This document shows positions 1 through 64,000 of a stretch of DNA of 64,000 nt, piece by piece (the stretch's first letter is position 1; every line of letters begins with the position of its first letter). The stretch is from Pseudokineococcus lusitanus (GTDB taxonomy: Bacteria; Actinomycetota; Actinomycetes; Actinomycetales; Quadrisphaeraceae). The notes below the pieces were generated by a model. That model was not told the DNA's origin and did no database searches. It worked only from the letters and a program-made list of their open reading frames with translations. Position numbers and translations under genes: made by a program. The DNA is taken from contig NZ_RJKN01000004.1 of NCBI RefSeq assembly GCF_003751265.1, positions 62,001 to 126,000 of the forward strand, written 5' to 3'.

Positions 1-48
1 CGAGGCTACCGGCGCGGCCGGGCAGGCCCCGCCGCGCCGGGAGGGCCC

Positions 49-1872
49 TCACCAGGTCTGGGGGTAGAGGCGCGCGGGCTCGCCGGAGGGCACGACGCCG
101 CGCTGGGCGAGCGCGAAGGCCATGACGTCCTGGAAGAGCGGGCCCGCGACCTGGCCGCCGTAGAAGCCGTTGGTCGGCCGCTGGACCACCACGGAGACGA
201 CCACCTCGGGGTCGTCGGCGGGCGCGTAGCCGATGAAGGAGCTCGTGTAGCCGCTGTAGCCGCCGGTGGGCGACGGGGCCTCCGCGGTGCCCGTCTTGCC
301 GGCGACGCGGTAGCCCGGGACCGCGGCGGCGTCGCCCGTGCCCTCGGCGACGACGCCCTCGAGCATCGTCGAGACCTGCTGCGCCGTCTCCTCGCTCACC
401 ACGCGCGTCCCGGCGGGCCGCTGGGCCTCGTGCTCGGTGCCGTCCGCGTCCACCGTCGCCTCGACGAGGCGCGGGGGGATGCGGACGCCGCCGTTGGCGA
501 TGGTGGCGTAGACCTCGGCGGCCTGGAGCGCGTTGACCGAGACGCCCTGGCCGAAGAGCACGGTGTACTGCTGGCGGCCGTCCCACTGGTCGGCCGGCGA
601 CAGCAGTCCCGCGGACTCGCCCGGCAGCTCGATGCCGGTCTGCTGGCCGAAGCCGAAGCGCTGCATGTAGTCGTGGCGCTGCTCGCGGGTCAGCCGCTCG
701 CCGACCTGGATGGTCCCCGTGTTGGACGACTCGCCGAGGATGCCGGCGAAGGTGAGCGGCTCGTCGTCGTGGTGGTGGGAGTCCCGGAAGGACTGCCCGT
801 TCTGCGTCGTCATCCGGTACGGGACGGTGAACTGGTCCAGCGGCTCGACGACGCCCTCCTCGAGGGCGGCGGCGGCCGTGACGACCTTGCTCGTCGAGCC
901 GGGCTCGAAGACGTCCGAGACCGAGCGGCTGCCGAGGAGCGCCGGGTCCGTGCTGCCGACCCGCTCCGGGTCCACCGACGGCGACTCCGCGAGGGCGAGC
1001 ACCTTGCCGGTGCTCACCTCGAGGGCCACGACGCTGACCCACTCGGCCTTGGCCTGCTCGCGCACCGACTCCGCGCGCTCCTGGGCCGTGAACTGCAGGT
1101 CGCGGTCGAGGGTCAGCCGGACGTCGCCGCCGCGGACCGGGTCGACGCGCTCGCTCTCGCCCATGGGGATGGCCTGCCCCATGCGCCCGCGCTCGACGCG
1201 CTGGAAGCCGTCCTCGCCGGAGAGCTCCTCGTCCATGACGGCCTCGACCCCGCCGAGGCCCGCCCCGTCGTCGCCGCCGGTGTAGCCGAGGACGCCGCCG
1301 GCGAGGGTCCCGCCGGGGTAGGAGCGCGCCCAGGTGCTCTCGGAGGTGACGCCGGGGACGCCGAGGTCGGCGACCTCGGACCACACCTCGGGGGTGATGC
1401 CCTTGGCGACGACGCTGTACCGGCCCTCGCGGGTGAGGGCGGTGCGGACGTCGTCCTCGTCGCGGCCGAGGAGGGACGAGAGGTCGCGGACGGCGTCCTC
1501 GAGGCCCTGGGCCACGACCTGCTTCTCCTCCACCCTCTTGTACTGGTCGACGATGAGCGGGTCGGCGACGACGGTGCGCCGCTCCACGCTCGTCGCGAGG
1601 ACGTTCCCGTCCGCGTCGAGGATGTCGCCGCGCTGCGCGGGCAGCGGGCGCTCGGGGCCGATCCGGTCGCGGAGCGACTGCTCGGCGACCGAGCGCGCGT
1701 CCAGCGCCTGCACCTGCACGAGCCGGCCGGCGAAGACGACGAGCACGGCGAGGGCCAGCGCCAGCAGCAGGCGGGCGCGGCGCTCGGGGCGCACGAGCGG
1801 TCGGCCGTCGCGGCCGCGGGCGGGCCTCCCCGACGGGGGGCCGGCGGGACGGGCGGCGGGGCGGCCGGGCAT
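49..1872 (-). CDS. ftsI: Division-specific penicillin-binding protein (FtsI/PBP3 transpeptidase)
   Basis: Peptidoglycan D,D-transpeptidase that cross-links septal wall in the divisome. The 607-residue protein has a basic proline-rich cytoplasmic tail, one membrane anchor at about 34-50, an RGDILD dimerisation-domain motif near 81-86, and the three penicillin-binding motifs: STSK with active serine 326, SSN at 382-384 and KTGTA from 526. No PASTA repeat is present, as expected for a division PBP. The ATG at 1872 was chosen because it overlaps the ftsL stop codon as TGATG and the anchor follows at the usual distance; the frame stays open far upstream only because of high GC. It is the last gene of the mraZ-rsmH-ftsL-ftsI run inside the window; mur genes probably follow to the left. 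Confidence 0.96.
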   Translation of the reverse strand: MPGRPAARPAGPPSGRPARGRDGRPLVRPERRARLLLALALAVLVVFAGRLVQVQALDARSVAEQSLRDRIGPERPLPAQRGDILDADGNVLATSVERRTVVADPLIVDQYKRVEEKQVVAQGLEDAVRDLSSLLGRDEDDVRTALTREGRYSVVAKGITPEVWSEVADLGVPGVTSESTWARSYPGGTLAGGVLGYTGGDDGAGLGGVEAVMDEELSGEDGFQRVERGRMGQAIPMGESERVDPVRGGDVRLTLDRDLQFTAQERAESVREQAKAEWVSVVALEVSTGKVLALAESPSVDPERVGSTDPALLGSRSVSDVFEPGSTSKVVTAAAALEEGVVEPLDQFTVPYRMTTQNGQSFRDSHHHDDEPLTFAGILGESSNTGTIQVGERLTREQRHDYMQRFGFGQQTGIELPGESAGLLSPADQWDGRQQYTVLFGQGVSVNALQAAEVYATIANGGVRIPPRLVEATVDADGTEHEAQRPAGTRVVSEETAQQVSTMLEGVVAEGTGDAAAVPGYRVAGKTGTAEAPSPTGGYSGYTSSFIGYAPADDPEVVVSVVVQRPTNGFYGGQVAGPLFQDVMAFALAQRGVVPSGEPARLYPQTW

Positions 1873-2579
1873 CAGGGGCTGTCCTCCTGCGTCGACGCGT
1901 CGGTCTGAGAGGCACTGGTCTGCGGGGTGCCGGTGTCGGCCTCGACGCCGCGCTCGGCGGCGGAGGCGGCCGCCTCGGCCGCGGCCTCGGCGGGCGCGGG
2001 CTCGTCGGCGGCGACGGCCGACGGGTCGAGCGGCGCCGGGGCGACGCCCTCCTCCAGCGGGACGTCCTCGGCCGGCGCCGTCGTGCCGACGAGCCGGCCC
2101 TCGGGCAGGGCGACGAAGGCCGTCGGCCCCGCCGGCACCATGCCCTGCTCCGTGGCCCGGCGGGCGAGCTCGCCCGGGGAGGACGTGGTCTCGAGACGCT
2201 CGGCGAGGGCCTGGCGCTCCTCCACCGCGGCGCGCTGGTCGCGCTGGAGGGCGTGCAGCTCGTAGGAGCCCTGCGAGAGCGAGATGTTGAGCAGGAGGAC
2301 GCCCAGCAGCGAGGCCAGCACGAGGAGCCCGCAGAGCAGCCCGAAGGGCAGGCGGCGGCGGGCCGAGCTCGGCGGCGCGACGAGGCGGACCCGGGGGGCC
2401 GTGGCCCGGGCGGTCTCCCCGGGGCGGGTGGCCCGGGCCGTCGTCCGGGGGGCCGGCCGCGCCGCGACGGCACGGGCCGCCTGCTCGCGCAGGGGCCGCC
2501 CGCGCGGCGGCGAGGTCCGGGCGGGCACGCCGGCGGCGCGGAGGGCACGGGTGGAGCTGGCGGCGCTGGCGGCGCTCAT
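1872..2579 (-). CDS. ftsL: FtsL-like divisome membrane protein
   Basis: Small bitopic division protein expected to pair with FtsB and FtsQ and activate FtsW/FtsI. The 235-residue product has a long basic Arg/Ala/Pro-rich cytoplasmic region (about 1-75), a single hydrophobic helix near 75-97, then a short coiled-coil-like segment rich in Leu, Gln and Glu ([19 protein letters not shown]) and an acidic Ala/Glu/Pro-rich extracellular tail. Sequence identity in FtsL is always weak, so the call rests on topology, the coiled coil and position between rsmH and ftsI. Start and stop overlap those neighbours (ATGA with rsmH, TGATG with ftsI), indicating translational coupling. The long disordered tails are typical of actinobacterial FtsL. 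Confidence 0.85.
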
Positions 2580-3598
2580 GCGGCCCTCCTGAGGCGTCCG
2601 GGGCGCACCCGCTCGGCGGCACGCAGCCGCACGGAGGCGGCACGGGGGTTGAGGGCGGTCTCCTCGGCGGACGCCGTCTCGGCGCCCCGGGTGAGCAGCC
2701 GGAGCAGCGGCGCGTGCTCCGGCGGCTCGACGGGCAGGTCGGCCGGCGCGGTGCTCGTCGAGCCTGCGGCCAGGACCTGCTTGACGGCGCGGTCCTCCAG
2801 CGACTGGAAGGACATGACGACGAGACGGCCGCCCACGGCGAGCGCGTCGACCGCGGCGGGCACGGCGCGGCGGACCGCCTCGAGCTCGCCGTTCACCTCG
2901 ACCCGCAGCGCCTGGAAGGTGCGCTTGGCCGGGTTGCCGCCCGTCCGCCGGGTGGCGGCGGGCACGGCGTCGCGGACGAGGTCGGCGAGCTCGCGCGTGG
3001 TGCGCAGCGGCGCGACGGCGCGGGCGGCGACGACGCGGTCCGCGATGCGCCGGGCGAAGCGCTCCTCGCCGTACTCGCGCAGCACCCGGGCGAGGTCGGC
3101 CGCCGGGTAGGTCTCGAGCACCTCGGCCGCCGTCGTGCCGCGGGTCGGGTCCATCCGCATGTCGAGCGGGGCCTCGCGCGAGTAGGAGAACCCGCGCTCC
3201 ACCTCGTCGAGCTGGAGCGACGAGACGCCGAGGTCGAAGAGGACGCCCTGCACGGGACCGAGGCCGAGGTCGGCGAGGACGCGCGGGAGGCCGTCGAAGA
3301 CGGTGTGCGCCAACGAGACCCGGTCGCGGAAGGGCTCGAGCCGGGCGCCGGCCAGGGCGAGGGCGGCGGGGTCGCGGTCGAGGCCGACGAGGCGCACGGA
3401 GGGGCAGCGCTCGAGGAGGGCCTCGGCGTGGCCGCCCATGCCGAGCGTCGCGTCGACGACGACGGCGCCCGGCGCGTCGAGGGCCGGGGCGAGGAGGTCG
3501 ACGCACCGCTCGCGGAGGACGGAGACGTGGCGGTCGGCGGCCGGCCGGCCGGCGGGGGCGCCGGGGCCGGGCGGGAGGTCGCCGTCGTGGTCGGCCAT
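2576..3598 (-). CDS. rsmH: 16S rRNA (cytosine1402-N4)-methyltransferase
   Basis: Methylates N4 of C1402 in the 16S rRNA decoding centre, using SAM (formerly MraW). The 340-residue protein shows the family landmarks: [13 protein letters not shown] near the N terminus, the SAM-binding [14 protein letters not shown] segment, [11 protein letters not shown], and the conserved C-terminal block [15 protein letters not shown]. The length matches the family. The ATG at 3598 has an AGGAGGAGCC-type ribosome site just upstream. It overlaps ftsL by four bases and is separated from mraZ by about 310 bp, so it may also use an internal promoter. Confidence 0.97.
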
Positions 3599-3912
3599 GG
3601 CTCCTCCTCCCCGCGGCTCGAGGCCGGTCGTGAGCGCCGTCGTCCGGAGGGGTCCCCATCCGCTCCGGCCGGGCCCGGTGCCTGGCGCCGGGGAAGTGCG
3701 CCAGGTCCCGGGTCGGCAGGAGCGGCTGGAGGCCGCCCCGGACACCGGTGGTGCTCGTGTGACAGATGTGACTGGTGGTGCTGACGTGCGTCGTGCGCGT
3801 GCTGGGCGTGCTGTGGTGGCTTGTGCGGCAGCGCCTCTGGCGCCGCCGCGGGGCAGATGCTGCCGCCGCGCGGCACCTCCGCCCGGGAGGCGCGCGGACG
3901 GCGCGCCGCCCG
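3599..3912. other. mraZ-rsmH intergenic region
   Basis: About 310 bp without a convincing gene on either strand. It is the only sizeable gap inside the division cluster, so an internal promoter for rsmH-ftsL-ftsI is plausible. A direct repeat TGTGAC at 3758-3763 and 3767-3772 is visible, but no clear TANNNT box lies at a useful distance from rsmH. Confidence 0.5.
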
Positions 3913-4344
3913 TCAGAAGAGGCCGGGCACGACCTCCTCCGCGGTGGCCGAGAAGGCGTCCTCCTGCTCGGCCAGGTAGGCCTCCCAGGCGGCGGCGTCC
4001 CAGACCTCGATCCGGGTGCCCGCCCCGATGACGACGACGTCGCGCTCGAGGCCGGCGTACGTCCGCAGGGGCTGCGGGACGGTGATGCGGCCCTGCCGGT
4101 CCGGGACCTGGTCGAACGCCCCGGCGAGCAGGACGCGCGCGTAGTCCCGGGCCTGCTTGCTCGTCACGGGCGCCTGGCGGAGCTGCTCGTGCAGCTCCTC
4201 GAACGCCCGCTCCGGGAACACGTAGAGGCAGCGCTCCTGCCCCTTCGTGACCACGAGGCCACCGGCCAGCTGGTCCCGGAACTTCGCGGGGAGGATCAGC
4301 CGGCCCTTGTCGTCGAGGCGCGGCGAGTGCGTGCCGAGGAACAC
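3913..4344 (-). CDS. mraZ: Transcriptional regulator MraZ
   Basis: DNA-binding regulator of the division and cell-wall cluster, first gene of the run. The GTG at 4344 was chosen because it gives the exact family N terminus ([15 protein letters not shown]) and 143 residues, the usual MraZ length, with a GGAGG ribosome site a few bases upstream; longer frames only add a non-conserved tail. Two AbrB-like halves are visible, each with a D-x-x-G-R core: DDKGRLILP near 10-18 and DRQGRITVP near 82-90. MraZ proteins bind TGGGN direct repeats in their own promoter and usually repress; such repeats are present upstream here. Confidence 0.97.
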
Positions 4345-4436
4345 GGCCCACCTCCCCCGGGGCGCCTCACCGCTCCCCGGCGAGGGCCCGATGCCCTCCC
4401 GGTCGGCGGGTGCAGCCACCCCTGCGCTCCGACGTC

Positions 4437-4468
4437 CTCCACCGTACTCCACTTCGCCCCACCGTCAA
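4437..4468 (-). promoter_or_regulatory. mra promoter with three MraZ operator repeats
   Basis: Reading the minus strand: TTGACG at 4468-4463, 16 bases, then TACGGT at 4446-4441, a good -35/-10 pair. TGGGG at 4461-4457, TGGAG at 4451-4447 and TGGAG at 4441-4437 are spaced exactly 10 bases apart, the arrangement known for MraZ binding, and they cover the spacer and -10. MraZ bound here should block RNA polymerase (inference). The predicted mraZ leader is about 90 bases. Confidence 0.8.
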
Positions 4469-4764
4469 CGGGAGCGGACCGGCGAGGACCACCCGGACGG
4501 CCCAGTGCCGCCGGTATCGCCGCAGGTCAGAGGGCCGACGCGCCGGACGCCGCGCGGGGGGCGGGGTGGAGGGCCGGCGCCGGCCCGGGCGGCGGGAGGC
4601 CGCCCTGAGCGGCTCCGGGACGCCGCACGGGGCCCACCGCCGCCGCCGCGGGGCCATCGGTGGGGGGTTGTGGGGGATCCCGGGCGGGTGGTGGTGGAGG
4701 GCCCCGGGAGGGTGGTGGAGGACGGCCGTCCCGCGGACCGCCGGTACGGCGGCGGACGCTCACG

Positions 4765-4770
4765 TACGGT
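4765..4770 (+). promoter_or_regulatory. -10 box for leaderless moxR
   Basis: TACGGT ends six bases before the GTG at 4777, so transcription should start at or next to the start codon. Confidence 0.6.
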
Positions 4771-4776
4771 GCGTCG

Positions 4777-5817
4777 GTGACGCCGACGACCGCGCCCACC
4801 GCGCCGCCGCCACGCGGGGGTGCCGACGCGCCCGCCGGTCCCGCCGCCCCTCCCTCGCCCGCCGAGGTCGAGGAGGCCGGGCGCACCGCCGGCGCCGTCC
4901 TCGACGCCGTCCGCTCCGTCGTCCGCGGGAAGGACGAGGTCGTCCGGGCCGCGGTGACCACGCTCGTCTCCGGCGGTCACCTGCTCGTCGAGGACGTGCC
5001 CGGCGTCGGCAAGACCGTCCTCGCCACCGCCCTGGCCCGGGCCCTGGACCTCGCGGTGCGCCGCATCCAGTTCACGCCGGACCTGCTCCCGGGCGACGTG
5101 ACCGGCGTCAGCGTGTGGGACCCCGCCGAGCGGACCTTCACCTTCACGCCCGGGGCGGTCTTCGCCGGGCTCGTCGTCGCCGACGAGATCAACCGCGCGT
5201 CGCCGCGGACGCAGTCGGCGCTCCTCGAGTGCATGGCCGAGGGCCACGTGACCGTCGACGGCGTCACGCACCCGCTGCCCGACCCCTTCTTCGTCGTCGC
5301 GACGCAGAACCCCGCGGACATGGAGGGCACGTACCCGCTCCCGGAGGCGCAGCGCGACCGCTTCACCGCCCGGCTCTCCGTGGGCTACCCCTCGCCGGAG
5401 GACGAGGTGGCGGTGCTCGCCGCCCGGGGCGGGGGGCGGCCCGACCCCCTCGACCTCGTGGCCCCCGTGGCGACCGGGGACGACGTCCGTGCCCTCGTGG
5501 CGCTCGCGGCCCGCGTCCACGCCGCGCCCGCGCTGCTCCGGTACGTCGTCGACGTGGCCGACGCGACGCGACGGCACCCCGCCGTCGCCCTCGGCGCCTC
5601 GCCCCGCGCGGCGCTGCACCTGCTGCGCGCGGCCCGGGCGCGGGCGCTGCTCGCCGGCCGCGACCACGTCCTCCCCGACGACGTGCAGGAGCTCGCGGCG
5701 ACCGTGCTCGCGCACCGGCTGGTGCCGCACGACGGCGGCGGGCCGGCCGAGCAGGACGCGACGGGGCGCGCCGTGGTCGCCGACGTGCTCGCCCGGACCC
5801 CGCTCGCGGCGGGCTGA
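4777..5817 (+). CDS. MoxR-family AAA+ ATPase
   Basis: AAA+ ATPase of the MoxR class, which typically acts as a chaperone for partners encoded beside it, here a DUF58 protein and a membrane transglutaminase. The 346-residue protein has Walker A EDVPGVGKT at about 72-80, Walker B VVADEINRA, the sensor region VVATQNPADMEGTYPLPEAQRDRF with the arginine-finger context, and a C-terminal AAA lid. The GTG at 4777 is preferred over upstream starts because the preceding sequence encodes glycine/proline-rich non-homologous residues and a TACGGT box sits six bases before it. The stop lies three bases before the DUF58 start, so the three genes are one operon. Confidence 0.93.
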   Translation: MTPTTAPTAPPPRGGADAPAGPAAPPSPAEVEEAGRTAGAVLDAVRSVVRGKDEVVRAAVTTLVSGGHLLVEDVPGVGKTVLATALARALDLAVRRIQFTPDLLPGDVTGVSVWDPAERTFTFTPGAVFAGLVVADEINRASPRTQSALLECMAEGHVTVDGVTHPLPDPFFVVATQNPADMEGTYPLPEAQRDRFTARLSVGYPSPEDEVAVLAARGGGRPDPLDLVAPVATGDDVRALVALAARVHAAPALLRYVVDVADATRRHPAVALGASPRAALHLLRAARARALLAGRDHVLPDDVQELAATVLAHRLVPHDGGGPAEQDATGRAVVADVLARTPLAAG

Positions 5818-5820
5818 CCG

Positions 5821-7224
5821 GTGGGGCGGGCCGCCGGGACGCGCCTCACCGCGCGGGGGGCCGCCCTCGCGGGCGTGGGGCCCGCGGTCTGCCTCGTCGG
5901 CGCGCTCGTGGGGCAGCGCGACGTCGTCCGGCTCGGCGCCCTGCTCGTGGTCCTCCTCCTCGTCGGGCTCGTCGCGGCCTCGGTCCCCCGCCCCGCGCTC
6001 GTCGTCGACCGGGTCGTCGGCCCCTCCGTCGTGCCGCTCGGCGGCCGCACGTCCGTCCGCCTCGACCTCCACGGCGCCGGGAGGGGCCTGCTGGGACGGC
6101 CGGGGCGGCGCCTGCTCGCCGAGGACGTCGTCCCGTCGGCGCTGCGGCCGGCCGCGCGCTTCGTCGTCGCGGCGCTGCCGCCCGGCGCGTCCGCCTCCGT
6201 CCGCTACGCCGTGCCCGGGACCGTGCGGGGCCGGCACGAGGTGGGCCCGTTGCGGATCACCGCGCAGGACCCCTTCGGCCTCGTCCTGCGCACCCGCTCC
6301 ACCCGGGCCGTCGACGTGCTGCTCGTCGTGCCCGCCGTCGTCCCCCTGCCGGCCCCCGCACGGCCGGGCGCCGGCACGGGCGGCGTCGCGGCGCTGGCCT
6401 CGCCGGGCGAGGACGACGTCGTCCTGCGCGACTACCGCCCGGGCGACGACCGGCGCCGCGTCCACTGGCGCGCGAGCGCGCGTCGCGGCGAGCTCGTCGT
6501 GCGCCGCGAGGACGCCCCCCGGCGGGCCGGTGCGGTCGTCCTGCTCGACGCCGCAGCGGGCGCCGTCCTGGGGCCGGACGACGCGGTGGGCCTCGAGGCG
6601 TTCGAGCGGGCCGTGACCGCGGTCGCCTCGGCGGGCGAGGCGCTCGCCACCGAGGGGCTGACCGTCCGCCTCGTCACGGCGGACGAGGGCCGCGACCCCG
6701 CACCGGCGGGGACGCGGGGCCGGGCGGCCCGTCTGGAGCGGCTGGCCGCCGCGCGGCCCGGGAGCCTCCACCACCCTCACCCTCGACCTCTGGTCGAGGG
6801 TGAGGAGAGGGACCAGGGGCTCGGGGTGGTGCGCCGCGCCGTCCCGCGGGAGGACGAGCGGGTGCTCGTCGTCGTGACGGGCGCCGAGGACGTCGCCGAC
6901 CGCCTCCGTGCCCTCGGGAACGCCGGCCGTCCCGCCCTCCGGCTGGTGCTCGTCGTCGCCCGGGACGGGGCGCCGGGACGGCTGACCGACGTCCCGGACG
7001 GGGCAGCCGCCGGCCCGGGGACGTCGACGGACGCCACCACCGCGCCGGTCGCGGACGACCACGCCGCGGCCGTGGCCGCCGTCGCCGCGGCCCGCGCGGC
7101 CGGGTGGGGCGCCGCCGTCCTCGGGCCGGACGACGACCTCGTCACCGCCTGGCAGCGGGCTCGTCGGGCGGGCTCCGCCGGTCCGTCCGTCGCCCGGCCC
7201 GCCGCGGCGGGGGTGGCGCCGTGA
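5821..7224 (+). CDS. DUF58 domain membrane protein
   Basis: Member of the DUF58 family that accompanies MoxR ATPases; the function is unknown, and involvement in envelope protein assembly is only inferred from context. The 467-residue protein has hydrophobic segments near 15-33 and 38-55, then the DUF58 signature around 200-235 (LRDYRPGDDRRRVHWRASAR). The C-terminal half looks like a degenerate von Willebrand A-type fold. It starts with GTG three bases after moxR and ends inside the transglutaminase start (GTGA overlap). The coding region contains a perfect 14-base inverted repeat at 6775-6805. Confidence 0.88.
   Translation: MGRAAGTRLTARGAALAGVGPAVCLVGALVGQRDVVRLGALLVVLLLVGLVAASVPRPALVVDRVVGPSVVPLGGRTSVRLDLHGAGRGLLGRPGRRLLAEDVVPSALRPAARFVVAALPPGASASVRYAVPGTVRGRHEVGPLRITAQDPFGLVLRTRSTRAVDVLLVVPAVVPLPAPARPGAGTGGVAALASPGEDDVVLRDYRPGDDRRRVHWRASARRGELVVRREDAPRRAGAVVLLDAAAGAVLGPDDAVGLEAFERAVTAVASAGEALATEGLTVRLVTADEGRDPAPAGTRGRAARLERLAAARPGSLHHPHPRPLVEGEERDQGLGVVRRAVPREDERVLVVVTGAEDVADRLRALGNAGRPALRLVLVVARDGAPGRLTDVPDGAAAGPGTSTDATTAPVADDHAAAVAAVAAARAAGWGAAVLGPDDDLVTAWQRARRAGSAGPSVARPAAAGVAP
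6775..6805. repeat. Perfect 14-bp inverted repeat inside the DUF58 gene
   Basis: Arms CCTCACCCTCGACC (6775-6788) and GGTCGAGGGTGAGG (6792-6805) are exact complements around the loop TCT. A related palindrome with the same CCTCGACC-N3-GGTCGAGG core lies at 63758-63784. Confidence 0.9.
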
Positions 7225-9752
7225 GCACCGCCGTCGAGGGGCCCCGGGCGCCGGCCGACGGGCGGCGCGACGCCGGCCGCGAGCCCACGACGGCCGTGGC
7301 CGACCCGCGGCGGCTCCCGGCGGCCTGGGCCGCGGGAGCGGTGGTCGCCGCCTCGACCGCGCTCCTGCCCCTCGTCGACGGTCTCGCGTGGGCGGCCCAG
7401 GCGTGGGCGCTCGTCGTCGTCGTCACGCTCGTGGGCGTCGTCCTCGACGTCCTCACCGCCTCGGTCCTCGTGCGCACGGCCGTCCAGCTCGTCGTCGTCG
7501 TGGCCGCCCTCACCGCGCTGTTCGCCCCGGCCACCGGCCTGCTGGGGCTGCTCCCCGGCCCGGCCACCCCGGCGGCGCTGGGCGGGCTGCTGCTCGAGGG
7601 CCGGGAGGTCGTCCGTCGCTCCGTCCCCCCGGTCCCCGACCTGCCGGGCCTGCGCCTGCTCGTCGTGGCCGGGGTCGCGGCCGTGGCCCTCGTCGTCGAC
7701 CTCCTGGCCGTGCGGCTCGGGCGGGCGACCCTCGCGGGGGTCCCGCTGCTCGCGCTGGCCGGGACGGGGGCGGCCCTGGCGCCGGGCGGGCTGGCCGCCG
7801 CCACCTTCGTCGCCACCGCCGCCGCGTGGCTGGCCCTGCTCGCCGCCCAGGCCCGCTGCGGCGCCGCCCGCTGGGGGCGGGCGGCCACGCGTCGCGGCGA
7901 CTGGGCGGACGAGCCGTCGAGGGCCCCGGGCGCGGTCGCGGCCGCCGCCGTCGCGGCGCTCGCCCTGCTCGCCGCCGTCGTCGTCCCGGGGCTCGTCACG
8001 GCGGCGGGCCCGCGGCTCGCCGCGGGCCCGGGCGCGTGGCAGGGGTGGGGCGGCCTGCCCGTCGAGGGCGGCAGCGGCGGCGCCCGCGTCGACCCCGTGG
8101 TCGACCTCGTCGGCGACCTCGGCGAGCGCTCGGACACCATGGCCTTCACCTACCGGGCCGTCGACGGGACCGACGCCGCCGCGCAGCCGTTCCGCGTCGC
8201 GGCCGTCGACGTGCTCGAGGACGGCACGTGGCGCGCGCGCGAGGACCGGCCGCCGCCCGAGCCGCTGGAGGGCACGGAGCTCCCGGAGCCGCCCGGGCTC
8301 GACGTCGGGACGGCGGTGGCCGACGGGGTGGCCGTGCGCCAACGGCTGGAGGTGACGGTGGGCGCCCTGCGCCAGGAGAGCCTCCCGCTGCCCTACCCCG
8401 TGACGACGGTCGACCTCGGCGACGACGCCGCCGGGTGGCTGCTCGACGGCACGACGCTCGACGTGGTCGGCGCGGACGGCACGACGACGACGCAGGACCA
8501 GCGGTACACCGTCGACGCGCTGCGCCTGCGCCCGACGGCGGACGACCTCGTGGACGGCGGCACCCTGCTGGCGGGCCTCGCCGCCGAGCAGACCGAGCTG
8601 CCGGACGACCTGCCCCCCGACCTCGTCACGGAGGCCCGGGAGGTCGCCGGCGAGGGCGAGCCGCTGCAGCAGGCGACGCGGCTGCAGGCCTGGTTCCGGT
8701 CCGAGGGCGACTTCACCTACAGCGAGCAGGCGCCGGGCGGCACGGGCACGGACTCCGTGGGCGCCTTCCTCGAGCGGAGGAGCGGGTACTGCGTCCACTT
8801 CGCCAGCACGATGGCGCTCATGGCCCGGGCCGTCGGCCTGCCCGCCCGCGTGGCCGTCGGCTTCCTGCCGGGCGAGCGGATGGAGGACGGCGGCTACCGC
8901 GTGCTCCTCAGCGACGCCCACGCCTGGCCGGAGATCTACCTCGCCGGCGCGGGATGGGTGCGCTTCGAGCCGACCCCGAGCATCCAGACGGGCGAGGCGC
9001 CCCCCTGGACCGAGGTGGCGGCGGCCGACGCCGCCGTCGAGCGTGCCGCCCAGCGGGAGGAGGAGCGCCGCGCGCAGGCGGATGACCCCGCCGCGCCGCA
9101 GCCCGCGCCCAGCACCGGGGCCACGGGCCCCGACCCGCGGGTGCCGGAGGGCGAGGCCGGGACGCCCGGGTCGACGGGCGCCGACGCGACCGCGGCCGAC
9201 GCCGTCCCCGTGCGCGCGCTGCTCGTCCCCGCCGTCGCCCTCCTCGTGCTGCTCGCCGCGCCGTCGGTGGTGGCGGCCGTCGCCCGGCGGCGTCGGTGGG
9301 GCGTCGCCCTGCGGCGCGCCCGCGCCGGGGACGGCACGGCGCTCGTCGGGGCGGCGGAGGACGAGCTGCGCGCCCGGGTCGCCGACCTCGGGGCGCCGGT
9401 GCCCGTCGCGGCGACCCCGCGCCGGCAGGAACGACGTCTCCTCGCCGTCGTCGGCGTCGGCGCCGGGGACGTCCGGCCGGAGGAGGGGCCGGTGCCGCCG
9501 TCGGAGGACGGGCGGCCCGACGCCGCCCCCGACGCCGCCCTCGCCCGCCTGCGCGCCGACCTCGAGGCCGCGCGCTACCGGCCCGGCGGGGGCGCCGTCG
9601 CGGAGGCCGCGACCGCGACCGCCGCCCGGCTGCGCCGGGACGTCGACGTCGTCGTCGACGCCGTGGCCGCGACGGTCCCGCGTGCGCGCCGTCTGCGGGC
9701 GCGCCTCCTGCCGGCCGTGCGCCCGGCGCGCCCGCCCCGCGACGACCGCTAG
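7221..9752 (+). CDS. Transglutaminase-like membrane protein (TgpA type)
   Basis: Third gene of the MoxR-DUF58-transglutaminase operon. The 843-residue protein begins with about five or six hydrophobic helices (residues about 30-270), followed by an extracytoplasmic transglutaminase-like domain with Cys524 in GYCVHFAS, His567 in SDAHAWPEIY and a following FEPTPS strand; the last position is Glu where many relatives have Asp. After an Ala/Pro/Glu-rich linker comes another membrane helix (near 665-685) and a cytoplasmic tail. The family resembles cysteine proteases and peptidoglycan-linked enzymes; the substrate is unknown. The GTG start at 7221 overlaps the DUF58 stop. Confidence 0.9.
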   Translation: MSTAVEGPRAPADGRRDAGREPTTAVADPRRLPAAWAAGAVVAASTALLPLVDGLAWAAQAWALVVVVTLVGVVLDVLTASVLVRTAVQLVVVVAALTALFAPATGLLGLLPGPATPAALGGLLLEGREVVRRSVPPVPDLPGLRLLVVAGVAAVALVVDLLAVRLGRATLAGVPLLALAGTGAALAPGGLAAATFVATAAAWLALLAAQARCGAARWGRAATRRGDWADEPSRAPGAVAAAAVAALALLAAVVVPGLVTAAGPRLAAGPGAWQGWGGLPVEGGSGGARVDPVVDLVGDLGERSDTMAFTYRAVDGTDAAAQPFRVAAVDVLEDGTWRAREDRPPPEPLEGTELPEPPGLDVGTAVADGVAVRQRLEVTVGALRQESLPLPYPVTTVDLGDDAAGWLLDGTTLDVVGADGTTTTQDQRYTVDALRLRPTADDLVDGGTLLAGLAAEQTELPDDLPPDLVTEAREVAGEGEPLQQATRLQAWFRSEGDFTYSEQAPGGTGTDSVGAFLERRSGYCVHFASTMALMARAVGLPARVAVGFLPGERMEDGGYRVLLSDAHAWPEIYLAGAGWVRFEPTPSIQTGEAPPWTEVAAADAAVERAAQREEERRAQADDPAAPQPAPSTGATGPDPRVPEGEAGTPGSTGADATAADAVPVRALLVPAVALLVLLAAPSVVAAVARRRRWGVALRRARAGDGTALVGAAEDELRARVADLGAPVPVAATPRRQERRLLAVVGVGAGDVRPEEGPVPPSEDGRPDAAPDAALARLRADLEAARYRPGGGAVAEAATATAARLRRDVDVVVDAVAATVPRARRLRARLLPAVRPARPPRDDR

Positions 9753-9858
9753 CCCCGGCGGCCCCGCCCGTCGTGGCGTCGGCGTCCGGTCGCAGGTCCC
9801 GGAGCGTGGTCCCAGGCCTCGGGTCTCGGTCACGCATCTCTCAGGTGCACGGCGCCCA

Positions 9859-9942
9859 CGTCCCCCGACGTGCGACCTCGTTGGGCACGACGACACCCCT
9901 CGTCCCCCGACGTGTGACCTCGTCGGTTCCGACGACACGGCT
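9859..9942. repeat. 42-bp tandem repeat, two units
   Basis: Units 9859-9900 and 9901-9942 match at 35 of 42 positions. Both begin CGTCCCCCGACGTG and share CGACCTCGT / TGACCTCGT. A degraded third unit with CGCGACGTGGCGACGTC follows at 9947-9969. The CGACGTGYGRCC core recurs in the repeat island near 59.8-60.5 kb. Confidence 0.85.
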
Positions 9943-10197
9943 CCGGTCGCGACGTGGCGACGTCGTCGAGCGCGGCCTGGTGCCGGACGAGGCGGGGTCG
10001 CGTGTCCCCCCTCGCCGGGCCGACGTGGTCGCCGGCACGGCACGCGGCACGGGTCGGGGCGGTCGGGCGGGGGCGGACGACGGCGGGGCCCTGCCGGACC
10101 GGTCGGGTCGAGCGGGGCGTCGGACGGGCGCTCCCGGCAGGTCGCGGTCGGCACCTCCCGGCGGGCGAGGACCGATAGCCCGGACGGGGGACGACGA

Positions 10198-10226
10198 AGC
10201 CCCCCGTCCGCGGCGGACGGGGGGCT
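10198..10226. terminator. Convergent hairpin terminator
   Basis: AGCCCCCCGTCCGC and its exact complement are separated by one base, between the transglutaminase (+) and DUF3040 (-) genes. There is no T-run, as is common in GC-rich actinobacteria. Confidence 0.7.
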
Positions 10227-10248
10227 CCGAGGGCTGGTGAGGGTGGGC

Positions 10249-10692
10249 CTAGCGCCCGCCGCCCTCGTCGCGGCGCTTCTGCCACCGCTCCTCCATGCGC
10301 TGCATGAAGGAGCCGCCGGCGGCGGGGCCGGCCGGGCGGGCGCGGCGACCGGTGGGGCGGGCACCGCCCGCGGGACGGGGGCCGGGGGTGCCGTCGGGCC
10401 GGACGACGCCGACCGGCCCGCCCGCGCCGCGCTTCGGCGTGGAGATGGCGTAGCCGGCCCCGACGAGCATGAGGACGAACGCGATGACACCGACGGCCAC
10501 CTGCTGGGTCGCGACACCGACGACGAGCAGGAGTATCCCCACGAGGATGCCCGCCCCCCCGAGGAGGAAGCGGCCGGCGGAGGCGGCACGGCGGGTGCTG
10601 CCCTTCATCGCCGACGCGAACTTCGGGTCGTCGTTGAGGAGCTGCTGCTCCATCTGCGAGAGCAGGCGCTGCTCGTGCTCGGACAGCGGCAC
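10249..10692 (-). CDS. DUF3040 small membrane protein
   Basis: DUF3040 family, a short actinobacterial protein of unknown function. The 147-residue product opens with the family signature LSEHEQRLLSQMEQQL, followed by DDPKFASAM, then two adjacent hydrophobic helices at about 44-62 and 67-85 and a basic Gly/Pro/Arg-rich tail. The GTG start at 10692 has a GGGAGG ribosome site and a TATCCT box about 50 bases upstream. DUF3040 genes often sit near the mra/fts clusters in actinobacteria, which fits the division genes 6 kb away. Confidence 0.93.
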   Translation of the reverse strand: MPLSEHEQRLLSQMEQQLLNDDPKFASAMKGSTRRAASAGRFLLGGAGILVGILLLVVGVATQQVAVGVIAFVLMLVGAGYAISTPKRGAGGPVGVVRPDGTPGPRPAGGARPTGRRARPAGPAAGGSFMQRMEERWQKRRDEGGGR

Positions 10693-10742
10693 AGGACCTC
10701 CCGGGGAAGACGACGTATCCGCGACGCGGGACGTCCACCACG

Positions 10743-10748
10743 AGGATA
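10743..10748 (-). promoter_or_regulatory. -10 box of the DUF3040 gene
   Basis: TATCCT on the minus strand, giving a leader of roughly 45 bases before the GTG at 10692. Confidence 0.45.
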
Positions 10749-10853
10749 GGTCGCGGTCGGCACGTGCGAAAGCCGGGTCTACCACGATCTTCCTGCGAGC
10801 CGCCGGACGTGGGGCGGCGCGTCCAGGCCAGGCCGAGAGGGCAGTGGCGTGGG

Positions 10854-12170
10854 TCACACCTCGGGGCGCGTGGCGGGCCGGACGCCGGACGAGCCGGGGT
10901 CGCCGCGCCGTCCGCGCAGGAGGCTGGCCGACGTCACGCTCGCGGAGCCGAAGCGCGCGGTGGCGCGGTCGGTGGCGCGGTCGGCCTCCCGCCAGCCGCG
11001 GTCCCGGTCGTCCAGCCGCATCTGGTGGTGGGCGGACGCCGCCGACGACAGGCCCTCGACGCGGACCCCGACCAGCCGGATGCGCGCGCGGTCGAGGCGC
11101 AGCGCCTCCCACAGCGCCCGGGCCGCGCCGTACACCTCGCGGCTCACGTCGGTGCGCTCGTCGAGCGTCCGCGAGCGGGTGATGGTGGCGAAGTCGGCGA
11201 AGCGGACCTTGAGCACGACCGTGCGCGCCACGAGGCCGCCGGCGCGCAGCCGGGCGGCCGTCAGCTCGGACAGCCGCAGGACCTCGCGGAGGACGACGGC
11301 CTCGTCGTCGACGTCGGAGGAGAAGGTCTCCTCCGCGCCGATGCTCTTCTCGGCCGGGCGGCCGACGACGGGCCGCGGGTCCCGTCCCCACGCCAGGGCC
11401 GCGAGGTGCGCCCCGGTGGCCTCCCCGAGCGCCCGCAGCAGGGTCGTCCGCGGGGTGTGGGCGACGTCCCCGACCGTCCGCAGGCCGAGCCGCTCGAGGT
11501 GCTCGGCCGTCTTCTCCCCCACGCCCCACAGCGCCCCGACGGGCAGCGGGTGCAGGTACTCGACGACGCCGTCGGCCGGCACGACGCACAGGCCGTCCGG
11601 CTTGCAGCGCGACGAGGCGAGCTTGGCGACGAACTTCGTCGTCGCGACGCCGACGGAGCAGGTGACGCCCTGCTCGTCGAGCACCCGCGCACGGATCTGC
11701 CCGGCGATCTGCCGCGGGGTGCCCAGGCGGCGCATCGAGCCGCGGACGTCGAGGAAGGCCTCGTCGACGCTGAGCGGCTCGACGTCGGGGGTGGTGGAGC
11801 GGAAGACCTCCATGACGCCGGCGGACACCTCGGCGTACCGCCGGTGGTCGGGCGGGAGGACGACGGCGTGGGGCGCGAGACGTCGGGCCCGCCCCATGGG
11901 CATGGCCGAGTGCACCCCGAGGGCACGGGCCTCGTACGTCGCGGAGAGGACGACCCCCCGACCGCCGGAGCCGCCGACGACCACGGGCTGCCCGACGAGC
12001 TCGGGGTGGTCGAGCAGCGACACCGACGCGTAGAAGGCGTCCATGTCGACGTGGAGGACGGTGCAGCCGGTGTCGTCCGCGTCGGGGCCCGCCACGGGCC
12101 CGCCGCCGGGTCGGCCGGTGCCGTGGGGGTAGGCGGCGTGGGGCCCACGGTCGAGCTGCGAGCGGGCCAC
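10854..12170 (-). CDS. dinB: DNA polymerase IV (Y-family, DinB)
   Basis: Error-prone translesion DNA polymerase. The 438-residue protein has the Y-family palm motifs HVDMDAFYASV (near 40-50) and LSVDEAFLDV (near 134-143), which supply the metal-binding Asp and Glu residues, then helix-hairpin-helix thumb motifs (LWGVGEKTAEHLERLGL) and a little-finger domain. The C-terminal tail is not conserved, and I see no clear beta-clamp motif in it. The GTG at 12170 has GGAGGAGG eight bases upstream. It is the last gene of the damage-tolerance block that begins at the LexA box near 18.9 kb, although the methyltransferase before it has its own promoter. Confidence 0.94.
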   Translation of the reverse strand: MARSQLDRGPHAAYPHGTGRPGGGPVAGPDADDTGCTVLHVDMDAFYASVSLLDHPELVGQPVVVGGSGGRGVVLSATYEARALGVHSAMPMGRARRLAPHAVVLPPDHRRYAEVSAGVMEVFRSTTPDVEPLSVDEAFLDVRGSMRRLGTPRQIAGQIRARVLDEQGVTCSVGVATTKFVAKLASSRCKPDGLCVVPADGVVEYLHPLPVGALWGVGEKTAEHLERLGLRTVGDVAHTPRTTLLRALGEATGAHLAALAWGRDPRPVVGRPAEKSIGAEETFSSDVDDEAVVLREVLRLSELTAARLRAGGLVARTVVLKVRFADFATITRSRTLDERTDVSREVYGAARALWEALRLDRARIRLVGVRVEGLSSAASAHHQMRLDDRDRGWREADRATDRATARFGSASVTSASLLRGRRGDPGSSGVRPATRPEV

Positions 12171-12186
12171 GGCGGCGTCCTCCTCC

Positions 12187-12226
12187 GGTGGTGCGGCGGT
12201 GCGGGTGGTGCGGCGGTGCGGGTGGG
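12187..12226. repeat. 17-bp perfect tandem repeat upstream of dinB
   Basis: GGTGGTGCGGCGGTGCG occurs exactly twice, 12187-12203 and 12204-12220, followed by the first five bases of a third copy. It lies between the methyltransferase stop and the dinB ribosome site. Confidence 0.9.
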
Positions 12227-12245
12227 CCCGGGCTCCGGGCGACGG

Positions 12246-13085
12246 TCAGACGGGCGCGGCGTGCAGGTGCAGGGCCGCCGCCACCCCGAGCAGCGCCGGG
12301 TCGCGCGCGGCGTCCTGCTCGAGGGCGGCGAGGACCCGCGCGGCCGACGGGTCGAGGTCCGGGCCGTGCCGGGGGGCCAGCGGCGCGAGGACGCCGACGC
12401 CCTCGGTCCGCAGGACGGAGAACCCGACGCGCGCGAGGAGGTCGCGGGCCCCGTCGGCGTCGAAACGGCGCTGGAGCGGGTCCTGCGGGCCCCACCGGCC
12501 GTCGCGGTCCTGCTGGAGCGCACGGGCCTGGGGCAGGTGCCCCGAGGCCACCCGCCCCAGCACGGCCCCGCCGCGCCCGGCGACGAGGACGCTGAGGCGG
12601 CCCGTGGGCCGCAGGGCGCGGCGGCACGCGCGCAGCGCCTGCTCGGGGTCGTCGACGACCTCGAGGACCCCGTGGCACAGCAGGAGGTCGACGCTGGCGT
12701 CGGCCACGTGCTCGGCCAGGTCGTCGGTGTCGCCCTGGACGCCCGTGAGCCGCCCGGCCACCCCCACCTCGTCGGCCCGGCGGGCCAGCGCGGCCAGCGC
12801 GTCGGGGCTGGGGTCGACGACGACGACGTCGTGCCCGGCCTCGGCCAGGCCGACGGCGAGACCGCCCGTGCCGCCGCCGAGGTCGAGCACCGCGAGGCCG
12901 GCGCGGGAGCCGGGCCCGCCGGCGGCGGCGAGGAGCTCGGCCACCCCCTCGGCGACGACGGGGTGGGCGCCCCTCGTCCGCCGCCCGTCCCGACGGGCGG
13001 GAGCGGCGGCGGCGCCGGGCGCGGCCGGGTCGGCGGCGTCGGCGTCGGCGTGGTGGGCGGGGTCGGGTGCTGCGTCGGCTGGCAC
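12246..13085 (-). CDS. SAM-dependent class I methyltransferase
   Basis: Rossmann-fold methyltransferase of unknown substrate. The 279-residue protein has motif I VLDLGGGTGGLAVGLAEAGH near 70-90, the acidic end of strand 2 in VVVDPSPDAL, a motif II-like LTGVQGDTDDL, and motif IV LLLCHGVLEVVDDPEQALR. This pattern resembles UbiE/SmtA-type small-molecule or tRNA methylases rather than DNA methylases, as no DPPY or PCQ motif is present. The GTG at 13085 has GGAGGAGG five bases upstream. It lies between dnaE2 and dinB, but a TAGGGT box inside the preceding gap suggests that it can be transcribed separately, so a role in DNA repair is only a guess from position. Confidence 0.88.
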   Translation of the reverse strand: MPADAAPDPAHHADADAADPAAPGAAAAPARRDGRRTRGAHPVVAEGVAELLAAAGGPGSRAGLAVLDLGGGTGGLAVGLAEAGHDVVVVDPSPDALAALARRADEVGVAGRLTGVQGDTDDLAEHVADASVDLLLCHGVLEVVDDPEQALRACRRALRPTGRLSVLVAGRGGAVLGRVASGHLPQARALQQDRDGRWGPQDPLQRRFDADGARDLLARVGFSVLRTEGVGVLAPLAPRHGPDLDPSAARVLAALEQDAARDPALLGVAAALHLHAAPV

Positions 13086-13116
13086 GGGGCCCTCCTCCGG
13101 GTCGTCGGCCTTCGCC

Positions 13117-13122
13117 ACCCTA
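13117..13122 (-). promoter_or_regulatory. -10 box of the methyltransferase-dinB unit
   Basis: TAGGGT on the minus strand, about 30 bases before the GTG at 13085, in the roughly 220-bp gap after dnaE2. Confidence 0.45.
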
Positions 13123-13303
13123 GTGACCGGTGCCGACGGCGACCCGGCGCCGAGGTCGCCCGCCGGGCCGACCCGTGCACGGGTCCGGGGGGACGGCGGT
13201 GCGCCCGCGCCGGGGCGCACCGCCGCGCCCTCCGCCGTCGCGGGGCACCGGACGGGCGCCGCGAGGACCTCGCGCACCGACGGGAGCGCACGCGCCGCGG
13301 CGC

Positions 13304-16300
13304 TCACCGGCCCGAGCTCCCCTGGCTGGAGTGCCACAGCTTGCGCGGCGCGGCGCCGGCTGCGCCCCGCACGGCGGCCGGGGCCGCCGGCCGCGCCGCC
13401 GCCCCGCCGGGCGGGACCGTCCGGCCGCCGCGGGCCATGCCGCGGGTGTCGCGGACGTCCCCGCCCGGCGGGGCGATGTCGCTGTACGGCGACTGCCGGA
13501 ACCCGCTGGCGTGCACGAGCACCCGACGTGTCCGGGGCGCCGTGGCCGACGGGCCGTCCGTCCCGGTGGCCGCGGGCCGCAGGGCCGCCGCGGCGGCCTC
13601 CTCCTCCGCCTGGGCCACGACCTCCGCGGCCGCGGCCGAGCGCGCCGCCACGGCGACGGCCCGGCGGAACGCCGCCGCCGCGCGCCGCTCGGCCTCCGCC
13701 CCCGCGGCCCGGCTGGGCCCGTCGAGCGACGTGAGCGCGCCGTCGTCGCGGCCGGTGCCGACCGTCCGCCCGGTGCGCTGCTCGACGCCGACCCACCGGC
13801 CGGCCGCCGGCGCCAGGTCGGTGCTGCGCGCCATGACCGGCCGCAGCGCGCGCGACCCGGCCGCGCCGACGACGGCCGCCTCGTCGGGCACCACCTCGCC
13901 CGTGACGGGACGCATGGCCCGGTGCAGGCCCTCCTCGCCGTCGGCCGACCAGGCCGCCCAGAGCGTGGGCAGGTCCCACGCGCCCGTGGCGCGCAGCGAG
14001 ACCCCCCGCGGCCCGGTGCGGCGCAGCACCCCCCGGACGACGAGCAGCCAGGAGCCGAAGACCGTGGCGGCGTAGGGGCCCTGGACGTCCTCGAAGAAGG
14101 TCGCGTCCACCGGCCCGGTGGAGTCGTCGAGCGTGAGGAAGACGACCCGCCGCCCCGAGCGGATCGGCGGGGTCTGCGTGGCCACCTTGACCCCCGCGAC
14201 GAGCAGCTCGCTGCGCGTCCGCCGGCCGGCCAGCTGCTGCGAGCCGGTGGTGCCGAGCACCCGCAGCAGCGGGCCGTACAGCTCGAGCACGTGCGCGCTG
14301 GCGTCCAGGCCGAGCACCTCGAGCTCCGCCCGGACCCGCTCGCCCGGCGTCATCTCGGGCAGGCCCGAGGGGGCGGCGTCGGCGGGCCCGCCGACGTCGA
14401 GGGCGAGCTGCACCTCGTGCTCGCCCTCCGGGCGCACCGGCGCGGCCGCCTGCGACTGGCGCGCGGCGGCCGCGGCGACGTCGAGCGCGCCGCCGGCCCC
14501 GGGGTCGACGAGGGGCCCGGCCGGCCCGTCGGGCCGGTCGCCCCGGCCGGACCCGCTGGTCCACGCCGGCGGGGTGCCGGGGGCCGCTCCCCGACGGCCC
14601 CCGGCACCGCGCCCCGTCGACCGCCCCGGGACCGGGAGGTCCGCCCCCGACGAGGCCGCCCGTCCGCGGCGCCCGCCGGGAGCCACGCGGCGCGACGCCC
14701 GCTCGGCGCCGCGGGTCCACCGCTCCAGCTCGCCGAGCTGGAGGAGCAGGTCGCGCCGGGTCGTCGTCCCGCGGCGGCGGGCCGGGGCCGCACCGATGCC
14801 GTGGACGGCGTCGAGGGCCCCGGCGAGGACGAGCCGCTCGGCGACCGGCCGCGTGGGCCGGGCCCGCTGCCAGAGGTCGGCCAGGGAGTCGTAGGGACGC
14901 CCGGCGACGACGCGGGCCACCTCGGCGTCGCTGATGCCCTTGACGTCGGTGAGCGACAGGCGGATGCCGTAGCCACGGGCGTCGGGGACGGCCGCGTCGG
15001 TCCGCAGCCCCGCACCGCGCCACGGCGGCTCGCCGTCGCGCCCGGGCACCGGGACGCGGGGGGCGTCGTCGGCCCCCGCGGCGGACGGGCCGGGCAGCAG
15101 CGCCGGCGGCGCGGGCGAGGCGCCCACCACCGGCGCCGGCGGCGGGGTGCCCTCGGGCACCTCGACCCGCTCGACCCGGTAGACGGCGTCGGATGCGTTG
15201 ACGTCGAGGCCCAGCACCGCGATGCCGAGGTTGCGGGCGTCGTCGAGGACGAGCCGCTTGGGGTACATGCCGGGGTCGTGCGTGAGCACCCCGGCGAGGA
15301 AGGCCGCCGGGTGGTGGGTCTTCAGCCAGGCCGACTGGTAGGTGGGGAGGGCGAACGCCGCGGCGTGCGCCTTGCAGAACCCGAACGACGCGAAGGCGGC
15401 GAGGACGTCCCACACCCGCTCCGCGACGGCCCCCTCCAGCCCGCGCCCGGCGGCGAGGGGGAACCACTGCTCGCGGACCTCGGCCTGCCCCTCCTTCGTG
15501 CCGAGCCGGCGGCGCACCTCGTCGGCCTCCGCGAGGGAGACCCCGGTGGTGGACGCGACGAGCCGGATGACCTGCTCGTGGAAGACGACCACGCCGCACG
15601 TCTCCGCCAGCGCCGGGTCCACGAGCGGGTGGACGTGCTGCGGCGGGTCCCACCCCTGCCGGGCCCGGAGGAAGGGCGTGATCATGTCCGACTTCACCGG
15701 CCCGGGCCGGAACAGCGAGATGTCGGTGACGAGGTCGGCGAAGTCCTGCGGGGCGAAGCGGCCGACCAGCTCGCGCTGGCCCGGCGACTCGATCTGGAAG
15801 CACCCGAGGGTGCGGGTGGAGCGCACGAGCCGGTAGGTGCGCTCGTCGTCGAGGGGCACGGCGTCGAGGTCGATGCGGCCGGTGGCCGGGTCGAGGTACG
15901 GCGCGTCCGGCGCGTGCCCGCCCGCCGCGACCGCCGCGGGCCCGTCGACCCGCTCCACCTCCGCGACGGCGTGCGCCATCGCCGACTGCATGCGGATGCC
16001 GAGGACGTCGAGCTTGAGCAGCCCGAGGACCTCGACGTCGTCCTTGTCGAACTGGCTCATGGGGAAGCCGGCCCAGCTGGCCTCCACCGGCGTGCGGTCC
16101 CCCAGCCCGGCGTCGGACAGCAGCACCCCGCACGGGTGCAGCGCGACGTGGCGCGGGAGCGCGTCGAGGTCCTCGACGAGGTCGAGCAGCAGCGCCAGCC
16201 GCTCGTGGCCGAGCCCGGAGGCGCGCAGCTCGGGCAGCTCGGCGACGGCGGCGCGCGCGTCCCGGGCCCGCACGTGCGGGAAGGCCGTGGCGATGGCGCC

Positions 16301-17884
16301 GATCTCCGTGGGCGGCATGCCGAGGGCCGCGCCGACGTCGCGCACCGCGTGGCGGACCCGGTAGGTGTCCATCATCGAGACGGCGCTGACCCGCTCGCCG
16401 CCGAAGCGCTCGACGACGCGGGCGTAGACCTCCTCGCGCCGCGCGGACTCGACGTCGACGTCGATGTCGGGCAGCTGCGCCCGCTCGACGGTGCAGAAGC
16501 GCTCCATGAGCAGCCCCTGGGACAGCGGCTCGACGCCGGAGACCCCGAGCAGGTGGTTGACGAGGCTCCCGGCGCCGGAGCCGCGGGCGGCCACCCGGAC
16601 GCCGAGGCCGCGGATCTCGTCGCAGACCTGCGCCACCGTGAGGAAGTAGGACGGGTAGCCGAGCCGCCGCACGACCTCGAGCTCGTCGTCCAGCCGCTCG
16701 GTGACCTGCCGCAGCAGCGCCGCGGAGGCCCCCGGGTAGCGGCGGCCGACGGCGCCCTCGCACCGGGCGCGCAGGGCGGCGTCGAGGTCGCCCTCGACGC
16801 CGAGCACCGACGCCTCGGGCAGGTGCACCTTCCCGATGCCGAGGTCCGCCGCCGGGTCGAGCCGGCACCGCGCGGCAAGCGCCTCGGTGTCCCGCAGCAG
16901 CGTGCCGCCGGGGGCGCCCGACGGGCCGGGCCCGGCGTCCCCGGCGGCGGCCTCGACCCGCGCGGCGACCTCCGTCATGGCGGCGGTGCCGGTGAGGTGC
17001 CCGCGGGCGCTCGTGCGGTCGAGGTGCCGCAGGTCCAGCGGCACGAGCCGGCGGACGGCGTCGAGGACGTCGGCGGTGCGGGCCCCCTCGGGGCGGGCGT
17101 AGCGGACGGCGCCGGTGAGCACCGCCGGCAGGCCGGCCGAGCGGGCCAGCGCGAGCATGCGGCCCGCGTGCAGCAGGCTCCCCGGCGTCCCCGGCGGGCC
17201 GTCGTGGCAGACCACCTCGACGGCCAGGGACCCCAGCGGCAGCAGGTCGTACCAGCGCGCGAGGACCGCGCGGGCGACGTCGTCGCGGCGGGCGAGCACC
17301 GCCCGCCCGACCTCGGAGCCCGGCCCGAGCAGCACCGTGAGCGCCGGGGCGCCGGTGCGGGCGCCCTCGGCGTGCGCGGCCAGGAGGGCGGGCGTGGTGA
17401 CGGGCGTGCCGCGCTCCCCGCGCAGGTGGGTGGCCGACACGAGGCGGCACAGCGCGGCCCACCCCTCCCCCGCCCCGAGGACCTCGCCGGACGCCCGTCG
17501 GCCGCGCACGACCCGTCGCCCGTCGGCGTCGGTGCCGCCCGCGTGCGCGAGGACGGTGACGCGCGGCAGGCGGGCGTCGACCGCCGCCCCGCCCCGGGCG
17601 GGGCCGCCCGTCCCCTCGCGGACGCCGCGCCCCGGGTCCGCCCAGGCGGGGAGCCCGCCGGCCAGGCCGGAGGGCTCGACGGCGAGGTCGACCCCCAGCA
17701 CGGGGGCGATGCCCGCCTCGGAGCAGGCGGTGACGTGCTTGACGGCGCCGTAGAGGCCGTCGCGGTCGGTGAGCGCGAGCGTGTCGAGGTCGAGCTCGGC
17801 CGCCCGGGCCACGAGCGCGTCGGGGCTCGAGGCGCCGTGCCGCAGGGAGTACCCCGAGGCAACGCGCAGGTGCGGGAAGGCCAC
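13304..17884 (-). CDS. dnaE2: Error-prone DNA polymerase III alpha subunit DnaE2
   Basis: C-family polymerase for SOS mutagenesis. It starts with a PHP domain (FPHLRVASGYSLRHGASSPD), followed by the palm with the catalytic LPDIDVDVES near residues 470-480, the HPCGVLLSD and FGFCKAHAAAFA stretches typical of DnaE, an HhH region and an OB fold, ending in the DnaE2-like KLWHSSQGSSGR. At 1,526 residues it is several hundred longer than the mycobacterial protein (about 1,090). The excess is mostly Ala/Gly/Pro/Arg-rich inserts near residues 910-960, 1055-1150 and 1380-1460. It starts three bases after the HEPN gene stop, in the LexA-controlled cassette. Confidence 0.95.
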   Translation of the reverse strand: MAFPHLRVASGYSLRHGASSPDALVARAAELDLDTLALTDRDGLYGAVKHVTACSEAGIAPVLGVDLAVEPSGLAGGLPAWADPGRGVREGTGGPARGGAAVDARLPRVTVLAHAGGTDADGRRVVRGRRASGEVLGAGEGWAALCRLVSATHLRGERGTPVTTPALLAAHAEGARTGAPALTVLLGPGSEVGRAVLARRDDVARAVLARWYDLLPLGSLAVEVVCHDGPPGTPGSLLHAGRMLALARSAGLPAVLTGAVRYARPEGARTADVLDAVRRLVPLDLRHLDRTSARGHLTGTAAMTEVAARVEAAAGDAGPGPSGAPGGTLLRDTEALAARCRLDPAADLGIGKVHLPEASVLGVEGDLDAALRARCEGAVGRRYPGASAALLRQVTERLDDELEVVRRLGYPSYFLTVAQVCDEIRGLGVRVAARGSGAGSLVNHLLGVSGVEPLSQGLLMERFCTVERAQLPDIDVDVESARREEVYARVVERFGGERVSAVSMMDTYRVRHAVRDVGAALGMPPTEIGAIATAFPHVRARDARAAVAELPELRASGLGHERLALLLDLVEDLDALPRHVALHPCGVLLSDAGLGDRTPVEASWAGFPMSQFDKDDVEVLGLLKLDVLGIRMQSAMAHAVAEVERVDGPAAVAAGGHAPDAPYLDPATGRIDLDAVPLDDERTYRLVRSTRTLGCFQIESPGQRELVGRFAPQDFADLVTDISLFRPGPVKSDMITPFLRARQGWDPPQHVHPLVDPALAETCGVVVFHEQVIRLVASTTGVSLAEADEVRRRLGTKEGQAEVREQWFPLAAGRGLEGAVAERVWDVLAAFASFGFCKAHAAAFALPTYQSAWLKTHHPAAFLAGVLTHDPGMYPKRLVLDDARNLGIAVLGLDVNASDAVYRVERVEVPEGTPPPAPVVGASPAPPALLPGPSAAGADDAPRVPVPGRDGEPPWRGAGLRTDAAVPDARGYGIRLSLTDVKGISDAEVARVVAGRPYDSLADLWQRARPTRPVAERLVLAGALDAVHGIGAAPARRRGTTTRRDLLLQLGELERWTRGAERASRRVAPGGRRGRAASSGADLPVPGRSTGRGAGGRRGAAPGTPPAWTSGSGRGDRPDGPAGPLVDPGAGGALDVAAAAARQSQAAAPVRPEGEHEVQLALDVGGPADAAPSGLPEMTPGERVRAELEVLGLDASAHVLELYGPLLRVLGTTGSQQLAGRRTRSELLVAGVKVATQTPPIRSGRRVVFLTLDDSTGPVDATFFEDVQGPYAATVFGSWLLVVRGVLRRTGPRGVSLRATGAWDLPTLWAAWSADGEEGLHRAMRPVTGEVVPDEAAVVGAAGSRALRPVMARSTDLAPAAGRWVGVEQRTGRTVGTGRDDGALTSLDGPSRAAGAEAERRAAAAFRRAVAVAARSAAAAEVVAQAEEEAAAAALRPAATGTDGPSATAPRTRRVLVHASGFRQSPYSDIAPPGGDVRDTRGMARGGRTVPPGGAAARPAAPAAVRGAAGAAPRKLWHSSQGSSGR

Positions 17885-17887
17885 GCC

Positions 17888-18451
17888 TCAGCGCCCCGCG
17901 CCGACGGGGACCGCCCCGGCGGCGGGCAGGGGCAGCGGCAGCGCGACGGGCAGCCCGAGGACGGCCGCGACGGCACCGGCGAACGCCTCGGCCTCCCGCA
18001 GGTGCTCCTCGGCGTCCTGCGCCGTGACGACGCCGGTGCGTCCGGCCTCGACGGCGGCGCGGCGGCGTGCGCCGGCGGCGAGCCGCAGCGCCGCGTCCTC
18101 CAGCTCGGGGGCGACCCGGGGCAGCACCTGCCACACGCCGAGGCCGACGCCCCGGCGGGGACGCCCGCGGACGGCGAGGACCGCGGCCCCGGCCCGCAGG
18201 CCGGCGAGGTGGGCGGCGACGTAGCGCTCCTCCGGCGTGGGGGCGGCCCACGCCGCGGCCAGCCCGGCGCGGCTGCGGGCCAGGAGGTCGGCCGCGGCCG
18301 CCGCGGGCTGCCCGGCGAGCACCGGCCCCGCGGCGGACGCCCCGGCGGCGGCCGCCCGGGACCCGGCCGTCCGCGTGCCCGCCCGGCGGGCGGGGGCGCC
18401 GCCGCGGGGGGCGCGGGGACCGGCGGCGGCCTCGAGCTCAGTCGTCGACAC
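17888..18451 (-). CDS. SAV_6107-type HEPN domain protein
   Basis: A 187-residue alpha-helical protein resembling the SAV_6107-type HEPN family of actinobacteria, commonly encoded beside dnaE2. After an Ala/Arg-rich N-terminal tail of about 55 residues, the folded part runs from LLARSRAGLAAAW through ERYVAAHLAGLRAGAAVLAVRGRP to REAEAFAGAVAAVLGLP. The Arg-x4-6-His pattern of nuclease HEPNs is not obvious, so RNase activity should not be assumed. The GTG at 18451 overlaps the DUF6504 stop by 14 bases and its stop lies three bases before dnaE2, implying co-translation. A structural or accessory role for DnaE2, similar in position to ImuA', is inferred. Confidence 0.8.
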   Translation of the reverse strand: MSTTELEAAAGPRAPRGGAPARRAGTRTAGSRAAAAGASAAGPVLAGQPAAAAADLLARSRAGLAAAWAAPTPEERYVAAHLAGLRAGAAVLAVRGRPRRGVGLGVWQVLPRVAPELEDAALRLAAGARRRAAVEAGRTGVVTAQDAEEHLREAEAFAGAVAAVLGLPVALPLPLPAAGAVPVGAGR

Positions 18452-18833
18452 GGCGCAGGCTCCACCCGCCCGGCGCGGCCGGGTCCTCGCGGCACAGCTC
18501 GTAGACGCCGCTGCCGGCCACCCGCCCGGCGCTCGCCTCGACCCGCCAGACCTCGCGGTCCAGCGAGGGCGTGCGGGAGGGGCCGCGCGAGCCCGCGCCC
18601 ACGAGGACGCCGGCCTCGGCGCGCTGCGGGTCCTGCTCCCACCAGGCGCGCCGCTCGTACCAGCGGCCGAGGACGGAGCGCACGACGTGCAGCCGCCCGC
18701 GCCAGAGGAAGGCCTCGGGGCGCTCGGGGCGCCCGGCGCCGTCCTCCGACCGCCCGGTGGCGAGGAGCTCGTCGACCAGCGGGTCGGCCGTCGTCGTGCG
18801 GACGACCACCTCGTCGTCGTAGGTGCGTGCCAC
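18438..18833 (-). CDS. DUF6504 family protein, first gene of the SOS cassette
   Basis: Small protein of the DUF6504 type, unknown function, found next to dnaE2 in many actinobacteria. The 131-residue product starts ARTYDDEVVV, contains PEAFLWRGRLHVVRSVLGRWYERRAWWE and a following VWRVEAS strand, and ends in WSLRRVDD, a compact all-beta-looking fold rich in Trp and Arg. The GTG at 18833 was chosen for its GAGGAGG ribosome site four bases upstream; earlier starts run through the LexA box. It is the first gene after that box and overlaps the HEPN gene, so SOS induction is expected. Confidence 0.85.
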   Translation of the reverse strand: MARTYDDEVVVRTTTADPLVDELLATGRSEDGAGRPERPEAFLWRGRLHVVRSVLGRWYERRAWWEQDPQRAEAGVLVGAGSRGPSRTPSLDREVWRVEASAGRVAGSGVYELCREDPAAPGGWSLRRVDD

Positions 18834-18883
18834 GCTGCCTCCTCGTGCCGGGACCCGCCGCACCGCGACCGGACCACCCTCGT

Positions 18884-18899
18884 TCGAACACGAGTTCGA
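18884..18899. promoter_or_regulatory. LexA (SOS) box
   Basis: TCGAAC-ACGA-GTTCGA is a perfect match to the actinobacterial/Gram-positive LexA consensus, extended to an 18-base palindrome at 18883-18900. GTTCGAACACG is also tandemly repeated (18882-18892 and 18894-18904). It lies about 50 bases before the DUF6504 start and faces the DUF6504-HEPN-dnaE2 operon. Confidence 0.93.
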
Positions 18900-19014
18900 A
18901 CACGGAGAAGTAGAGCGCCGACCACCGACAGCCGTCAAGACGGGACGGGCGACCGGTGGACGGCCGCTCCCCGCGGCCCCCGGCACGGACCGGGCACGCC
19001 GTCCGCCGCGCCAC

Positions 19015-19020
19015 TAGCCT
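19015..19020 (+). promoter_or_regulatory. -10 box for the leaderless YbaK-like gene
   Basis: TAGCCT with a six-base spacer to the ATG at 19027. Confidence 0.6.
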
Positions 19021-19026
19021 CGGGCG

Positions 19027-19731
19027 ATGGCGCCGACGCCGGCCGACGAGGCCCTCCCCGCGGGCGACGGCGCCGCGCCCGTCGCCACCGCCCCGACGCC
19101 GGCCCGCGCCCCCGCGGGCGCCCCCGCCGACGCCGCCGCCCCGGACCCCGTCGTCCTCGACGCCGCCGCCGACCCGGTCGTCACCGCCGTGCGGCAGGCC
19201 CTCGCCGACGTCGGTGCGCAGGCGGACGTCGTCGTCCTCGACCACCCGCCCGGCTCCGCCGCCGACCTCGCCCGCGAGGTCCCCGGCTCCGCCGCCGACC
19301 TCGCCCGCGAGGTGGGAGCGCCCGCCGGCGCGGTGGCGCGGTGCGCGCTCCTGCTCGCGGACCCCGCCGACCCGCCGCGGGCCCGGACCCGCGCGGTCCT
19401 CGTCGTCCTCGTCGCCGCCCGTCCCCTGCGCACGGACGAGGTGGTGCGGCTCGTGGCGAGCCGCGGCCTGCCGGGCCTGCGCCCCGCCACCGCCGCCGAG
19501 GTGGTCCGGCTCTGCGGGTGCCCGCCGGAGGACCTCCCGCCCGTCGGCCTGCCGCTGCCCGGGGCGGACGCCGGCCGCGCCGCGCTCGAGGTCGTCGACG
19601 TCCTCGTCGACGCGGCGCTGGCCGCCCACCCCCGGCTCTGGGCCCCGGCGGGCCGCCCGGGGACGGCGCTGCAGGTCTCCTCCGAGGAGCTCCTCCGCAT
19701 CACGGCGGGACGCCCGGTCGAGCTGGCCTGA
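19027..19731 (+). CDS. YbaK/aaRS-associated domain protein
   Basis: Likely aminoacyl-tRNA deacylase of the YbaK/ProX type, which hydrolyses mischarged tRNA. The 234-residue protein has an Ala/Pro-rich N-terminal extension of about 45 residues, then the YbaK fold: VVTAVRQALADVG, a KxLV-region equivalent (AVARCALLLADP), VLVVLVAARPLRTDEVVRL, and the C-terminal pattern of the family, ALQVSSEELLRITAG. The usual catalytic lysine region is replaced by a less conserved sequence, so activity is uncertain. An 11-residue unit, PGSAADLAREV, is tandemly duplicated in frame. The ATG follows a TAGCCT box directly, indicating a leaderless mRNA. Confidence 0.82.
   Translation: MAPTPADEALPAGDGAAPVATAPTPARAPAGAPADAAAPDPVVLDAAADPVVTAVRQALADVGAQADVVVLDHPPGSAADLAREVPGSAADLAREVGAPAGAVARCALLLADPADPPRARTRAVLVVLVAARPLRTDEVVRLVASRGLPGLRPATAAEVVRLCGCPPEDLPPVGLPLPGADAGRAALEVVDVLVDAALAAHPRLWAPAGRPGTALQVSSEELLRITAGRPVELA
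19249..19313. repeat. 33-bp in-frame tandem duplication
   Basis: The 32 bases at 19249-19280 recur exactly at 19282-19313 (period 33), duplicating residues PGSAADLAREV in the YbaK-like protein. Confidence 0.95.
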
Positions 19732-19749
19732 GGTGCCCCGCGACGACGG

Positions 19750-19793
19750 ACGGGCGCCCGCCCACGCCCTCGAGGGGCGGGACGGGCGCCCGT
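19750..19793. terminator. Convergent hairpin terminator
   Basis: ACGGGCGCCCGCCC at 19750-19763 pairs with GGGACGGGCGCCCGT at 19779-19793 with one bulged base, between the YbaK-like gene and the small minus-strand gene. Confidence 0.65.
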
Positions 19794-19842
19794 GGGGAGC
19801 CGTGCGGGCCGGCCGGGCCCGGGTGCGGGGTCGAGGTGCCCC

Positions 19843-20133
19843 TCAGTACCCGTCGCCGTGCTGGCCGGGGTGCTCGGGGCCCGTGTCGCCCTGCACGGCG
19901 TCGTCGGCGGACGGCGTGCCGTCCTCGCCCGCCGTGACGCCCGCGAGCGGGTCGCCGCCCGAGGTACCGGTGGTGTCGGGCAGGTGCGTCTGCTCGTCCT
20001 GGTCCTCGGGCACCGAGCCCCCGCCGGAGGCCCGCGACACGTAGCTCGTCTGCTCCGCCTGGACCGTCTCGACCTCCTCGTTGTCGAAGACGTCGACCTC
20101 GCGGGGCTCCTCGCCCGTCGTCTGCTCGCTCAA
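19843..20133 (-). CDS. Small acidic protein, unknown
   Basis: I do not recognise this 96-residue protein. It is acidic and Gly/Asp/Thr/Gln-rich, with no membrane segment or cysteine, and looks mostly disordered; the most structured part is EVDVFDNEEVETVQAEQTSYVSR near 11-33. The TTG start at 20133 is supported by its four-base TTGA overlap with the upstream gene and a GGAGGAG site seven bases before it. It is the last gene of the deoA unit and ends opposite a convergent terminator. A short in-frame start further inside is possible. Confidence 0.6.
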   Translation of the reverse strand: MSEQTTGEEPREVDVFDNEEVETVQAEQTSYVSRASGGGSVPEDQDEQTHLPDTTGTSGGDPLAGVTAGEDGTPSADDAVQGDTGPEHPGQHGDGY

Positions 20134-20621
20134 GGGTGCGCTCCTCCGTGGTCCGTGCGCCCGTCCGGGCGCGCTGCCCCACCCTGGCCGCCGCGGCGCC
20201 GGGGCGCGCGGCGTGGCCGGGCCGGGGCCTCGGCCCGCGCCGCCGCGAGCAGGGCCTCGAAGCGTCCGACGACGTCGTCGACGACGCCGGGCGCGTCCGC
20301 GTCCCGCCACTCGTGCCAGGCGCCCCGGCGGCCGGACGGGTCCCACCACCCCCGGGCGGGCGTCGCGGCGACCCGCAGGTGACCGGCGTCGGCGTCGAAC
20401 CAGACGTCCACCACGGTCCCGCCCGCCGCCACGGCGCGGTCGCCCCACCCGCGGACGCCGGCCCGGCGGTCGCCCGGGGCGTCCCACCGGTCGGTGCGCC
20501 CGCCCTCGACGTCGTCCAGCCCGGCCACGAGCGCCTCGACCCGCCGCCGCACCTCGAGCAGGACCGGCGGCGGATCCGGCGGCGGGTCGACGGCGCCGTG
20601 GCGCGGGGACCCGGGCCTCAC
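20130..20621 (-). CDS. Conserved hypothetical protein downstream of deoA
   Basis: A 163-residue protein of unknown function. It begins with a proline-rich stretch, then a helix VLLEVRRRVEALVAGLDDVEGG, and a central beta-like segment with VVDVWFDADAGHLRVAATPARGWWDPSGR, followed by a helix and a basic tail. The pattern of Trp and Asp residues around WFDADAGHL suggests a small alpha/beta domain, but no family was identified. The GTG at 20621 overlaps the deoA stop as GTGA and the stop overlaps the next TTG start, so translation of all three genes is coupled. Confidence 0.65.
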   Translation of the reverse strand: MRPGSPRHGAVDPPPDPPPVLLEVRRRVEALVAGLDDVEGGRTDRWDAPGDRRAGVRGWGDRAVAAGGTVVDVWFDADAGHLRVAATPARGWWDPSGRRGAWHEWRDADAPGVVDDVVGRFEALLAAARAEAPARPRRAPRRRGGQGGAARPDGRTDHGGAHP

Positions 20622-21931
20622 CCGGCCACGCGCTCCAGCACGAGGTCGGGGGTCGCCGGGCGGGAGACCTCGGGCGCCACCTCGACGGCCCCCTCGAGCG
20701 CCTCGTGCGCCCGGGCGAAGCGCTCGGGCGTGTCGGTGTGCAGCGTCATGAGCGGCTGGCCGGCGCGGACCGTGTCGCCCGGCTTGGCGTGGAGCTCGAC
20801 GCCGGCGCCGGCCTGCACCGGGTCCTGCCGGCGTGCGCGCCCGGCCCCGAGGCGCCAGGCGGCCACGCCGACGCCCAGGGCGTCGAGCCGGACGAGGACG
20901 CCGTCGGCCGGGGCGAGCACGACGTCGGTCTCCCGCGCCGTCGGCAGGTCGGCCGCGGGGTCGCCGCCCTGCGCCGCCACCATGCGGCGCCACGCGTCCA
21001 TCGCGCGGCCGTCGGCGAGCGCGTCGGCCGGGTCGACCCCGTCCACGCCGGCGGCGGCGAGCATCTCGCGGGCCAGGGCCAGCGTGAGCGCGACGATGTC
21101 GGCCGGGCCGCCGCCCGCGAGCACCTCGACGGACTCGCGCACCTCGAGCGCGTTGCCGGCGGTCAGCCCCAGCGGGGTCGACATCTCGGTCAGCAGCGCC
21201 ACGGTCCGCACGCCGGCGTCCGTGCCCAGCGCGACCATGGTCCGAGCCAGCTCCCGGGCCGTCGCGAGGTCCTTCATGAACGCCCCGGTCCCGACCTTGA
21301 CGTCGAGCACGAGGGCGTCGGTGCCCTCGGCGATCTTCTTGCTCATGATCGAGCTGGCGATGAGCGGCACCGACTCCACGGTGCCCGTGACGTCGCGCAG
21401 GGCGTACAGCCGCTTGTCCGCGGGCGCGAGGCCGTCGCCCGCGGCGCAGACGACGGCGCCGACCTCCTCGAGCTGGCGCCGCACCTCGTCCGTCGAGAGC
21501 GAGGCGCGCCAGCCGGGGATCGCCTCCATCTTGTCGAGCGTCCCGCCCGTGTGACCGAGGCCGCGGCCGGACAGCTGGGGGACGGCGACGCCGCAGGCGG
21601 CCACGAGCGGCGCCAGCGGCAGCGTGATCTTGTCGCCGACGCCGCCGGTGGAGTGCTTGTCGGCGGTGGGCCGCGACAGCCCGGCCGAGAGGTCCAGCCG
21701 CTCCCCGGAGGCGATCATCGCGGCGGTCCAGCGGGCGGTCTCCTCCCGCGTCATGCCGTTGAGCAGCACGGCCATGGCGAGCGCCGACATCTGCTCCTCG
21801 GCGACGACGCCGCGCGTGTAGGCGTCCACCACCCAGTCGACCTGGGCGTCCGGCAGGACGCCCCCGTCGCGCTTGGTCCGGATGACGTCGACGGCGTCGA
21901 AGGGCTCGGTGCGCTGCTGGCTGTCGGGCAT
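20618..21931 (-). CDS. deoA: Thymidine phosphorylase
   Basis: Phosphorolysis of thymidine or deoxyuridine to base and deoxyribose-1-phosphate. The 437-residue protein shows the family hallmarks: LNGMTREETARWTAAMI, the phosphate-binding KHSTGGVGDKITLPLAPLV, the signature SGRGLGHTGGTLDKMEAIPG and KKIAEGTDALVLDVKVGTGAFMK. The ATG at 21931 follows TAGGGT by seven bases, predicting a leaderless mRNA that is separate from the upstream transporter operon. It adjoins a nucleoside importer and cytidine deaminase, giving a salvage and catabolism group. An active-site change is not evident. Confidence 0.97.
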   Translation of the reverse strand: MPDSQQRTEPFDAVDVIRTKRDGGVLPDAQVDWVVDAYTRGVVAEEQMSALAMAVLLNGMTREETARWTAAMIASGERLDLSAGLSRPTADKHSTGGVGDKITLPLAPLVAACGVAVPQLSGRGLGHTGGTLDKMEAIPGWRASLSTDEVRRQLEEVGAVVCAAGDGLAPADKRLYALRDVTGTVESVPLIASSIMSKKIAEGTDALVLDVKVGTGAFMKDLATARELARTMVALGTDAGVRTVALLTEMSTPLGLTAGNALEVRESVEVLAGGGPADIVALTLALAREMLAAAGVDGVDPADALADGRAMDAWRRMVAAQGGDPAADLPTARETDVVLAPADGVLVRLDALGVGVAAWRLGAGRARRQDPVQAGAGVELHAKPGDTVRAGQPLMTLHTDTPERFARAHEALEGAVEVAPEVSRPATPDLVLERVAG

Positions 21932-21938
21932 GCGCGCG

Positions 21939-21944
21939 ACCCTA
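21939..21944 (-). promoter_or_regulatory. -10 box for leaderless deoA
   Basis: TAGGGT with a seven-base spacer to the ATG at 21931. Confidence 0.6.
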
Positions 21945-22055
21945 CGGCCGGCCGGCGGACGCCGCCCCGGGCCGCGACGGGCGGGCCCGGCCCGCCCGCA
22001 GGTCCGGCGACCCCTCCCCCGCGCCCTCCCGACGCCCGCGGCAGCCGCGGGCCCC

Positions 22056-23369
22056 TCAGGCGGTCGCGGCGGCGGTCTCGCGCGGCCGCGGCGCGGCCCC
22101 GCCCCGCTGGAGCAGGACCACGGCGGCCACGAGGACGAGCAGCACCCCGGCGAGCCCGTCGAAGCCGACCAGCGCGAGGACCGGGCCCGCCACGGCGCCG
22201 CCGGCGGCCCCCGTGAGGCTCATGAGCGCGTCGGAGACCCCCTGCAGCCGCGGCCGGTCCTGCGGGCCGACGGCGGCGGTCACGAGCGTGGACCCGGCGA
22301 CGGTGGCGGCCGACCAGCCGAGGCCGAGGAGGACGAGGGCGACCGTGACGGCGCCGTGGGCGTCGGCGGCGACCAGGGAGAGCAGCAGGGCGGCGGCCAG
22401 CAGCCCCTGGCCGGCCAGGACCACGGCGCGGGCGCCGACCCGGTCGGTGAGGGCGCCGACGACGGGCGACAGGGCGTACATGCCGGCCACGTGGAGGCTG
22501 ATCGTCAGGCCCACGACCGCGAGCGACGAGCCGTGCTCGGTGAGGTGCACGGGCGTCATCGCCATGAGCGCGACCATGACGGCGTGGCCGAGCGCCAGCG
22601 TGGCGACGGCCCGGCGTGCCGCCGGCGTCCTGCGCAGGACGGCCAGGCCGCCGGCCGCCCGGCGCGGCACGACGACGTCGCCGGGGGCGCCGGCGGCCCG
22701 GGCCCGGGCCCGGGCCGTGGCGGTGAGCAGCGGGTCCGGGCGCAGGCCCACGAGGTACACGAGGGCCCCGACCGCCTGGGCGGTGGCGGACACGACGAAG
22801 CCCCCGGTGAGCGGCGGCAGCCCCAGCGACCGCCCGAGGCCCTCGCCGGGCTCGAAGAGGTTGGGGCCCGCGACGGCGCCGACCGTCGTCGACCAGACGA
22901 CGAGGGACAGGTCGCGGCCGCGGGACGCGGGGGCGGCCAGGTCCGTCGCCGCGAAGCGGGCCTGGAGGGTGAGCGCCTGCCCGGACCCCATGAGCAGCAG
23001 ACCGAGCAGCAGCAGGGCGAGGGCGCTCGTCACGGCCGCCGTCACGACGACCGCGCCGCCGGCGACGGCCAGGAGCCCGCCGGTGCTGAGAGACACCCGG
23101 CGGCCGCGCGCCTGGGCGAGCCGGGCCAGCGGGACGGCCAGCACCGCTGCGCCGAGCGTGGCCGTCGTGGCGGCCATGCCCGACCACGCCGTCGAGCCCG
23201 ACACCTCGGCGAGCAGGAGCGCGCCGAGGCTGAGCGTCGCGCCGTTGCCCAGGCCGCCCAGGACCTGGCCGGCGACGAGCGTCCGGACGACGCGTCGCTG
23301 CAGCCGCCGCGGGCCGGCAGGAGCTCGGCTGCCCGCACCGTCGTCGGCGCCCGTCGTCGCCCCGGTCAT
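22056..23369 (-). CDS. MFS transporter
   Basis: Major facilitator superfamily permease with about 12 hydrophobic helices over 437 residues. After the basic start (RRLQRRVVRTLVAGQVLGGLGNGA), a loop 2-3 pattern (ARLAQARGRRVSL) resembles the MFS GxxxDRxGRR motif but lacks its aspartate. The second half repeats the fold with GALTDRVGARAVV. The substrate is not predictable; the drug:H+ type is most similar in length. Its location directly after cytidine deaminase suggests a nucleoside or base exporter, but only by context. The ATG at 23369 lies 47 bases after the cdd stop, so it is probably in the same operon. Confidence 0.85.
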   Translation of the reverse strand: MTGATTGADDGAGSRAPAGPRRLQRRVVRTLVAGQVLGGLGNGATLSLGALLLAEVSGSTAWSGMAATTATLGAAVLAVPLARLAQARGRRVSLSTGGLLAVAGGAVVVTAAVTSALALLLLGLLLMGSGQALTLQARFAATDLAAPASRGRDLSLVVWSTTVGAVAGPNLFEPGEGLGRSLGLPPLTGGFVVSATAQAVGALVYLVGLRPDPLLTATARARARAAGAPGDVVVPRRAAGGLAVLRRTPAARRAVATLALGHAVMVALMAMTPVHLTEHGSSLAVVGLTISLHVAGMYALSPVVGALTDRVGARAVVLAGQGLLAAALLLSLVAADAHGAVTVALVLLGLGWSAATVAGSTLVTAAVGPQDRPRLQGVSDALMSLTGAAGGAVAGPVLALVGFDGLAGVLLVLVAAVVLLQRGGAAPRPRETAAATA

Positions 23370-23416
23370 CGCCCCGCCCCGGCCCTCGTCGGCCCGCCCA
23401 CCCCTTCCGGCCGCCC

Positions 23417-23845
23417 TCAGCGCGTCCGCAGGTCCTCGACGCCGAAGGCCTGCGGGAGCACCGCCGTCATCGGCAGCACGCCCTCGGGCGTGTCGAGCAG
23501 GCACGTCGGCCCGCCGTTCTCCCACAGCAGCTGCCGGCAGCGCCCGCACGGCATGAGCGCGGTGCCCGAGCGGTCGACGCACGCGACGGCGACGAGCCGC
23601 CCACCGCCCGTCGCGTGCAGGGAGCCGACCATCCCGCACTCGGCGCAGAGGGTGACGCCGTAGCCGGCGTTCTCCACGTTGCAGCCGACGACGACGCGCC
23701 CGTCGTCGACGAGGCCCGCCACGCCCACCGGGAACCCCGAGTACGGGGCGTACGCCCGGTGCATGACCTCGGTGGCCGCGGCCCGCAGCGCGTCCCAGTC
23801 GACCCGGTCCGCCGCCGGCGCGCCGCCGGCGTCGCCCGCGGTCAC
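23417..23845 (-). CDS. cdd: Cytidine deaminase
   Basis: Converts (deoxy)cytidine to (deoxy)uridine. The 142-residue length is that of the homotetrameric type. The zinc site is visible: CAECG supplies the Cys ligand and catalytic Glu, and PCGRC supplies the two other Cys ligands; NVENAGYG is the substrate-binding loop. The GTG start at 23845 overlaps the stop of the permease gene (GTGA), so it is translated with the nucleoside ABC transporter, which supplies its substrate. Deamination followed by DeoA-type phosphorolysis forms a salvage pathway. Confidence 0.97.
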   Translation of the reverse strand: MTAGDAGGAPAADRVDWDALRAAATEVMHRAYAPYSGFPVGVAGLVDDGRVVVGCNVENAGYGVTLCAECGMVGSLHATGGGRLVAVACVDRSGTALMPCGRCRQLLWENGGPTCLLDTPEGVLPMTAVLPQAFGVEDLRTR

Positions 23846-25137
23846 TTCTCGTACGGGGTGCCGGCGGCGGCCGGCCCCCGCACCCGGCCCACGAGCCCGG
23901 CGACGGCGAAGATCGTCGCGAGGTACGGCGCCATGAGGAGGAACTGGCTGGGGATCGGCGTGCCGATCACCGAGAGCACGTTCTGCAGGTTGGACGCGAA
24001 GCCGAAGAGCAGGGCCGCGCCGAGCGCGCCCAGCGGGCTCCAGCGTCCGAAGATCATGGCCGCGAGGGCGATGTAGCCGCTGCCCGCCGTCATCTCGCGG
24101 TTGAAGGCGAGCCCCGCGGCGGAGGCGCCGAGGGTGAAGGACGCCCCGCCGAGCCCGGCGATGGCGCCGCCGAGGACGACGGCCCGGAAGCGGGTGCGCT
24201 GCACGGGGATGCCGACGGTGTCGGCGGCCTTCGGGTGCTCCCCCACCGCCCGCAGGCGCAGGCCCCACCGGCTGCGGAAGAGCATGACGTGCAGCACGGC
24301 GACGACGACGTACATGAGGTAGACGAGCAGGTTCTGGTTGAACAGGACCGGCCCGACGACGGGGACCTGCGACAGGCCCGGGACCGGCAGCGCCGGCAGG
24401 CCCGTCGGGGAGTTCCACCCGCTGTTGTCCGACAGCACCGTCGAGTAGAGGAAGCTCGTGAGGCCGATGACGAGGACGTTGAGGACGACGCCCACGATGA
24501 TCTGGTTGACGAGGTACCGGATGGTGAAGACGGCGAGCAGCATCCCGACGAGGACGCCGCCGACCGGCGCCGCGACGAGCCCCAGGTAGGCGGTCCCGGA
24601 CAGCGACGCGACGACGGCGCCGAGGAACGCGCCGAGGAGCAGCTGGCCCTCGATGGCGATGTTGACCACGCCGGCCCGCTCGCTGACGACACCGGCCATC
24701 GCGCCGAAGACGAGCGGCGCCCCGAGCAGGAGGGTGCCGCCGAGGAGGCTGACGAGGGACACCCGGGCGCCCGTGACGACCCACACGAGGAAGGCGAGGA
24801 CGAAGAGGGCGCCGAAGACGGGGACCACCCACGAGGGCGTCCTCCGCCCACCGACGGCCCGCGCCCACGCGAGGGCGGCCACGGCGGCGCAGCCGACGAG
24901 GAGGACGAGGGCCGCACCGCGGCTGGGCAGGACGAGGTCGGGCAGCGCGACGACGTCGCGGGCCGAGGCCAGCGACAGGGTCGTCGTGCCGCCGTCGGCG
25001 AGCAGGACGAAGGCCAGCAGGCCGAGCGCGGTGAGCACCGTCATGACGACGGGGCCGCGACGGCTCGGCCGCGGGGCGTCGGCCGCGGGGGCGCCCGCAG
25101 CGGCCGGGGCCGTGCTGGTGGCGGACGGCAGGCTCAT
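23842..25137 (-). CDS. Nucleoside ABC transporter permease (second)
   Basis: Inner-membrane permease of the BMP-dependent nucleoside importer family (Nup/YufQ type, related to ribose permeases). The 431-residue protein has about ten hydrophobic helices, a long N-terminal tail, and the family segments SERAGVVNIAIEGQLLLGAF and TIRYLVNQIIVGVVLNVLV. The EAA-like coupling loop GEHPKAADTVGIPV lies near residues 280-300. The ATG at 25137 overlaps the first permease stop as ATGA, and its own stop overlaps the cdd start. It should pair with the adjacent permease and the double ATPase. Confidence 0.93.
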   Translation of the reverse strand: MSLPSATSTAPAAAGAPAADAPRPSRRGPVVMTVLTALGLLAFVLLADGGTTTLSLASARDVVALPDLVLPSRGAALVLLVGCAAVAALAWARAVGGRRTPSWVVPVFGALFVLAFLVWVVTGARVSLVSLLGGTLLLGAPLVFGAMAGVVSERAGVVNIAIEGQLLLGAFLGAVVASLSGTAYLGLVAAPVGGVLVGMLLAVFTIRYLVNQIIVGVVLNVLVIGLTSFLYSTVLSDNSGWNSPTGLPALPVPGLSQVPVVGPVLFNQNLLVYLMYVVVAVLHVMLFRSRWGLRLRAVGEHPKAADTVGIPVQRTRFRAVVLGGAIAGLGGASFTLGASAAGLAFNREMTAGSGYIALAAMIFGRWSPLGALGAALLFGFASNLQNVLSVIGTPIPSQFLLMAPYLATIFAVAGLVGRVRGPAAAGTPYEK

Positions 25138-26372
25138 GCGCGGGACTCCTCGACCTTCGGCGCGCGGAGGCGGAAGATCGCCCGCACGAGCGGCGGCGCC
25201 GCGATGAACAGCACGATGAGGGACTGGACGACGAGGACGATGTCGATCGGCGTCCCGGTCCGGGCCTGCATGGCCACGCCGCCGGCCTGCAGGGCGCCGA
25301 AGAGCAGCCCCGCCGCGACGACGCCGCCGGGCCGCGAGCGGCCGAGCAGCGCCACGGTGATGGCGTCGAAGCCGAAGGAGCCGGCCACGCCCGCGGTCAG
25401 CGACCCCTCCGTGCCCAGCAGGTGCACGGCGCCGGCGAGACCGGCGAGGCCGCCGGACAGGAGCATGACGACGAGGTACGAGCGCGGCACGGAGATGCCG
25501 GCGGTGCGGGCGGCAGCCGGGTTGGCGCCGACCGCGCGCAGGGCGAAGCCGGTGGTGCTCCGCTCGAGCAGCCACCACACGCCGACCGCCGCGAGGAGCA
25601 CGAGGAGGAAGCCGGCGTGGAGGCGGAAGCCGTCGCCGAGCAGGCGCGGCAGCTCCGCCGTGCCCGCCACGGGCGGCGTGATGGGGTTGGCCTGCCCCTC
25701 GCGCTGGAAGGCGCGCAGCGTGAGCAGGTACTCGACGAGCCGCAGCGCGACGTAGTTGAGCATGATCGTGACGATGACCTCGTGGGCCCCGGTCCGGGCC
25801 TTGAGGCCGCCCGCGATGCCGCCCCACAGGGCCCCGCCGACGACGCCGCCGACGAGGGCGAGCAGCAGGTGCACGCCCACGGGCAGGTCGAGCATGAAGC
25901 CGACCGAGCCGGCGAGGACGGCGCCGAGCACGATCTGGCCCTGGGCGCCGATGTTGAACAGGCCCGCGCGGAAGCCGAGCGCGACGCCCAGCCCGGCGGC
26001 GATGAGCGGCGTCGCGACGGTCAGCGTCTCGGTGATCGGCCGGACGACCCGCGCGGGCGTGGCGGCCGTCCAGTCGACGACCGCGCCCTGCAGCAGCGCC
26101 GTGTAGGCACCGCCGACCGCGCCGCCGACGGCCGCGAAGAAGTCCGACGGCCGCGCGGTGACGTACCCGAGCGTCTCCTGGACGCGGGGGTCGGCCGCGG
26201 CGATGAGGACGCCGCCGACGACGAGCGCCAGCACGACGGCCAGCACGGACAGCAGCGCGGAGCCGTCGCGGACCGACGCCAGGGCGGCGCCGAAGCGGCC
26301 GGGCTCGGTGCCGGGCGGCGGCGCCTGCTGGCCCGGGGGGCCCTCGGGGGGCCGGACGTCCTGCGTGGTCAC
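25134..26372 (-). CDS. Nucleoside ABC transporter permease (first)
   Basis: Partner permease of the same importer (YufP type). The 412 residues include a proline-rich cytoplasmic start, roughly ten membrane helices, the conserved GFRAGLFNIGAQGQIVLGAV loop, and the coupling-loop motif AVGANPAAARTAGI. The GTG at 26372 overlaps the ATPase stop. It forms a heterodimeric channel with the next permease (family knowledge). Confidence 0.93.
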   Translation of the reverse strand: MTTQDVRPPEGPPGQQAPPPGTEPGRFGAALASVRDGSALLSVLAVVLALVVGGVLIAAADPRVQETLGYVTARPSDFFAAVGGAVGGAYTALLQGAVVDWTAATPARVVRPITETLTVATPLIAAGLGVALGFRAGLFNIGAQGQIVLGAVLAGSVGFMLDLPVGVHLLLALVGGVVGGALWGGIAGGLKARTGAHEVIVTIMLNYVALRLVEYLLTLRAFQREGQANPITPPVAGTAELPRLLGDGFRLHAGFLLVLLAAVGVWWLLERSTTGFALRAVGANPAAARTAGISVPRSYLVVMLLSGGLAGLAGAVHLLGTEGSLTAGVAGSFGFDAITVALLGRSRPGGVVAAGLLFGALQAGGVAMQARTGTPIDIVLVVQSLIVLFIAAPPLVRAIFRLRAPKVEESRA

Positions 26373-28024
26373 GGTGCCTCCTGCGTGGTGCCGGGCTGCT
26401 CCTCCGGGCGGGGCGCGCGGTGCGCGCCGCCGGGGGCGTCCCCGGCCGCGGCCCCGAGGACCTCGTCCGGGTGCTCGTCCGGGTGCTCGGCGAGCGTGGG
26501 GTGGGCCTGCGCCTGGCGGCGCGCCTCGTCCTCGGGGACCCCGGCCATCATGAGACCGAGGACGTCCCGCTCGGTGCTGCCGTCGACGACGCCGACGACC
26601 CGGCCGCGGTACATGACGGCGATCCGGTCGGCGAGCTCGACGACCTCGTCGAGCTCGGTGGACACGATGACGACGGGCGTGCCGCCGTCGCGCTCGGCGA
26701 CGACGCGGCGGTGCACGAACTCGATGGAGCCGACGTCGAGCCCGCGCGTGGGCTGCGAGGCGATGAACAGCTCCAGCGGCCGGGACAGCTCGCGCGCGAG
26801 CACGACCTTCTGCTGGTTGCCGCCCGACAGGGCGCCGACCGGCGCGTCGACGCCCGTCGTGCGGACGTCGAACTCCGCGACGCGACGGGTCGCGTTCTCG
26901 CGGATGGCGTCCCGTCGCAGGCGCAGCCCCTTGCTGTAGGCCGGCGTGCGGACGAGGTCGAGGACGAGGTTCTCGGCCACGGACAGCGACGCGACGACGC
27001 CGTCGGTCGAGCGGTCCTCGGGCACGAAGCCGACACCGGCGTCGAGCACCTCGCGGACGCCGAGGCCGAGCAGCTCGCGGCCGCCGAGCCGCACGGAGCC
27101 GCTCTCGGCGGGCACGAGGCCCATCATCGCCTCGACGAGCTCGCTCTGGCCGTTGCCGTCGACGCCCGCCACGGCGAGGACCTCCCCCCGCGCGACGGTG
27201 AGGGACACGCCGTCGACGGCGCGGGCGCCGCGCGCGTCGCGCACGACGAGGTCGGAGACGACGAGGTGGTCCTCCCCGCGGTTCGGCGGCTCCTTGCCGA
27301 CCCCGAGGCTGACGGCGCGGCCGACCATGAGGGACGCCAGCTCGTTCTCCGAGGCGTCCGGGGCGGCCGAGCCGACGACCTTGCCGCGACGGATGACGGT
27401 GATGCGGTCGGCGACCGCGCGGACCTCGCGGAGCTTGTGGGTGATGAAGACGACCGACGTCCCGGCGGCCTTGAGCTGCCGCATGATGTCGATGAGCTCG
27501 TCGGTCTCCTGCGGCGTCAGCACCGCGGTCGGCTCGTCGAGGATGAGGACCTTCGCGTCGCCGACGAGCGCCTTGATGATCTCGACGCGCTGCTGGACGC
27601 CGACCGGCAGGTCCTCGATGCGCGCGTCGGGGTCGACGCCGAACCCGTAGCGGTCGGACACCTCGCGCACCTGGCGGCGGGCCGCGTCGAGGTCGAGCAG
27701 GGGCCCGCGGGTCTTCTCGTGGCCGAGCACGACCGACTCGGCCACGGTGAAGACCGGCACGAGCATGAAGTGCTGGTGGACCATCCCGATCCCCGCGGCC
27801 ATCGCCGCGCCGGGGCCGTCGAAGGTGACGGCGCGGTCGTCGACCAGCAGCTCCCCCTCGTCCGGGCGGTAGAGCCCGTAGAGCACGTTCATCAGGGTGC
27901 TCTTGCCGGCGCCGTTCTCGCCCAGGAGGCAGTGCACCTCGCCGGGCTCGACGACGAGGTCGATGGAGTCGTTGGCCACCAGGGCGCCGAAGCGCTTGGT
28001 GATGCCGCGGAGCTCGAGCCTCAC
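26369..28024 (-). CDS. Nucleoside ABC transporter ATPase, duplicated domains
   Basis: Double ABC ATPase of the sugar/nucleoside CUT2-like type (YufO/NupO). The first domain has Walker A GENGAGKST near 36-44, the LPVGVQQRVEI signature and LILDEPTAVL Walker B; the second domain has the degenerate Walker A AGVDGNGQSE, the LSGGNQQKVVLARE signature and SQPTRGLD in place of a canonical Walker B. The 551-residue length is longer than usual by a C-terminal Pro/Glu/His tail containing a repeated HPDE unit. The GTG at 28024 follows a strong hairpin in the gap after bmp. Four genes after it are overlapped or adjacent. Confidence 0.95.
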   Translation of the reverse strand: MRLELRGITKRFGALVANDSIDLVVEPGEVHCLLGENGAGKSTLMNVLYGLYRPDEGELLVDDRAVTFDGPGAAMAAGIGMVHQHFMLVPVFTVAESVVLGHEKTRGPLLDLDAARRQVREVSDRYGFGVDPDARIEDLPVGVQQRVEIIKALVGDAKVLILDEPTAVLTPQETDELIDIMRQLKAAGTSVVFITHKLREVRAVADRITVIRRGKVVGSAAPDASENELASLMVGRAVSLGVGKEPPNRGEDHLVVSDLVVRDARGARAVDGVSLTVARGEVLAVAGVDGNGQSELVEAMMGLVPAESGSVRLGGRELLGLGVREVLDAGVGFVPEDRSTDGVVASLSVAENLVLDLVRTPAYSKGLRLRRDAIRENATRRVAEFDVRTTGVDAPVGALSGGNQQKVVLARELSRPLELFIASQPTRGLDVGSIEFVHRRVVAERDGGTPVVIVSTELDEVVELADRIAVMYRGRVVGVVDGSTERDVLGLMMAGVPEDEARRQAQAHPTLAEHPDEHPDEVLGAAAGDAPGGAHRAPRPEEQPGTTQEAP

Positions 28025-28098
28025 GTCAGTCCTCCTCCACGGGCCTCGCGGCCCTGCGCGACGGCCCTCGCGGGCCCTCGGAAGTGTGCACGACGCGC

Positions 28099-28134
28099 GA
28101 CGGCGCCGACCCGGGTCCCCGGGTCGGCGCCGTC
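28099..28134 (-). terminator. Strong hairpin between bmp and the transporter genes
   Basis: Seventeen-base perfect arms beginning GACGGCGCCGACC with a two-base nominal loop, about 15 bases after the bmp stop and 75 before the ATPase start on the same strand. It may end most bmp transcripts, letting the binding protein be made in excess of the membrane parts, or protect the upstream mRNA. Confidence 0.75.
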
Positions 28135-28148
28135 ACGCCGTGGGTGGG

Positions 28149-29237
28149 TCAGCCGCCCGTCCCGGGGGACGAGGGGGACTCGACGACGAGGTCGCCGGAG
28201 ACGATCTGCTCCTGGAGCGCGGTGACCTCGTCCTGCAGCTCCTGGGGCACCTCGCCCTCGAGGTCGTGGTACGGCGCGAGCGCCACGCCGCCGTTCTCGA
28301 GCGTGCCCACGTACGGCTCGCCCGAGAAGTCGCCGTCGACGCCGGCGGAGATGGAGTCCTGCACCGCGGCGCCGATCTCCTTCACCACGCTGGTGAGGAT
28401 GATGTCGCCGTACTCGGTGGACTCGTAGCCGTCCGAATCGACCCAGATGACCCGGACGCCCTCGGCGCCCTGGGCCGCGGAGGCCGCGCCGAGGCCGACC
28501 GGCCCGGCGACGGGGAGGATGACGTCCGCGCCCTGGTCGATGAAGTTCTGCGTCGTGTTGACGCCGTTGGTCTGGTTCTCGAAGTCGCCGGTGAACGAGC
28601 CGGTCTGGGCGTCGGCGTCCCAGCCGAGGACGGTCGTGTCCGTCCCCTTCTGCTCGTCGTAGTACTCGGCGCCGCGCACGAAGCCGTCCATGAAGACCGT
28701 GACGGACGGGATCTGGAGGCCGCCGAAGGTGGCGATGGTGCCGCTCTCGCTCGTGCCCGCCGCGACGTAGCCGGCGAGGAAGGACGCCTGCGCCGTGTCG
28801 AAGAGGAGGGGGCGGAGGTTCTCGTACGACTGCTCCGTCGAGGAGTCGACGAGGGCGTAGGACAGGTCCGGGTTGGCCTCCGCGGCGGCCGCGGTCGCGT
28901 CCGCGAGGAGGAAGCCGACGGCGACGGTGAGGTCGCAGCCGAGCTGGACCGTCTGGTCGACGTTCTGCTCGAAGTCGGCCGCGGTCTGGGACTCCAGCTC
29001 CTGCAGGCCGATCCCCAGCTCGGCCTCGGCGGCCTCGGCGCCCTCGCGGGCGGACTGGTTGAACGACTGGTCGTCGAAGCCGCCCTGGTCGGAGACCAGG
29101 CAGGCGAGGTAGTCGGACGCACCCTCGGAGGTGGCGCCGCCGGTGGCGCCCGACGTCTCCTCGGGGGGCTCGCCGCAGCCGGCCACGACCAGGGCCAGGA
29201 CGCCGGCCAGCGCGCCCGCGCGCACGGTGTTCTTCAC
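28149..29237 (-). CDS. BMP-family nucleoside-binding lipoprotein
   Basis: Substrate-binding lipoprotein of the nucleoside ABC importer (PnrA/BmpA type). It has a signal peptide with lipobox VVAGC (Cys21), a Gly/Thr/Ser/Glu linker, then the binding domain beginning LACLVSDQGGFDDQSFNQSA, where the aspartates and Phe resemble the purine nucleoside-binding site of PnrA. Further family stretches are GYVAAGTSESGTIATFGG and TTVLGWDADAQTGSF. Length 362 is normal. The GTG at 29237 has a GAGGAGGAA ribosome site, and a TATAGT box lies 50 bases upstream, among the strongest -10 matches in the window. Confidence 0.95.
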   Translation of the reverse strand: MKNTVRAGALAGVLALVVAGCGEPPEETSGATGGATSEGASDYLACLVSDQGGFDDQSFNQSAREGAEAAEAELGIGLQELESQTAADFEQNVDQTVQLGCDLTVAVGFLLADATAAAAEANPDLSYALVDSSTEQSYENLRPLLFDTAQASFLAGYVAAGTSESGTIATFGGLQIPSVTVFMDGFVRGAEYYDEQKGTDTTVLGWDADAQTGSFTGDFENQTNGVNTTQNFIDQGADVILPVAGPVGLGAASAAQGAEGVRVIWVDSDGYESTEYGDIILTSVVKEIGAAVQDSISAGVDGDFSGEPYVGTLENGGVALAPYHDLEGEVPQELQDEVTALQEQIVSGDLVVESPSSPGTGG

Positions 29238-29285
29238 GTGTTCCTCCTCGCAGGCCCCGCGGGCGTGTCCTCGCGGGGTCGGTGG

Positions 29286-29291
29286 ACTATA
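29286..29291 (-). promoter_or_regulatory. -10 box of the nucleoside importer operon
   Basis: TATAGT on the minus strand, leader about 45 bases to the bmp start. No -35 resembling TTGACA is visible. Confidence 0.6.
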
Positions 29292-29411
29292 GGCAGCCCG
29301 CGGGGGCCCCGAGGGCCGCGCGCGGGCGGGTCACCGATCCGTGACCTGGCGCCCTCCGACCGGGCCGCGGGCACCACCCGGTCGGGGTGACCACGCCTCG
29401 GGACGGCCGTC

Positions 29412-30704
29412 TCAGCCCAGCAGCGCGACCGCCGCCAGGAGGCGCACGCCCACCTCGACGGCACCCTCGTCGGCGACGAAGTCGCCCTGGTGCAGGTCGT
29501 AGGTGCGCCCGCCCGGCGTCCGCGTCCCGAGCCGCGCCAGCGCGCCCGGCCGTCCCTCCTGGAGGTACCAGCCGAAGTCCTCGCCGCCGAGGCTCTGCTC
29601 GGTGCGCGCCTCCGCGCCCTCGGGCAGGACGGCGCGGGCCGCGTGCTGGAACGAGCGGACGGCGGCCTCGTCGTTGTCGACGGGCGGCACGCTGCGGGTG
29701 AGCTCGACCTGCGCGTCGACCCGGTACGGCGCCGTGACCCCGGCGACGACCTCCTCGACGATGGCGCCGGCCTCCTGCCAGGCGGCGACGTCGAGGACGC
29801 GCAGCGTCCCCTCCACGCAGCCCTCGGCCGGGATGGCGTTGGGCGCCGCGCCCGCCTGGATGCGCCCCCACGTGAGGTTGACGCCCGTGCGCGGGTCGAG
29901 CCGGCGGGAGAGGACGGCGGGCAGGGCGATGACGACCTGGCCGAGCGCGTAGACGAGGTCCCCGGTGAGGTGCGGGCGCGAGGTGTGACCCCCGCGGCCG
30001 CGGAGCCGGACCATGACGTGGTCGGACGCCGAGGTGATGGGCCCGTGCCGCAGCCCGACCTGCCCGACGTCCAGGCGGGGGTCGCAGTGGACGGCGAAGT
30101 AGCGGACGACGTCGTCGAGGACGCCGGTGGCGAGCACCTCGAGGGCCCCGCCCGGCGTGACCTCCTCGGCCGGCTGCATGAGCAGGCGCACCCGCCCCCG
30201 CAGGAGGCCGCGGCGCTGCGCCTCGGCGAGGACGAGCCCCGCGCCGAGCACGACGGTCGTGTGCACGTCGTGGCCGCACGCGTGGGCGGCGCCGGGCGTC
30301 GTCGAGGCGAAGGGCAGGCCGCTGCGCTCGTCGAGCGGCAGGGCGTCGATGTCCGCGCGCAGGACGACGGGCGGGGCGTCCTCGTCGCCCACGTCGCAGA
30401 CGAGCCCCGTGCCCGGCAGCAGCTGCGGCCGCAGGCCCTCGGCCTCGAGGCGGCGGGCCAGCAGCGTCGTCGTGCGGACCTCGTGGTGGCCCAGCTCGGG
30501 GTGCGCGTGCACGTCGCGCCGCAGCGCCACGAGCTCGGGCAGGAGGTCGGGCAGCAGCTCGTCGAGGAGCGCGCGCACCGCCGCGTCGGCGACCTCGTCC
30601 CGGGGCGGGGCGGGCGGGGGCGCGGTCGTCCCCGCGCCGTCGCCGGCCGTCGCCCCCGGGTGCTTGACGACGTCGCGACGGGGGGCGGGGCCTGCGGTGC
30701 TCAC
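29412..30704 (-). CDS. M20 family amidohydrolase
   Basis: Metal-dependent amidohydrolase of the M20D type (N-acyl amino acid or hippurate hydrolase-like). The 430-residue protein contains the metal-binding HACGHDVHTT block, the catalytic PAEEVTPGGA, a dimerisation insert with GHTSRPHLTGD, and GGEDFGWYLQ near the C terminus. A Pro/Ala-rich 35-residue N-terminal tail is non-conserved. The GTG at 30704 follows TAGCGT by eight bases, so the mRNA is probably leaderless. It is located just after the nucleoside transporter unit on the same strand, without obvious functional linkage. The natural substrate is unknown. Confidence 0.92.
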   Translation of the reverse strand: MSTAGPAPRRDVVKHPGATAGDGAGTTAPPPAPPRDEVADAAVRALLDELLPDLLPELVALRRDVHAHPELGHHEVRTTTLLARRLEAEGLRPQLLPGTGLVCDVGDEDAPPVVLRADIDALPLDERSGLPFASTTPGAAHACGHDVHTTVVLGAGLVLAEAQRRGLLRGRVRLLMQPAEEVTPGGALEVLATGVLDDVVRYFAVHCDPRLDVGQVGLRHGPITSASDHVMVRLRGRGGHTSRPHLTGDLVYALGQVVIALPAVLSRRLDPRTGVNLTWGRIQAGAAPNAIPAEGCVEGTLRVLDVAAWQEAGAIVEEVVAGVTAPYRVDAQVELTRSVPPVDNDEAAVRSFQHAARAVLPEGAEARTEQSLGGEDFGWYLQEGRPGALARLGTRTPGGRTYDLHQGDFVADEGAVEVGVRLLAAVALLG

Positions 30705-30712
30705 GGGCGTCG

Positions 30713-30718
30713 ACGCTA
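30713..30718 (-). promoter_or_regulatory. -10 box for the leaderless M20 gene
   Basis: TAGCGT with an eight-base spacer to the GTG at 30704. Confidence 0.6.
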
Positions 30719-30765
30719 CCGCGCGGGAGCGGCGCGGCCCCTGCCCGAGGGCAGGTCCGGCGGCG

Positions 30766-31899
30766 TCACAGCAGGTCGGCGCGCCCCTTGGCCCGCAGCG
30801 CCTCGACGACCTGCTTGACCTCCTGCGCGCGCGAGCGCGTCGTGACGAGGACGGCGTCGTCGGTGTCGACGACGACGACGTCGTCGAGGCCGATGACGGC
30901 GACCGTGCGGTTGCCGCGCGGCACGACGACGCCGGTGCTGTCCTGGGTGACGACGTGCTCGAGGTCGCCGATGACGCGGACGGCGGAGCCGGTGCCGAGG
31001 TCGGGGACGAGGGAGGCGAGGGCGTCCCAGTCGCCGACGTCGTCCCACGAGAAGCGCCCGCGGACGACGGCGACGCCGCCCGCCGCGGCCACCGGCTCGG
31101 CGATGGCGTGGTCGATGGCGATCTTCGTGAGCGTGGGCCACACGCGCTCGACGACGTCGGCGGCCTTGTGCGCCGGGAGGTCCTCGTGCGCCTCGGCGAG
31201 CTCGAGGAGCCCGGCGTGCAGCTGCGGGAGCTGCGCCTCGAGGTGGCCGAGGAGGACGTCGGCCCGGCTGACGAACATGCCGGCGTTCCAGCGGTAGTCG
31301 CCGGTGGCGAGGTACTGCTGCGCCGTGGCCGAGTCGGGCTTCTCGGTGAAGCCGGTGGCGCGGAAGGCGTCCGGCGCGCCCTCGACGTCCATGGCGTCGC
31401 CGGTCCGGATGTAGCCGAAGCCCGTCGACGGCGACGTCGGCTCGATCCCGATCGTCACGACGCTGCCCTGCTGCGCGACGGCGACGGCCTGGCGGACGGC
31501 ACCGCCGAAGGCGCGCGCGTCGGGGATGAGGTGGTCGGCGGCGAAGGAGCCGACGACGGCCTCCGGGTCGCGGCGGTGGACGACGGCGGCGGCGAGGCCG
31601 ATGGCGGCCATGGAGTCGCGCGGCGAGGGCTCGAGGAGCAGGTTGCCCCGCTCGAGCTGGGGCAGCTGGTCGCCGACGGCCCGGGCGTGCACCTCGCCCG
31701 TGACGAGCAGCAGCCGCTGCGGGGTGGCCAGCGGCACGAGGCGGTCCCACGTCGACTGGACCAGCGTGCGGCCGGAGGAGGTGAGGTCGTGGAGGAACTT
31801 GGGGGCGCCGGCCCGCGACAGCGGCCACAGCCGGGTGCCCGACCCGCCCGCCGGCACGACGGCCCAGAAGTGGTCCAGCGTCTCTCCCGAGGTCCTCAT
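30766..31899 (-). CDS. manC: Mannose-1-phosphate guanylyltransferase
   Basis: Makes GDP-mannose from GTP and mannose-1-phosphate, the donor for mannolipids and glycoproteins in actinobacteria. The 377-residue protein has the nucleotidyltransferase start VVPAGGSGTRLWPLSR, the Lys-containing APKFLHDL, SFAADHLIP with the metal-binding Asp, the FGYIRTG region and FTEKPD; it lacks the fused isomerase domain of larger ManC proteins. The ATG at 31899 has no clear ribosome site; GAACCT six bases before it is a weak -10 candidate for a leaderless start. No other mannose genes are nearby. Confidence 0.92.
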   Translation of the reverse strand: MRTSGETLDHFWAVVPAGGSGTRLWPLSRAGAPKFLHDLTSSGRTLVQSTWDRLVPLATPQRLLLVTGEVHARAVGDQLPQLERGNLLLEPSPRDSMAAIGLAAAVVHRRDPEAVVGSFAADHLIPDARAFGGAVRQAVAVAQQGSVVTIGIEPTSPSTGFGYIRTGDAMDVEGAPDAFRATGFTEKPDSATAQQYLATGDYRWNAGMFVSRADVLLGHLEAQLPQLHAGLLELAEAHEDLPAHKAADVVERVWPTLTKIAIDHAIAEPVAAAGGVAVVRGRFSWDDVGDWDALASLVPDLGTGSAVRVIGDLEHVVTQDSTGVVVPRGNRTVAVIGLDDVVVVDTDDAVLVTTRSRAQEVKQVVEALRAKGRADLL

Positions 31900-31988
31900 G
31901 CGGACAGGTTCGCAGACCCGCGGGTGACGGATGGGTCACATCCCTCGACCGGCGGCAGGCCCGGTCCGTCCCCACCCCGTCGGCTCCG

Positions 31989-31994
31989 TACCAT
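31989..31994 (+). promoter_or_regulatory. -10 box of the sdh operon
   Basis: TACCAT on the plus strand, about 90 bases before the sdhC start, in the divergent gap with manC. Confidence 0.45.
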
Positions 31995-32091
31995 GGGTCC
32001 CGGTCGGTGCACCGGGGGACGAGCCCCGCGGCGGCGGCCCCGGGGCCCCGATCCGGGACCCCGCGCCCGCAACCTCCCCGAGGAGCCGTCC

Positions 32092-32535
32092 GTGGCGACG
32101 ACCACGCACAGCACCGGGACCTCAGGGTCCTCGGACTCCCGAGCGGTCGGCCGCCTCCGTGGCGCGGTGCCGCAGGGCACGCTCTACCGCGGCCGCGAGG
32201 GCATGTGGTCCTGGGTGGCCCACCGCATCACCGGCCTGCTGATCTTCGTCTTCCTCCTCGTGCACGTGCTGGACACCTCGCTCGTGCGGGTCTCCCCCGA
32301 GGCGTACAACGCGGTCATCGAGACCTACAAGAACCCGGTCGTCGGCCTCGGCGAGGCCGGCCTCGTGGGCGCCGTCCTCTTCCACGCCTTCAACGGCATC
32401 CGCGTGATGCTCGTCGACTTCTGGTCGCAGGGGCCCCGCTTCCACCGGCAGATGTTCTGGGCCGTCGGCGCGATCTGGGTCGTGCTCATGGTCCCGTTCC
32501 TCGTCCGGCACCTCGCCAACGTCTTCGGAGGCTGA
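32092..32535 (+). CDS. sdhC: Succinate dehydrogenase cytochrome b556 subunit
   Basis: Membrane anchor subunit C of complex II, binding haem b and quinone. The 147-residue protein has a hydrophilic start and then three helices; the SWVAHRITGLLIFVFLLVHVLD segment contains the Ser/Arg and haem-ligand His pattern of SdhC, and a second His lies in FHAFNGIRVML. The GTG at 32092 has a GAGGAG ribosome site. The stop is two bases before the sdhD start. It belongs with sdhD and sdhB, yet the flavoprotein gene is not between them. Confidence 0.94.
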   Translation: MATTTHSTGTSGSSDSRAVGRLRGAVPQGTLYRGREGMWSWVAHRITGLLIFVFLLVHVLDTSLVRVSPEAYNAVIETYKNPVVGLGEAGLVGAVLFHAFNGIRVMLVDFWSQGPRFHRQMFWAVGAIWVVLMVPFLVRHLANVFGG

Positions 32536-32537
32536 CC

Positions 32538-32999
32538 GTGACCGCTCCCCTCGTCGAGGCCCCCCGCTCGACCCCGTACCGCCGCTCCACGTCGCGCCGC
32601 TCGAACTACGAGATGTACAGCTGGCTCTTCATGCGGCTGTCCGGCGCCGTGCTCGTCGTCCTCGTCATCGGGCACCTCTTCGTCAACCTCATGGTCGGCG
32701 ACGGCATCAGCGCCCTCGACTTCGGCTTCGTCGCCGGCAAGTGGGCCAGCCCCTTCTGGCAGGTCTGGGACCTCGCGATGCTGTGGCTCGCGATGATCCA
32801 CGGCAGCAACGGCGTCCGGACGATCATCAACGACTACGCCGAGCGCGACATGACGCGGATCGTCCTCAAGACCTTCGTGGCCGTCGCCCTCGTCTTCACG
32901 ATCGTGCTCGGCACGCTCGTCATCTTCACCTTCGAGCCGTGCCCCGTGGGTGCCGACGGCACGCTGCTGCCGGCCGCCGCCGAGTTCTGCAGCGCCTGA
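32538..32999 (+). CDS. sdhD: Succinate dehydrogenase hydrophobic membrane anchor subunit
   Basis: Second membrane subunit of complex II, 153 residues. It shows three hydrophobic helices, with SWLFMRLSGAVLVVLVIGHL (His likely haem-related) and MIHGSNGVRTIINDY typical of actinobacterial SdhD. The GTG start follows the sdhC stop by two bases. After its stop only 76 bases separate it from sdhB, although sdhA (about 1.75 kb) normally occupies this place. Confidence 0.93.
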   Translation: MTAPLVEAPRSTPYRRSTSRRSNYEMYSWLFMRLSGAVLVVLVIGHLFVNLMVGDGISALDFGFVAGKWASPFWQVWDLAMLWLAMIHGSNGVRTIINDYAERDMTRIVLKTFVAVALVFTIVLGTLVIFTFEPCPVGADGTLLPAAAEFCSA

Positions 33000-33075
33000 C
33001 GCCGCCCTCGGGCGTCCGTCGCCCCCCGTCGCACCGCGATCCACCGCGCCCCGCGCGAGAGAAGAGCCGCACCCG

Positions 33076-33888
33076 ATGAGCACCACCGCAGACGCGCCCG
33101 CCGGCACCACCGAGCGGTCGACGCCCGAGGAGACCGCGGGCGGCAGCGAGCTCGGCGCCGTCGCGCGCTTCGACGTCACGCTGAAGATCCGCCGGTACGA
33201 CCCCGAGGGCGGCGAGGAGGGCGCGCAGCCCGAGGCGACGTGGCAGGAGTTCACCGTCACGGTCAACGGGACGGACCGCGTGCTCGACGCGCTGCACAAG
33301 ATCAAGTGGGAGCAGGACGGGTCGCTGACCTTCCGCCGCTCCTGCGCGCACGGCGTGTGCGGCTCGGACGCCATGCGCATCAACGGCGTCAACCGGCTCG
33401 CCTGCAAGGTGCTGGTCAAGGACGTCAACCCCGACAAGCCCATCCTCGTGGAGCCCATCAAGGGCCTCCCCGTGGAGAAGGACCTCGTCGTGGACATGGA
33501 GCCCTTCTTCCAGTCCTACCGCGAGGTCATGCCCTTCCTCATCACGTCCGGCCACGAGCCGACGCGCGAGCGCCTGCAGACGCAGGAGGAGCGCGCCCGC
33601 TTCGACGACACGACGAAGTGCATCCTCTGCGCCGCGTGCACGTCCTCGTGCCCGGTGTTCTGGACGGACGGCCAGTACTTCGGCCCGGCCGCCATCGTCA
33701 ACGCGCACCGCTTCATCTTCGACAGCCGTGACGAGGGCGCCGACGTCCGCCTCGAGGTCCTCAACGACCGCGAGGGCGTGTGGCGCTGCCGCACCACGTT
33801 CAACTGCTCGGAGGCCTGCCCCCGCGGCATCCAGGTCACCAAGGCCATCCACGAGGTCAAGCGGGCGCTGCTGACGCGCACCGTCTGA
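33076..33888 (+). CDS. sdhB: Succinate dehydrogenase iron-sulfur subunit
   Basis: Electron-transfer subunit of complex II. The 270-residue protein has the ferredoxin-type [2Fe-2S] site SCAHGVCGSDAMRINGVNRLAC, with Asp in the third ligand position as in other SdhB, then CILCAACTSSCPVFW and CRTTFNCSEACPRGI for the [4Fe-4S] and [3Fe-4S] clusters. The ATG at 33076 gives a short acidic N terminus and normal length; upstream frame extension runs into the sdhD end. A typical sdhCDAB operon would have sdhA just before it. The gene is intact. Confidence 0.97.
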   Translation: MSTTADAPAGTTERSTPEETAGGSELGAVARFDVTLKIRRYDPEGGEEGAQPEATWQEFTVTVNGTDRVLDALHKIKWEQDGSLTFRRSCAHGVCGSDAMRINGVNRLACKVLVKDVNPDKPILVEPIKGLPVEKDLVVDMEPFFQSYREVMPFLITSGHEPTRERLQTQEERARFDDTTKCILCAACTSSCPVFWTDGQYFGPAAIVNAHRFIFDSRDEGADVRLEVLNDREGVWRCRTTFNCSEACPRGIQVTKAIHEVKRALLTRTV

Positions 33889-33911
33889 GCCCCCGCGGCC
33901 CTCGGCCGCCG

Positions 33912-33955
33912 ACGACGACGCCCGGTCCTCCTCGCGGAGGCCCGGGCGTCGTCGT
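33912..33955. terminator. Convergent hairpin terminator after sdhB
   Basis: ACGACGACGCCCGG (33912-33925) pairs exactly with CCGGGCGTCGTCGT (33942-33955), with extra CCTC/GAGG pairing in the loop, between sdhB and the YihY gene. Confidence 0.75.
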
Positions 33956-33988
33956 GCGGGGTGGGGGTGTACGGCGGCGGGGCTGCGG

Positions 33989-35158
33989 TCAGCGGCGGCC
34001 GACGCCGCGGACCGCCTCCCCCACGGCGCGGACGGCGCCGTTGCCGAGCGCGAGGAGCCCTGCGCCGACGACGCCGAGCACCGCGCCGGCGGCCAGCGTG
34101 GTGCGGTCCGTCGTCCGCTGGTCGAAGGTGACAGCCGTGCGGGGACGCGGCCCGGCGGGGACGTCGAGGTCCTCGCGCACGGCCGTGCCCATGACCGTCG
34201 CGCCGGGGCGGACGAGGACGTGGCTGCCGGCGTCGTCCGCGGCCGTGGCGCCCCAGGCGGCGGCGACGAGGGTGATCCGCGACAGCAGGCCCAGCCAGAC
34301 GAGCACGGCGCCCAGCGTGGCGCTCGCGGCGACGACGGGGTTGCCGCCGCCGACGAAGCGCAGCAGCGCCCCGCCGACGGTCGTCACGAGCGCCAGCGCG
34401 ACGCCACCGACGACGGCGCCCTGGCGCAGGTCCCGCAGCGGCGCCGGGACGTCGGCGAGGACGCGGAAGAGGAGCAGGAAGACGCCGGTGTAGACGGTGG
34501 CGGCGATGCCGAAGCCGACCACCGCGAGGAGGAAGGCCGTGAGGCGCGAGGGGTCGACGCCGATGAGCGCGAGCAATGGGCCGCTGGCCAGGCCGAGCAG
34601 CGCGGCCGCGGCCCCGGCCACGAGCACGGCCAGGCCCAGCGTCACGAGGACGAGCAGGTCCTTGAGCTTCTTGCCGACGACGGGCCGGCGGTCCGGCTCC
34701 TCGGTGAAGACCGCGCGGATGCCCTCGCGGAGCGCGTCGAGCCAACCGAGGCCGGCGACCAGCGCGACGACGAAGGCGACGACGCCGGTGACCGACAGGA
34801 CGTCGGAGCGCAGCAGGTCGTCGGGGTCGAGCAGTCCCGTGGTGCCGTTCACCGTGAGGAGCCCGGGCACGGTCTCGTTGAGCTGCTCGTAGACCCGCGC
34901 CTGCAGGTCCGGCCGCGACCCGAAGACGAGGCCCAGCACCGACACCGCCACGACGAGGATCGACGCGAGGGAGAAGAGCCCCACGAAGGCGATGCCGCCC
35001 GCGAGGACGTTGCCGCGGTGGCCGCTGAAGTGCAGGTACGCCCGCACGGGGCGCAGGGCCGTGAGGCGGGCGACGAGCCCGGGGGCGGCCTGGGCCTCGT
35101 CCTCGGCGGGAGGGGCCGGGGTGACGCCCGGCACGGGCCGCGTCGTCGGGGCGCTCAC
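33989..35158 (-). CDS. YihY/BrkB-family membrane protein
   Basis: Polytopic membrane protein of the YihY/BrkB family; the name ribonuclease BN is historical and not a function. The 389-residue protein has about six to seven helices, beginning with the family hallmark HFSGHRGNVLAGGIAFVGLFSLAS and then FGSRPDLQARVYEQLNETVPGL. The C-terminal part contains VLVWLGLLSRITLVAAAWGA. The GTG start overlaps the ligase-like gene stop (GTGA), forming the end of a trpS-ligT-yihY unit, an arrangement commonly seen around trpS in actinobacteria. Confidence 0.92.
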   Translation of the reverse strand: MSAPTTRPVPGVTPAPPAEDEAQAAPGLVARLTALRPVRAYLHFSGHRGNVLAGGIAFVGLFSLASILVVAVSVLGLVFGSRPDLQARVYEQLNETVPGLLTVNGTTGLLDPDDLLRSDVLSVTGVVAFVVALVAGLGWLDALREGIRAVFTEEPDRRPVVGKKLKDLLVLVTLGLAVLVAGAAAALLGLASGPLLALIGVDPSRLTAFLLAVVGFGIAATVYTGVFLLLFRVLADVPAPLRDLRQGAVVGGVALALVTTVGGALLRFVGGGNPVVAASATLGAVLVWLGLLSRITLVAAAWGATAADDAGSHVLVRPGATVMGTAVREDLDVPAGPRPRTAVTFDQRTTDRTTLAAGAVLGVVGAGLLALGNGAVRAVGEAVRGVGRR

Positions 35159-35784
35159 GCCGCACCCCCGGCCGCGGCCGCGTCGCCGACGAGGCGGAAG
35201 CGGCGGTAGGGGCGCCAGACGCCGTCGTGGCCGTGCCGGTAGAGCCAGAACGCGTCCACGGCCAGGTCCACCTCGAAGTCGGAGAGCTCGGCGAGCGCGC
35301 GGTCCATCGCGGCGTCGGGGACGTGGTGCGCCACCGTGACGTGCGGGTGGTAGTCGAAGGCGAGCTCGCGCTCGAGCGGCCCGCGGCGGACCGCGCGCTC
35401 GAGGGCGCCGCACTCGGCGGCCCCCTCGGCGAGGGCGACGAAGACGACGGGCGACACGGGGCGGAAGGTCCCGGTGCCGCGCAGGCTCAGCGTGAAGGGC
35501 CCGGTGGCCGCGGCGGCCCGCTGGAGGTGCTCGAGCACCTCGTCGACCCGTCCCGACGGCACCGTCGTCGGCGGCAGGAGCGTCACGTGCGGCGGGACGG
35601 CGTCCGCGAGCGGGTCCCCGAAGGCACGGCGGTGCTCGCGGAGCCGGGTGGCGTGCGGCTCGGGCACGGCGACGGCGACGCCCACGGTGACCTCGTGGTC
35701 GGCGAGCGGCCGGAGGTCGATGCCCATCGTCGCGGGGGCCGGCTCGACCGGTCGGCCGCCCGGTGCGGGCGCTCCGCCGCTCAC
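35155..35784 (-). CDS. 2'-5' RNA ligase family protein (LigT-like)
   Basis: Two-histidine phosphoesterase of the 2H superfamily; family members ligate RNA 2'-5' or hydrolyse cyclic phosphodiesters, and the physiological role is unknown. Both catalytic motifs are visible, PPHVTLLPP and DYHPHVTVAHHV, in the standard spacing. The GTG at 35784 lies seven bases after the trpS stop and was chosen for coupling. The ATG at 35727 (190 residues) is a good alternative because the first 19 residues are Pro/Ala/Gly-rich and no ribosome site is obvious at either. Confidence 0.9.
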   Translation of the reverse strand: MSGGAPAPGGRPVEPAPATMGIDLRPLADHEVTVGVAVAVPEPHATRLREHRRAFGDPLADAVPPHVTLLPPTTVPSGRVDEVLEHLQRAAAATGPFTLSLRGTGTFRPVSPVVFVALAEGAAECGALERAVRRGPLERELAFDYHPHVTVAHHVPDAAMDRALAELSDFEVDLAVDAFWLYRHGHDGVWRPYRRFRLVGDAAAAGGAA

Positions 35785-35791
35785 CGCCGCG

Positions 35792-38535
<2,744 letters not shown>

Positions 38536-38550
38536 CGGCGGGTCGAGGGG

Positions 38551-39480
38551 TCAGACCGCGTACGTGGCGACCACGGGTGCGTGGTCGCTCCACCGCGCGT
38601 CGTAGGTGGGCGCACGGTCGACGACGCACGTGGTCGCGGCCGCGCCGAGGGCCGGCGTGGCGAGCTGGTAGTCGATGCGCCAGCCCGTGTCCCGGTCGAA
38701 GGCCTGGCCGCGCCAGGACCACCACGAGTACGGCCCGTCGACCTCGCCCGCGAGGCGGCGGGCCACGTCGACCCAGCCCAGCCCGCCGTCGTCGTCGGGC
38801 GCGCGCAGCCACGTGTCGAGGGCGGCGCGCTCCTCGGGGAGGAAGCCGGCCTTCTTCTGGTTGCCCTTCCAGTTCTTGATGTCGAGCTCGCGGTGGCCCA
38901 CGTTGAGGTCGCCCGTGACGACGGCGAGCGCGCCCTCCGCGGCGCCGAGGGCGGCCATCCGGCGGGTGGCCGCGGCGAGGAACGCCATCTTGTCGTCCTG
39001 CTTGGGCGTGCCCGCCTCGCCGGAGTGGACGTAGGCGCTCACCGCCGTGAGCGTGCGGCCGTCGGGCAGCGTGAGGTCGGCCTCGACCCAGCGGCCGGCG
39101 CGGGCGAAGCGGCCGTCCTCGTCGGCGTCGCCGAGATCGGTGCGGACGGCCGTCACGGGCAGGCGGCTGGCCACCGCGACGCCGGCGCGTCCCTTCGTGC
39201 CGTCCTCGGTCGGCTCGACGTGGGCGAGGTGCCAGCCGGCGACGGGGGCGCCCTGGTCGGCGGCCGCCTCGTCGGGCGCGGCCTCGCCGGCCATCTCGGC
39301 GAGCGTGGCCCGCAGCGTCCGGTCGTCCGCGCGCACCTCCTGCAGGCAGAGGACGTCGACGCCGCGGCCGGAGAGCCAGTCGCCCATCCCGCGGCGAGCG
39401 GCCGCCCGGATGCCGTTGACGTTGGCGGTGGCGAGCGTGAGCGTCGGCGTGGGGAGCGGGGCGGCGGTGTCGTCGGGCAC
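38551..39480 (-). CDS. xth: Exodeoxyribonuclease III
   Basis: AP endonuclease and 3'-5' exonuclease of the ExoIII/APE1 family acting in base excision repair. The 309-residue protein has the metal-binding NVNGIRAA, CLQEVRA with the catalytic Glu, the VSAYVHSGEAG region, TGDLNVGHRELD (Asp/Asn pair), YSWWSWRGQAF and the final SDHAPVVA with the catalytic His. Insertions relative to short ExoIII are the Ala/Asp-rich piece around EMAGEAAPDEAAADQGAPVA. The GTG at 39480 follows TAGCAT by six bases; the SDR gene starts 22 bases away on the other strand and shares the promoter core. Confidence 0.95.
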   Translation of the reverse strand: MPDDTAAPLPTPTLTLATANVNGIRAAARRGMGDWLSGRGVDVLCLQEVRADDRTLRATLAEMAGEAAPDEAAADQGAPVAGWHLAHVEPTEDGTKGRAGVAVASRLPVTAVRTDLGDADEDGRFARAGRWVEADLTLPDGRTLTAVSAYVHSGEAGTPKQDDKMAFLAAATRRMAALGAAEGALAVVTGDLNVGHRELDIKNWKGNQKKAGFLPEERAALDTWLRAPDDDGGLGWVDVARRLAGEVDGPYSWWSWRGQAFDRDTGWRIDYQLATPALGAAATTCVVDRAPTYDARWSDHAPVVATYAV

Positions 39481-39486
39481 CGGGGG

Positions 39487-39496
39487 ATGCTAGGCA
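39487..39496. promoter_or_regulatory. Overlapping divergent -10 boxes for xth and the SDR gene
   Basis: ATGCTAGGCA reads TAGCAT on the minus strand (six bases before the xth GTG) and TAGGCA on the plus strand (six bases before the SDR ATG). The two boxes share CTAG, so both RNAs should be leaderless and mutually exclusive at initiation. Confidence 0.55.
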
Positions 39497-39502
39497 CCCG
39501 TC

Positions 39503-40273
39503 ATGACCTCCCCCGCACCGTCCCCCGCCCGCTCGCGCGGCACCGCCGTCGTCACCGGCGCCAGCAGCGGCATCGGCGCCGCGACGGCCCGCCGCCTCGC
39601 CGCCGAGGGCTACGACGTCGTCCTCGCCGCCCGCCGCGAGGACCGCCTGCGCGCCCTCGCGGACGAGGTCGGCGGCCGCGCCGTCGTCTGCGACGTCACC
39701 GACGCCGCCTCCGTCGCCGCGCTGGCCGAGGCCGTCGGCGGCGAGTGCGCCGTCCTCGTCGCCAACGCCGGCGGGGCGCTCGGCACCGACTCGGTCGTCG
39801 ACGGCGACGTCGAGGAGTGGCGGTGGATGTACGAGGTCAACGTCCTCGGCACCCTCCGCGTCGTCCAGGCGCTCGCGCCGGCGCTCGAGGCGTCCGGGGC
39901 GGGCCACGTCGTCGTCATGACGTCGACCGCCGCGCACGTCGTCTACGAGGGTGGAGGCGGGTACGCGGCCGCCAAGCACGCCGCGGGCGCCCTCGTCCGC
40001 ACCCTGCGCCTGGAGCTGCTGGGCCGCCCGGTCCGCGTGTCGGAGATCTCCCCCGGCATGGTGGCCACGGAGGAGTTCTCGACGAACCGCTACCGCGGCG
40101 ACGCCGAGGCCGCCGCCGCCGTCTACGAGGGCGTCGCCGAGCCCCTCGTCGCCGACGACGTCGCCGACTGCGTCGCGTGGGTCGTCACCCGCCCGCCCCA
40201 CGTCGACGTCGACCTCCTCGTCGTCCGCCCCCTCGCCCAGGCCGCCCAGCACCGGGTCCACCGGGAGCGCTGA
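39503..40273 (+). CDS. Short-chain dehydrogenase/reductase
   Basis: Classical SDR of unknown substrate, 256 residues. The TGASSGIGAATA nucleotide site at about 18-29 with Arg in AARREDRL suggests NADP(H) preference. NAGGALG, STAAH and the YAAAK active-site Tyr/Lys pair are present, and SPGMVATEEF follows. The nearest characterised group appears to be the YdfG-like serine 3-dehydrogenases, suggested by RLR...EYxxA-type spacing, but this is tentative. It is divergent from xth and convergent with the DUF559 gene, with a palindrome between. Confidence 0.9.
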   Translation: MTSPAPSPARSRGTAVVTGASSGIGAATARRLAAEGYDVVLAARREDRLRALADEVGGRAVVCDVTDAASVAALAEAVGGECAVLVANAGGALGTDSVVDGDVEEWRWMYEVNVLGTLRVVQALAPALEASGAGHVVVMTSTAAHVVYEGGGGYAAAKHAAGALVRTLRLELLGRPVRVSEISPGMVATEEFSTNRYRGDAEAAAAVYEGVAEPLVADDVADCVAWVVTRPPHVDVDLLVVRPLAQAAQHRVHRER

Positions 40274-40280
40274 CCCCGAC

Positions 40281-40300
40281 CGAGTGCCGCGAAGCGCACG
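40281..40300. repeat. Single GAGTGCCGCGA repeat, left copy
   Basis: CGAGTGCCGCGAAGCGCACG, an unpaired copy of the DUF559-flanking repeat, eight bases after the SDR stop. Confidence 0.8.
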
Positions 40301-40301
40301 C

Positions 40302-40358
40302 CGAGTGCCGCGACGTGGTGGTCCGGCGAGTCGTCGGGCGACCACGTCGCGGCACTCG
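40302..40358. repeat. 18-bp perfect inverted repeat after the DUF559 gene
   Basis: CGAGTGCCGCGACGTGGT (40302-40319) and its exact complement (40341-40358) with a 21-base loop, lying between the SDR and DUF559 stops. It may act as a bidirectional terminator. The same sequence is repeated, inverted, beyond the other end of the DUF559 gene. Confidence 0.9.
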
Positions 40359-41225
40359 TCAGGCGAGGAGCCCGCGGAGCTGGGCGAGCAGCGCGGCAGG
40401 ACGGGCGAGGGCCGCCGCGTCGACCTGGAGGACCACCCAGCCGAGCGCCCGGAGCCGGTTGTGGCGCGCCAGGTCCCGGCTGTGGCGGGCACGCTCGCGG
40501 TGCGTGGCGCCGTCGTACTCGAGGCCGACGCGGGGGGCCGTCCACCCGAGGTCGAGGCGGGCGACGAAGTCGCCGTCCCCGTCGCGGACCTCGAGCTGGA
40601 CCTCCGGCGCCGGCAGGCCGGCGTCGTGCAGGAGCAGCCGCAGCTCGCTCTCCCGCGGCGACTCCGCCCGCGGGTCGAGCAGGGGCGCCAGCCCTCGCGC
40701 CCCCGCGACGCCGCGGGCACCGCGCCGCCCCGCGAGCGCCGCCGCCACCGCGGACGGCGGGAGGCCGCCGGCACGCAGGACGGCGTCGGCCGTCGCGACG
40801 GCGCGCACGCGGGGCTCGAGGAGCAGCAGGTCGGCGGCCGTGCGGACGGGCGTCGTCGCCCACCCGAGCGCCGTGCGCACGACCTCCTCGCGGCGCAGCG
40901 CGCAGCGTCGGACGACGAGGCCCTCGCGGGGTCGTGGGTCCGGCGTCGGCGGGACCGCCACCACGACGACCGGGTCGTCGGCCGTGGCCAGCTCGGCGCC
41001 GAGGGCCCACGCCGCGGACAGCCCGCCGAGGACGACGGGACGCACCAGCGCGGCCCGGACGACGGCGATGCGGTCCCCGTGCGTCAGTGCCGGGCCGCCC
41101 GCAGCCCGGTAGACGCCCCGGGCGAGGTGCTCGTAGCCGCTCGCCCGCAGCTGCCCACGGGTCAGCCCGGCCTGCGGGTCGGGCCCCGCGAAGGGCCGGA
41201 AGCGCCCCGCCTCGTCGTCCGCCAC
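40359..41225 (-). CDS. DUF559 nuclease-like protein with an AbiEi-like N terminus
   Basis: A 288-residue protein in two parts. The N-terminal portion (about 10-110) contains LTRGQLRASG, GVYRAAG and LTHGDR, resembling the DNA-binding winged-helix segment common to these genes and AbiEi antitoxins. The C-terminal portion (about 190-288) is a DUF559 domain of the VSR/PD-(D/E)XK nuclease type: ESPRESELRLLLHDAG, RLDLGW, GLEYDGATHR and ARHNRLRALGW carry the expected Glu, Asp, Glu-x-Asp and His residues. The function of the family is unknown. The GTG start at 41225 lacks a strong ribosome site. The gene sits between inverted GAGTGCCGCGA repeats; it is otherwise a single gene with no toxin partner beside it. 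Confidence 0.85.
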   Translation of the reverse strand: MADDEAGRFRPFAGPDPQAGLTRGQLRASGYEHLARGVYRAAGGPALTHGDRIAVVRAALVRPVVLGGLSAAWALGAELATADDPVVVVAVPPTPDPRPREGLVVRRCALRREEVVRTALGWATTPVRTAADLLLLEPRVRAVATADAVLRAGGLPPSAVAAALAGRRGARGVAGARGLAPLLDPRAESPRESELRLLLHDAGLPAPEVQLEVRDGDGDFVARLDLGWTAPRVGLEYDGATHRERARHSRDLARHNRLRALGWVVLQVDAAALARPAALLAQLRGLLA

Positions 41226-41281
41226 GCGCGGCAGTCTCGGTCCGGAGGGGCCCGCCCTGCTGAGGCCCTGTGGACGGACGA

Positions 41282-41338
41282 CGAGTGCCGCGAAGCGGTG
41301 GTCAGGAACGAGGTCGGACCACCACTTCGCGGCACTCG
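41282..41338. repeat. 22-bp inverted repeat upstream of the DUF559 gene
   Basis: Arm CGAGTGCCGCGAAGCGGTGGTC at 41282-41303 and the complement at 41317-41338 differ at one position. The loop is 13 bases. It lies after folD and before DUF559, so it may also end the glyA-folD transcript. Confidence 0.9.
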
Positions 41339-41343
41339 ACGTG

Positions 41344-41359
41344 CACGTCGCGGCACTCG
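41344..41359. repeat. Extra copy of the DUF559-flanking repeat
   Basis: CACGTCGCGGCACTCG, unpaired and directed opposite to the copy at 40281, just past the right palindrome. Confidence 0.75.
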
Positions 41360-41369
41360 GCCGTCGCCG

Positions 41370-42263
41370 TCAGCCGGCCGCGCGCTCCGCGGCCTCGACG
41401 ACGTTGGCGAGCAGGAGCGCCCGGGTCATGGGGCCGACGCCGCCGGGGTTGGGCGAGAGCCAGCCCGCGACGTCCTCGACGCCTGGGGCGACGTCGCCCG
41501 TGAGGACGGCCTTGCCGTCGGCGCCGACGACGCGGCTCACGCCGACGTCGAGCACCGCGGCGCCGGGCCTGACGTCCTCCGCCCGGACGATCCCGGGCAC
41601 GCCCGCGGCGGCCACGACGACGTCCGCCCGGCGCAGGTGCGCCGCGAGGTCACGGGTGCCGGTGTGGCACAGCGTCACCGTCGCGTTGACGTCCCGCCGG
41701 GTGAGGAGCAGGCCGATGCTGCGGCCCACCGTCGTGCCGCGGCCGACGACGACGACCTCGGCGCCGTCCAGCGGCACCTCGTACCGCTGCAGCAGGTCGA
41801 TGACGCCGCGCGGCGTGCAGGGCAGCGGGGAGGTGACCTCCTCGCGGACCCGGAGCACGAGCCGCCCGAGGTTGGTCGGGTGGAGCCCGTCGGCGTCCTT
41901 GTCCGGGTCGACCAGCTCGAGCACCCGGTTGGTGTCCGTGCCGGCCGGCAGGGGCAGCTGGACGATGAAGCCCGTGCACGCCGGGTCGGCGTTGAGCTCG
42001 GCGACCTTCTCCTCGACCTGCGCCTGCGTCGCGTCCGCGGGGAGCTCGACCCGGATCGAGGCGATGCCCACCTCGGCGCAGTCGCGGTGCTTGCCGCGCA
42101 CGTACGCGGCGCTGCCCGGGTCGTCGCCGACGAGGACCGTCCCCAGTCCCGGGACGACGCCGCGCTCGCGCAGCGCCGCGACCCGGACGGCGAGGTCGGC
42201 CTTCACCGCTGCGGCGGCGGCCTTCCCGTCGAGGACGACCGCCCGCCCGCCGGCGGCGGTCAC
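41370..42263 (-). CDS. folD: Bifunctional methylene-THF dehydrogenase/cyclohydrolase
   Basis: Interconverts methylene-, methenyl- and formyl-tetrahydrofolate, feeding purine synthesis. The 297-residue protein contains the catalytic-lysine region [17 protein letters not shown], the [13 protein letters not shown] loop, [17 protein letters not shown], and the NADP site [17 protein letters not shown]. The last 20 residues contain [20 protein letters not shown]. The GTG start at 42263 overlaps the glyA stop (GTGA), so it is co-translated with glyA and controlled by the ZTP riboswitch upstream. Confidence 0.97.
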
Positions 42264-43627
42264 CACTCCTCGAAGCCCGGGTAGAGCGGGAAGCGCTCGG
42301 CGAGGTCGGCCACGCGGCCGCGCAGCGCGGCGGTGTCGACCTCGGGCTGCAGCGCCGCGGCGATGACCTCGCCGACCTCGGCGAACTCGGCGTCGCCGAA
42401 CCCGCGGGTGGCGAGCGCCGGCGTCCCGATGCGGAGGCCGGACGTGACCATCGGCGGGCGCGGGTCGAAGGGCACCGCGTTGCGGTTCACCGTGATGCCG
42501 ACCTCGTGGAGCCGGTCCTCGGCCTGCTGGCCGTCGAGCGCGCTGCCCCGCAGGTCGGCGAGGACGAGGTGGACGTCGGTGCCGCCGGTGAGGACGTCGA
42601 CGCCGGCCGCGCGGGCGGCGTCCGTCGTCAGCGCGGAGGCCACAGCCTTCGCACCGCGCAGCGTGCGCTCCTGGCGCTCGCGGAACTCCGCCGTCGCGGC
42701 GATCTTGAAGGCCACGGCCTTCGCGGCGACGACGTGCATGAGCGGGCCGCCCTGCTGGCCCGGGAAGACCGCGGAGTCGATCTTCTTGGCGTGCTCCGCC
42801 TTGCAGAGGATGACGCCGCTGCGCGGGCCGGACAGCGTCTTGTGCACCGTCGAGGTGACGACGTCGGCGTAGGGCACCGGCGAGGGGTGCAGGCCCGCGG
42901 CCACGAGGCCCGCGAAGTGCGCCATGTCGACCATGAGCAGCGCGCCGACCTCGTCGGCGATCGCGCGGAACGCGGCGAAGTCGAGGTGGCGGGCGTAGGC
43001 GGACCAGCCGGCGATGATGAGCTTCGGCCTCCGCTCGAGCGCCGTCGCCCGGACCTTGTCCATGTCGACGAGGTGTGTCTCGGCGTCGACGCCGTACGTG
43101 GCGACGTCGAAGAGGCGCCCGGAGAAGTTGATCTTCATGCCGTGCGTGAGGTGGCCACCGTGGGCCAGCTCGAGGCCCATGATCGTGTCGCCGGGGCGGA
43201 TGAGCGCGTGCATGACGGCGGCGTTGGCCTGCGCGCCGGCGTGCGGCTGCACGTTGACGTGCTCCGCGCCGAAGAGCGCCTTGGCGCGCTCGCGGGCGAG
43301 CTCCTCGGCGACGTCGACGAACTCGCAGCCGCCGTAGTACCGGCGGCCCGGGTAGCCCTCGGCGTACTTGTTGGTGAGGACCGAGCCCTGCGCCTCGAGG
43401 ACGGCGCGCGGCGCGAAGTTCTCGCTGGCGATCATCTCGAGGGTGCCGCGCTGGCGGCCCAGCTCGCGCTCGAGGACCTCGGCGATCTCGGGGTCGAGCT
43501 CGGCGAGGGGGACGTCGGTGACGCTGCGGCCCCCCGTCGGCGCCGGGGCCAGGGGGGCCTCGGTGCCCGGGGCGGGCTCGTGGACGTCGGCGGGGCTCTG
43601 GGGCTGGACGGGCTCGACCGTGGTCAT
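42260..43627 (-). CDS. glyA: Serine hydroxymethyltransferase
   Basis: PLP enzyme that transfers the serine hydroxymethyl group to THF, producing glycine. The 455-residue protein has [35 protein letters not shown], the PLP-lysine motif [16 protein letters not shown], and [19 protein letters not shown] non-conserved 35-residue Pro/Ala/Glu/Val-rich leader precedes the fold. The ATG at 43627 has AGGAG five bases upstream, better spaced than the GTG immediately before it. A ZTP riboswitch in the leader should raise expression when purine precursors run low in folate. It is divergent from purU. Confidence 0.97.
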
Positions 43628-43689
43628 CACGTCTCCTCGTGGCTGGCGGGCACGGCGGGGGTGGCGCTGGGCGGTGCGCGGTGCTCAGG

Positions 43690-43792
43690 CGCGGCCCAGG
43701 CGGACGACCGCGCGCTGCACGGGGCGCGGCGGGCTCGAGAGCCCTGCCCCGGCGCCGCTCCCCGGTGGTGACCACCCTCGCCAGTCGCGGCG
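43690..43792 (-). ncRNA. ZTP (pfl) riboswitch
   Basis: The minus strand shows the conserved pieces of the ZTP/ZMP riboswitch in order: GACTGGCG, the hairpin GGTGGTCACCACC, GGGGAGCG and the downstream CCGCCTGGGC that forms the pseudoknot. The glyA ribosome site is about 50 bases further. Such riboswitches activate folate and purine genes when Z nucleotides accumulate on shortage of formyl-THF, which fits glyA-folD. Expression platform not resolved: no clean terminator with T-run is seen. Confidence 0.92.
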
Positions 43793-43797
43793 CGCCC

Positions 43798-43803
43798 AGG
43801 GTA
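43798..43803 (-). promoter_or_regulatory. -10 box of the riboswitch-glyA-folD unit
   Basis: TACCCT just before the riboswitch; the start should fall near 43791, at its 5' edge. Confidence 0.6.
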
Positions 43804-43818
43804 CCGGCGGACGGCGGC

Positions 43819-43824
43819 TAGCCT
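43819..43824 (+). promoter_or_regulatory. -10 box for leaderless purU
   Basis: TAGCCT with an eight-base spacer to the GTG at 43833, 15 bases away from the glyA-side box. Confidence 0.6.
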
Positions 43825-43832
43825 GCCCGCCC

Positions 43833-44699
43833 GTGACCACCCCTGCGGCCGACGGCGCGCCCGCCTACGTCCTCGTGCTGACCTGCCCCGACGGCCCGGG
43901 CATCGTCCACGCCGTCAGCGGGGTGCTCGCCGAGGCGGGCGGCAACATCACCGAGAGCCAGCAGTACGGCGACCCGGGGACCGGCCGCTTCCACCTCCGG
44001 GTGCAGGTCGAGGTGCCGCTGGGGCGCGAGGAGCTCGCGGCGCGCCTCGAGCCGGTGGCGCGGCGGTTCGGCATGGACTGGGAGCTCGACGTCGTCGGGC
44101 GCCCCGTGCGCACCCTCGTCCTCGTCTCGCGGGCCGCGCACTGCCTCAACGACCTCCTCTTCCGCCAGCGCTCGGGCCGGCTGCCCGTGGACGTCGTCGG
44201 CGTCGTCGGCAACCACCGCGACCTCGAGCCCATGGCGCGCTCCTACGACGTCCCCTTCACCCACGTGCCCGTCGAGCCGGGGCGCAAGCCCGAGGCCGAG
44301 GCGCGGCTCCTCGAGGTGGTGCGCGAGCTGGACGTCGAGCTGGTCGTCCTCGCCCGCTACATGCAGGTGCTCAGCGACGACCTCTGCCGGGCGCTGCGCG
44401 GGCGCGCCATCAACATCCACCACTCGTTCCTGCCGAGCTTCAAGGGCGCCCGCCCCTACGCCCAGGCGCAGGCCCGCGGGGTGAAGCTCATCGGCGCGAC
44501 GGCCCACTACGTCACCGCCGACCTCGACGAGGGCCCGATCATCGAGCAGGACGTCCACCGCGTGGACCACTCCTCGACCGAGCGCGACATGGTCGGCATC
44601 GGCCAGGACGTCGAGGCGCAGGTGCTCGCGCGCGCCGTCCGCTGGCACGCCGAGCACCGGGTGCTGCTCGACGGTCACCGGACGGTCGTCTTCCGCTGA
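43833..44699 (+). CDS. purU: Formyltetrahydrofolate deformylase
   Basis: Hydrolyses 10-formyl-THF to THF and formate, balancing one-carbon pools. The 288-residue protein has an N-terminal ACT domain (YVLVLTCPDGPGIVHAVSGVL, residues about 10-90) and a formyltransferase-like catalytic domain with NIHHSFLPSFKGARPYAQA and the Asp in DEGPIIEQD; this family uses the same Asn-His-Asp set as PurN. Divergent pairing with glyA-folD places three C1 genes around one regulatory gap. The formate product could be relevant to the formate dehydrogenase-like gene at 55.5 kb (inference). Confidence 0.96.
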   Translation: MTTPAADGAPAYVLVLTCPDGPGIVHAVSGVLAEAGGNITESQQYGDPGTGRFHLRVQVEVPLGREELAARLEPVARRFGMDWELDVVGRPVRTLVLVSRAAHCLNDLLFRQRSGRLPVDVVGVVGNHRDLEPMARSYDVPFTHVPVEPGRKPEAEARLLEVVRELDVELVVLARYMQVLSDDLCRALRGRAINIHHSFLPSFKGARPYAQAQARGVKLIGATAHYVTADLDEGPIIEQDVHRVDHSSTERDMVGIGQDVEAQVLARAVRWHAEHRVLLDGHRTVVFR

Positions 44700-44703
44700 G
44701 CCG

Positions 44704-44709
44704 TAGCCT
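44704..44709 (+). promoter_or_regulatory. -10 box of a leaderless gene
   Basis: TAGCCT with a six-base spacer to the GTG at 44716, only four bases after the purU stop codon. Confidence 0.55.
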
Positions 44710-44715
44710 CGCCGC

Positions 44716-45282
44716 GTGACGCCCTCCCCCGCCGCCGGCCGTCCCGACGACCTCGTCGCCGAGGCCCGGGCGCTGCTCGGCGGGACGGGCGGGTGGTGGG
44801 CGTCCGTGCTCCTGGACGTCGTCGCGGCGCCCGACGCCGTCCCCGCGGGCACGCGCCGGCTGCTGCTGCGCCGGCCCCTCATGGCCGTCCCCGCGGGCGT
44901 GCGCGCCGAGACCGCCGACGGGGCTCTCCTCGCCGCCGGGTTGGGCGACGACCTGCCGCCCGCGCTGCACGCACTCCTCGACCCGCTGGCCCTCGTCACC
45001 GGCCTGCCGTGGGCGGCCGGGACCCTGCCCTGCGCCGACCGACGCCGCGCCGCAGCCGCTCTCGAGGTCACCGACGCCGTCGCGGTCGACGAGGCCGGGC
45101 GGGCGGCGCTCCGCTGCGCCGTCGCCGGGGCGCCCTCGGGCGTCCGCTCCCTCGTCCTCGACCGGGACAGCGGGCTGCCGCTCGTCGCCGCGGCCGACGA
45201 CGGCACGGTGGTCTGGCGCGTCGACGTCGCCGCGCTCGACCCCCGCGTCGAGGACGAGGTCTTCCGCCCCGAGCAGCCCTGA
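44716..45282 (+). CDS. Hypothetical protein, unknown
   Basis: I do not recognise this 188-residue protein. It is Ala/Leu/Asp/Val-rich without membrane segments. Features are GGTGGWWASVLLDVVAAPD near 22-41, LLLRRPLMAVPAG, and a C-terminal part with strands (RSLVLDRDSGLPLVAAADDGTVVWRVDV) that resembles a small beta domain. Its TAGCCT box directly after purU and GTG at 44716 indicate separate leaderless transcription, although it is in the same direction and could be read through. No homologue family named. Confidence 0.72.
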   Translation: MTPSPAAGRPDDLVAEARALLGGTGGWWASVLLDVVAAPDAVPAGTRRLLLRRPLMAVPAGVRAETADGALLAAGLGDDLPPALHALLDPLALVTGLPWAAGTLPCADRRRAAAALEVTDAVAVDEAGRAALRCAVAGAPSGVRSLVLDRDSGLPLVAAADDGTVVWRVDVAALDPRVEDEVFRPEQP

Positions 45283-45318
45283 CGCGCAAGCCCCGACACC
45301 CGGGCCCCGACGCACGAG

Positions 45319-45350
45319 GGGCCCGCCGCCACCTCGGTGACGACGGGCCC
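45319..45350. terminator. Convergent hairpin before icd
   Basis: GGGCCCGCCGCCACC (45319-45333) pairs with GGTGACGACGGGCCC (45336-45350) at 13 of 15 positions, between the unknown gene and icd. Confidence 0.55.
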
Positions 45351-45379
45351 TGCGGGCGCCCCGCGGAGGGGCGGACGGC

Positions 45380-46594
45380 TCAGCGCAGGCGCGCGGCGAG
45401 GTTCTCGTCGAGCGCGCCGAGGAAGTCCTCGGTCGTGAGGAAGCCCTGGTCCTTGCCGACGAGCAGCGCGAGGTCCTTCGTCATCTGGCCGCCCTCGACG
45501 GTCTTGATGACGACGTCCTCGAGCGTCTCGGCGAAGCCGGTGACCTCGGGCGTGCCGTCGAGCTTGCCGCGGTGGGCGAGCCCGCGCGTCCACGCGTAGA
45601 TCGACGCGATGGGGTTGGTCGACGTCGGCTTGCCCTGCTGGTGCTGGCGGTAGTGCCGCGTCACCGTGCCGTGGGCCGCCTCGGCCTCGACCGTGCGGCC
45701 GTCGGGCGAGGTGAGGACCGACGTCATGAGGCCGAGCGAGCCGAAGCCCTGCGCGACGGTGTCGGACTGGACGTCGCCGTCGTAGTTCTTGCAGGCCCAG
45801 ACGTAGCCGCCCTCCCACTTGAGGGACGCGGCGACCATGTCGTCGATGAGGCGGTGCTCGTAGGTGATGCCCGCGGCCGCGAACTTCTCCTTGAACTCGG
45901 CCTCGAAGACCTCGGCGAAGATGTCCTTGAAGCGCCCGTCGTAGGCCTTCATGATCGTGTTCTTCGTCGACAGGTACACCGGGTAGTTCCGCGCCAGCCC
46001 GTAGTTGAGCGAGCTGCGCGCGAAGTCGCGGATCGACTCGTCGAGGTTGTACATCGCCACCGCGACGCCGGCGCCCGGCGACTGGAAGACCTCGTGCTCG
46101 ATGGGCTCCGAGCCGTCGGACGGCTGGAACGAGACGGTCAGCGTGCCGGCGCCCGGGAAGCGGAAGTCGGTGGCGCGGTACTGGTCGCCGAAGGCGTGGC
46201 GGCCGACGATGATCGGCTTCGTCCAGCCCGGCACCAGGCGCGGGATGTTCGAGATGACGATCGGCTCGCGGAAGATGACGCCGCCGAGGATGTTGCGGAT
46301 CGTCCCGTTGGGCGAGCGCCACATCTTCTTGAGGCCGAACTCCTCGACCCGCTGCTCGTCCGGCGTGATGGTGGCGCACTTCACACCGACGCCGTGCTTC
46401 TGGATCGCGTGCGCCGCGTCGACCGTGACCTGGTCGTCGGTCGCGTCGCGGTGCTCGATGCCGAGGTCGTAGTACTCGAGGTCGACGTCGAGGTACGGGT
46501 GGACCAGGCGGTCCTTGATGAACTGCCAGATGATCCGGGTCATCTCGTCGCCGTCGAGCTCGACGACGGTCCCCTCGACCTTGATCTTCGCCAT
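45380..46594 (-). CDS. icd: NADP-dependent isocitrate dehydrogenase
   Basis: TCA-cycle enzyme oxidising isocitrate to 2-oxoglutarate, NADP-linked homodimeric type, 404 residues. Recognisable segments are [14 protein letters not shown] at the start, [17 protein letters not shown] with the substrate-binding serine/asparagine pair, [52 protein letters not shown] and [12 protein letters not shown]. The ATG at 46594 has GGAGAG nine bases before it. It is divergent from mdh, both in the same TCA cycle; promoter boxes for both lie in the 247-bp gap. Confidence 0.97.
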
Positions 46595-46664
46595 GCGGTG
46601 GCTCTCCTCGTCGCGAGCGGTGGGTGGCGCCGCGGTGCCGGCCGGCGCCAGGTGTCTCGACGTC

Positions 46665-46670
46665 AAACTA
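46665..46670 (-). promoter_or_regulatory. -10 box of icd
   Basis: TAGTTT on the minus strand, leader about 65 bases. Confidence 0.5.
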
Positions 46671-46728
46671 CCGACCCCACGGCCCCCCGCGCCGCACCGG
46701 TGCCGGGCGGGCGGCCCGCGCGCGGCGA

Positions 46729-46734
46729 TACGGT
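46729..46734 (+). promoter_or_regulatory. -10 box of mdh
   Basis: TACGGT on the plus strand, leader about 100 bases. Confidence 0.45.
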
Positions 46735-46841
46735 CGCGCCTGACCCCGGGCGGAGCGGCCCCGCCGCCCGGAGCCGGGGGCCGTCACCGACCGACCCCCG
46801 ACCCACCACGGCCCGGACCGCCGGACCCGAAGGAGAGCAGC

Positions 46842-47840
46842 GTGACCACCACCGAGAAGGCCCCCGTCACCGTCGCCGTCACCGGCGGCGCGGGCCAGAT
46901 CTGCTACAGCCTGCTGTTCCGCATCGCGAGCGGCGCGCTGCTCGGCCCGGACACCCCGGTGCGGCTGCGGATCCTCGAGATCACGCCGGCGCTCGGCGCC
47001 GCCCAGGGCGTCGCGATGGAGCTCGACGACTGCGCGTTCCCGCTGCTGCGCGGCATCGACATCTCCGACGACGCCGCCACCGCCTTCGACGGCGCGAACG
47101 TCGCCCTCCTCGTCGGCTCGCGCCCCCGCACCAAGGGCATGGAGCGCGGCGACCTGCTCTCCGCCAACGGCGCCATCTTCACCGGGCAGGGCCGCGCCCT
47201 CGCCGAGGCGGCGGCGGACGACCTGCGCGTCCTCGTCGTCGGCAACCCGGCCAACACCAACTGCCTCATCGCCATGAACAACGCGGCGGGCGTCCCCGCC
47301 GAGCGCTTCTCCGCGATGACGCGCCTCGACCACAACCGGGCCGTCGCCCAGCTCGCGCAGAAGGCCGGGGCGCAGGTCTCCGACGTCTCCCGGCTGACGA
47401 TCTGGGGCAACCACTCCGCGACCCAGTACCCCGACATCTCGCACGCCGTCGTCGACGGCCGCCCGGCGGTCGACGTCGTCGACCGCCCCTGGGTCGAGTC
47501 CGACTTCATCCCGACCGTGCAGAAGCGCGGCGCGGCGATCATCGAGGCGCGCGGCTCCTCCTCCGCGGCGTCGGCGGCCAACGCCGCCATCGACCACGTC
47601 CGCACGTGGCTGACCGGCACGCCGCAGGACTCGTGGACGTCGATGGCCGTCGTCTCCGACGGCTCCTACGGCGTCCCCGAGGGCCTCGTCTCGAGCTTCC
47701 CCGTGACGACCCGCGACGGGGAGTGGGAGATCGTCCAGGGCCTCGACGTCGACGAGTTCTCCCGCGCCCGCATCGACGCGACGGTGGCCGAGCTGGCCGA
47801 CGAGCGCGACGCGGTGCAGGGCATGGGCCTGCTCGGCTGA
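46842..47840 (+). CDS. mdh: Malate dehydrogenase
   Basis: NAD-linked malate dehydrogenase of the cytosolic type, 332 residues. [18 protein letters not shown] is the dinucleotide site, with [31 protein letters not shown], the catalytic LDHNRA region and [11 protein letters not shown] (catalytic His). The GTG at 46842 has AAGGAGA five bases upstream. It is divergent from icd and convergent with the purH-DUF3017 pair; icd/mdh and purH/mdh neighbourhoods are usual for actinobacteria. Confidence 0.97.
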
Positions 47841-47851
47841 CGTCCGGCCGC

Positions 47852-47903
47852 CGACGCACGACGGCGCCGTCCCCCGCGCGGGGGGCGGCGCCGTCGTGCG
47901 TCG
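47852..47903. terminator. Very strong convergent hairpin after mdh
   Basis: CGACGCACGACGGCGCCG pairs exactly over 18 bases with 47886-47903, and the loop adds CCCCCGC/GCGGGGG pairing. It separates mdh and DUF3017. Confidence 0.85.
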
Positions 47904-47927
47904 TGGGCGGCGGTGCGCCGCAGCGGG

Positions 47928-48245
47928 TCAGGCGGTCGGCGTCGTCAGCGACAGGACGAGCAGCACCGTGCCGAGGGTGCCCGCCACGACGGCGTCGACG
48001 GGTCCCGAGCGGACCGCGAGGGGCCCGGCCACGGACGCCGGCGCGACGAGCCGCACGAGCGCGAGGACGAGCAGACCGACGCCGAGCACCACGCCGGGCG
48101 TCCGCGGACCCACGACGAGGCCCAGCCCCACCGCCACGGGGACGAGCAGCCCGACGACGGCGAGGACGACGGTCCCCCGGCGGCCCGTCGCCACGCCGGC
48201 GTCGGGCGCCCGCCCGACGCCGCCCGACGACCCCCGCTCCGCCAC
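47928..48245 (-). CDS. DUF3017 small membrane protein
   Basis: DUF3017 family, unknown function. The 105-residue product has three hydrophobic helices (about 25-44, 48-66 and 80-102), with GPRTPGVVLGVGLLVLALVRL as the most conserved stretch. The GTG at 48245 lies eight bases after the purH stop, giving a purN-purH-DUF3017 unit, an arrangement common in actinobacteria. There is no charged catalytic pattern. It ends near the shared terminator with mdh. Confidence 0.87.
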   Translation of the reverse strand: MAERGSSGGVGRAPDAGVATGRRGTVVLAVVGLLVPVAVGLGLVVGPRTPGVVLGVGLLVLALVRLVAPASVAGPLAVRSGPVDAVVAGTLGTVLLVLSLTTPTA

Positions 48246-48253
48246 CGCCGGCC

Positions 48254-49890
<1,637 letters not shown>

Positions 49891-49894
<4 letters not shown>

Positions 49895-50574
49895 GGGAGC
49901 AGCACCTTCCGGGGGGCGTCGGGGTGGACGGACCAGCCGTGGCGGGCCATGCGGCCCACCACGTCGACGAGCAGCGGCCGCTCGGCCGCCTTGATCCGCT
50001 CGTGGAGGGACTCGACGTCGTCGTCGTCGAGGACGGGGACGGCCACCTGCGCGACGACGGCGCCGGTGTCGACGCCCTCGTCGACGAGCAGGACGGTGGC
50101 CCCGGTGATCTTCACGCCGTAGGCGAGGGCGTCGGCGGGCGCCCGCACGCCCGGGAAGGACGGCGACAGCGCGGGGTGGGTGTTGACGACGCGGCCGCCG
50201 AGGCGGGCGAGGAACGCGGGGCCGACGAGGCGCATGAAGCCCGCGAGGACGACGAGGTCCGGCGCGGCCGCCGTGACGGCGTCCGTCAGGGCGACGTCCC
50301 ACGCGGCGCGGTCGGGGTGGTCGGCGAGCGCCACGACCGTCGTGGGCACCCCGGCCGCCCCGGCGTGCCGGAGGCCGCCCGCGTCGGCGCGGTCGGACAC
50401 GACGGCGACGACGTCGGCGCCCCAGGCGGGGTCCTGCGCGGCCCGCAGCAGCGCGGCGAGGTTGGTGCCGCCGCCCGAGACGAGGACGACGACGCGAGCG
50501 CGGCCGGCGCCGTCGCGGGGGTCGCGAGGGCCGGGACCGGCGCCGTCGGGGGTCGCCGTCCCGCCTGCTGCCAC
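49891..50574 (-). CDS. purN: Phosphoribosylglycinamide formyltransferase
   Basis: Third step of purine synthesis: formyl transfer from 10-formyl-THF to GAR. The 227-residue protein has [16 protein letters not shown], the [11 protein letters not shown] loop, the catalytic triad in [13 protein letters not shown] and VDEGVDTG. The N-terminal 28 residues are Gly/Asp/Arg-rich and unconserved. The GTG at 50574 follows TATGGT by eight bases, so the purN-purH-DUF3017 transcript is probably leaderless. No ZTP riboswitch precedes it, unlike glyA. Confidence 0.96.
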
Positions 50575-50582
50575 GGTCCGAG

Positions 50583-50588
50583 ACCATA
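50583..50588 (-). promoter_or_regulatory. -10 box of leaderless purN
   Basis: TATGGT with an eight-base spacer to the GTG at 50574. Confidence 0.6.
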
Positions 50589-50637
50589 GCGGCACGCCCC
50601 GGGACCCCTGGGCGCCGCACGAGCCGTGGAGGACGCC

Positions 50638-51141
50638 GTGGCAGTCCCGGAGCGACCGAGCGGCGGGGGCGACCCACCGGCACCGCCGCGAGGGGGGCGG
50701 CCCGCCGGGGAGGACCCCCGGCGGGACCCGGTGCGCGAGCTGGAGCAGGTCCGCGAGGCCGGCCGCCGGTCGCTGCTGTTCTCGCTGCTGCTGCTCTGCT
50801 CCCTCGTGGCGGCGCGGCTGCCGTTCCCGTGGTCGGCCGTGGGCCTGCTGTTCACGGCGGCGGCCCTCGTGGCCGGCGGCCTCGCCGTGGCGGCCGCCTG
50901 GTCCGCCCGCCGCCGCCTCACGGTCGCCGTCATGGGCGGCGGCATCGCCCTCGGGCTGTTCCTGCTGCTCACGCAGGTCGCCTCCGTCGCGCTGTGGCCC
51001 TGGCAGGCCGACCTGCGGGACTGCCGGGCGGCCGCGGCGACCCAGTCGGCCCGGGCGGCGTGCGACCGGGACTTCGAGGACGAGCTGCAGCGGTGGACCG
51101 AGTCCCTCGGCGGCCTCGGCGGCGGGGCCGCCGGCTCCTAG
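50638..51141 (+). CDS. Unknown membrane protein
   Basis: A 167-residue protein of unknown function. After a Pro/Gly/Arg-rich head it has two to three hydrophobic helices (about 43-60, 62-88 and 95-118) and a C-terminal acidic region with two cysteines ([18 protein letters not shown]) that may form a disulphide outside. The GTG at 50638 has GGAGG five bases before it; a GTG twelve bases further upstream is also possible. Its stop overlaps the DUF6350 stop on the other strand within CTAG. Similar proteins often sit next to purN. Confidence 0.75.
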
Positions 51142-53105
51142 CCGCGGGGCTCGCCCGCGCCGGCACCGGGTCCCACCGCGGGACGCCCGGCCGGGGGACG
51201 ACGACGCCGTCGGCGCGCGTCCGGTCGCGGGGCCCCCGGGCGCGGGGCGCGCACCGCCGCGGGCCGCGCGCCGGGCCGGCCGGTCGGCACGACAGGGGCC
51301 GCGGCGGGCGCCGCGCCGGCGCCGTCGACGTCGTCGCGCGGCGCGGCGGCCTCGGCCGTGCCGCGGCGGGGCGCCGGGGCGAGCAGCGTCAGCAGCGCGC
51401 CCAGCGTCACGAGGCCGCCGAGCGACAGGGCCACCTGCCACCACACGGGGCCGACGACCGCGAGCGCCCCCGGCCCCACGGGGCCGGACGAGGCCGCGGC
51501 GAGCGCGCCGGCACCACCGCCGGCGACGAGTCCCACCACGGGCGCGCGCAGGGCGGCCCCCCGGGCCCGGCGGGCGACGTCGAGCCCGACGCGGCGCCAC
51601 AGGGGCACGGGCGCGCCGTCGGCGGTCGTGGCCGCGGCCTCGGGCACGCCGGCCACGCACGCGCGCCGCATCCGCAGCGACGCGACGGCGCCCGCCGCGA
51701 CCGGCAGCACGAGCACCACCCAGAGCCACCCGCCGCCGGTGCCCTGCTGCGGCAGGCCGCCGAGCAGGGGCAGGGCGGGCAGGACGCCCAGCTCGGTGCC
51801 ACCGGGGCCGACCGACGTGCCGGCGCCGACGGCGAAGCCGGGCCCGGCCACCCACGACAGCGCCCACACGAGCGCGGTGGGCAGCAGGAGCAGCTGACCG
51901 GCGAGGAGCACCGCCCCGCCGACGACGCCGGCGTCGAGGGCCCGGTGCAGGTCGGCGACGGCACCGGCCCCCACCCCGAGCGAGACGACGAGCACCGCGG
52001 CGGCACCGACGAGCGACCACAGCAGGGCCCGTGCCCCCGCGCCGACGGCCGGACGGGCGGGACGCGGGAGGCGGACGAGGTCCGCGAGCGCCCCGCGCAG
52101 GCTCCGCGGGGCGGTCCCGGCCGCCCTGGTGCGGCCCCGCCCGCGCGAGCGGCCCTCGCCCGCGAGCCGGAGCCGGGCGGCGGCCATGGCGAGCCCCGCG
52201 CCGAGCCCCGACAGCAGCGCGGCCCCGCCCAGCGCGGACGCGAGGCCGGGGCGCACGGCCGGCGTCCCGGCGACGAGGGCGACCGCGGCGGCCAGCGCGG
52301 CGGCGGCCACGACGACGCCCGCGACCGCGGCGAGCAGCGCCCCGTCCAGGCCGTCCCGGCGGGCGTCCGCCGCGGGGTGCGTGGCCTCGAGGGCGACGGC
52401 CGTCCGGCGGCCCGCGGAGACGTACCAGGCCAGCGGGACGAGGGCGAGGCCGAGCGGCCACAGGCCGAGGCGCCCGCCCTCGACGGCCAGGCCCGTGCCG
52501 TGGGCCAGCAGCCAGCCGTCGGCGGCCACCCGCACGGCGTCGTCCCACGTGGCGCCCGTCTGCGCGGCCACGAGCCACGTCGCGACGACGGGGGCGACGA
52601 CGCAGAGCAGGGAGCCGAGGACGGCCTGCGCCCCGGCCAGCAGGCCGATGAGGACGGGCGAGGTGAGCAGGGTCCGGCCGCGGTCGTCGGTGACGACGGG
52701 CACCGCCGGCGCCCGCTCGGCCGCGGCGGCCGCCGCGCGCCGGGACGCCGGCGTGCTCCCCGTCGTCGACGCCGGGCGGTCGGACGACCGGGCGAGGGCC
52801 GCGCCGGCGGGGGCGTCGTCGGCCGTGCTCGTCGTCGCGCCGTCGTCCGCCTCGACGGCGTCGTCGCCGGCCGTGTCGTCCGTGTCGTCGCCGTCGGCGT
52901 CGTCCGGGTCGTCGTCCGGGGCGTCGTCGTGCGTGACGACGACGACCGAGTCGTCCTCGCCGTCGTCCGTCGTCGGCCCGACGGCGGGGGGCGGCGTGGC
53001 GCCGGCGTCGTGCCCCCGGGGTCGACCGGGGCGCCCCGGGCCGTCGCGGTCGTCCGCGGGGTCGGGGGCGTCGGGGCTGTCGGGGGCGTCGGGCGGCGGC
53101 GTCAT
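51138..53105 (-). CDS. DUF6350 multi-spanning membrane protein
   Basis: DUF6350 family (related to the mycobacterial PerM-like proteins), commonly found between sucD and purN in actinobacteria; exact function unknown. The 655-residue product begins with about 80 residues rich in Asp, Pro and Thr, then around ten to twelve hydrophobic helices, e.g. VLIGLLAGAQAVLGSLLCVV, GLWPLGLALVPLAWYVSAG and VVALGVGAG-type stretches, and ends in a basic Arg/Pro tail. The ATG at 53105 was chosen because upstream codons are Arg/Gly-rich and unlike the family; the ribosome site is weak. Spans about 2 kb with no other gene. Confidence 0.85.
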   Translation of the reverse strand: MTPPPDAPDSPDAPDPADDRDGPGRPGRPRGHDAGATPPPAVGPTTDDGEDDSVVVVTHDDAPDDDPDDADGDDTDDTAGDDAVEADDGATTSTADDAPAGAALARSSDRPASTTGSTPASRRAAAAAAERAPAVPVVTDDRGRTLLTSPVLIGLLAGAQAVLGSLLCVVAPVVATWLVAAQTGATWDDAVRVAADGWLLAHGTGLAVEGGRLGLWPLGLALVPLAWYVSAGRRTAVALEATHPAADARRDGLDGALLAAVAGVVVAAAALAAAVALVAGTPAVRPGLASALGGAALLSGLGAGLAMAAARLRLAGEGRSRGRGRTRAAGTAPRSLRGALADLVRLPRPARPAVGAGARALLWSLVGAAAVLVVSLGVGAGAVADLHRALDAGVVGGAVLLAGQLLLLPTALVWALSWVAGPGFAVGAGTSVGPGGTELGVLPALPLLGGLPQQGTGGGWLWVVLVLPVAAGAVASLRMRRACVAGVPEAAATTADGAPVPLWRRVGLDVARRARGAALRAPVVGLVAGGGAGALAAASSGPVGPGALAVVGPVWWQVALSLGGLVTLGALLTLLAPAPRRGTAEAAAPRDDVDGAGAAPAAAPVVPTGRPGARPAAVRAPRPGAPRPDARRRRRRPPAGRPAVGPGAGAGEPRG

Positions 53106-53200
53106 CGCCACCCATCGTCGTGCCGCCCCGGCCGCCGGTCGGCCACCGCCACGCCGGGCCGACGGCCCTCCCCGGCGGGCGGGCCGGCCCCGGCACGACG

Positions 53201-53233
53201 ACGCCCCCGCCACCGGGGAGGTGACGGGGGCGT
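53201..53233 (-). terminator. Terminator of sucCD
   Basis: ACGCCCCCGCCACC (53201-53214) and GGTGACGGGGGCGT (53220-53233) pair with one mismatch, just after the sucD stop. Confidence 0.7.
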
Positions 53234-53246
53234 GCGGCGGGTCGGG

Positions 53247-54155
53247 TCAGCCCGCGACGACCTCGCGCAGCAGGCGGGCGGTCTCGGTCGGCGTCTTGCC
53301 GACCTTGACGCCCGCGGCCTCGAGGGCCTCCTTCTTGGCCTGCGCCGTGCCCGCGGAGCCCGAGACGATGGCGCCGGCGTGGCCCATCGTCTTGCCCTCG
53401 GGCGCGGTGAAGCCGGCGACGTAGCCGACGACCGGCTTGGTCACGTGCTCGGCGATGTAGGCCGCGGCCCGCTCCTCGGCGTCGCCGCCGATCTCGCCGA
53501 TCATGACGATGGCGTCGGTCCCCGGGTCGTCCTGGAAGGCCGCGAGCGCGTCGATGTGCGTCGTCCCGATGATCGGGTCGCCGCCGATGCCGACGGCCGT
53601 CGAGAAGCCGAGGTCCCGCAGCTCGTACATCATCTGGTACGTCAGCGTCCCGGACTTCGAGACGAGCCCGATGCGGCCGGGACCGCTGATGTCGGCGGGG
53701 ATGATGCCCGCGTTGGCCTTCCCGGGGCTGATGATGCCCGGGCAGTTCGGGCCGAGGAGGCGCGTCGTGCCCTTCTCGGCCGCGTAGGCGTAGAACTCGG
53801 CCGTGTCCTTCACCGGGACGCCCTCGGTGATGACGATGGCGAGGCCGATGCCGGCGTCCACCGCCTCGACGACGGCGGCGCGCGTGAACGCCGGGGGCAC
53901 GAAGAGGACGGACGTGTTCGCGCCCGTCTCGGCCATGGCCTCGGCCACCGAGCCGAAGACCGGCACGGACGTCGTCCGCTGCTCGCCGTCCGCCGTCGTG
54001 AAGGAGAAGTCCTGCGACGTGCCCGCCTTGCGCGGGTTGACGCCGCCGACCACGCGGGTGCCGGAGGCCAGCATCCGCGTCGTGTGCTTGGTGCCCTCGG
54101 AGCCGGTCATGCCCTGGACGATGACCAGGCTCGAGTCGTCGAGGAAGATCGCCAT
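53247..54155 (-). CDS. sucD: Succinyl-CoA synthetase alpha subunit
   Basis: Alpha subunit of succinyl-CoA ligase, carrying the phosphohistidine. The 302-residue protein contains [14 protein letters not shown], the CoA-binding [59 protein letters not shown] and the phosphorylated His in [15 protein letters not shown]. The ATG at 54155 lies 14 bases after the sucC stop. Together with sucC it converts succinyl-CoA, GDP/ADP and phosphate to succinate and NTP. Confidence 0.97.
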
Positions 54156-54169
54156 GTCTGGTCCGTCCC

Positions 54170-55339
54170 TTACTTCGCGGCGGCCGCGAGCTCGGCCGCC
54201 TTCGCGGCGGCCCCGTCCATGGTGTCGACGAGCGTGACCAGCGGGTGGGCCGCCTCGTCGAGGATGCGCCGTCCCTCGACGACGTTGTTGCCGTCGAGGC
54301 GCACGACCAGCGGCTTCGTGGCGGCGTCGCCGAGGATGCCGAGGGCCTTGACGATGCCGTCGGCCACCGCGTCGCACGCGGTGATGCCGCCGAAGACGTT
54401 GACGAAGACGCTGCGGACCTGGTCGTCGCCGAGGATGACGTCGAGGCCGTCGGCCATGACCTGCGCCGAGGCGCCGCCGCCGATGTCGAGGAAGTTGGCG
54501 GGCTTCACGCCGTGCGCCTCGCCGGCGTAGGCGACGACGTCGAGCGTGCTCATGACGAGCCCCGCGCCGTTGCCGATGATGCCGACCTCGCCGTCGAGCT
54601 TGACGTAGTTGAGGCCCTTGGCCGCGGCCTTCGCCTCCAGCGGGTCGGAGGCCTCGGCGCCCTCGAGCTGCCCGTGGTCGGGGTGCCGGAAGCCGGCGTT
54701 CTCGTCGAGCGTCACCTTGCCGTCGAGGGCGACGACGTCGCCGGACTCGGTGCGGACCAGCGGGTTGACCTCGACGAGGGTGGCGTCCTCCTCGCGGTAG
54801 ACCGTCCAGAGCTGCTGGAAGACCTCCACGACCTGGTCGCGGACGTCGCCGGAGAAGCCCGCCGCGTCGGCGATCTCCTCGGCCTTGGCCCGGTCGATGC
54901 CCGTGCGCGGGTCGACGGCCACGCGGGCCAGCGCCTCGGGGCGCTCGACGGCCAGCTGCTCGATCTCCATGCCGCCCTCGACGGACGCCATGGCCAGGAG
55001 CCGGCGCTGCGCGCGGTCGAGCAGGAGGGAGAAGTAGTACTCGTCGGCGATCGAGGCGCCCTCGGCCACCATGACGCGGTGCACGGTGTGGCCCTTGATG
55101 TCCATGCCGAGGATCGCCTCGGCGTGCGCCTGCGCCTCCTCGGGGCCCTTGGCCACCTTGACGCCGCCGGCCTTGCCGCGGCCCCCGGTCTTGACCTGGG
55201 CCTTGACGACGACGACCCCGCCGCCGAGCTCCTCCGCGGCGGCCCGGGCCTCCGCGGGCGTCGTCGCGACGACCCCGCGCAGCACGGGGACGCCGTGACG
55301 CTCGAACACGTCGCGGGCCTGGTACTCGAAGAGGTCCAC
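54170..55339 (-). CDS. sucC: Succinyl-CoA synthetase beta subunit
   Basis: Nucleotide-binding beta subunit, 389 residues, with ATP-grasp features: [20 protein letters not shown] start, [52 protein letters not shown] and the [16 protein letters not shown] signature. The GTG at 55339 has a GGTGAGGA ribosome site about 7 bases upstream and a TAGGGT -10 box about 50 bases before it. Divergent from the formate dehydrogenase-like gene. Confidence 0.97.
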
Positions 55340-55390
55340 CAGCGATCCTCACCTCGGTGTGCGCGCCCGCCGGTCGGCGGCGCCGCGGCG

Positions 55391-55396
55391 ACCCTA
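55391..55396 (-). promoter_or_regulatory. -10 box of sucCD
   Basis: TAGGGT on the minus strand, leader about 45 bases. Confidence 0.5.
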
Positions 55397-55493
55397 CTGG
55401 CGCCCGGGGCCACGACCTCCCGGCGACCGCCGCACCGGCCGCCCCCGGCCCCGCCCGGCCCCGTCCGCCGGGCCCGCCGTCGGTGACGGCGGT

Positions 55494-55499
55494 TACCGT
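55494..55499 (+). promoter_or_regulatory. -10 box of the formate dehydrogenase-like gene
   Basis: TACCGT on the plus strand, leader about 45 bases with a GGAGAG ribosome site before the ATG at 55550. Confidence 0.5.
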
Positions 55500-55549
55500 G
55501 AGGACGCGCAGGTGCTGCTCGGGCACCGCGTGGTGAGGAGAGCAGGACG

Positions 55550-57994
<2,445 letters not shown>

Positions 57995-58039
57995 CGGCCG
58001 GCCCGCCCGGGCCGCGGTGCCCGGGCGAGCCACCCGCAC

Positions 58040-58081
58040 GCACGAGAGGCCCCCACCCGACCGGGTGGGGGCCTCTCGTGC
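58040..58081. terminator. 20-bp perfect convergent hairpin
   Basis: GCACGAGAGGCCCCCACCCG pairs exactly with 58062-58081, between the dehydrogenase and the transporter genes. The strongest hairpin in the window. Confidence 0.85.
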
Positions 58082-58109
58082 CTCCGGCGGTGCCCGCCGG
58101 CGGGTGGTG

Positions 58110-58271
58110 TCAGCCGGTGAAGAGCGCCGACGCGCGGCGCACCGTCTGGACGAGGCCGTAGGCCAGCGGGAGGCCGGCGACGACCCAGCCGACGGCCACC
58201 ATGACGCGCTGGGTGGACGGCGACGGGTCGTGGGCGCCGGGCTCGGCGGCCGCGGGGGTGCTGCTGCTCAT
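58110..58271 (-). CDS. MFS transporter small subunit
   Basis: A 53-residue membrane peptide: a Ser/Pro/Ala-rich head, then one hydrophobic helix with VMVAVGWVVAGLPLAYGLVQTV and a short basic end. It matches the small partner encoded beside oxalate/formate-family transporters. The ATG at 58271 has GGAGG five bases upstream and starts 13 bases after the transporter stop, so the two are co-translated. Its job is unknown; stabilising the permease is a guess. Confidence 0.8.
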   Translation of the reverse strand: MSSSTPAAAEPGAHDPSPSTQRVMVAVGWVVAGLPLAYGLVQTVRRASALFTG

Positions 58272-58284
58272 GGGGACCTCCTGG

Positions 58285-59694
58285 TCAGCCGCGACGGCCG
58301 GTCGTGGACGGGGCGCCCGCACCGGTGGCGGTGGGGGCGGCGGGCGTCTCGGGCTCGTGCAGCGCGCTGGAGACGGGGCGCACGAGCAGGTTGGCGACGA
58401 AGCCGACGACGAGCAGGACGACCATCGTCAGCAGGGCGGGCCGGTAGTCGGCGGCCACGAGCGAGCCGGGCTCGCCGCGGGCGTCGAGGAAGCGGTTGAC
58501 GATGAGGGGCCCGGCCACGCCGGCCGCCGCCCACGCGGTCAGGAGCCGGCCGTGGATGGCGCCGACCTGGTAGGTGCCGAAGAGGTCGCGCAGGTACGCC
58601 GGGATGGTCGCGAAGCCGCCGCCGTAGAAGGACAGGATGACGAGCGCGAGGAGGACGAAGAGCGCCGTCGACGTCTGGCCGGCGAGGGCGAGCGTCGCGT
58701 AGAGGACGGCGCCGACGCCGAGGTAGACCATGTAGATCCGCTTGCGCCCGATGATGTCGCTCGTCGAGCTCCAGACGAAGCGCCCGGCCATGTTGCCGAG
58801 CGACAGGAGGCCGACGAAGCCGCCGGCCGCGACCGCCGTGATGGCGGAGGTCGTCCCGTCGCGGAAGAAGTCCTGGATCATCGGCGAGGCCTGCTCGAGG
58901 ATGCCGATGCCCGCGGTGACGTTGCAGAAGAGCACGACCCACAGCAGCCAGAACTGCGGCGCCTTGATGGCGTTGGCGGCGGAGACGTTCGACGTCGTGA
59001 CGAGAGCCTTCTTCTTGACCGTGGAGGGGTCGAAGCCGGCGGGCGCGTAGTCCGGCGGCGCGACGCGGACGGTGAAGACGCCGAACATCATGACGACGAA
59101 GTAGACGACGCCCAGCGTGAGGAACAGCCGCGCGACGGCGCTGCCGTCGACGTCCGCGATGTCGCCGCCGCTGTAGGCGGTGAGCAGCTGGTTGGACAGC
59201 GGGCTCGCCACGAGGGCGCCGCCGCCGAAGCCCATGATGGCCATGCCGGTGGCGAGGCCCGGGCGGTCCGGGAACCACTTGATGAGGGTCGAGACCGGCG
59301 AGATGTAGCCGATGCCGAGCCCGATGCCGCCGATGACGCCGTACCCGAGGTACAGCAGCCACAGCTGCCCGGTGGCGATGCCGGCCGAGCCGACGAGGAA
59401 GCCCGCCGTCCAGCAGCAGGCGGAGACGAACATGGCGGCGCGGGGGCCGTTGCGGTCGACCCAGGTGCCGAAGACGGCGGCCGACAGGCCGAGCATGACG
59501 ATGGCGATGGAGAAGACCACGCCGATCGCGGTCTGGCTCGTGTCGAAGTGGTCGACGAGGGCCTGCTTGTAGACGCTGGTCGCGTAGACCTGGCCGATGC
59601 ACAGGTGCACGGCGAGCGCGGCCGGCGGGATGATCCACCGGTTGAAGCCAGGGCCCGCGACGGTGCGGGATCGCTGGAGGAAGCTGGGCAGCAC
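58285..59694 (-). CDS. OFA-family (oxalate/formate antiporter-like) MFS transporter
   Basis: 12-helix permease of the OFA subfamily of MFS. The 469-residue protein begins RWIIPPAALAVHLCIGQVYATSVY, contains GTWVDRNGPRAAMFV (loop motif A-like), GYGVIGGIGLGIGYISPVSTLIKWFPDRPGLATGMAIMGFGGGA as the OFA-type region, and the second-half repeat GRFVWSSTSDIIGRKRIY. Bacterial OxlT exchanges oxalate and formate, but many OFA proteins carry other acids. The GTG at 59694 has GAGGAG upstream and a TACGGT -10 box lies about 50 bases before it. The upstream gap carries the repeat island. Confidence 0.9.
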   Translation of the reverse strand: MLPSFLQRSRTVAGPGFNRWIIPPAALAVHLCIGQVYATSVYKQALVDHFDTSQTAIGVVFSIAIVMLGLSAAVFGTWVDRNGPRAAMFVSACCWTAGFLVGSAGIATGQLWLLYLGYGVIGGIGLGIGYISPVSTLIKWFPDRPGLATGMAIMGFGGGALVASPLSNQLLTAYSGGDIADVDGSAVARLFLTLGVVYFVVMMFGVFTVRVAPPDYAPAGFDPSTVKKKALVTTSNVSAANAIKAPQFWLLWVVLFCNVTAGIGILEQASPMIQDFFRDGTTSAITAVAAGGFVGLLSLGNMAGRFVWSSTSDIIGRKRIYMVYLGVGAVLYATLALAGQTSTALFVLLALVILSFYGGGFATIPAYLRDLFGTYQVGAIHGRLLTAWAAAGVAGPLIVNRFLDARGEPGSLVAADYRPALLTMVVLLVVGFVANLLVRPVSSALHEPETPAAPTATGAGAPSTTGRRG

Positions 59695-59743
59695 GGGAAC
59701 TCCTCGGTAGGTGCACGCGTTCTGCGACGCGCGGTGCCCCGGG

Positions 59744-59749
59744 ACCGTA
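59744..59749 (-). promoter_or_regulatory. -10 box of the OFA transporter
   Basis: TACGGT on the minus strand, leader about 43 bases. Confidence 0.45.
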
Positions 59750-59802
59750 ACCCCGCCACCCCCTCGTCACGGCCCGTGCCGGGCCCGCGCGCCCGATCGG
59801 CT

Positions 59803-59942
59803 CCGACCCGTGACCTCCCGTCCCCCTGACGTGTGACCTCCCCGGGGGCCACCGCACCGGCCCGCCCCCTCCCCCTCTCTCGCGATGTGTGGCCATGACG
59901 CGCACCGCGACGGCCTCCACGTCGCGATGTGCGGCCATGACG
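59803..59942. repeat. Left repeat cluster of the 60-kb island
   Basis: Contains a partial CCGACCCGTGACCTCC (59803-59818), CCTGACGTGTGACCTC (59825-59840, close to the 9.86-kb unit), and two 20-base copies CGCGATGTGTGGCCATGACG (59881-59900) and CGCGATGTGCGGCCATGACG (59923-59942). All point the same way. Confidence 0.85.
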
Positions 59943-59959
59943 GGCTCCGCGCCCGCGCG

Positions 59960-60218
59960 CGGTGCCACGGACGCGCGAGCGGTGCACCTGCTCCGGCAGG
60001 ACCACCTCCACCGGGTCGAGCCGGTCGAGCAGCGGCACGCCCAGCACCGTGGCGAGGGAGGCGCCCGTGACCTGCGCCTGCGGGGGGATGACGAGGCCGG
60101 CTGCCTCGCAGCGGAGCTCGTGCGTCACCACGACCCCCGCGAGCGTGCAGACGCTCGGGAGGAGTCGCTGCACGGAGCCACCGCGCAGCTGCGCGGGCGT
60201 CAAGAAGTCTTCGGCCAC
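59960..60218 (-). pseudogene. Truncated N terminus of a DUF559/AbiEi-like gene
   Basis: A frame beginning with GTG at 60218 reads AEDFLTPAQLRGG, then VCTLAGVVVTHELRCEAAGLV, VTGASLATVLGVPLLD, LDPVEVVLPEQ. This aligns by eye with the N-terminal half of the intact gene at 40.4-41.2 kb (LTRGQLR, ALTHGDR, LGGLSAAWALGAEL, DDPVVVVAVP). The family pattern ends near 59960, and only low-complexity Arg/Gly codons lead into the left repeat cluster; the nuclease half is missing. No ribosome site was seen. It is flanked on both sides by inverted copies of a 20-base repeat. Confidence 0.65.
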
Positions 60219-60421
60219 CGCCTCGCGTCCGAGGAGGACCGGGGGTCGCCGGGAGTCGCGGCGTCGCACGCGGTGAGCGTCGTGAGCCGCAGGAGGACTG
60301 CCTACGCCGTCGCCCTCGTCGGTGGACGAGCGACGTCGTCGACCGCCTGTGGACGCGGTCCTCGACGGCATGACCCACCTCGTGACCGAAGGGAGCGTTC
60401 CTCAGCACCGTGCGCGTGCTA

Positions 60422-60524
60422 CGTCATGGCCGCACGTCGCGCCTGGACGCCCGCTCCGCCACGCCTCATGGCCACATGTCGCGGTGCGAGAGGGCGAGGG
60501 GGCGCCTCATGGCCGCACGTCGCG
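60422..60524. repeat. Right repeat cluster of the 60-kb island
   Basis: Three inverted copies: CGTCATGGCCGCACGTCGCG (60422-60441), CTCATGGCCACATGTCGCG (60466-60484) and CTCATGGCCGCACGTCGCG (60506-60524). They are reverse complements of the left copies apart from one to three positions. Confidence 0.85.
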
Positions 60525-60573
60525 GGAGGGGCGGCCGGGGCGACGCGTCACGGACGCAGTGGGGTGGCGGGCG

Positions 60574-63051
60574 TCAGAGCTTCTCGACGGGGGCGTAGCG
60601 CAGGAGCAGGCGCTTGACGCCCTGGTCGCCGAAGTCGACGTGCGCCACCGCCTTGTCGCCGGAGCCGTCGACGCGGACGACCGTGCCGAGGCCGAAGGCG
60701 TCGTGGGTGACGCGGTCGCCGCCCTCGAGGTGGACGACCTCGCGGTTGCCCGGCGAGCGGACCCCGGGGCGGGTGGCGAGGCGGGCGACCGCCGGCGTCG
60801 CCGACGGGGACACCGCGCTGGAGGCGCCGCGGCGCCAGTCGAGGAGGTCCGGGGGGACGTCGTCGAGGAAGCGGCTCGCGGGGTTGTACTGCGGCTGGCC
60901 CCAGGCCGTGCGGACGGCGGCGCGCGAGACGTAGAGCCGCTCGCGGGCCCGGGTGAGGCCCACGTAGGCGAGGCGTCGCTCCTCGGCCAGCTCGGTCGGG
61001 TCGGTCAGCGAGCGCTGGTGCGGGAAGACGCCCTCCTCCATGCCGGTGAGGAAGACGACGGGGAACTCCAGCCCCTTGGCCGTGTGCAGCGTCATGAGCG
61101 TGACGACGCCCTGGTCGGCGGCCTTCCGCGCCGCCTCCCGGTCGTCGGGGTGCGCGCCCTCCCCCGGCTCGTCGGGGATCTCGTCCGCGTCGGCGACGAG
61201 GGAGACCTGCTCGAGGAAGTCGCCGAGGGAGCCCTCGGGGTTGGCCGTCTCGTACTCGCCGGCGACGGCGACGAGCTCGGCGAGGTTCTCCAGGCGTGAC
61301 TCGTCCTGCGGGTCCCGGCTGGCGCGCAGCTCCTCGACGTAGCCGGTGCGGTCGAGCACCGCCTCGAGGACCGCGGCCGGGCCGGCGCCGCCCTCGACGA
61401 CGGTGCGGAGCTCCTCGAGCATCTCGCGGAAGCGGACGACGGCCGCGAGGCTCCGCGTGGCGAGGCCGGGCGCGTCCTCGGCGAGGCCGAGGGCGGCGGC
61501 GAAGGGGATGCGCTCGCGCTCGGCGAGGACGGCGAGGGACGCCTCGGCCCGGTCCCCGATGCCGCGCTTCGGCACGTTGAGGATGCGCCGGAGGTTGACG
61601 GTGTCGGTGGGGTTGGCCAGCACCCGCAGGTACGCCAGCGCGTCCTTGACCTCGCGCCGCTCGTAGAAGCGCGTGCCGCCGACGACCTTGTACGGCAGGC
61701 CGGTGCGGACGAAGACCTCCTCCAGCGCCCGGGACTGGGCGTTGGTCCGGTAGAACACGGCGACGTCGCCGGGCCGGACGCCGTGCCGGTCCGAGAGCCG
61801 GTCGACCTCCTCGGCCACGAAGGCCGCCTCGTCGTGCTCGGTGTCCGCGACGTAGCCGACGACGGGCTCGCCCTGCCCGGCCGCCGTCCAGAGGTTCTTG
61901 GGCCGGCGGTCGGGGTTGCGCGCGATGACGGTGTTGGCCGCCGTGAGGATCGTCTGCGTCGAGCGGTAGTTCTGCTCGAGCAGGATCGTCGTCGCGTCGG
62001 GGTAGTCCTGCTCGAACTCCTCGATGTTGCGGATCGAGGCGCCGCGGAAGGCGTAGATCGACTGGTCCGCGTCGCCGACGACCGTCAGCTCCGACGGCGG
62101 CAGCGCCGCGTCGGCGCCGTCGCCCCCGCGCTCGGCCTCCGCGCCGTGGACGGCCCCGCCCACGAGCTCGCGGACGAGCACGTACTGGGCGTGGTTGGTG
62201 TCCTGGTACTCGTCGACGAGGACGTGGCGGAAGCGACGCCGGTAGGCCTGCGCGACGTCGGGGAAGGCCTGCAGCACGTTGACCGTGAGCATGATGATGT
62301 CGTCGAAGTCGAGGGCGTTGGCCTGCCGCAGCCGGGCCGTGTAGATCCGGTAGGCCTCGGCCAGCACCTTCTCCGCGGGCGTCCCCTCGGCGGCCACGCG
62401 GGAGGCGTACGTCTCGTCGTCGACGAGCTCGTTCTTGAGGTTGGACACCTGGGCGGTGAAGGACCGCGGGGGGTGCCGCTTGGGGTCGAGGTCCAGCTCG
62501 CGGCACACGAGGGCCATGAGGCGCTGGCTGTCCGCCGCGTCGTAGATGGAGAAGCTGCTGCGCAGCCCCACCGCCGTGGCCTCGCGGCGCAGGATGCGCA
62601 CGCAGGCGGAGTGGAAGGTCGACACCCACATGGCCCGGGCCGCCGGGCCGACGAGCTGCTCGACCCGCTCGCGCATCTCGGCGGCGGCCTTGTTGGTGAA
62701 GGTGATGGCGAGGACCTCGCCCGGTCGCACGCCCCGCGCCGCCAGCAGGTAGGCGATGCGGTGGGTGAGCACCCGGGTCTTGCCCGAGCCGGCGCCGGCG
62801 ACGAGGAGCAGCGGCCCGCCCTCGTGCAGCACCGCGGCGCGCTGCGGCGGGTTGAGCCCCTCGAGGAGGGCCAGCGCCCGGGGGGACCCCGGCCCGGTGC
62901 GCGGCGGCTCCGCCGGGCCGCCGCCGCGGGCCGCCTGCAGCCGCTCGCGGACGGCCGCCGCCCCCGTCGCGGCGGGCGGGCGCACGGCGGCGGGACCGGA
63001 GCCGCGGGGTCGCAGGCCGGGCAGGGGGAGGTCGTCGAAGAGGGCGTCCAT
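60574..63051 (-). CDS. pcrA: ATP-dependent DNA helicase PcrA (UvrD type)
   Basis: SF1A helicase for repair and replication restart. The 825-residue protein has Walker A AGAGSGKTRVLTHR, motif Ia, VDEYQDTNHAQY (motif II), VVGDADQSIYAFRGA (III), LEQNYRST (IV), VTLMTLHTAKGLEFPVVFL (V) and RRLAYVGLTRARERLYV (VI), and ends with the RNA polymerase-binding Tudor-like HDAFGLGTVVRVDGSGDKA region typical of PcrA. The ATG at 63051 follows TAGGCT by nine bases. The first 40 residues are Pro/Gly/Arg-rich. It faces the NUDIX genes. Confidence 0.96.
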   Translation of the reverse strand: MDALFDDLPLPGLRPRGSGPAAVRPPAATGAAAVRERLQAARGGGPAEPPRTGPGSPRALALLEGLNPPQRAAVLHEGGPLLLVAGAGSGKTRVLTHRIAYLLAARGVRPGEVLAITFTNKAAAEMRERVEQLVGPAARAMWVSTFHSACVRILRREATAVGLRSSFSIYDAADSQRLMALVCRELDLDPKRHPPRSFTAQVSNLKNELVDDETYASRVAAEGTPAEKVLAEAYRIYTARLRQANALDFDDIIMLTVNVLQAFPDVAQAYRRRFRHVLVDEYQDTNHAQYVLVRELVGGAVHGAEAERGGDGADAALPPSELTVVGDADQSIYAFRGASIRNIEEFEQDYPDATTILLEQNYRSTQTILTAANTVIARNPDRRPKNLWTAAGQGEPVVGYVADTEHDEAAFVAEEVDRLSDRHGVRPGDVAVFYRTNAQSRALEEVFVRTGLPYKVVGGTRFYERREVKDALAYLRVLANPTDTVNLRRILNVPKRGIGDRAEASLAVLAERERIPFAAALGLAEDAPGLATRSLAAVVRFREMLEELRTVVEGGAGPAAVLEAVLDRTGYVEELRASRDPQDESRLENLAELVAVAGEYETANPEGSLGDFLEQVSLVADADEIPDEPGEGAHPDDREAARKAADQGVVTLMTLHTAKGLEFPVVFLTGMEEGVFPHQRSLTDPTELAEERRLAYVGLTRARERLYVSRAAVRTAWGQPQYNPASRFLDDVPPDLLDWRRGASSAVSPSATPAVARLATRPGVRSPGNREVVHLEGGDRVTHDAFGLGTVVRVDGSGDKAVAHVDFGDQGVKRLLLRYAPVEKL

Positions 63052-63060
63052 CGCCCGCCG

Positions 63061-63066
63061 AGCCTA
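63061..63066 (-). promoter_or_regulatory. -10 box of pcrA
   Basis: TAGGCT, nine bases before the ATG, leaderless or nearly so. Confidence 0.5.
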
Positions 63067-63152
63067 CGGCGCCGCCCCGAGGCCCCTGCTCCCGCGCGAC
63101 GGGCTGTGGACGGGCGGGCGGGCCCCCGTGCGGTGGACGCCCCGCGGCCGGC

Positions 63153-63662
63153 TCAGGCGGTCGGGGCCGTCCGGGCCGCCGCGTCCAGCGCCATGGCCAC
63201 GACGTCGCCGACGACGACCCGGCCGGCCTCGACGTCGGCCACGGGGACCCACGCCGCCGCGTCGGACGTCCCCCCGACGTCCAGCACCTCGGGCTCGCGG
63301 GTGTCCTCGGTGGTCGCGGAGAAGACCACCGAGATGCCGTGGAAGTCCTCCAGCCGGCCCGCGGGCGAGCGGCCCGTGAAGTGGGTCGAGCCCACGTCGA
63401 GGACCTCGCCGACGACGACCTCGAGGCCCGTCTCCTCCTGCGCCTCGCGGTGCGCGCCGACCCGCGGGTGCTCGCCGTGCTCGAGGCCGCCGCCGGGCAG
63501 CGTCCAGACACCGGGCCGGGGCGTCCCGGGCGACAGGCGGGTCAGCAGCACGGTGCCGCCGCGCCGGCACAGCACGTAGGCCGCCACCCGCTGACGACGC
63601 ACGGCCTGCTCGTCGGCGGGGGCGGCGCTGACGCGGGCGGGCTCGGGCGCGGGGTCGGTCAC
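63153..63662 (-). CDS. NUDIX hydrolase
   Basis: NUDIX hydrolase of unknown substrate, 169 residues. The Nudix box is complete: GGLEHGEHPRVGAHREAQEETG matches G-x5-E-x7-RE-x-x-EE-x-G, giving the metal-binding Glu residues. LCRRGGTVLLTRLSPGTPRPGVWTLPGG precedes it. The GTG at 63662 follows TAGCGT by eight bases (leaderless). It reads in the same direction as pcrA and lies upstream of it; the two are not overlapping. A second NUDIX-like gene starts 235 bases away on the other strand. Confidence 0.93.
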   Translation of the reverse strand: MTDPAPEPARVSAAPADEQAVRRQRVAAYVLCRRGGTVLLTRLSPGTPRPGVWTLPGGGLEHGEHPRVGAHREAQEETGLEVVVGEVLDVGSTHFTGRSPAGRLEDFHGISVVFSATTEDTREPEVLDVGGTSDAAAWVPVADVEAGRVVVGDVVAMALDAAARTAPTA

Positions 63663-63670
63663 GTCGCAGC

Positions 63671-63676
63671 ACGCTA
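63671..63676 (-). promoter_or_regulatory. -10 box for the leaderless NUDIX gene
   Basis: TAGCGT with an eight-base spacer to the GTG at 63662. Confidence 0.6.
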
Positions 63677-63757
63677 CCCAGCGGCCCGTCCCGCGGCCCG
63701 GCGCGCACCTCGCCGCACCGCCCCGGGGGCCGCCGACCGGCAGCCCTACGTCGACCG

Positions 63758-63784
63758 TCGACCTCGACCGGAGGTCGAGGTCGA
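63758..63784. repeat. 12-bp inverted repeat between divergent NUDIX genes
   Basis: TCGACCTCGACC (63758-63769) and its complement GGTCGAGGTCGA (63773-63784) with the loop GGA. It shares CCTCGACC-N3-GGTCGAGG with the palindrome inside the DUF58 gene at 6775-6805. It could be an operator for either flanking gene. Confidence 0.85.
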
Positions 63785-63884
63785 GACCTGCGCGGCCTCC
63801 CGGCGACCACGACCGGCCACCCGCCCCGCCGACCCGCCCCCGGCGGGGACGGGGACGGCCGGGCCCGGCGTCGCGGCCCACCCC

Positions 63885-63890
63885 TACCCT
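63885..63890 (+). promoter_or_regulatory. -10 box of the last gene
   Basis: TACCCT with a six-base spacer to the ATG at 63897. Confidence 0.55.
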
Positions 63891-63896
63891 CGCGGC

Positions 63897-64000
63897 ATGC
63901 CCCCGTCCGCCCCCGCCCCGCTGCGACGCCGCGCCTACGTCCTGGCCCTGCGCGTCTTCCGGGCGCTGCCGGCCCCCGCACGGCGCGGCCTCGTCCGGGC
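63897..64000 (+). CDS. Start of a gene cut by the window, possibly NUDIX-type
   Basis: Only the first 34 residues are present: an Ala/Pro/Arg-rich start, then YVLALRVFRALPAPARRGLVR. Such an amphipathic opening is common in actinobacterial NUDIX hydrolases just before the catalytic domain, but the domain itself is beyond the window, so this is a weak guess. A TACCCT box six bases before the ATG supports a leaderless real gene. It is divergent from the complete NUDIX gene. Confidence 0.6.
   Translation, partial: MPPSAPAPLRRRAYVLALRVFRALPAPARRGLVR

Follow-up and report, generated by a model that had tools for sequence, protein, structure and literature searches.

Relocation of sdhA from the succinate dehydrogenase operon to a site beside a LysR-type regulator gene in Pseudokineococcus

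The window, a stretch of 64,000 nucleotides from Pseudokineococcus lusitanus that corresponds to positions 62001-126000 of contig C4, contains three genes for complex II on the forward strand. The sdhC gene (32092..32535, +), which has a GTG start, encodes the cytochrome b556 membrane subunit of succinate dehydrogenase and matches TIGR02970 with 93.7 bits (cut-off 52.3) as well as PF01127. The sdhD gene (32538..32999, +), also with a GTG start, encodes the membrane anchor subunit and matches PF01127 (Sdh_cyt) with 63.6 bits. Its score against TIGR02968 is 41.0 bits, just below the cut-off of 41.8, and the protein matches chain D of the solved succinate dehydrogenase 6LUM at 6.7e-42 (phmmer). 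According to the family scans and the match to 6LUM chain D, the locus thus encodes the two small membrane subunits, SdhC and SdhD, that are typical of a complex II of the sdhCDAB type. The sdhB gene (33076..33888, +) encodes the iron-sulfur subunit, which scores 345.7 bits against PRK05950/dhsB (cut-off 228) and also matches Fer2_3 and Fer4. The SdhB translation carries CILCAACTSSCP and CRTTFNCSEACP, and both the 2Fe-2S domain and the dicluster cysteines are present.

The sdhC and sdhD genes are two bases apart, and sdhD is separated from sdhB by 76 bases (33000..33075, +), in agreement with the spacing reported in a first-pass annotation of this DNA. The gap is the position of sdhA in all relatives outside the genus, and its only feature is GAGAGAAGAG, which resembles a ribosome-binding site and precedes sdhB. 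A very permissive tblastn search of SdhA against the window identified no SdhA remnant at the junction in any frame, as had been claimed from the sequence, and the best SdhA-derived match in the window (E = 0.03) is located 22 kb off the junction. The query set also included SdhB, SdhD, and SdhC, and the strong matches were those genes themselves. The gene order of the sdhCDAB type, with sdhA encoded between sdhD and sdhB, is hence not found in P. lusitanus.

A single complete sdhA gene is located outside the window, on another contig (C3:225492-227258), as the first-pass annotation had anticipated when it proposed that the gene should be elsewhere in the genome. The encoded protein of 588 amino acids scores 913.5 bits against TIGR01816, for which the equivalog cut-off is 727.35, and its closest solved relative is the A chain of 6LUM, which carries the annotation succinate dehydrogenase subunit A. 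The motifs RSHTGAAQGG, FHPTG, RDIVARS, HYAMGG, and GSNRLG are all present and aligned with those of 1NEK and 6LUM, and SdhA retains an intact RSHT motif for FAD linkage as well as intact motifs of the substrate site. The genome search for SdhA that had been recommended retrieved this one protein, which carries the FAD-linking histidine motif. A search of the genome with FAD_binding_2 gave one full-length match (1.4e-113), while all others were weak and mostly short, and there is a single match to the SdhB 2Fe-2S domain in the whole genome. The flavoprotein gene of the type-B sdhCAB operons was not found in the P. lusitanus genome, which contains exactly one complex II gene set, split over two places. 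A simple deletion of sdhA, another explanation offered at first, is refuted because an intact, native-like copy of the gene exists. A chimeric SdhA, generated by recombination between paralogs, was considered and rejected, since each 50-residue stretch is far more identical to the SdhA of sister genera than to the type-B or solitary paralogs; the divergence of the paralogs would also argue against homologous recombination between them. We also observed that the FAD_binding_2 search of genome G000 gave no conspicuous match resembling L-aspartate oxidase (NadB), so that NAD synthesis there may use a route other than NadB.

The comparison with relatives showed that sdhA is located apart from sdhCDB in all four Pseudokineococcus genomes, and that the sdhD-sdhB junction is also short and lacks sdhA in the other three species. 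Outside the genus, sdhA and sdhB are adjacent and on the same strand in 96/96 genomes that hold both genes, in a sample drawn from the family, the order, and the class. Among the named genomes (n=80), which may have species in common with the 96-genome sample, the two genes are adjacent in all 79 others, the sole exception being P. marinus. One of the four Pseudokineococcus genomes matches the record of P. marinus JCM 14547 without a difference across a contig of 6226 bases. Because sdhA and sdhB are neighbors in all 96 genomes outside the genus, a chance explanation of the missing gene is excluded. The split is genuine, and the assembly collapse that had been suspected, whereby sdhA would have been collapsed or misplaced in a draft genome of 19 contigs, can practically be dismissed, as four separate assemblies agree, both loci are located deep inside long contigs in three of them (G000, G002, and G003), sdhA has different and conserved neighbors, and the short sdhD-sdhB junction is found in 4/4. 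It is also very improbable that complex II has been truly lost, or that a second complete sdh/frd set is encoded elsewhere, as had been thought possible. P. lusitanus has a single intact SdhA and a single SdhB, both of which are conserved in all four genomes, and no type-B sdhA, as judged from an assembly that is 98% complete.

The genes that surround sdhCDB indicate which part of the operon has moved. The upstream neighbors of the intact sdhCDAB operon in the sister genera are those seen in the window, an amidohydrolase gene and a manC-like gene (mannose-1-phosphate guanylyltransferase-like, 30766..31899, -, named from its sequence without a family scan). Downstream of sdhB, the window contains a YihY/inner-membrane-like gene (33989..35413, -) and a trpS-like gene (35792..36907, -), both named from sequence, and most genomes of the sister genera have these two genes after sdhB as well. 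As sdhCDB has the same surroundings as the intact operon of the sister genera, it remains at the ancestral site, and the gene that moved is sdhA. The new site of sdhA is the same across the genus, between ilvB-ilvC-ASCH and LysR-leuB-ilvE, and in the relatives ilvC and leuB are located near each other without sdhA. In two of the four genomes, G001 (L071) and G002 (L072:6982-8163), a gene for a zinc-type alcohol dehydrogenase separates ASCH from sdhA, and the new site is therefore still changing. In another genome of the same order (G013), a further SdhA-like open reading frame (35%) was observed at L086:14922-16385, about 4 kb from an intact sdh operon.

The SdhA protein resembles its sister-genus homologs over the whole length. 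In the phylogenies inferred from SdhA and from SdhC+D+B, the genus was monophyletic and its internal branching order agreed, and the best SdhA tree joined the genus to its own family, a join that is weak (support 55/48). These data are best explained by one relocation of sdhA that preceded the diversification of the genus and was then inherited vertically. We consider it quite improbable that a lone sdhA, perhaps together with the LysR gene, was instead acquired from another actinobacterium and the native sdhA deleted. Such a replacement could account for SdhA being about as similar to its counterparts in certain other families of the order as to those in the sister genera (85%), and for the lack of a sister-genus ortholog of the LysR protein, whose best relatives are in other families. 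It is at odds with the position of the genus next to its own family in the best SdhA tree and with the inner branching shared with the SdhCDB tree, and in no sampled genome outside the genus is a classical sdhA located beside this LysR. A foreign origin of the LysR gene alone is possible.

In all four Pseudokineococcus species, the gene for the LysR-type protein is divergent from sdhA. The protein contains the domains PF00126 (HTH) and PF03466 (substrate-binding), is 87-92% identical within the genus, and has no ortholog in nine sister-genus genomes (best 40%). At the level of the order, the better LysR homologs outside the genus (41-47%) are divergently adjacent to a gene of the SdhA/FrdA family in 16/16 cases, the partner being a type-B sdhCAB operon in four and a lone SdhA-like flavoprotein in 12. 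At the level of the class, all 49 homologs checked (44-54%) are divergent from an SdhA-family gene or sdhCAB, of which 47 are linked to sdhCAB and two to an SdhA-like flavoprotein without a type-B sdhC. When both levels are taken together, the LysR homologs (41-54%) are divergent from an SdhA-family gene or operon, mostly type-B sdhCAB, in 65/65 cases, compared with 0/8 for the more distant LysRs that served as controls. The LysR of Pseudokineococcus groups with the sdh-linked LysRs in the tree, where the separation from the control LysRs is weakly supported, and it stands beside a classical sdhA, not sdhCAB. Because its homologs are divergently adjacent to SdhA-family genes in the checked cases, the LysR beside sdhA belongs to an SdhA-tied lineage. 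It is unlikely that sdhA landed beside such a regulator by chance, and the landing site was probably not random. The LysR lineage that is divergent from type-B sdhCAB spans a wide range of actinobacterial families (L187-L190, L211-L259), and the same lineage is divergent from an SdhA/FrdA-like flavoprotein of 583-600 amino acids that is about 35% identical to SdhA (L191-L202, L249, L250). The solitary flavoproteins were below all curated cut-offs in the three that were scanned, and no SdhB-like neighbor was evident at the three loci inspected.

A candidate operator was identified in the regions between the divergent genes. The pattern ATAG-N7-CTAT, which was chosen after inspection of the sequences, is perfect (8/8) in 45/49 class-level regions, which are related and not independent, and is found there no more than 140 bp upstream from the start of the LysR gene. 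The sdh-linked lineage is not alone in having this motif, since a perfect copy also occurs at one control LysR, L205. The candidate sites in the four Pseudokineococcus species, ATAGGCGATTCCTCT, ATAGGCAGAGCCTTT, ATAGGCAGAGCCTCG, and ATAGGCACTCGCGAT, match at 7, 7, 6, and 7 of 8 positions, respectively. The ATAG half-site is kept in all four species, and the second half-site is degenerate and differs between them. Among random 110-nt pieces of the window, at least 6/8 was reached in 0.84% and 7/8 never (5000 draws). The site upstream of sdhC that most resembles the operator matches at 5/8, which is nothing notable. The centers of the four candidate sites are located at -63, -53, -53, and -63, as measured from a putative -10 box, TAC[CT]CT, two spacings that are roughly one turn of the helix apart. 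The usual position of the LysR recognition site is close to this placement, which is suggestive only.

The second half of the candidate operator being degenerate, and the LysR-sdhA intergenic region being only partly conserved, it could be argued that sdhA moved to a place where its neighbor is incidental, in which case sdhA would be expressed from a constitutive promoter and LysR would act only on its own gene or on genes far away. We find this unlikely, given that the lineage is divergently adjacent to SdhA-type genes in each of the 65 checked cases and that both the ATAG half-site and the pairing of LysR with sdhA are kept in 4/4 species. We instead favor, with a probability of roughly 0.75, that a single event in the Pseudokineococcus ancestor brought sdhA to a site beside the LysR gene, and that complex II is produced from two transcription units, with SdhA controlled by LysR. 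The relocation is evident from the gene positions, while the control by LysR, the operator, and the transcription start are predictions from sequence.

The ancestor would have had sdhCDAB together with another locus, either LysR-sdhCAB or LysR-flavoprotein. The native sdhA would have left sdhCDAB for the site between ilvC/ASCH and leuB/ilvE, either copied or moved to a position beside LysR, after which the old LysR partner and the original sdhA would have been lost. We only infer that a former sdhCAB-type locus was located beside LysR, because, outside the genus, none of the family genomes examined has an sdhCAB-type sdhA. The identity of the ancestral partner is also uncertain because the LysR-linked genes of the order include solitary flavoproteins besides sdhCAB. 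In the present genomes, sdhCDB would still be transcribed from the ancestral promoter and sdhA would be transcribed alone under the LysR protein, which is expected to switch the gene through a predicted operator resembling ATAG-N7-CTAT, some 53-63 bp ahead of the predicted transcription start of sdhA. The limiting unit would set the amount of complete complex II, with SdhA as the unit under metabolite-sensing control. There is an even chance that this was a case of promoter capture, in which the catalytic gene of sdhCDAB came under the LysR-controlled promoter of an sdhCAB enzyme that has since been lost, so that the sole complex II is controlled via its flavoprotein alone by a regulator that formerly belonged to the other enzyme. 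The location of sdhA next to LysR probably places this one subunit under separate control. The split provides a natural test of the importance of operon linkage for the assembly of complex II, and also of how regulators change targets.

No published description of the sdhA split or of a LysR linked to sdhCAB was found in a literature search covering mostly papers available without subscription, and nothing on point was found in the literature on Pseudokineococcus genomes. The actinobacterial sdhCAB-linked LysR seems to be conserved, apparently undescribed in the literature searched, and associated with a clear predicted operator. Compared with the actinobacterial sdhCDAB systems, such as the enzyme in PDB 6LUM, all four Pseudokineococcus subunits belong to the same family and the remaining genes are located at the ancestral operon site, but sdhA is outside the operon and encoded alone elsewhere. 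With the type-B sdhCAB systems (TIGR01811 flavoprotein and b558-like SdhC) that have a divergent LysR, Pseudokineococcus shares the LysR lineage, the divergent layout, and a similar operator site, but the gene that adjoins its LysR is a classical sdhA, and no type-B sdhA is left in the genome. The arrangement also resembles that of the solitary SdhA/FrdA-like flavoproteins with LysR in several families of the order, as LysR is likewise divergent from a lone flavoprotein gene. However, the solitary flavoproteins have an identity of only some 35% and fall short of the SdhA cut-offs, whereas the Pseudokineococcus gene encodes a true complex II SdhA. Some bacteria, for example cyanobacteria, have dispersed sdh genes, with sdhA and sdhB not adjacent. 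Unlike these, Pseudokineococcus represents a change in a single genus, in a sample where adjacency is otherwise universal, and both the landing site and the neighboring regulator have been identified. The enzyme is ordinary, and what is likely new is the arrangement, in which two genes that are adjacent everywhere else in the sample have become separated in a single genus and a regulator has probably been captured.
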